Of a stretch of DNA of 24,737 bases, positions 1 to 24,737 are shown piece after piece (position 1 is the first letter of the stretch; each line of letters opens with the position of its first letter). The DNA comes from a virus, in IMG/VR virus record IMGVR_UViG_3300048593_000007, positions 1 to 24,737 of that record; one strand, 5' to 3'. Under the pieces are notes generated by a model, which ran no database searches, was not told the DNA's origin, and saw only the letters and a program-made list of their open reading frames with translations. Made by a program: the position numbers and the translations under genes.

Positions 1-932
1 TATTGCTCTATTTTTTTAGTTATGTCAGAACTACTGTATTTCGGTGTAGTTTTCCTTGACTCCATTTCAGCAGACAGCATTTGCTGTAATTTATTTTTTC
101 TGTCATCATCATCAAAATAAATATCATAATCACCGTCTCCGTTATCAACGAGTATACTTGTAACCATTCTATTGTTAGATAATACTCCAGCCTTAAAGTT
201 ATTTTTTGCTTTTGATAAGAATGGATTTTGTCTAGCATCTTGAACAGTCTTATTTGGATTTGATACAGACCAATCTTTAAATGTTTTTGCTAAATCACTA
301 GTCAAGTCAACAACGTCTACTCTATTGTCTAACATATTTGACACATTTCCAATAGACATAGCGTCAATCAATGTGTTTGGATCGTATTGGCCAGTATTCG
401 GGTCTAATGAACCCATATATACCTTTCCGCTTTCTTTATCTATCGTTATTTTTTTATTTCTTAAGTCACCTAACGAAGCGATTTTTTGATTGACAGAAGC
501 TTCAAAACCAGAACCAGCTATCTTACCGTCTTCTCCTGGCTGTTGTCTTGCCATAATGTCTTGCATTCTTGTATCGAATGTTTTCATGTTGTTAGCAAAA
601 GACTTCCAATTTTCAGTCAGATTGTTCATTCTGTTCTTGTATTCTTTAGCTGTGATCTCACCTCTCTTTAGAGCTTTATTCCACTCAAGCATTTTCATCT
701 TGGCGTCATCAGAACCAGAAAGAACAAGCTCATTAAGAGCTTGAGTTTTACCTCTCTCTGTATTTGTTACAAGAGCGTCATTAGTTGTCTTTATTTGGTC
801 TAATTCCTCTCTTACTTTTTCTCTGTTTCCGTAAGCGTCAGTTATTGTTTTGGCAAGATCTCCTGTCATTTTACCCCAGTCGATCCTTGTCTCTGACGGT
901 ATATATCCAAAGTAATCGTTTCTAGTTGCCAT
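1..932 (-). CDS. Internal virion (ejected/cargo) protein, partial
   Basis: The frame is open from an ATG at 932 to the left edge of the window, giving 310 codons without a stop; the 3' end lies outside. The protein starts MATRNDYFGYIPSETRIDW and is hydrophilic, charged and largely helical in appearance, with no signal peptide or membrane segment in the visible part. The upstream gene ends in TAATG, so its stop overlaps this start. Its place after the tail-barrel genes and next to another Ala/Gln/Glu-rich helical protein matches the internal (cargo or ejection) proteins of podoviruses such as T7 gp15/gp16 and crAss-like phages. I infer that role from position and composition; no catalytic motif is visible. 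Real coding sequence is certain, the function is tentative. Confidence 0.85.
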   Translation of the reverse strand, partial: MATRNDYFGYIPSETRIDWGKMTGDLAKTITDAYGNREKVREELDQIKTTNDALVTNTERGKTQALNELVLSGSDDAKMKMLEWNKALKRGEITAKEYKNRMNNLTENWKSFANNMKTFDTRMQDIMARQQPGEDGKIAGSGFEASVNQKIASLGDLRNKKITIDKESGKVYMGSLDPNTGQYDPNTLIDAMSIGNVSNMLDNRVDVVDLTSDLAKTFKDWSVSNPNKTVQDARQNPFLSKAKNNFKAGVLSNNRMVTSILVDNGDGDYDIYFDDDDRKNKLQQMLSAEMESRKTTPKYSSSDITKKIEQ

Positions 933-1543
933 TATTTTTCATTTGTAGTTGTAGTAGGACTAAATGGTTTTGCTTTAAACATATCAGTCCAAGAAGCGTA
1001 AGGATTCTCTTTAAAGTAATCTCCCATAAGTCCAGCAGCACCAGTTAAGGACTCACCTATACCCATTATAGAAGCATTTCTATTTGCTTCAGCGTCAGCT
1101 CTTCTAAATTGAGCGCTTTGTGCTTCATTTTGTCCTATCATGAATTTTCTCTCAGCCTCTCTAGCTTGGATACCAGCCTCAGCCTCAGCTTGCATAGCAT
1201 CTCTTTTGAATTGAGCTTCATTTAACATAGCTGCGTTCTCAAGACCTTGACCAACATTAGCTTGCAACACATTTCCAACACCACCTATAGCGCCTTCAGC
1301 TCCAGTACTCTTTAATGTACTTAATGCACCCATAGTGGCCCTATCTAATGATTGTTGAGCTAGTTGACTACCTAATGTAGGAACTTGAACTTGTTTGAAC
1401 GGATTTATTTCTTTTATAGCCTTCATTTCTTGATAGGCTTTGTTTGCCGCTTCTTGTGCCTTTCTCATATTCTTTTGAGCTTGGAACGCTTGTACAGCGT
1501 TAGCTCCAGCACCCAGAGCGTATAATGCTAACTGAGGAATCAT
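932..1543 (-). CDS. Small internal virion protein, helical, Ala/Gln/Glu-rich
   Basis: A 203-residue protein. It opens with a short hydrophobic, glycine-containing helix (MIPQLALYALGAGANAVQAF) and continues as an Ala/Gln/Glu-rich, largely helical chain (about residues 20-165) with a Gly-rich stretch near 80-100, ending in a Pro/Thr-rich tail. This layout, an amphipathic or membrane-seeking N-terminus followed by coiled helices, is typical of T7 gp14-like internal proteins released at infection to help DNA cross the cell envelope. The following gene starts inside its stop codon (TAATG), implying translational coupling. A TAAATTTG box lies 17 bases upstream of the ATG. The role is inferred from composition and from its place between the tail proteins and another putative cargo protein. 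Confidence 0.8.
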   Translation of the reverse strand: MIPQLALYALGAGANAVQAFQAQKNMRKAQEAANKAYQEMKAIKEINPFKQVQVPTLGSQLAQQSLDRATMGALSTLKSTGAEGAIGGVGNVLQANVGQGLENAAMLNEAQFKRDAMQAEAEAGIQAREAERKFMIGQNEAQSAQFRRADAEANRNASIMGIGESLTGAAGLMGDYFKENPYASWTDMFKAKPFSPTTTTNEK

Positions 1544-1560
1544 AACTAATACGTTTTATA

Positions 1561-1568
1561 CAAATTTA
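1561..1568 (-). promoter_or_regulatory. TAAATTTG -7 box upstream of the internal virion protein genes
   Basis: On the minus strand TAAATTTGTA fits the Bacteroidota -7 consensus TAnnTTTGY and lies 17 bases before the ATG at 1543, overlapping the stop codon of the preceding gene. No TTG is found at the expected -33 spacing, so this is a weak candidate. Confidence 0.35.
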
Positions 1569-2582
1569 CTGAAAACTTTTGAATGATGTACTACTTAATG
1601 AAAATAATTCCACTTCGTCTGTACTATCATTCTCAAGCTCTACGTTCATGTATACACCACGAACGCCATAAGACTCAACTTGAGAGTTTTTAACACATAT
1701 TATAAAGTCTCCAGGTGATGGTAACGCACCAAAAGTTATATCTATATCTATGCTATCATCTGTGTATGACACTATATCACCCAAGAAAAATAAAGTACCT
1801 AATGAATTTTTGTAAAGCTTATCACCAATACTTATAGATGTCTTGTCTATGTTGTTTGGAAATGTCACTATTCCAGTAGTAGGCGTAGGGCTAGTAGCTG
1901 TATCAACCTCACCAATACCTTGAGTTGAAAGTGATTTTATAGATATTGTATTGTCTTGTCGTCTTATATAAGCAAACCAAAAACCTTCTTTTTCAACAAA
2001 ATAAGCGTATGGAGTCTCGGCCGTCTGTAGATTTGTATCTATGTATGCCGTCCAAGGTTCATTACTGTTTATCGATAGATTTTTAAACACCTTGTTATCT
2101 AACGGACTGGCGTTAAATATCGTCTTTATTTTTGAGTTGTATTGAACACCGTAGAAATTATTCCTAGTGAGATTAGTATTATGCCTCCATAGATCACCAT
2201 CCTTCATGGTGTAAAATACGTTATTAAGCTCAGTCATCCAATCTGGATTGAACGACCAGAATGAATTCCATCCTTGACTTACAGTAGAATATGTTATCGT
2301 CTTGTAGTCGCTATCGCACTTCTCTACAATAAAACTTAAAAAGTAGTCGTTCTCAATCAAGTCAAACTGACCTAAAGGACAGTCAAGAGTCCCGATTTCT
2401 CCTATTACATTCTCATCTCCATCTTCAAGAGACCATCCTTCTCTAAGTGGATATATAAAGAAAGAGCCTTCAAATGCAGAGAACTCATAATAGTCGCCAG
2501 TTTTTCCCTCTATAATACTGGTCTCAAATGTTACCACATTTCCTTCTAGGTCTACATATGTTATTTTTATACAGTCGCACAT
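1566..2582 (-). CDS. Tail-associated protein carrying a muzzle-type C-terminal module
   Basis: A 338-residue protein starting MCDCIKITYVDLEGN. The ATG lies one base after the muzzle stop (TAATATG), so the two are co-translated. The N-terminal 75 residues look like a small beta-rich attachment domain with several cysteines (C2, C4, C68). Residues 104-157 carry GWNSFWSF, FYTMKDGDLWRHN and NNFYGVQYNSKIKTIFN. From memory, such strings occur near the C-terminus of the large stabilization/muzzle proteins of crAss-like phages. Here that module sits in a separate chain directly downstream of the muzzle gene. The remainder is beta-rich, with Gly/Asp turns. It is probably a component of the tail tip or barrel exit and could contact the receptor. 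Coding status is secure; the homology claim needs a profile search. Confidence 0.8.
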   Translation of the reverse strand: MCDCIKITYVDLEGNVVTFETSIIEGKTGDYYEFSAFEGSFFIYPLREGWSLEDGDENVIGEIGTLDCPLGQFDLIENDYFLSFIVEKCDSDYKTITYSTVSQGWNSFWSFNPDWMTELNNVFYTMKDGDLWRHNTNLTRNNFYGVQYNSKIKTIFNASPLDNKVFKNLSINSNEPWTAYIDTNLQTAETPYAYFVEKEGFWFAYIRRQDNTISIKSLSTQGIGEVDTATSPTPTTGIVTFPNNIDKTSISIGDKLYKNSLGTLFFLGDIVSYTDDSIDIDITFGALPSPGDFIICVKNSQVESYGVRGVYMNVELENDSTDEVELFSLSSTSFKSFQ

Positions 2583-2583
2583 A

Positions 2584-5500
2584 TTATGTTGGTGTTGCTA
2601 GTTGTAATAATGTAAATTCTTCCTCTAGTCCATCGCAGTATGTAATAGTTACTTTAGCCGTTCTGAACATCTCTCCATCGTTTAATTCAACTGATCCGTA
2701 TATATCCTCATTTCCAAAACCAGATGATATAGGTAGTGTCAACCAAGTCTGATTTGATGAAAGCGTCCATGATGTATTTGATGTTATTGTAAATAAAAAC
2801 AACGTCTTTGCAGCAGCACTAGTAACAGATATTGTTGGAGCTATAGATAGTTCGCAAGGGTTGACAGATTGATCGTTAAATGATATAACATATTGATTGT
2901 TAAATGGATCAAAGCTTCCTAACTTCTGAGTGTTTGGATTGTCTTTCATTGTATCTCTGAAGTAGTTTTTCATACCACTATCAGATATCTCTATAACCTC
3001 ATCATTTATCATTTGCAGCACAGCACCGCGACGAGCATCAGCAAAGAACAATATGTTTGAGTGTCTTGCAAAACTCTCTGGGTTGTTGCTTATACCATAC
3101 TCAGATGGGTGAGCCACTTGATTACCAAGAACTTCTGGAACAGACGCTACCTGGCCACCACCAACTGCATCAACCAATAGATTCTTGCCATATAAAACAC
3201 TTGTTATTTTGTCTTGATGTAATACCAATAAATCTGTATCTCTAGCATACAATTTTTGTATTGGTCCGTATGTAACGTCTAAGTTTTTAAAGTTTGCTGT
3301 AGATAAGTTAAACTCGTTAAGATTATTTAGCTGAGTAGCTCCAACATAAACACCACTATAAGTTAAAGATGTCTCTTTTAATTGTTGCTTATAGTCCTCA
3401 ATGGTGGTCAAAGCTCTTTGGCTGTACCTCATTTGAGGCTGTAAGAACGCATCTAAAATCCTATTAGACTCAACACCATTACCGAACGCAAATGCATTAA
3501 AATCTGAGTTTTGTGATGTTGGATGGTTGATGTCTATTACTAACGGAAGACTTGTCGTTTGGTCTTGCTCATTTATATTGTAGTACACTTTACCTCCAGT
3601 TACTAGACCAGTTCCAGGGAATGGTAGATCTATAACCATAGCGTAGTCTGTAACATATACTATATTATAGTATCCATTAGCTGGACCTATTGATGGATTG
3701 TTACTTTTAACATATATATTTTCCCCAACATTAAATGAATGTATTACGTCTGTTGACAATGGATTATTAGGATCTAAAGGTCCTAATACTGTTAGGCCTA
3801 CGGCTTCTGGTACAGATGGAAAAACAGTTGATCCGTCAGTAAAATCAGAATAAACCCAAGATACTTTATGGAGTCCATTTTCTATCCTGTAAGTCTTACT
3901 CAACTCATAATAAATATCATTGTCTGTTTTTGTTGGAACTGTCTCTGCTGACAACTTAGGTCTTCCTGGTGACTGTTTTACAGTTAGTTCTACTGTTATT
4001 TCGTTTCTTATATAAGAAGGTATACCTGTTCCAGCACCAAAACCTCTTATGACCATATATAAGTTTCCAGTGTTTGCTTCCGTTTGATACATGTAATTGC
4101 TATTACCAGGAGTTCCATTTGATGAGAAAAATCCACCATTTCTAAATGTAACGTAATCAGCAGCTCCAACTAATGTTACGGATTGATCATATTGATCAAA
4201 AGTAGTATAAGCTCCACTTGCCCAAAACCATTCTTCTAAATTTTTATAATAATCAACTCCATTTGTCCAAGTGTTTGTATACTGTCTAGTAGTAGATCCA
4301 GGATTACCGTCTCTTACTATTTTTATTTTTATTTCAGCAAAAGGATATATAGGTGAATCAAAATTTATTAATGCGGCACCACCATAATCTGCTCTAGGCA
4401 TATCTATTATGTACTGATTGTTATATAGACCATTATTAGATCCTGGAAACATTGGAGTTCCAATATATCCAGTTGTTCCAGCTGGGCTATTATATCCTCT
4501 TACATTAAATATAAAAACATCACCTATTGTATATCCTGTGTTAGCATCCCAAATTATACCTAAACTCACATAATCTGAAGCTCCAACTGTTCCAAATGTT
4601 AAAGTGTCTGAAAGAGTAGAAGGTATTATTATAGGTAAAGTCCAAGTTGCTGTAGACAAATCTATATCCCTAGTATATTCATATGAACTTGAACTTAATA
4701 TCCTTACAGCTATTCTGCTATCTGTATTTGCTATAGATGAAGAAGCACTAGATATAGCTAATAGTGAAGGGTATGTACTTTCAATTGTATTATCTCCAGA
4801 AACATCATAAAAAACTGGAGTTGTGTTTACACTTATTATAGGTTTTAATCCAACTGGATTTGGAGTTTCACCACCAGTTCCAGTTCTAGGACCTCTACCA
4901 GTAGAAGCGTCATATGCTGTATATGTAGACCCATCATTTAAGAATGATGAACCATCCGTCTTAATTTTAAAATATAAACCTTCTGGAGCACTAGAAACAA
5001 ATCCAGCTTGTTTATATTCAAGCTCAAGTATTTTAAATTTATTATTTACATGAGTAGCTGTAAAACTAGCAGTCTTAAATATTATATATTGACCTAATAT
5101 TATTTTATCTCTATCTGATTCATTTATAAGAAAATATCTAAAACTACCATCTATAAAAAAAGTTCTAGGAAATACATTATAGTATTCACCAGTAGGTTGC
5201 TTAAGAACAAATCTAAAATTAGTGGCCCAATTAGGAGCTTGGTTGTTTAAAGTTACACGAATAGAATTTTGATAATCTGATCTAGTTGATGGTACATAAA
5301 CAGAATTATTTTCTGTAGTAAGAACCGTAGTCATTCTTCCGTACTCATCAGTATAAACAAGACCAATCTCATAATCTCTATCAGATCTAAATGTTCTCCT
5401 AGCTGATGTTCCAGATATTAAATCAGAAACAACCTCAAGACTATAGTCAATCAATATATCTTGATTAAACGCATCTTTAAGATCTCTAAATTGACTATAA

Positions 5501-6516
5501 TTTCCATACACTAATCTATTTCCTATAACATTCTGGCATTTAGCTAACAATGGAACATTATCAAACAGTCTAGTTATTTGAGATACGTCTAATGGTCCAT
5601 ATATTTTATTATTTGAAAACTCTATAGTATATACAACGTTGTCTGATAATCCTATTTCTCCTTTGTTATAACTATCTATAACATAAGTATTTAATCCAGA
5701 AGTGTCATAAAAAACTACTTGTATTTCTTTAACAAATTGATTACCAGTTTCAAAGGTTACATCAATTTTATTAAATATGTTTTCCATACCAGTATTATCA
5801 CCAGAATCAAAATCAAAAAAGAATGTATCTCCTTGGAATGCTACACCAGAAAATGGAGATAAAGAACTATATTGATTATCTACATATTTATATCGATAAG
5901 CGAAATACAAAAATTTTCTCTCTATATTATTTGTTATTTCTGGATCTCCGTCAGACTTTAAATATATCTTTGGAGCATTCAATGGTGGACGAAGAATTAC
6001 CTGTGTATCAAGATCAATTCTAGGATCATCGTCAGACCAAGATTTAGCTCTAGCAATATTTATTCTCCTTGGTGGATTAAGACCATCAGACCAAAATAAA
6101 AATGGTCCAAGATTACCAAATGAAGGTATGTAGTTTATACCAGTAACGCAGTAGTTTTTGTTAAAGTTTAACTGACCTGTAGTACTCAATAATACTTTTG
6201 TCGTTACATCAGTCAATTGGTTATACTCGAATACAGCATCAAAGTTATCACTAGTAACAAGCCAATATATCAAGTTTTGAGCCTCATACGCAACAGCACC
6301 TATAGCTCTTGCATTATCAACAGACAAACCAGTTACTGTGGCTATGTCAGACATTTTATCATTACCTCTAGAATTCTGAACAGCTCCAATAGTAGATCCT
6401 TGTGACGTATCTATAGTTACGTTTAACGCATCTAAGTACTCTCCATCTGGGATAAGACGTTCGTCTATATCCTTGTTCATCTTTCCAGCAATAAAAGTCT
6501 TGTCTAGTTTTATCAT
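2584..6516 (-). CDS. Tail stabilization/muzzle protein with C-terminal BACON-like domain
   Basis: A 1310-residue structural protein. The N-terminus KMNKDIDERLIPDGEYLDA (from residue 12), followed by the N-V-T-I and G-A-V-Q-N-S-R-G-N strings, is the signature I know from the stabilization/muzzle proteins of crAss-like and related podoviruses, which form the barrel at the end of the short tail. The chain is beta-rich, with many Ser/Thr/Gly/Asn loops in the middle. Residues about 1225-1306 match the BACON fold pattern: TSNTSWTL, NQTWLTL, SSGFGN, then an R-T-A-K-V-T-I-T strand and a final E-F-T-L-L-Q strand. BACON domains are thought to bind glycans or mucin. The ATG overlaps the preceding gene's stop (ATGA). 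CpG is much rarer in about 4320-5880 than at the gene's 3' end, suggesting a swapped central module. Confidence 0.9.
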   Translation of the reverse strand: MIKLDKTFIAGKMNKDIDERLIPDGEYLDALNVTIDTSQGSTIGAVQNSRGNDKMSDIATVTGLSVDNARAIGAVAYEAQNLIYWLVTSDNFDAVFEYNQLTDVTTKVLLSTTGQLNFNKNYCVTGINYIPSFGNLGPFLFWSDGLNPPRRINIARAKSWSDDDPRIDLDTQVILRPPLNAPKIYLKSDGDPEITNNIERKFLYFAYRYKYVDNQYSSLSPFSGVAFQGDTFFFDFDSGDNTGMENIFNKIDVTFETGNQFVKEIQVVFYDTSGLNTYVIDSYNKGEIGLSDNVVYTIEFSNNKIYGPLDVSQITRLFDNVPLLAKCQNVIGNRLVYGNYSQFRDLKDAFNQDILIDYSLEVVSDLISGTSARRTFRSDRDYEIGLVYTDEYGRMTTVLTTENNSVYVPSTRSDYQNSIRVTLNNQAPNWATNFRFVLKQPTGEYYNVFPRTFFIDGSFRYFLINESDRDKIILGQYIIFKTASFTATHVNNKFKILELEYKQAGFVSSAPEGLYFKIKTDGSSFLNDGSTYTAYDASTGRGPRTGTGGETPNPVGLKPIISVNTTPVFYDVSGDNTIESTYPSLLAISSASSSIANTDSRIAVRILSSSSYEYTRDIDLSTATWTLPIIIPSTLSDTLTFGTVGASDYVSLGIIWDANTGYTIGDVFIFNVRGYNSPAGTTGYIGTPMFPGSNNGLYNNQYIIDMPRADYGGAALINFDSPIYPFAEIKIKIVRDGNPGSTTRQYTNTWTNGVDYYKNLEEWFWASGAYTTFDQYDQSVTLVGAADYVTFRNGGFFSSNGTPGNSNYMYQTEANTGNLYMVIRGFGAGTGIPSYIRNEITVELTVKQSPGRPKLSAETVPTKTDNDIYYELSKTYRIENGLHKVSWVYSDFTDGSTVFPSVPEAVGLTVLGPLDPNNPLSTDVIHSFNVGENIYVKSNNPSIGPANGYYNIVYVTDYAMVIDLPFPGTGLVTGGKVYYNINEQDQTTSLPLVIDINHPTSQNSDFNAFAFGNGVESNRILDAFLQPQMRYSQRALTTIEDYKQQLKETSLTYSGVYVGATQLNNLNEFNLSTANFKNLDVTYGPIQKLYARDTDLLVLHQDKITSVLYGKNLLVDAVGGGQVASVPEVLGNQVAHPSEYGISNNPESFARHSNILFFADARRGAVLQMINDEVIEISDSGMKNYFRDTMKDNPNTQKLGSFDPFNNQYVISFNDQSVNPCELSIAPTISVTSAAAKTLFLFTITSNTSWTLSSNQTWLTLPISSGFGNEDIYGSVELNDGEMFRTAKVTITYCDGLEEEFTLLQLATPT

Positions 6517-7421
6517 TTTATTTGTTTATCTCTACCTCTTAAAGGCATTAATAATCTAGATGGATGTAGGTTACTCAATCTGATCTTAGTGTTTCTAAGA
6601 ACAGCCATCTTTTCTTTTCTAAGTCTATTTATAACGTACTCTTGTATTCCGTACTTGTTATTTAATAAGGCCCATTTAATATAAGCATACAAATATTCTT
6701 CAGCCAATTTGTTGATTGTGATAAGAGAATCGTCACCGTTTTCCATACCGTCTGATATGTATTCAAAAACAATAAACTGATTTTCTACACCACTTGAAAA
6801 ATCAATTACTCCAGCTGCTTTGTTTATATAGAACTTAGGATTTACATTTGCTTGATCAGTCTCTAATCCAAACCTTTTACCAAAGTTGTATCCAAAATAC
6901 CAATCACCATCCCAATACCAACCGTACTGACCTTGATATGGACCCATGCCAGTATATAACTGTTTGTCTTGTCTTAATATATCAAGCTTTGATGTTCCAG
7001 TTACTATCTCACCATTAATGTCAAATATAATATCAAGATTGTTGTCCTGCAAATAAGCTGTAGCAGACATAGGAGTTCTGTTCTCAACAAGTGGAAACAA
7101 AATACCATTCTTTAACATTGATATCCTAACATAGTTAACATAGTCTGGAGGCATAACCATCTTTAAGTCATCACCCATCTCAAGTTCTATAACCTTAATG
7201 TTTTTTAATGCATCATAATTAAGCTCTTGTACAGCTCTCTTAGCGTGAAACAAAACGGCATATCGATCAACATTATTGACCAATTTGTCATTACCTACAT
7301 ACATTAACATAAAATTGTTAACAACGTCAGCTAGGCTTACATATTGATATGACCCCCAGTTAACATCTGTTGGTATAACTCCGTTATTTGTGTAGTATTG
7401 ATAGTTAGTAATGTATGCCAT
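6513..7421 (-). CDS. Tail tubular/ring protein of the head-tail connector
   Basis: A 302-residue protein starting MAYITNYQYYTNNGVIPTD. An N-terminal region (about 25-75) has helices with V-S-L-A-D-V-V-N-N-F and an A-K-R-A-V-Q-E-L-N-Y-D string, followed by a beta section with V-M-P-P-D-Y-V-N-Y-V-R (about 91-101). There is an aromatic-rich glycine loop at about 160-185 and a C-terminal helical part ending in basic residues. The V-x-P-x-D-Y-V motif after an N-terminal helical bundle is typical of tail tubular protein A/ring proteins in short-tailed phages, which stack below the portal. Its place between the adaptor gene and the muzzle gene fits. It overlaps the muzzle start by four bases (ATGA). 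The ring it forms in the crAss-like nomenclature (R1-R4) cannot be told from sequence alone. Confidence 0.85.
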   Translation of the reverse strand: MAYITNYQYYTNNGVIPTDVNWGSYQYVSLADVVNNFMLMYVGNDKLVNNVDRYAVLFHAKRAVQELNYDALKNIKVIELEMGDDLKMVMPPDYVNYVRISMLKNGILFPLVENRTPMSATAYLQDNNLDIIFDINGEIVTGTSKLDILRQDKQLYTGMGPYQGQYGWYWDGDWYFGYNFGKRFGLETDQANVNPKFYINKAAGVIDFSSGVENQFIVFEYISDGMENGDDSLITINKLAEEYLYAYIKWALLNNKYGIQEYVINRLRKEKMAVLRNTKIRLSNLHPSRLLMPLRGRDKQIK

Positions 7422-7424
7422 TTG

Positions 7425-8120
7425 TTATTGGTTTTGTTGTATATCTTGCATTTCTTGAGCTTTTGCTATCTGCACAACATCCGTTTCTCTTATGCTAACA
7501 CCACAGTAAGCAAGTATCTTAACCACTAATAATGGAAACTCTTCCATAGGCAACTCAAAATCTTGATAGTCAACAGCAGATGGATTAAACAATGGATCTG
7601 AATCTCCAGCAGCCATAGCTACATATGTCCACTTTGGATCTAACGGCAGTCTTAAATAATGAGCTGTTACGCCAGATATTATTGTGTTGGGGTATACAGT
7701 GATATCAGAACCAGAGAATGTGTATACTGGGTAAGAAACACTAGGCGATGTTAGATTAGAAGCCAATAGGTTTAATATCTTCCTATGTGACACCTTCTCT
7801 ACTTCTGTGTTGTTGTAAACAATCTTCTCTAAGAAATAATAATCAGATGGAGCAGTAAAGACATTTAGAGTTCCAGTTAAGTTTGCTGACGTGTAAAATA
7901 TGTCAAGTGACTCAGCTATATTTTTAGGAACATCTGAATAGCCTTCACCGTATCCTCTAGCAATACTCTTTAAGAACGCATCTGAATACTGTTCCATGTA
8001 GTTTGTAAATATCTCAAGCTGTGCTTGCTTTGCATACAGGTTGAACTCAAATGGCGTTATGTATCCTCGATTGTCTTTACTTAATATAGACAGAACGGTA
8101 TTTCTAACTTCGTTTATCAT
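7425..8120 (-). CDS. Head-tail adaptor (gp4/gp11-like ring protein)
   Basis: A 231-residue protein. It starts MINEVRNTVLSILSKDNRGY, with I-T-P-F-E-F-N-L-Y-A-K-Q-A-Q-L-E-I-F immediately after. This N-terminal helical hairpin with conserved aromatics is seen in many adaptor proteins of Bacteroidota podoviruses. A beta-rich middle with A-P-S-D-Y-Y-F-L-E-K (about 90-99) is followed by a C-terminal helix F-P-L-L-V-V-K-I-L-A-Y-C-G and a Gln-rich tail likely to insert into the portal interface. It is the first gene after a strong terminator, and a TATCTTTG box lies 5 bases before the ATG, so it seems to start the tail operon. The ring-protein role is inferred from size, fold pattern and the neighbouring tail tubular and muzzle genes. 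Confidence 0.82.
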   Translation of the reverse strand: MINEVRNTVLSILSKDNRGYITPFEFNLYAKQAQLEIFTNYMEQYSDAFLKSIARGYGEGYSDVPKNIAESLDIFYTSANLTGTLNVFTAPSDYYFLEKIVYNNTEVEKVSHRKILNLLASNLTSPSVSYPVYTFSGSDITVYPNTIISGVTAHYLRLPLDPKWTYVAMAAGDSDPLFNPSAVDYQDFELPMEEFPLLVVKILAYCGVSIRETDVVQIAKAQEMQDIQQNQ

Positions 8121-8125
8121 ATTTA

Positions 8126-8133
8126 CAAAGATA
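8126..8133 (-). promoter_or_regulatory. TATCTTTG -7 box at the start of the tail operon
   Basis: TATCTTTGT on the minus strand fits TAnnTTTGY and lies 5 bases before the ATG at 8120, directly after the T-tract of the upstream terminator. No TTG is found at -33 because that region is the terminator hairpin. If functional, transcripts would have almost no leader. Confidence 0.4.
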
Positions 8134-8161
8134 AATAAAAAAAGGCACTCTTTTGAGTGCC
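8131..8161 (-). terminator. Rho-independent terminator after the 106-residue protein gene
   Basis: Read on the minus strand, GGCACTC, loop AAAA and GAGTGCC form a perfect 7-bp stem, followed at once by TTTTTTTATTT. This is a textbook intrinsic terminator, separating the single-gene unit 8506-8186 from the tail operon that starts at 8120. Confidence 0.93.
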
Positions 8162-8185
8162 CTTTCTAGTAGGAGTAACGTCTTA

Positions 8186-8506
8186 TTATGCAATAGCTAC
8201 AGACGTAATCAATTGCTGTGTAGCACCAACTAAAGGCAATGCTGGTATAATAATAGCATCTGGATTAGAAGATGCACTATTAGCATTAGCCAAAGCATTA
8301 ACAACTGCATAGTGAGAAGCATAACTAGCATCAGCAGTAGTAAATGTGATGGTAATAACATCAGCAGTAGCAACACCACCCAAAATAGTCAACACTAATG
8401 TTGATGTAGAAGGCATAGTGATTAGATATTCAGCATTAGCTGAAATCAAAGCCTTTGGAAGTGCGTTAGCTGCTCCGATTGTAAATTGTAAAAACTTTCT
8501 GTTCAT
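8186..8506 (-). CDS. Small Ala/Thr/Ser-rich structural protein (candidate capsid decoration protein)
   Basis: A 106-residue protein rich in Ala, Thr, Ser, Ile and Val with very few charged residues after the MNRKF start. Alternating hydrophobic strands (L-V-L-T-I-L-G-G-V, V-I-T-I-T-F-T-T) suggest a compact beta protein. There is no signal peptide or obvious transmembrane helix. The gene stands alone between its own promoter-like sequence (8534-8567) and a strong terminator (8131-8161), an arrangement that suits a protein made in large amounts. In position, just downstream of the capsid and capsid-associated genes, it resembles decoration or head-fibre genes. I do not recognise a named family; the decoration role is inference. 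Confidence 0.75.
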   Translation of the reverse strand: MNRKFLQFTIGAANALPKALISANAEYLITMPSTSTLVLTILGGVATADVITITFTTADASYASHYAVVNALANANSASSNPDAIIIPALPLVGATQQLITSVAIA

Positions 8507-8533
8507 TTTAAAACGTTTTAAATATTAACAGTA

Positions 8534-8567
8534 CAAATATACTATTTTTCTGACATTTTATCTTCAA
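8534..8567 (-). promoter_or_regulatory. Bacteroidota-type promoter for the 106-residue protein gene
   Basis: On the minus strand a TTG (8565-8567) is followed after 23 bases by TATATTTGTA (-7 box, 8534-8541). The start codon at 8506 lies 27 bases downstream. The box matches TAnnTTTGY exactly; the 23-base spacer is at the long end of the reported 17-23 range. The -33 part lies inside the preceding gene. Confidence 0.6.
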
Positions 8568-9306
8568 GGAATTTATACAGTTCCATACCTTCATCTGACT
8601 GTAACCAAGAAGCTAAAACAAATATATGATTTTCACCATAAGGAACTGTCAATAATCTCTTCTTGTTTTCCTTCAAGTTGTAATGAATGTCTCTACCGCC
8701 TCTAAATGTTAAATAGCCGTCAGATATAGCTCTTGATGCAATGTTATTGATCTTTAACATTGGATCATCTGCTGCATCTAAGAAGTCATACGGATATCTT
8801 TTAGCAAATAACAACATATCTCTTTTAATCTCAGCAGAAGTCATATTAGATACGTCTTTACCTGATACCAATCTAGCGATAGCTTCTAAACTTGTGATAT
8901 CAAGCTCTCTTGCAAGTAATAATGCATCGATCTCTATATTGATATCTTTAACATCTTCTTGAGCGTCTTTTTCGTTGTCAAATTCATAAAACTCAGTACC
9001 ATTACCTGGATGGTAATGTAAGAATAATTGTAGTACTGGATTTGTTTTAGGAACTACAAGTACACCATCTTCAAATACCACTGGTTCAAGAATTACATTT
9101 TGATCTTGATCCTCTTGAAATGGTGTGTTTGAGTTTCTAGCGTATCTTAATGGGTGATTTGTATTTGTTTCTTCATCAAAATGTAATAATCTCCTTCTTG
9201 GAGTGTCTTTTGATGGTAAGAAATAAGTTAATGGTGAATTATTACCTTTTAATAAATAAGTTCTGTCTTTCGACTCTAGCTTAGCTAGTTTAATTTTTGT
9301 TTCCAT
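8542..9306 (-). CDS. Conserved capsid-associated protein of Bacteroidota phages
   Basis: I place the start at the ATG at 9306 (METKIKLAKLESKDRTYLLK), giving 254 residues. A longer frame from a GTG at 9348 would begin inside the capsid gene's terminator hairpin. The N-terminal part has K-D-T-P-R-R-R-L-L-H-F-D-E and N-H-P-L-R-Y-A-R-N, then V-V-P-K-T-N-P-V-L-Q-L-F-L-H-Y-H-P (about 89-104), followed by a helical half with F-D-N-E-K-D-A-Q-E and L-T-V-P-Y-G-E-N. I recall proteins with this layout directly after the major capsid gene in marine and gut Bacteroidota phages, without an established function. It probably belongs to the capsid or its maturation. No enzyme motif is visible. Confidence 0.83.
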   Translation of the reverse strand: METKIKLAKLESKDRTYLLKGNNSPLTYFLPSKDTPRRRLLHFDEETNTNHPLRYARNSNTPFQEDQDQNVILEPVVFEDGVLVVPKTNPVLQLFLHYHPGNGTEFYEFDNEKDAQEDVKDINIEIDALLLARELDITSLEAIARLVSGKDVSNMTSAEIKRDMLLFAKRYPYDFLDAADDPMLKINNIASRAISDGYLTFRGGRDIHYNLKENKKRLLTVPYGENHIFVLASWLQSDEGMELYKFLEDKMSEK

Positions 9307-9326
9307 TTTATATAATTTAAATTGTT

Positions 9327-9362
9327 TTAAAAAAATAGAGAGGGACACTGATGCCCCTCTCT
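9327..9362 (-). terminator. Rho-independent terminator after the major capsid gene
   Basis: On the minus strand AGAGAGGGGCA, loop TCAG and TGTCCCTCTCT form an 11-bp stem with one G-U pair, followed by ATTTTTTT. It starts about 10 bases after the capsid stop codon. It should limit or attenuate read-through from the heavily expressed capsid gene into the genes below. Confidence 0.92.
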
Positions 9363-9372
9363 GTATTTATTC

Positions 9373-10800
9373 TTATCCTTTGAAGATAAAGAAGTTGTTA
9401 GCTCCAAGAGTACAAAGTGCTCTTTCAGACAAGAAGTTAACTTGCATTGCATCTAGGTCGCTTGTAGCTGCACCACCTGCACTACCAGTCATCCAAGTCT
9501 TGTAACGACGATTCTCAGTTTCAGAAGCTCTGTATCGAACGTGTAAGAACGGACGACGAGCATTTTTACCAAGAACTTGATCGTATACATTCATTGTACC
9601 AGCAGGAACAAGAACTCCGTTAACTGCACCACCAACTAAACCACCACGAAGAGTAGCATCGTTAAGGTATTTCCAGTCAGTCTTGTAGAACTCATAACCT
9701 CTTCTAAATCCAGTGAATCCAAGGTTTAACGCCATGTCTTCGCTGTTATCGAACAATCCATAAGATGTACCACCAACTCCGTAAGAGTTTTGTGCAGCCA
9801 ACATATCGTCGATATCAAAAGAGAATTGACGGTTCAAGAACAATACGTTCTCAGCGATAGCTCCTTGCTTGTCAAGACGTTGTACAATAGTATCAAAGTC
9901 AGACAACGCAGATGGATTACCACCAGCCCATATATTACCTCTACTTTCAATTTCATGAAATAAACCTTTAGTTCCAGCAGAACCAGTGGTAGCAGGAGCT
10001 GCAACTGGAGTAGGAATTAATCCTGTCCAAGAAGCTGCACCAGAAGTAGATTCAGCAGGAACGCCTTCTACCATTGCCATTTCTAGGTAATCTTCGAAAC
10101 GTAAACGAGTTTCGTGCTCTGATTTCATGTACCACAAATAACCTGTAGCACCATTCTCAGTAGTTACTTCAACCCATCCAACTTGAGCCATATCAGATCC
10201 AGATACAGTGTAGTTGTCTTTGATGATGATTGGTTTAACATCGAAGAATAAATCTTGAGCTTCCAATGATCCAGCCATTCCGCTTGTTCCTTTAGCAAAT
10301 TCAGAACCGTAAACAAATGCTGTTACAGCTGTTGTTGAAGCACTAAAAGGTGAAGCTGAATTAAAAGCATCATCATAATAAGCTACAGTAAAAGTAGAAC
10401 TTGTAACATTAGTAATGATAGCTTTTGCTGATTCAGCTGCTACTTGCTGAGAAGACAAGAATACTGTTTGGTTTACTCTGAAGTTACAGCTACCAGAAGG
10501 CAATGTGAAAACTTGAGTTCCAGCAGAAATAAGACCGAAAGTCAACCCAGTGTATTTAGTATGCAAACGTCCTTGCTCTGCCCACTTAATCAAGTCAGAG
10601 TTTGAAGGAAGTTCAGCACCAACCATTCTTAAGAATGATGCAACTGAACGGTTTCCGTAACGCTCGAATTCTTGCTCGTAAGTATCAGGAAGATACTGAT
10701 TCAAGAAATCAAAATTTGTAATGTAGTTTGAAGGCAACGTAGCCTTCACTGAGCTAGGTGTAATTGCTACACCAGGACTCGCTTGTAATGTACCAGCCAT
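9373..10800 (-). CDS. Major capsid protein (HK97-fold, crAss-like type)
   Basis: A 475-residue protein beginning MAGTLQASPGVAITPSS. The stretch at about residues 46-62, RYGNRSVASFLRMVGAE, followed by L-P-S-N-S-D-L-I-K-W-A-E-Q-G-R-L-H, is the most conserved signature I recall for major capsid proteins of crAss-like and related Bacteroidota podoviruses, which form the icosahedral shell. Length fits the usual 470-500. The middle has Ala/Gly/Thr-rich insertions and the C-terminus ends N-N-F-F-I-F-K-G. It is preceded by the scaffold gene; the ATG follows an unbroken A-tract after the scaffold stop, a typical Bacteroidota translation-enhancing leader. A strong terminator follows. No separate N-terminal scaffolding or delta domain is evident, consistent with a stand-alone scaffold. 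Confidence 0.93.
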   Translation of the reverse strand: MAGTLQASPGVAITPSSVKATLPSNYITNFDFLNQYLPDTYEQEFERYGNRSVASFLRMVGAELPSNSDLIKWAEQGRLHTKYTGLTFGLISAGTQVFTLPSGSCNFRVNQTVFLSSQQVAAESAKAIITNVTSSTFTVAYYDDAFNSASPFSASTTAVTAFVYGSEFAKGTSGMAGSLEAQDLFFDVKPIIIKDNYTVSGSDMAQVGWVEVTTENGATGYLWYMKSEHETRLRFEDYLEMAMVEGVPAESTSGAASWTGLIPTPVAAPATTGSAGTKGLFHEIESRGNIWAGGNPSALSDFDTIVQRLDKQGAIAENVLFLNRQFSFDIDDMLAAQNSYGVGGTSYGLFDNSEDMALNLGFTGFRRGYEFYKTDWKYLNDATLRGGLVGGAVNGVLVPAGTMNVYDQVLGKNARRPFLHVRYRASETENRRYKTWMTGSAGGAATSDLDAMQVNFLSERALCTLGANNFFIFKG

Positions 10801-10806
10801 TTTTTT

Positions 10807-11892
10807 TTAGTTTTTAAAAGGTTTTCTAATAATTAATCTACTACCGCGTTCTTCATCTATAACTCTGACCTGTGTACCCTGTTTTGGTGTCGGTGTCGGT
10901 GCCGTGCGAGCCATATCAATATTTTTAGACTCTTTAGCAATATCACCTACAGCCTCTGCTTTTCCTTTTTCATAAAAGTACTTAGCAAATTTGTCTGGGT
11001 TGTTTGCCACTGCTATAGCTTTATGAAAGGCCTCAGCGTCCTTAAGGTAACCATCTTCATTTAAAAACTTTGATATAAAGTCCATAATGTTTGACTGTTC
11101 CTTAATAAGGGTATTAGCATCTGCTGGTTTATATACCATCTTATTGCTTTCATCGATATTGAATCCGAAACCTTCGAATTTATCAGAAAACAATTCAGAA
11201 GTTTTGTCAGCAAAAAACTTCGACCGTTTCGCTTGCTCCTCCTCATGTTTAGAAGCGGTTTCTCTATAACTCTTAAAGCTTTCGTATGATTCCTTTTCTT
11301 CATCTGGAACAAATGTAGCCCTTGACTCAAGCGGCATTTTATATTGCTCCTTCTGCTCATCGAAATGTTTCTTAGCTTTAGTAAGTTCTTTTTTAAACGC
11401 TAATTTTTTTTGCTTGATTTCTTTTTCGTCATCAAGGTCCTCATCATAACCAAATTTAAGACCTATCTCAAATTTAACATCATCTGGATCTAGGTCTGGG
11501 TTTTGTTCTTTGTAGAACTCAAAAAGTAGCGTGTCTGGATCAACATTCGAATAGTCTTTATTTAATTTAATAAAGTCATCGATGTTTCTTCCAGTTTCTT
11601 TTTTGTACTTAAGAAATGCAGCTACATCTTCTGGAAGTTCTTCGTTCTGATTTCTCTGTTCGAATAACTCATCCAAAGAGCTGATCTCTTTGTTGTACCT
11701 TGTCTTAATATGTGAAAGAACGATGTTATCATCAATCTCTGGAGTAGGAGTTGGTTCTGTAGAAGTTTGTTCTGGCGTTCCAGTTTGCTCTTCGTTTAAC
11801 TTATCCTCGTGCTCCTTTAATAGTTGCTCTTCAATTTCAACCTTTGACTTCTCTTCGAATTCAACGGCTCTTACTTTAAATTCTCCTTCCAT
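10807..11892 (-). CDS. Capsid scaffolding protein
   Basis: A 361-residue, strongly charged and Glu/Lys-rich protein located directly before the major capsid gene. It has an acidic coiled N-terminus (about 10-35), a Thr/Pro linker (about 38-52), a helical middle with D-P-D-T-L-L-F-E-F-Y-K-E-Q-N-P-D-L-D-P-D (about 117-136), long coiled-coil helices, and a basic C-terminus ending L-I-I-R-K-P-F-K-N. This order (acidic coiled coil, disordered linkers, basic C-terminal tail) is that of phage scaffolding proteins, which template shell assembly and contact the capsid protein through the basic end. No protease motif is seen. A TAACTTTG box lies 29 bases upstream of the ATG. The function is inferred from composition and position, both quite telling. 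Confidence 0.82.
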   Translation of the reverse strand: MEGEFKVRAVEFEEKSKVEIEEQLLKEHEDKLNEEQTGTPEQTSTEPTPTPEIDDNIVLSHIKTRYNKEISSLDELFEQRNQNEELPEDVAAFLKYKKETGRNIDDFIKLNKDYSNVDPDTLLFEFYKEQNPDLDPDDVKFEIGLKFGYDEDLDDEKEIKQKKLAFKKELTKAKKHFDEQKEQYKMPLESRATFVPDEEKESYESFKSYRETASKHEEEQAKRSKFFADKTSELFSDKFEGFGFNIDESNKMVYKPADANTLIKEQSNIMDFISKFLNEDGYLKDAEAFHKAIAVANNPDKFAKYFYEKGKAEAVGDIAKESKNIDMARTAPTPTPKQGTQVRVIDEERGSRLIIRKPFKN

Positions 11893-12050
11893 TTTATTTA
11901 ATTTATTTTTACAAAGTTAATAATTATATTTTACACATAATTTAATATGCATAATCGGTTAAAATCCGATTAAATGCATAATATTTTTATAATTCGCCAA
12001 AATGCATGAATTTTTCCAATTTTGGCCACTTATTTAATTTTTTGGTAAAA
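11893..12050 (-). promoter_or_regulatory. 158-base intergenic region with -7 box and two inverted repeats
   Basis: This is the longest gene-free stretch in the window and is very AT-rich. It holds a TAACTTTGT box (11922-11929, minus strand) 29 bases before the scaffold ATG. A hairpin spans 11946-11980: TATGCA-TAATCGG, loop TTAAAAT, CCGATTA, two-base bulge, TGCATA. A second inverted repeat lies at 11996-12003/12019-12026 (GCCAAAAT / ATTTTGGC). Neither hairpin is followed by a T-tract on the minus strand, so they are poor intrinsic terminators and could instead be protein-binding sites or mRNA-processing structures for the head operon. No TTG is found at -33. Confidence 0.5.
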
Positions 12051-12266
12051 CTACAATTTAGTTTTATGCTTAACCTTTTTGGTTATAGGAACGTATACTG
12101 TTGCCTCAATATTAAATTCAGCAGGATACTCAGATCCTTTTGACATAGACGTAGATACAGACAACGGTCCTTTTGATGCTGATGCTCCAGCATTAACATC
12201 ATAACCAGATCCTGGTGAAGATACGCCAGAAGCAAATGGTTTTACTTTTATTTTACTATTTCTCAT
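12051..12266 (-). CDS. Small conserved-looking protein between portal and scaffold
   Basis: A 71-residue basic protein starting MRNSKIKVKPFASGVSSPGS. The ATG at 12266 directly follows the portal stop (TAATATG), which is why I prefer it to the longer frame from a GTG at 12302 that overlaps the portal by 35 bases. The middle is Gly/Ser/Ala-rich and likely flexible (about 14-45), followed by a short beta stretch (F-N-I-E-A-T-V-Y-V-P-I-T) and a Lys-rich tail. No family is recognised. By position it may assist portal or procapsid assembly, but nothing in the sequence proves this. Confidence 0.7.
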   Translation of the reverse strand: MRNSKIKVKPFASGVSSPGSGYDVNAGASASKGPLSVSTSMSKGSEYPAEFNIEATVYVPITKKVKHKTKL

Positions 12267-12267
12267 A

Positions 12268-14700
12268 TTATCTAGGTTCGAATGAATCCAAGTCAAAACC
12301 ATCTAATGAATCTTCGTTTGATTCGAAATCCATAGGAGGTAGGTTGTTCTTTCTCTGGTTAATCAGCTCAGACTGTCTGCTAGCCTGTATATCAATACGT
12401 TTGTCTTTAGCTTTCTCTTTGTCTTCCTCTCTCTTTTTCAATTGCTCTGCCTCCATGCCTTTTAATTGCATGTTGTATTGGAACTCTTGATCCATCAACT
12501 GACGCTTAAGATCTGCCTCTGCTTGTAACTGTTGTACAGCAAACTGCATCTCTGCTTGACGTAACTGTATCTTAGCTTGAGCTTCCATCTGAACGAGTTG
12601 AGCTTTTGATTCAGCAGCAGCTTGCTGAGATTGAATATTAGATTGCATTTGCATTCTGAACTCCATCTCTTTTTGCTTTTGTTGCTGTTCCATCCTCTTC
12701 TTTCTCTTCATTTTAAGTAGCTCATTAGCCAACTTAATATTACTAACCATTCTAATATCAATAGCATCTTCCAAATCAATGGTTTGTTGCTGAAGTGCGA
12801 TTTGAATATTTGCCTCAAGGCGTTGCTTTTCTTCTTCATCTGGAGCTAGCTCAATAAAAATACCGAAGTTGTGTAAATATAAATCTTTTATATCCTCAAG
12901 TATAGCTACATTGTACTTTCCTATCTGCATCGCAAAATCTTCAGCGAAGTCAGCATATTCAAGTATGTCAGCTATTCTTATTGATATACATTCAGCCATT
13001 CTTTTTGTTACGTTTAAACCAGCGGTAAGTATGTGTCTAGTGGCTGTGTTGCTGTTTAGTGCAGCTAGTTTCTGAACACCAACAAGAGCATCTGGACTAG
13101 GAGTTGAAGCATCTCTAGCTTCATTTATTCCTGTCACGTCTCTGATCATATTCAGATTGTAATTATATACGTTTATCAATGCGGCCATTTTAGACTGACC
13201 GCTATTTGAACTTAACTCTTGTATAGGAACTCTTCCATTATTAAACTCGCCATCTTGTGTATAGCTTCTACCGATAACACTACCAGTTTGGAAATAAAGC
13301 TTAAGTGCATCCTCTGGGTTATAAGCAGCACCAGTACCAAGATCAACCTCATTTATACCATCAGCATCTATGAATACACCGTCTGGAACAACGCGAGCCA
13401 TAACTTGCTGTAACTTTAAATGTGTTAGCTGTATCTGATCAGCAAAAGGTATCATCCTTCTCACAAGAGATTCTATGTTGCCTTTATACATCCTAGGTGC
13501 ATAGGCAACATAATTAGGCAACGCCTTTTGTGTAGCAGATTTAGGTCGCACCATATTCTTCATCAGTTCCCATTTGACTAATATATTGGTACCTCCTACC
13601 AATATACCTTCATACCATGCGTCCCTTACAGCTTCTACTCTTTCAAACATCATTCCTTCCTCAACAGGAGGATTGAAGTTTCCGTCTTTTCTTATTACTC
13701 TCTCACCACCATTTTCTAACAATTTTTTCTTCCACACAAAACGCATGTCTGTCTTGTAGTTAAAATACAATAGTGTAACGACCTCATTTAAAAATGCGTC
13801 GTCTTGATACTGTCTGATGATAGGAAAGTAGTCATACCAAGCAGAACTAGCGTTCTTTATCTCTTCTAGTTCTTCTTTAGTTAGATTTGGGTTGATCTTT
13901 AATAACTCAGTATAATGTACTTGTTTTACTTCTCCGAAATAATAACAGTCAGAAAAGTCTGGTTTCTCTGTATAACTATGAATCCAATTAGCTGGATCTA
14001 CGTAATCAATCTTAACACCGTCATTAATTAAGAACGTGTGTCTCATTACGCCTACACCAAGAGTAGTCATATCGTAATCAAACAATCTCTTTAACTCAAG
14101 GTAATCGTTCATCTTAAGAACAGTGTCAATAGCAATCTCTTCTGCTATCTCTATAGACGGCTTATACTTCATCTGCATATACAGAGAAAGCTCTTCATCA
14201 TTTTCTGGAAGTTCTTCTGGATTTACATTATATGCGTCTATACCGTACTCTTCTTTTGTTAACTCAAGGAATTCTTTAGCGACCATATCAGCCTCTATCA
14301 TATCTTGAAACAAACTCTTTTTCTCAGCAGACATTACGTCTTGAGCTTCGGCCTTTATTTTAAAAAGCCTATCGTTCATTCCGTTAACAACGATATCAAC
14401 GAATTTAGGTATAATAGGAATTGGAGTCCAGTCTAAATTAAGCATAGACATGTCGCCATTTATAGCTAACTCATCCTTATACTTTTGTACTGGCTGTTCA
14501 CCACGAGCATATAACCTCAATCGATGATACTCTCCCCATTGATCGTAAAATCGACATGTGTTGTTTTTTCTCTTAAACCATTCACCCTCTATAGCCTTTC
14601 CGACCCTTAGGCCGTATTCAATGGTTTGTTTCTCCTCATCTGGGACCAACGCATTGGGAAATTGACCTGGGTAAATTATAACTGATGGTTTTTTCTCCAT
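12268..14700 (-). CDS. Portal protein
   Basis: An 810-residue protein starting MEKKPSVIIYPGQFPNALVP. It lies directly after the large terminase, whose stop overlaps its start (TAATG). The N-terminal half has the portal-like string Y-D-Q-W-G-E-Y-H-R-L-R-L-Y-A-R-G-E-Q (about 52-69), then N-L-D-W-T-P-I-P-I-I-P-K-F-V-D-I-V-V-N-G-M (about 97-117), a helix that in this family contributes to the core. The stem and crown region is around 450-600. Residues about 656-776 form a long Gln/Glu/Lys/Met-rich coiled coil, plausibly the C-terminal barrel extending into the capsid. The acidic tail ends D-S-F-E-P-R. It forms the dodecameric DNA gate to which the terminase docks. Size and flanking genes agree with crAss-like portals. 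Confidence 0.9.
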   Translation of the reverse strand: MEKKPSVIIYPGQFPNALVPDEEKQTIEYGLRVGKAIEGEWFKRKNNTCRFYDQWGEYHRLRLYARGEQPVQKYKDELAINGDMSMLNLDWTPIPIIPKFVDIVVNGMNDRLFKIKAEAQDVMSAEKKSLFQDMIEADMVAKEFLELTKEEYGIDAYNVNPEELPENDEELSLYMQMKYKPSIEIAEEIAIDTVLKMNDYLELKRLFDYDMTTLGVGVMRHTFLINDGVKIDYVDPANWIHSYTEKPDFSDCYYFGEVKQVHYTELLKINPNLTKEELEEIKNASSAWYDYFPIIRQYQDDAFLNEVVTLLYFNYKTDMRFVWKKKLLENGGERVIRKDGNFNPPVEEGMMFERVEAVRDAWYEGILVGGTNILVKWELMKNMVRPKSATQKALPNYVAYAPRMYKGNIESLVRRMIPFADQIQLTHLKLQQVMARVVPDGVFIDADGINEVDLGTGAAYNPEDALKLYFQTGSVIGRSYTQDGEFNNGRVPIQELSSNSGQSKMAALINVYNYNLNMIRDVTGINEARDASTPSPDALVGVQKLAALNSNTATRHILTAGLNVTKRMAECISIRIADILEYADFAEDFAMQIGKYNVAILEDIKDLYLHNFGIFIELAPDEEEKQRLEANIQIALQQQTIDLEDAIDIRMVSNIKLANELLKMKRKKRMEQQQKQKEMEFRMQMQSNIQSQQAAAESKAQLVQMEAQAKIQLRQAEMQFAVQQLQAEADLKRQLMDQEFQYNMQLKGMEAEQLKKREEDKEKAKDKRIDIQASRQSELINQRKNNLPPMDFESNEDSLDGFDLDSFEPR

Positions 14701-17700
14701 TATTTTATTATTTCGCTTCTGCTTCCACGATTATCGTATTTTACAAATTTAATACTTATTTTTGATTCTTTTCTCTCTGGTAAAAACATGTAACGCTTGA
14801 TCGCCATTAGTGCTAAACCAGAACTAATCGTGGCATCGTGCTTCGTTCTATCGTTTATATTAAACCTAGCCCAATCTTCTAAAGTTCTATTAAAATACAT
14901 GGATCCTATAACGCCAGATTCTCTGTATGTACCCTCGTTATCAAAGCCTACATGCTCCTCTATGTAAGTGTTAATTACAGATGCATGAGCTTGCCTCATA
15001 TCTTCTGATGAGTTAGGTATACCGCCTATCTCTATCTCAGTTTTAGACAACTTTGACTGATGTTTGTCTGGCCTGTTCATGGAGTATGCCCTGTATCCTC
15101 TGTTTTTAAAATGGTACAGCAGTCTAGCCTTGTTGTTTTCAGCAAGTATCGGCATACCATAAAACACACATGCCATAAGCACATCCTCGAAGAATATCTC
15201 AGCCGTTTGAGGTCTAGCTATGTACTCTAAAAAGAATTCATTGCACGGTACATTTTGCTCCATATGAAACGAAGTAACACCATGAAGAGCACCGTTAGAA
15301 CCACCCCCACCAACAACACCAGAGATATCATAAGGGTCACAACCAAAAGCACCAAGGCTTTCATTACCTGGATAAAATTTTCCATTTCTTACTATTTTTC
15401 TATTTCTTAATTCTTGATTAGGTATCCATGAAACTATAAACCTACCTTTAGGATCTGGAGTCCAAATAACCTCGCTATCAACCTCTCCGTTCTTCCAGTG
15501 GAAATAACCCCTAGTTAAAAACTTCTCCTTTATTAGAGAGTCATTGTAGTCTATCTGTTGATATATCTTAGTTAAGTTAAATAATGAATGCTTAGACTCA
15601 TCTCTAAATGCATGAGACTCAGTCCTTGGGTACTGTCTATAGAATTCATTAAGAGCGTCAGCATCAGATTTTAATGCGGCTACCTCGTTCTCCCACCAAG
15701 TAATAACGCCTTGAGTTATCATCTCACCATCTATACCCTTCACTGGTTTACTTGGATCTGTAAATACTGGCCATCCAAACTCATCGATATATCCTTCTAC
15801 GTTCCACTCCATAGGAATGAATAATGAATACAAACCACTCTTTGTTTGATGATTTGCTGACCTTTTAGATATACTGCTGTCGTAGTATAAATCCTTAAAA
15901 TTCTGACCGCCTTTTGGAAGAGCATTAGACGTTGATCCCATCATACACTTACCTACTATCTTAGCTCCTAAACGAAGACACGTCTTTGTTACCCTCCAGT
16001 TGTTTAAGATGTTTTCTGGTTTCTCCCATTTTCCGCTATTCATGCTCAATGTGAAATCATCTAATATTAATTTTCTTTCATTGTCATTTTCTGCATCAAC
16101 TTGTATTCCAACATATTCACCTAAACCTATATGACTTACACTTACTTTATTTCTTCTTCCTTTTGTTTTAGGTTGATATCCTTCAAATGATTTTTTAGCT
16201 GTTAATAAAGGTATTATTGATAAATCTCCAGATATAAATATTCTATACACATCTGTATCATAATTACTTTTTTTGTGAGAGATATTACTACATGATAATC
16301 CGCAAGAAAGCGCTATAAATCTAATTTGCTCCACCAAATCTTTTCTACTCATTCCTATCTCTATAGATTTCTTTTTCTTATCGCAATATCCATCTGTTTC
16401 TATTATACCAGCTAAAAGTTGTAATCTTGACTCTATTGATGATTTTATGTAATCTTCTGGTATATGTTTGTTTTTATATACATTTATTTTTTTAAGTTCT
16501 TTATTTATTCCTTTGAATGAGAATTCAACTATTTTATCGGATGTAGATTTTTTTAATTCGAAATCTATATTCATCATTAAAGACATCTTTCCTAGATAAT
16601 CAAGTATCTCAGGCTCCTCTGTTTTATTAACAAGTATAGTAAATGAGTTACTTCTTCCGTCACCTAACCAAAGACCTAATAAATAAGGAGGTATTCCATC
16701 AAAACAATCCTCTGATTCTATTCCTTTTGAAGCTACTCTTGTTATATGCCTTTTTAAACAATTAGAACTATTTATGTATTCCTCTGGAGTCATTATAACT
16801 TCTCCTTTACCATAACTGTTGAATAATAATCTATGATTCTTGGTTACTACATAATCTTTAGCATAAGGTTGACTAACTAAATATTTTTCTGTTATTCCAG
16901 ATGTTTTCTTAACAACCGTTTTAATAATACCTCCTTCAACAATTACCTTGTCTCCTATATTAATGTCTTTTATTTTTTTAAATTTAAAATCAGACATAAG
17001 TATATTTGTTTCGGGGTCGTAACACTCATCGTGAACAAGCATCAGTAATTTCTCACCGTCATAACTGTTGTCTGCTGTATTCTTCCAGTCAATAGTTGTA
17101 TCAAGACCTTCAATATCTTCAGTCTTTTCTTCATCCATGTTTCTCCTAGTGATCTTACTTGCTGGAACCCTAAACGCTAACTCAGTCTTCGGGTTATCCA
17201 TACCGTCCTGTATAGGTTTGAAGAAGAAAGGATAGTTTCTTACAATGGGTACTACCTTATCTGTAAACATCTTCTTGGCATCACTACCAGTCTTTGACAG
17301 TATACCTACTCTAGCGTCTTTTGCTAAAGTTGCAGTATTACAGACCTCAGCAGACGACATAAATGAGAAACCAGAACGTCTGTTCTTTAGGTAACACATA
17401 CCAAAAGATCTGTTGTCAGCCTTGCATGCTTCCCAGTATATATAAAATATTCTGTTAGATTCCCTAAATTCTGGAAGACCTATATCTATCTTTGTCCATT
17501 GTAAATACATATAATGAGTTCCAGTTATATATGTTGGCTTACCGTTATTCATAAACCAATGCCCATAATCTCTTCTGTCAAACTCTTGTTCTATATAATC
17601 TACATACTTTGATTTAAATGTATTGTCTTTTCTATTCCAATCAAATACAGTTTTTATCTTCTGTAGTTCTGATGGATATTCTTCTGCTACCCACTTGTTT

Positions 17701-17909
17701 GAACCTTTATGTAATGAGCTTGGTTCTGATGGAAGCGCAATCTTTACACCGTTTATATCATATATTTCACCTATAGTACCATCCCTTGATATCACAACTA
17801 GATCATAATCTGGATGATAACCATACGTCCAAGATTTCTTTGCATTTTTTGTTGTTAATGCAGTTTTGTGTATGTGATTATTTACTATAGTGTAAAGACT
17901 ATTTTCCAT
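14700..17909 (-). CDS. terL: Terminase large subunit interrupted by an intein
   Basis: A 1069-residue precursor made of a 740-residue terminase split by a 329-residue intein (residues 296-624). The ATPase has a degenerate Walker A region at 173-184 (KNRRSGFSF), Walker B L-L-M-L-V-H-D-E at 288-295 with catalytic E295, and a coupling motif around G-S-T at 658-660. The C-terminal RNase H-like nuclease shows the acidic triad in G-C-D-P-Y-D (D858), L-A-E-N-N (E924) and K-H-D-A-T (D1025). Joined exteins would read H-D-E-S-G-K-W-E-K-P, close to the D-E-A-G-K-W string I recall in crAss-like terminases, which supports the splice junction. The enzyme cuts concatemeric DNA and pumps it into the procapsid through the portal encoded just downstream. 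The product is functional only if splicing occurs. Confidence 0.95.
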   Translation of the reverse strand: MENSLYTIVNNHIHKTALTTKNAKKSWTYGYHPDYDLVVISRDGTIGEIYDINGVKIALPSEPSSLHKGSNKWVAEEYPSELQKIKTVFDWNRKDNTFKSKYVDYIEQEFDRRDYGHWFMNNGKPTYITGTHYMYLQWTKIDIGLPEFRESNRIFYIYWEACKADNRSFGMCYLKNRRSGFSFMSSAEVCNTATLAKDARVGILSKTGSDAKKMFTDKVVPIVRNYPFFFKPIQDGMDNPKTELAFRVPASKITRRNMDEEKTEDIEGLDTTIDWKNTADNSYDGEKLLMLVHDECYDPETNILMSDFKFKKIKDINIGDKVIVEGGIIKTVVKKTSGITEKYLVSQPYAKDYVVTKNHRLLFNSYGKGEVIMTPEEYINSSNCLKRHITRVASKGIESEDCFDGIPPYLLGLWLGDGRSNSFTILVNKTEEPEILDYLGKMSLMMNIDFELKKSTSDKIVEFSFKGINKELKKINVYKNKHIPEDYIKSSIESRLQLLAGIIETDGYCDKKKKSIEIGMSRKDLVEQIRFIALSCGLSCSNISHKKSNYDTDVYRIFISGDLSIIPLLTAKKSFEGYQPKTKGRRNKVSVSHIGLGEYVGIQVDAENDNERKLILDDFTLSMNSGKWEKPENILNNWRVTKTCLRLGAKIVGKCMMGSTSNALPKGGQNFKDLYYDSSISKRSANHQTKSGLYSLFIPMEWNVEGYIDEFGWPVFTDPSKPVKGIDGEMITQGVITWWENEVAALKSDADALNEFYRQYPRTESHAFRDESKHSLFNLTKIYQQIDYNDSLIKEKFLTRGYFHWKNGEVDSEVIWTPDPKGRFIVSWIPNQELRNRKIVRNGKFYPGNESLGAFGCDPYDISGVVGGGGSNGALHGVTSFHMEQNVPCNEFFLEYIARPQTAEIFFEDVLMACVFYGMPILAENNKARLLYHFKNRGYRAYSMNRPDKHQSKLSKTEIEIGGIPNSSEDMRQAHASVINTYIEEHVGFDNEGTYRESGVIGSMYFNRTLEDWARFNINDRTKHDATISSGLALMAIKRYMFLPERKESKISIKFVKYDNRGSRSEIIK
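16038..17024 (-). mobile_element. Intein with LAGLIDADG homing endonuclease domain in terL
   Basis: Block A begins at Cys296 (C-Y-D-P-E-T-N-I-L-M), right after Walker B Glu295. Block B is V-T-K-N-H-R-L-L with T356 and H359. Two LAGLIDADG motifs are present: L-L-G-L-W-L-G-D-G (410-418) and L-L-A-G-I-I-E-T-D-G (498-507). Blocks F/G run from Y-V-G-I-Q-V-D to L-D-D-F-T-L-S-M-N, ending at Asn624 with Ser625 as the +1 extein residue. The penultimate residue is Met instead of the usual His. By hand count CpG is about 9 per kb here, against roughly 30 per kb in the adjacent 3' terminase coding, consistent with a foreign element. The endonuclease domain would spread the intein into intein-free terminase alleles. 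Confidence 0.93.
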
Positions 17910-17934
17910 TTATACATTTATTTGTAAAAAGTAT

Positions 17935-18201
17935 TTACTTCTTTTTTACTCTACCCTCAGCGAATCCCTTATTTCCAAGAGTAACTTCTGCCTTTGGTGA
18001 TTCTGCATTTTCTTCCTGCTCTATCTTTTGTAACATACTAAGTGCGTCCTCAAATGCAAGACGCTTTGCAGATGCAGCATTCTTTAACTTATCAGCAGAT
18101 ATGTCATCCTCAGATCTAGTTATAATTGGCTCTCTTAATACCTTTATAAGCTCATCTATGGCTACCTTCGCAGCTTCTAATATTTCTATTTTTTTAGACA
18201 T
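17935..18201 (-). CDS. Candidate small terminase subunit
   Basis: An 88-residue helical protein starting MSKKIEILEAAKVAIDELIK, with a second helical part (S-A-D-K-L-K-N-A-A-S-A-K-R-L-A-F-E-D-A, about 50-68), L-S-M-L-Q-K-I-E-Q-E, and a basic tail ending R-V-K-K-K. It lies immediately before the large terminase (25 bases apart) and overlaps the previous gene by 16 bases. Small size, helical hairpin character, a basic C-terminus and this position fit a small terminase subunit that recognises DNA and regulates TerL. I recall similar small proteins upstream of crAss-like terminases, but no family label is proven. It could be another packaging accessory protein. Confidence 0.75.
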   Translation of the reverse strand: MSKKIEILEAAKVAIDELIKVLREPIITRSEDDISADKLKNAASAKRLAFEDALSMLQKIEQEENAESPKAEVTLGNKGFAEGRVKKK

Positions 18202-18746
18202 ATATTCCGATTGTACATTCTATATAAAACTTCTTCATTTATTCTGAACTCATATTCACTGTCTGGAGTAAATGATACGATGTCACCTTCAGTGACTTCT
18301 GTCATTTCTTCGTTCTTAAATACCAACTCACCCCACAGTTCTTCAAGTCCAGATGTTGAACTAAATATCTTGTCTTCAGATGGTATAGGACGAATAAAAC
18401 AAAATGGAGACGGAGCAGCCCATCTGCCTCCATCTCTGGAATACAGATATACTTGATCTATCTCAACGATAAACAGATCGTCAGTCAAGTGATGCCAACT
18501 GCTCTTTTGTCTGCCCTTCATGTCGTAATAAAATTTAAACACGTTATGATGGACTACAACAACATCGTTCGGTTTTATTGGTCCGTTGTAATATATAGGT
18601 GTTGATATAACGGTAGCAAATCTGTTTGATACCTTGTGATCTTCTTGGGATGAACTTATGATGAACTCCTTACCTTCGTAATTTCTGATGTTATCATACC
18701 GCCTCCCATCAACAGCTTTGATGATAAAGCAATATGGCGACTTCAT
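18186..18746 (-). CDS. Uncharacterised beta-rich protein, possibly GroES-like
   Basis: A 186-residue soluble protein starting MKSPYCFIIKAVDGRRYDN. The ATG follows the preceding stop directly (TAATATG). Two parts resemble GroES/Cpn10-type beta barrels: R-F-A-T-V-I-S-T-P-I (43-51) with I-K-P-N-D-V-V-V-V-H-H (57-67), and a later G-D-I-V-S-F-T-P-D-S-E-Y-E-F-R-I (154-169) before L-Y-R-M (174-177). The strings 'time to a rounded potential', 'P-N-D-V-V-V' and 'G-D-I-V-S-F' are what co-chaperonins show around their barrel turns. Phages such as T4 encode their own co-chaperonin (gp31) for capsid folding, and this gene lies beside the packaging and capsid genes. The fold suggestion is an inference from a few motifs and may be wrong. 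Confidence 0.75.
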   Translation of the reverse strand: MKSPYCFIIKAVDGRRYDNIRNYEGKEFIISSSQEDHKVSNRFATVISTPIYYNGPIKPNDVVVVHHNVFKFYYDMKGRQKSSWHHLTDDLFIVEIDQVYLYSRDGGRWAAPSPFCFIRPIPSEDKIFSSTSGLEELWGELVFKNEEMTEVTEGDIVSFTPDSEYEFRINEEVLYRMYNRNICLKK

Positions 18747-18747
18747 A

Positions 18748-18966
18748 TTAAAAATCTATTTTGTATTCTACTGATACTGGCATTGTATTAGAAAACTGCT
18801 TCCAGCATATGATCTCTCCTTCTCTCTCTATCCAAACCTGGTACCCTTCGGTACCAAGCTTGATAGCATAGATCGTATACTCGCTGTTTAAGACCTTCTG
18901 ACCTACTGTGTAGTGCATGCACTTCATGTAGTCTGGTCCAACTGATATTTTTCTAATTATATTCAC
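18748..18966 (-). CDS. Small uncharacterised protein
   Basis: A protein of 72 residues if it starts at the GTG at 18966, which overlaps the previous gene by 14 bases, or 59 residues if it starts at the ATG at 18927 (MKCMHYTVGQKVLN). The latter start fits the look of related small phage proteins; the former fits the tight gene packing. The body is a short beta-rich domain: V-G-Q-K-V, Y-T-I-Y-A-I-K, G-Y-Q-V-W-I-E-R-E-G-E, V-S-V-E-Y-K-I-D-F. No family is recognised. It is in an operon with the coiled-coil protein upstream and the GroES-like candidate downstream. A perfect small hairpin lies within the gene (18839-18856). Confidence 0.7.
   Translation of the reverse strand: MNIIRKISVGPDYMKCMHYTVGQKVLNSEYTIYAIKLGTEGYQVWIEREGEIICWKQFSNTMPVSVEYKIDF
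18839..18856 (-). other. Perfect 7-bp hairpin inside a coding sequence
   Basis: On the minus strand TGGTACC, loop GAAG and GGTACCA form a perfect stem with a four-base loop inside the small gene 18748-18966. The codons spell L-G-T-E-G-Y-Q. It could slow ribosomes, protect or process the mRNA, or be chance. Confidence 0.5.
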
Positions 18967-19189
18967 CTGTTAATAGATTAATATTGCTTGCGCCATATCT
19001 TTCTTGAACGTCCTTCTGGAATGAAGAAAATTCTTGCACTGCGATTTCAAGCTCTGTCATTACTGTTAGTTTTTGGCTTTTTAGACGTTCGAATGTTAGT
19101 TCGATATCAGCCACTTCGAACTTAAGGTCTCTATACCTTCTGTTCAGCTCAACCAATCTGTTGAGATCTTGTTCTTCTAATTTTTTCAT
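18953..19189 (-). CDS. Small coiled-coil protein
   Basis: A 78-residue protein, MKKLEEQDLNRLVELNRRYR at the start, forming an almost continuous charged helix up to about residue 62. A conserved-looking tail Y-G-A-S-N-I-N-L-L-T-G-E-Y-N follows. I recall this combination (coiled coil followed by a Y-G-x-x-N-I-N-x-x-x-G-E end) in many Bacteroidota phages near the packaging genes, without a known function. It is the first gene after the best promoter in the window (19210-19241), so it opens the packaging operon. Possible roles include assembly chaperone or DNA-binding partner; nothing in the sequence decides. Confidence 0.78.
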   Translation of the reverse strand: MKKLEEQDLNRLVELNRRYRDLKFEVADIELTFERLKSQKLTVMTELEIAVQEFSSFQKDVQERYGASNINLLTGEYN

Positions 19190-19209
19190 TTTAATTAAAT
19201 TTTATAGTA

Positions 19210-19241
19210 CAAATATAGTGATTATTATAATGTCATATCAA
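19210..19241 (-). promoter_or_regulatory. Promoter of the packaging operon with overlapping inverted repeat
   Basis: On the minus strand TTG (19239-19241), a 21-base spacer and TATATTTGTA (19210-19217) match the Bacteroidota sigma-type consensus in both boxes and spacing. The first codon downstream is the ATG at 19189, 20 bases after the box. A 9-bp inverted repeat, GTGATTATT at 19218-19226 and its complement at 19240-19248, fills the spacer and touches the -7 box, so a dimeric regulator could bind there. One arm is also the end of the preceding coding sequence. Confidence 0.7.
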
Positions 19242-19539
19242 TAATCACTTCATAACCCATTTGCTCATAAGCTAACTTAGCATATTTGTGAGCTGTGTCT
19301 AAAGATTGAACTTCACCTGCTTCTAACTCAGACTGATAACTTCCTACAGGTACATCAGTGTAAAGCATCTTACCTTCTGTAAATGTTTGTTTATTTGCAA
19401 ATGTAGCTACTTCACCTTGAATAGTAGTTCCTGAGAAATCTCCCAAGAATCTAATTCTACCATAAACCTCTGGTAACTCAATACCTGTTCCTGAGATTGT
19501 AATTTTCTTGTCTTCTGTTGCTTTAATTAAGATTGCCAT
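19225..19539 (-). CDS. Small structural protein downstream of the fibre genes
   Basis: A 104-residue protein, MAILIKATEDKKITISGTGI at the start, then E-L-P-E-V-Y-G-R-I-R-F. It is beta-rich in its N-terminal half (I-T-I-S-G-T-G-I, G-R-I-R-F-L-G), with a helical C-terminal part (S-L-D-T-A-H-K-Y-A-K-L-A-Y-E-Q-M) and a final strand. It follows the long fibre gene by 11 bases, in the same orientation. The position suggests an appendage-associated or baseplate-like component. I do not recognise a named family. Its CpG is nearly absent, as in the fibre genes, so it probably travels with that module. Confidence 0.75.
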   Translation of the reverse strand: MAILIKATEDKKITISGTGIELPEVYGRIRFLGDFSGTTIQGEVATFANKQTFTEGKMLYTDVPVGSYQSELEAGEVQSLDTAHKYAKLAYEQMGYEVIIDMTL

Positions 19540-19550
19540 AATATAAATTT

Positions 19551-21164
19551 TTATGCTAAGATACCTAAATTTCTTAACGCTTTAACTACTTGTCCAATTG
19601 TATAACCATCAAATGTGGCTGTATCATTTAATATCCCTGATGTATTAGCTACAAATGTAGCTGCTGCAACTCCTGTTGTTTCTTGATACAACTTAACAAT
19701 AGAACCATTCTCTGTTCTAAAATGTGGTGCTGCATTACCTGCTGTGATGTCATTTGAGTATTGTACATATCCATCAGTTATACTTACAGAAGGAACTTTT
19801 GGAGTTGCTGTTTGGTATTGATTTAATCCTGCTCCATCACCTCTAACTTCAAATGGAATAACAAAAGCATTAGAACCAAATCCTGATGCTCCAGCAGGAG
19901 CTACTGAAAATTGTATAGGAGCTCCATTACCTGTTCCTGAGCCACCTTGAGATTGTATTCTAAAATACTTACTTGATAAATCAGTATTTAATGTAAAACC
20001 ATTTGCAACACCTCCCACTGATAATAACATATTATTGACATTTGCAGCTGACTGAACGAAGCCTCCTGTTCCAATTTGCATTACATTAAATGGATATGTT
20101 TCAGAACCCATCACACATTGATTGTTTGCTGTTAATATTGCTCCAGCTCCTATTGCTATAGATGTACTCCATCCACCTGTACTCAATCCCCAACCAATTC
20201 CTGTTTGGGTATTACCAGCTGGAGATGTACCTGTACCTGTTCCAACAATAGTGCTTCTTGTTCCTGATGTTCCTAATGCAACAGAATTATAACCAATAAA
20301 TAATGATTGAGCAGCATTTGTTCCTCCTGTTAATGTTCCTGCGTGTCTAAATGGTACTGATTGTATCCATTCAGAACCATCTCCTCTAAATGATACTAAA
20401 TCAGCTGTATCAGCACTATTCCTAACTCTAAATGCTATATCAGTTGATAATGCTCCTTGGGCTCTTACATCAAGTCTTGCACCTGCTGTGGATGAACCAA
20501 TAACAACTTGTGATGATGAATCAGCCCAAAAAGAAGTACCAACTGCTTGTATTCTTGTTCTTAATGCTGAAGACCAATTGTAAAGTTTTAAAGCACCTGT
20601 ATATGTACTACCTGGTGCGGCATTAAAATCATTACCAAGTTCAGCTTGTGAGTTACCAGTTGTTCTTAACATTAAAGTTGCTGCTTGATTATAATCTTGA
20701 ACAAAAGTACAAGTAGCAAAAGAACCTGATTGAAATACTATTGTTTCATTTCCTTGTATCTTAAAATTAGTTACTGTTCCAGAACTATTTAATACTTGCA
20801 ATGGTATATCAGTAGCAGCTGTTCCAACAGCCTTTAATCCTAATCTTTTTAATGTATTGTCATAAGTGAAGTTAGCATCTTGCTGAACTACTCCACCAGC
20901 TTGAAAGAATACTCTACCATCTGTTCCTGATGTTACAGGAGTTGTGCCTACTGTTAGACCTGTAGATATAGTCCAGCTTCTATTAGCACTAAGGTCTTGA
21001 GTTGTACCATTAATAGTAATAGTACGTGTATCTGGAACGCTACCATCTTGTATATCCTCAATAGTATATACGTTAGAAGGGCTGTTGGCCTGAGCTGATT
21101 TTCTTTCATATGTATCAACGTCTGGAGCTATTCCTATAAACTTTGTGCCTACTGGTATACTCAT
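19551..21164 (-). CDS. Tail/head fibre protein with YadA-like repeats
   Basis: A 537-residue protein in four parts. Residues 1-40 are an N-terminal anchor shared with the neighbouring gene (MSIPVGTKFIGIAPDVD onward, ending Y-T-I-E-D-I-Q). Residues 45-70 carry T-R-T-I-T-I-N-G-T-T-Q-D-L-S, a linker common in fibre proteins. A long Gly/Ser/Thr/Asn-rich beta shaft follows. At about 288-352 there are YadA-head-like turns (I-G-Y-N-S-V-A-L-G, S-T-I-V-G-T-G, T-S-I-A-I-G-A-G-A). The C-terminal tip is F-D-G-Y-T-I-G-Q-V-V-K-A-L-R-N-L-G-I-L-A (518-537), probably for trimerisation. This suggests a trimeric fibre attached to the virion through its first 40 residues and reaching out to the host surface. Whether it sits on head or tail cannot be told. 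Confidence 0.85.
   Translation of the reverse strand: MSIPVGTKFIGIAPDVDTYERKSAQANSPSNVYTIEDIQDGSVPDTRTITINGTTQDLSANRSWTISTGLTVGTTPVTSGTDGRVFFQAGGVVQQDANFTYDNTLKRLGLKAVGTAATDIPLQVLNSSGTVTNFKIQGNETIVFQSGSFATCTFVQDYNQAATLMLRTTGNSQAELGNDFNAAPGSTYTGALKLYNWSSALRTRIQAVGTSFWADSSSQVVIGSSTAGARLDVRAQGALSTDIAFRVRNSADTADLVSFRGDGSEWIQSVPFRHAGTLTGGTNAAQSLFIGYNSVALGTSGTRSTIVGTGTGTSPAGNTQTGIGWGLSTGGWSTSIAIGAGAILTANNQCVMGSETYPFNVMQIGTGGFVQSAANVNNMLLSVGGVANGFTLNTDLSSKYFRIQSQGGSGTGNGAPIQFSVAPAGASGFGSNAFVIPFEVRGDGAGLNQYQTATPKVPSVSITDGYVQYSNDITAGNAAPHFRTENGSIVKLYQETTGVAAATFVANTSGILNDTATFDGYTIGQVVKALRNLGILA
21044..21164 (-). repeat. N-terminal anchor module, copy 2
   Basis: This segment codes for the first 40 residues of the long fibre. 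It is a diverged direct repeat of 21675-21795; about 29 of the first 39 residues are identical by eye, including M-S-I-P, F-I-G-I, E-R-K-S, Q-A-N-S-P and V-Y-T-I-E. Confidence 0.8.
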
Positions 21165-21165
21165 T

Positions 21166-21795
21166 TTAATATGTTTTGTTTAGTATAAATATATCACTGT
21201 AAATGCTGTTACCTACGTTAGCTGCTCCCCATTGTACTGTTATATCAAGTGTATTAGATATAGTAGTATTAAATGTTGTATTATTAACTTGATTAAAAGC
21301 AAATCCTTCCAAAACACCATTTGATGTTTTCACATAGTGAAATGTTCCTAATGAAACTATAGAAGCTACACCAGCAGCACCTAACTGTCTAATGGTAAAA
21401 TCTATATTTAAAGAGAATACATCATTTGTGATGTTAGAAATAGGTTGAGCACCGCTATCAAGCAAGATCACAGAACCAGATTTAACTCTTATTCTTATAG
21501 TTTGATTGTTAGTAGCATTTAATATACCAGCCATTACAGCTCTAAAGCTATCTCCTATTTGAAATCCATTGGCTGGCACAGATAGTGATCCCACACCTCC
21601 ATTGATCAGAGATGTCTCTACTATAGTATTAGTAATAGGAGTACTATTTGCCGTCTGAGCAAACAAACCTATATTACCTTGTATCTGCTCTATTGTATAA
21701 ACTTCAGTAGGACTGTTTGCTTGTGTTGATTTTCTTTCAACCATGTCAACTCCTGGTAGAATTCCTATAAATCGTGTGCCAGATGGTATACTCAT
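21166..21795 (-). CDS. Short fibre-like protein sharing the fibre anchor
   Basis: A 209-residue protein. Residues 1-40 (MSIPSGTRFIGILPGVDMVE and on to Y-T-I-E-Q-I-Q) are a diverged copy of the anchor of the longer fibre next door. The rest is a beta-rich jelly-roll-like domain with I-T-N-T-I-V-E-T-S-L-I, N-Q-T-I-R-I-R-V-K-S-G-S-V-I-L-L and N-T-L-D-I-T-V-Q-W-G-A-A-N-V-G-N-S-I-Y near the end. That pattern is common in phage appendage-tip and carbohydrate-binding domains. The stop is followed directly by the long fibre's ATG. A short appendage competing for, or sharing, the same virion attachment site as the long fibre is the simplest reading. The domain assignment is inference. Confidence 0.8.
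   Translation of the reverse strand: MSIPSGTRFIGILPGVDMVERKSTQANSPTEVYTIEQIQGNIGLFAQTANSTPITNTIVETSLINGGVGSLSVPANGFQIGDSFRAVMAGILNATNNQTIRIRVKSGSVILLDSGAQPISNITNDVFSLNIDFTIRQLGAAGVASIVSLGTFHYVKTSNGVLEGFAFNQVNNTTFNTTISNTLDITVQWGAANVGNSIYSDIFILNKTY
21675..21795 (-). repeat. N-terminal anchor module, copy 1
   Basis: This segment codes for the first 40 residues of the 209-residue protein and is homologous to 21044-21164. Similar DNA in both copies (identical first 12 bases and several shared blocks) indicates duplication or domain sharing rather than chance. Confidence 0.8.
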
Positions 21796-21800
21796 AATGC

Positions 21801-22244
21801 TTAGTTATATACTCTTATCTCAAAACTAGTCTTGTACAACATAGCATCTTGATAGTTACTACTTAATAAAGTATCTAGTATAATACTGTCAGCATCGTTT
21901 ACATATGCATAAGTATATACAGAATCACCTCCACCTAATGGAAAAGTACCAGCTTGGTTTACAAGTATTAACACCTTATCGGCATCTGGAAACTCTCCAA
22001 CAAGTGTGGCTTTATAATTACCCATGCCTAACCTAGTCCATACAATAGAACCAGATAATGTGTTATCTAGAACAACAGCCGTTGGATCGCTAATACCTGA
22101 TTGAGTTAATAATGCCGTATAAACTTTATATGTAGTACTACTAAAGTTAGACATGTCAAACTGTTTCTGATCGCCATTAGAATCGCTACCAAATAGTTTA
22201 TCTCCTGCGCTAGGTGTCTTTAGTGGATAATTATTTACTTTCAT
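21801..22244 (-). CDS. Virion appendage protein
   Basis: A 147-residue protein starting MKVNNYPLKTPSAGDKLFGS, then D-S-N-G-D-Q-K-Q-F-D-M-S-N-F. I recall this opening from structural proteins of many Bacteroidota phages, where 'lock and anchor' N-termini of the type P-x-x-x-D-K-x-x-G-S-D attach fibres or tip proteins. The rest is beta-rich (V-Y-T-A-L-L-T-Q-S-G, I-V-W-T-R-L-G-M-G-N-Y-K-A-T-L, S-F-E-I-R-V-Y-N at the end). It is the first gene of the appendage group, with a TATATTTG box 4 bases upstream of its ATG. Likely an adaptor or small tip; exact role unknown. Confidence 0.78.
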   Translation of the reverse strand: MKVNNYPLKTPSAGDKLFGSDSNGDQKQFDMSNFSSTTYKVYTALLTQSGISDPTAVVLDNTLSGSIVWTRLGMGNYKATLVGEFPDADKVLILVNQAGTFPLGGGDSVYTYAYVNDADSIILDTLLSSNYQDAMLYKTSFEIRVYN

Positions 22245-22248
22245 AATA

Positions 22249-22256
22249 CAAATATA
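22249..22256 (-). promoter_or_regulatory. TATATTTG -7 box at the start of the appendage genes
   Basis: TATATTTGTA on the minus strand matches TAnnTTTGY exactly and lies 4 bases before the ATG at 22244. No TTG is found at the -33 spacing. If active it would produce a leaderless or near-leaderless mRNA. Confidence 0.45.
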
Positions 22257-22257
22257 G

Positions 22258-22395
22258 TTATTTTCCTTGACCTCTATATCCCTTCTTGTATAGTTTACTG
22301 GTCTTTATTTTTGACTGTTTTGTTTTAGCATGAACACCTGGTCGGCTTACATACTTTTTTTCAAATCTCTTTACCTCGTCTGCCTTCTTTTTCAT
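22258..22395 (-). CDS. Small very basic protein downstream of the amidase
   Basis: A 45-residue protein: MKKKADEVKRFEKKYVSRPG, then V-H-A-K-T-K-Q-S-K-I-K-T-S-K-L-Y-K-K-G-Y-R-G-Q-G-K and a stop. The start overlaps the amidase stop (ATGA). About 40% of residues are Lys or Arg. I recall the S-R-P-G-V-H-x-K-T-K core with a Y-R-G-Q-G end in many Bacteroidota phages, in or near the late region, which makes a chance frame unlikely. A nucleic-acid-binding role would fit the charge, but nothing else supports it. No membrane segment is present, so it is not a second holin. Confidence 0.82.
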   Translation of the reverse strand: MKKKADEVKRFEKKYVSRPGVHAKTKQSKIKTSKLYKKGYRGQGK

Positions 22396-23033
22396 AATCC
22401 TTTTAACATTTTAATTAATCGTGGACAAGGGTAAACGTCTGACTTATCAACCCTAACAGAGTTATGGGTGTATAGACCGTTCTCACCTTTTAATGCACGT
22501 TTAGATAAATCCCATATGTCATCGTTATATTTTAGACTTATGCCATATGTCTCACCAAGATAAACAAGAAGCTCTCTTGTAGCCTCTATCTGCTTGTCTG
22601 AGTATTTGTGCCAAAGTTTATGTCTTTTGAATGGCTTATCTAAAACAGTAACCTCTGAAGGATCAACAACACCACCAACATAGTTATAATACTTTCCACC
22701 TTTCTCTACCAAGTACGCCCAGTTAGTTATCTCTATACCTACCGAATACTTATCTAAGTTCTTATATGGCAATCCTTGACCTTTAAACACGCTGTCTTTT
22801 ACACCTAAGTGCCACGCCCAATCTCTTGAACTAAACGCTTGTGCTATCGTACCTTCGTATCCTATCACAAATGCAGTAGCTACACGCTCTTTGTTAGATT
22901 CCCAACCTTTAATTGTGTTTACCGCGTTCTTATTACCAGCTGTGTGGTGTAAATAGATTTGATTTTTAGCAGTGTTCTCTGCAATGTACTGAGACTCTGG
23001 AAGTCTTTGCTGTACGATTTTAGTAGTATCCAT
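22392..23033 (-). CDS. N-acetylmuramoyl-L-alanine amidase (endolysin)
   Basis: A 213-residue enzyme of the Amidase_2/PGRP type, which cuts the bond between muramic acid and the L-alanine of the peptide stem. Zinc and active-site residues can be read: I-Y-L-H-H-T-A-G (H29/H30), W-H-L-G (H75), S-V-G-I-E-I-T-N-W (E101), and T-H-N-S-V-R-V-D-K-S-D-V-Y-P-C-P with H190, K197 and D199 or C203. There is no signal peptide or cell-wall-binding repeat, so export would rely on the holin next door. The start is at the stop of the holin gene (TAATG). It belongs to a compact lysis cassette with the holin and the probable spanin just upstream. Confidence 0.93.
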   Translation of the reverse strand: MDTTKIVQQRLPESQYIAENTAKNQIYLHHTAGNKNAVNTIKGWESNKERVATAFVIGYEGTIAQAFSSRDWAWHLGVKDSVFKGQGLPYKNLDKYSVGIEITNWAYLVEKGGKYYNYVGGVVDPSEVTVLDKPFKRHKLWHKYSDKQIEATRELLVYLGETYGISLKYNDDIWDLSKRALKGENGLYTHNSVRVDKSDVYPCPRLIKMLKGL

Positions 23034-23455
23034 TATTGTTTAATTTTTTCAGCTTCCTCTTTTGCTCTTAATACAAATGATCTAAGAGACTTTATGATAT
23101 TCTTGCCTGTTACAGCCTCATAATTTTCGTTGATTGACAATATCTCAACAAACACACACCCAAGTGCGACAACCTTTGTCATTATTAGCTCAACAGAGAT
23201 GAACTCAGCCACTAAATCAGCAGCGATATACTTCTCTATCAAGAACACGAAAACAATAGCCCCAGAGTAAAGAACTGACTTACTTATGGTATGTGATAAC
23301 TTCCTGCTCTTTATAGAGCCCCATCCGTTCTTTTTAACACTTCGCCAGATGCCGAACATAGTGTCTAATAATATAGCACATATCGCTATGTATATCATTG
23401 GCTTTACTGGACTTATTATAGCTAGTAAGGATGCTATTAAGATCTTAATTTTCAT
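23033..23455 (-). CDS. Holin (phage holin family 4-like)
   Basis: I take the ATG at 23455 (MKIKILIASLLAIISPVKPM), giving 140 residues; an upstream TTG at 23479 would add 8 residues and lengthen the overlap with the spanin gene. Hydrophobic segments lie at about 5-15, 20-36, 60-74 and 87-107. Between them is a basic loop K-K-N-G-W-G-S-I-K-S-R-K, and the last segment leads into the conserved-looking I-N-E-N-Y-E-A-V-T-G-K-N. This layout matches the holin families of Bacteroidota and Firmicutes phages with an S-R-K loop and an E-N-x-x-x-x-x-G end. It would open the inner membrane at the set time to free the amidase encoded directly downstream. Confidence 0.85.
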   Translation of the reverse strand: MKIKILIASLLAIISPVKPMIYIAICAILLDTMFGIWRSVKKNGWGSIKSRKLSHTISKSVLYSGAIVFVFLIEKYIAADLVAEFISVELIMTKVVALGCVFVEILSINENYEAVTGKNIIKSLRSFVLRAKEEAEKIKQ

Positions 23456-23885
23456 TTTTTGAATATATGATGTAAACAACTAAAAATATAAACAAGATGC
23501 CTAGTATTCTATATAGCCACATCTTGTTGTCTTTCTCATAGTACTTTACTGGTATCTTTCTTTCAATGATCTTCTCGTAAGGTTTTTCTATAAATACAGT
23601 GTCGCACTTTCCGTTTATATACACCTTGTCATCAACTCTCCAAACTTTAACCTTTAAACGATCTTTTGTTATAGTGACGGTATCGTACAACTGATCAACC
23701 TTTACAACAGTATCTACCCTTACCTCTGGGATTGTTATTCTAATTGTGTCTCGTATGGTATCCTTTATTATCAAGGTATCAGTAGTCAATAACCAAGGAT
23801 GATTTTTAACCAACCTATTGAAACGTTGTTTTGGACTACATGACAATAGACCGATTGATATTATGATATATAGGATGATCTTCAT
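23445..23885 (-). CDS. Probable unimolecular spanin (lipoprotein with C-terminal membrane anchor)
   Basis: A 146-residue protein. It starts with a lipoprotein signal, MKIILYIIISIGLLSC, with the lipobox G-L-L-S-C and Cys16 as the acylation site (next residue Ser, so outer-membrane sorting is likely). A periplasmic part (about 17-118) is rich in D-T-x-x-I-x repeats and beta-prone, with little coiled coil. Residues 122-141 (M-W-L-Y-R-I-L-G-I-L-F-I-F-L-V-V-Y-I-I-Y) form one transmembrane helix and a short cytoplasmic tail follows. One chain linking the outer and inner membrane is the defining plan of u-spanins such as T1 gp11, which fuse the two membranes in the last lysis step. It overlaps the holin start by 11 bases. 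Confidence 0.82.
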   Translation of the reverse strand: MKIILYIIISIGLLSCSPKQRFNRLVKNHPWLLTTDTLIIKDTIRDTIRITIPEVRVDTVVKVDQLYDTVTITKDRLKVKVWRVDDKVYINGKCDTVFIEKPYEKIIERKIPVKYYEKDNKMWLYRILGILFIFLVVYIIYSKNEN

Positions 23886-24109
23886 TATTCAAAAGGTGGT
23901 GGTGTTGGTTTTGGCTCGTATGGAATTAAGTCTAAATCCTTAACCCAAAGGAAAGACGGATTAACACACTGCTCCATTTCTTCAATTGATATTACCCAAT
24001 TATCATTTAGGTCCTCCACAGGGTTAAAAAAACTGTCTGGAGCGTACCACTGCCCAACAAGTTGGTCTTTCTGTTCAACGGTTAATAAACCTACATATAT
24101 TGTACTCAT
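23885..24109 (-). CDS. Small conserved phage protein before the lysis cassette
   Basis: A 74-residue acidic protein: MSTIYVGLLTVEQKDQLVGQ, then W-Y-A-P-D-S-F-F-N-P-V-E-D-L-N-D-N-W-V-I-S-I-E-E-M-E-Q-C. A Pro-rich tail ends P-K-P-T-P-P-P-F-E. I recall small proteins with L-T-x-E-Q, A-P-D-S-x-F-N-P and W-V-K-D-L strings in many Bacteroidota phages next to fibre or lysis genes, without a described role. Start and stop each overlap a neighbour (ATGA with the endonuclease gene; the stop with the spanin ATG), so it is co-translated. The string F-N-P-V-E-D-L-N-D-N-W could bind calcium or a partner protein; that is a guess. Confidence 0.78.
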   Translation of the reverse strand: MSTIYVGLLTVEQKDQLVGQWYAPDSFFNPVEDLNDNWVISIEEMEQCVNPSFLWVKDLDLIPYEPKPTPPPFE

Positions 24110-24711
24110 ACTCTTTGATATTTTAAAATTCCTTTTTTCATTGCTCTTATAAATGTGGTAATATTCATATCAGCATAAATAGATGCTTCTTTAACGCTAC
24201 CATAATAAATCCCAGTTTCAAAATCTAATACAGGCTTACTATTCCAATGATTGAAACCTACATAGTCTTTCATTTTTTCAGCTCTTTTAATGTAGCCTTC
24301 TTTAGGTCTTTTAGTTCCTAATTTAGCTAATCTCATTTTTTCTTTTGTCTCTGGAGTATGTTGTTTTCCTTTAAAATGATTGCTTTCAGTCATCCTTTTT
24401 CTCCTTGCTTCAAGTTGTTCTTCTGTTGCCTTAACTCCCCAACATCCATCTCCACCATCAGTTATGTTAACTAATAAGCCACCATTTGATTTTTTACCAT
24501 ATAATGCAATAAGTTCTTTTTCTTTTTCTTTTGCATCTTCAACAGATAAATCATCAAAAATAATATCAACTCTATATTCTGTATGCTTTGTGATAGAATG
24601 CCAATGTTTATTTCTTGTTTGTTTAGTATAACATCTTGCTTTATCAGAACCTATACCAATATAAAACGGTTCATTCTTATCTAATCTTATATGTCTGTAA
24701 ACGTATGCCAT
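24106..24711 (-). CDS. GIY-YIG homing endonuclease with NUMOD3-type DNA-binding region
   Basis: I start at the ATG at 24711 (MAYVYRHIRLDKNEPFYIGI), 201 residues. A TTG at 24717 that extends the frame lies inside the promoter-like box. The GIY-YIG nuclease core has Y-V-Y at 3-5 (in place of GIY), Y-I-G at 17-19, a catalytic Arg around 26, and the E-K-E-K-E-L-I-A-L-Y-G helix around 61-71 followed by N-I-T-D-G-G-D-G. The region H-F-K-G-K-Q-H-T-P-E-T-K-E-K-M (about 110-125) is a NUMOD3 motif. The C-terminus S-V-K-E-A-S-I-Y-A-D-M-N-I-T-T-F-I-R-A-M looks like a NUMOD1/IENR1 helix-turn-helix. This is a free-standing selfish gene of the segA/I-TevI type. Confidence 0.9.
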   Translation of the reverse strand: MAYVYRHIRLDKNEPFYIGIGSDKARCYTKQTRNKHWHSITKHTEYRVDIIFDDLSVEDAKEKEKELIALYGKKSNGGLLVNITDGGDGCWGVKATEEQLEARRKRMTESNHFKGKQHTPETKEKMRLAKLGTKRPKEGYIKRAEKMKDYVGFNHWNSKPVLDFETGIYYGSVKEASIYADMNITTFIRAMKKGILKYQRV

Positions 24712-24714
24712 ATA

Positions 24715-24730
24715 CAAATTTACAAAATTA
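24715..24730 (-). promoter_or_regulatory. Tandem TAnnTTTG boxes at the start of the endonuclease gene
   Basis: On the minus strand TAATTTTG (24723-24730) and TAAATTTG (24715-24722) lie side by side just before the ATG at 24711. Both fit TAnnTTTG. The -33 region is outside the window. This may be the promoter that opens the lysis region. Confidence 0.45.
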
Positions 24731-24737
24731 TAGGATT

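Follow-up and report, generated by a model that had tools for sequence, protein, structure and literature searches.

Introduction

The muzzle of crAss-like phages, the presence of BACON domains in phages and the occurrence of tandem BACON proteins near crAss tails are all already known. BACON modules are immunoglobulin-like and typical of Bacteroidota. A crassvirus muzzle protein is expected to form a hexamer with a crass fold at the end of the tail. The muzzle serves as the gate of the crAss-like tail and has been described as one highly conserved chain; in gp44 of crAss001 it contains a seven-bladed propeller below which lie two domains, IG1 (between blades 2 and 3) and IG2 (within blade 3), whilst the gate loop belongs to blade 4 and the crass domain forms the very tip (PMC10172136). 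Among relatives of gp44, length variation has been described in the crass and IG2 regions (PMC10172136).

Phage BACON domains are known in other arrangements. In crAssphage, gp64 is a separate ORF with eight tandem BACON repeats, and single phage BACONs, nearly all from gut phages, have been reported away from tail proteins (PMC6949934). Direct carbohydrate binding by BACON domains in general has been described as unproven (PMC6949934), and the BACON of BoGH5A, placed N-terminally towards the membrane (PMC11216935), is reported to be a spacer or link that is not itself carbohydrate-binding (PMC6949934, PMC11216935). In a 2026 study, another phage displaying BACON-bearing proteins from gut phages was reported to gain epithelial binding (PMC13370021). 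Among the open-licence papers searched we found no report of a BACON domain within a muzzle, or of a muzzle split inside its propeller. Here, we describe a viral locus with both, contained in a stretch of 24,737 nucleotides that was analysed as a whole (the window) and for which a preliminary description had proposed a BACON-like domain fused to the C-terminus of the muzzle.

Results

A muzzle encoded by two genes

The features of the locus are listed below, with coordinates counted along the window.

2584-6516, minus strand: ORF1, muzzle chain 1, 1310 residues; N-terminal part through half a propeller blade, then BACON
2872-2931, minus strand: final muzzle strands before the break, TQKLGSFDPFNNQYVISFND, ORF1 residues 1196-1215, from the alignment with gp44 and relatives
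2590-2859, minus strand: BACON domain, ORF1 residues 1220-1309 (PF19190 26.4 bits when excised; AlphaFold pLDDT about 90; Z 12.2 against 3zmr)
2580-2586, minus strand: gene junction TAATATG, comprising the ORF1 stop, one base and the ORF2 start in a different frame
1566-2582, minus strand: ORF2, muzzle chain 2, 338 residues (PF25729, E 1.7e-18; phrog_18548, E 2.6e-56)
2304-2582, minus strand: o2N, the N-terminal domain of ORF2, residues 1-93 (AlphaFold pLDDT about 87 for residues 1-90)
1569-2303, minus strand: o2C, the muzzle C-terminal part, ORF2 residues 94-338, resuming with the partner strand KTITYSTVSQGWNSFW

ORF1 belongs to the crAss muzzle proteins (PF25731, E 1.2e-15; phrog_14478, E 2e-198), and its TQKLGSFDPFNNQYVISFND strands correspond to gp44 up to about residue 1197. 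The match of ORF1 to gp44 goes no further than that point, and its stop interrupts a beta-hairpin in one blade of the propeller. The C-terminal domain of crassvirus muzzles, PF25729, sits in ORF2 and not in ORF1, and a profile of ORF2 from residue 94 onward matches gp44 residues 1202-1285 (E 2.4e-15). With both of these matches in ORF2, we rejected ORF1 as a complete muzzle. The last 170 or so muzzle residues (gp44 numbering; crAss_MUZ_C) are thus found in ORF2 behind the small domain o2N, and a VIA search with the ORF2 model ranks the crAss001 muzzle chains first (Z 8.0 and 7.8). In phi38:1, elemoA and the environmental locus L040, a single gene runs through the break point with the equivalent of o2C contiguous with chain 1. 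Taken together, the position of the two matches and the single gene of these relatives lead us to conclude that the muzzle in the window is encoded as two proteins. The propeller is not carried whole on one polypeptide and is interrupted between the equivalents of gp44 residues 1197 (approximately) and 1202. The BACON domain is therefore not appended to the muzzle C-terminus, as first proposed; it stands at a chain break in a propeller hairpin, and the muzzle resumes in ORF2. Junctions in 12 relatives vary in length, and their starts and stops differ in sequence.

Both break points fall in a single tight hairpin of gp44 (DVYFTYK-D-HCLCYSELI), one on each arm. We infer from the sequence pattern that the break lies in blade 6, in the turn between the second and third strands (the B-C turn); the strand assignment relies on this pattern because the AlphaFold model of ORF1 residues 1000-1219 is unusable (pLDDT below 50), probably owing to a propeller fragment having been modelled without its partner. 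In propellers, turns between second and third strands share a face with the inter-blade links. Since this is the face bearing IG1, BACON probably lies on the distal side, although to the flank of the propeller and not at the very tip of the tail, which is the crass domain.

The BACON domain

When the domain was excised (window 2587-2865, minus strand), it matched PF19190, the viral BACON family, with 26.4 bits (E 6.7e-6), above the cut-off of 25; within full-length ORF1 the same profile gave 21.2 bits (E 2.9e-4), which is below it, as is the score of PF13004 on the excised domain (21.2 bits, cut-off 25). ORF1 residues 1220-1309 were modelled by AlphaFold from 22 sequences with pLDDT values of 86-93, and the top PDB match of this model in Foldseek is 3zmr, the BACON-GH5 xyloglucanase of Bacteroides ovatus (E 4.6e-6, rmsd 1.9 A). 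VIA gave the same structure at Z 12.2 (88 residues aligned at 2.1 A, chain residues 42-131), with the next row at Z 10.2. Sequence comparison points to the C-terminal region of sulfatase 9s8x as the closest relative of solved structure, both with the single protein as query (E 9e-4) and with the profile (E 4e-4). The fold is thus an Ig-like beta-sandwich of the 3zmr BACON type according to both structural searches, and a chance match is ruled out by the excised profile score together with the fold match. The proposal that the muzzle chain bears a BACON domain is therefore borne out, as is the motif pattern on which it was based, with TSNTSWTL, NQTWLTL, SSGFGN, RTAKVTIT and LLQ all lying within the last 70 or so residues of ORF1.

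Twelve columns are invariant across 20 BACON homologues; they take in the profile-pattern residues W, G, N, R and Q and look like fold residues. ORF1 holds one BACON and so does not match the tandem type of crAssphage gp64.

The small N-terminal domain of ORF2

The o2N domain is a beta-rich, Cys-rich, fast-evolving unit of about 90 residues for which Pfam gives no match above cut-off. It is not supported as a second BACON (profile-profile probability 1.2%), and a MucBP assignment was not accepted (E 0.0028; 18.8 bits against a cut-off of 23; one of 18 members only). The fold searches used the whole of ORF2, and the rows reported fall mostly on parts other than o2N; a phmmer search of ORF2 against the PDB returned antibody chains only (E above 0.01), taken as chance. 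In some relatives o2N is duplicated or nested. Two loci, L016 (9079-10095) and L030 (9079-10398), are 98-99% identical in DNA around o2N and differ by a 101-residue in-frame insertion, which is another o2N-like unit. A further relative of ORF2, with 559 residues (L077:5335-7014), has an extra N-terminal stretch of about 220 residues, with no Pfam match, before o2N.

Split and unsplit muzzles among relatives

Scans of IMG/VR and of phage records in GenBank gave 179 loci with both muzzle halves readable, of which 88 were left once near-duplicates had been removed. Of these non-redundant loci, 76 are split at the break point and 12 are unsplit. A BACON domain stands at this fixed position in 71 of the split muzzles, one in each ORF1 as in the window, and in none of the unsplit ones; the 71 include L226, whose BACON pattern (WYITVPTNDWLTLS...) scores below the profile threshold and was added by eye. 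On an earlier count of 70/76 against 0/12, Fisher's test gave p 9e-11, a value that describes the association and is not a true probability, because the loci are related. The view that the same sequence might be found in all muzzles as an ordinary domain is thus close to the truth for split muzzles and fails for the unsplit.

The gap between the halves ranges from -23 to several thousand bases, with whole genes between them in some loci. L085, inside the window-type clade, has cleanly lost BACON and kept the split, whilst L136 is split without any insert; BACON is therefore not needed for the split. L002, L036 and L057 are also split and carry other extensions in place of BACON. In nine loci (L047, L048, L050, L051, L054, L055, L058, L060 and L062) the muzzle is unbroken at this point and the last 100 or so residues of its C-terminal part are matched by a separate gene of 119-141 residues that lies some 2 kb downstream, which suggests that this lineage has a second split site of independent origin. 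No relative was found in bacterial genome contigs at the sensitivity used; freshwater or marine Flavobacteriia may be the hosts, as a reasonable guess.

A tree (FastTree, 436 columns, rooted on gp44) places the unsplit and BACON-less loci outermost, followed by those with a fused BACON-adhesin arrangement and then those with a separate adhesin gene. The window-type clade (support 1.0) is nested among the latter, with o2N present and the adhesin absent. These data suggest an order of events in which the adhesin was fused and later became separate, and this is offered as a suggestion only because several deep nodes are weakly supported.

Adhesin-like regions at the break

The label 'adhesin' used here reflects composition and Ig domains and denotes a putative function; family matches of these proteins are weak. 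In 15 non-redundant loci, an Ig-rich adhesin-like region of roughly 560-890 residues directly follows BACON in the same ORF. In 38 others the gene directly after ORF1 encodes an adhesin-like protein of about 540-1100 residues with threonine runs, some of these with a putative Ig domain (He_PIG). One N-terminal profile finds both arrangements: its match directly follows BACON within a single ORF in the 15 loci, and in the 38 it opens the following gene. The extensions that replace BACON in L002, L036 and L057 match this profile also (E 1e-13, 2e-36 and 1e-6 respectively, single-sequence searches). In several loci a second gene, a member of phrog_4417, follows the adhesin-like gene before the muzzle resumes; genes of this family, of about 309 residues, lie between the muzzle halves in many relatives (L027:11931-12857, L095:5047-5976, L226:9223-10155). 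No adhesin-like protein was detected in five records of about 60 kb from the window's subclade.

Divergence and constraint

Among 13 window-type genomes, median pairwise identity is 82% for the propeller before the break and 62% after it, compared with 39% for both BACON and o2N. Between the window and L007, BACON has a dN of 0.52 and a dS of 0.74, and the adjacent propeller part a dN of 0.07 and a dS of 0.88. Between the window and L005, dN and dS are 0.009 and 0.50 for the propeller part of the first muzzle half (propN) and 0.018 and 0.51 for o2C. Both muzzle halves are constrained, with dN far below dS. The fast divergence of BACON and o2N fits relaxed or low constraint and host-driven adaptive change equally well.

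Other genes in the window

All of the following lie on the minus strand. The ORF at 14700-17909 encodes a large terminase subunit with an intein-like insert (Hom_end_hint, Hom_end, LAGLIDADG_3) at residues 296-561 or thereabouts, the terminase matches resuming at residue 625. Within the structural gene region, 18186-18746 matches phrog_13932, annotated as co-chaperonin GroES (E 1.3e-15). Two adjacent ORFs (19551-21164 and 21166-21795) have a near-identical start, sharing 29 of their first 40 residues (MSIPxGTxFIGIxPxVD...ERKSxQANSP), and differ afterwards; they could possibly be exchangeable fibre-like proteins built on a common N-terminal anchor. The stretches 22392-23479 and 24106-24735 take in a lysis pair, made up of an Amidase_2 protein (E 3e-14) and a member of a holin family (E 3e-7), and, further on at the window edge, an ORF with a NUMOD3 motif, as in homing endonucleases.

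Discussion

We consider it probable that, in a widespread uncultured clade of crAss-like phages, the tail is closed by a two-chain muzzle, and that the hairpin break in it provides a lasting mounting site, with gains, fusions, moves to neighbouring genes and losses of BACON, of adhesin-like regions and of small Cys-rich domains. In such a muzzle, two separately translated chains would assemble in trans and jointly complete one beta-propeller. The break would fall at a turn joining two strands of one blade, with BACON extending the C-terminus that is left free on chain 1. In most relatives BACON would then serve as a spacer for a large Ig-rich adhesin-like region, whether fused behind it or supplied by the next gene; in the window's subclade, from which the adhesin appears to have gone, the exposed modules would be BACON itself and the small domain of chain 2. 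We lean, with some caution, towards such a role for BACON as an Ig-like spacer that carries or positions modules which may contact the host, because it stands between the tail and the adhesin-like region in the fused relatives and because the BACON of BoGH5A has been described as a spacer. There are points against this. In the window the chain ends at BACON, where a spacer would carry nothing; the weak family matches of the adhesin-like proteins tell against the mounting of adhesins; and a host-driven role is not favoured by a divergence that relaxed constraint would explain equally.

The preliminary description had envisaged BACON as itself binding a host surface glycan, acting as a receptor-binding module at the tail tip. 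BACON does diverge faster than its flanks and, in the window type, in which the adhesin was not found, it stands last on its chain, and the gut-phage BACON proteins that gave epithelial binding on another phage include one with a single BACON (PMC13370021). Against this, the twelve invariant columns resemble fold residues with no conserved binding patch in a variable context shown, the BoGH5A domain is described as a link without a binding function (PMC6949934, PMC11216935) and BACON has an internal position in the fused relatives, flanked by muzzle and adhesin; on balance we think a glycan binder unlikely, if still worth serious consideration. A structural clamp that joins the two muzzle chains or guides their assembly would account for the near-restriction of BACON to split muzzles (71/76, against 0/12 unsplit) and for two cysteines that are invariant across 20 homologues. 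However, split muzzles without BACON exist (L085, L136, L002, L036 and L057), and one would expect an interface clamp to be conserved, whereas BACON is among the least conserved parts, making this role less likely again, and rather improbable overall. The one-base separation of the two genes in the window, in different frames, might also raise the question of whether the split is real, or instead reflects errors in sequencing or assembly, gene decay or a single product made by frameshifting. Since the halves range from slightly overlapping to several thousand bases apart, with whole genes between them in some of the 76 non-redundant split loci, error and frameshifting cannot explain the split; with junction starts and stops that differ in sequence and a dN far below dS in both halves, we regard an unreal split as hardly credible. 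The reading of BACON as a spacer at a mounting site is the one that we prefer.

If the split is real in the virion, then in a large uncultured clade the gate would consist of two proteins, and the break would be a third place for host-contact variation besides the crass and IG2 regions. It would also provide a concrete setting for the role of a phage BACON, placed between tail and adhesin-like region much as bacterial BACONs are placed between membrane and enzyme.

Among the described systems close to this locus is gp44 of Bacteroides phage crAss001 (PDB 7qok, 7qol; PF25731, PF25729), which belongs to the same family, has the same order of parts, is matched by profiles at both ends and is the best VIA structural match of ORF2. 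Whilst gp44 is one 1371-residue chain with a tight turn, in the window the encoded chain is broken at that turn and BACON is added there. The closest named relatives are the muzzle of Cellulophaga phage phi38:1 (gp097) and those of the Flavobacterium elemo phages, at 38-40% identity and with the same structural gene neighbours, but in these the muzzle is a single uninterrupted gene without BACON. In Caudoviricetes ctfjg026 (MW202828) the muzzle is broken at the same place, with its second half as a separate 267-residue gene; there the extension matches the adhesin N-terminal profile, such that another domain occupies the place where BACON stands here. The BACON of BoGH5A (3zmr) and the C-terminal domain of sulfatase 9s8x share the fold and sequence pattern of the domain described here, yet they belong to bacterial enzymes, whereas this one belongs to a phage muzzle chain. 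The tandem BACON proteins of crAssphage are likewise near or in tail proteins, in contrast to the single BACON found here inside the muzzle chain itself.
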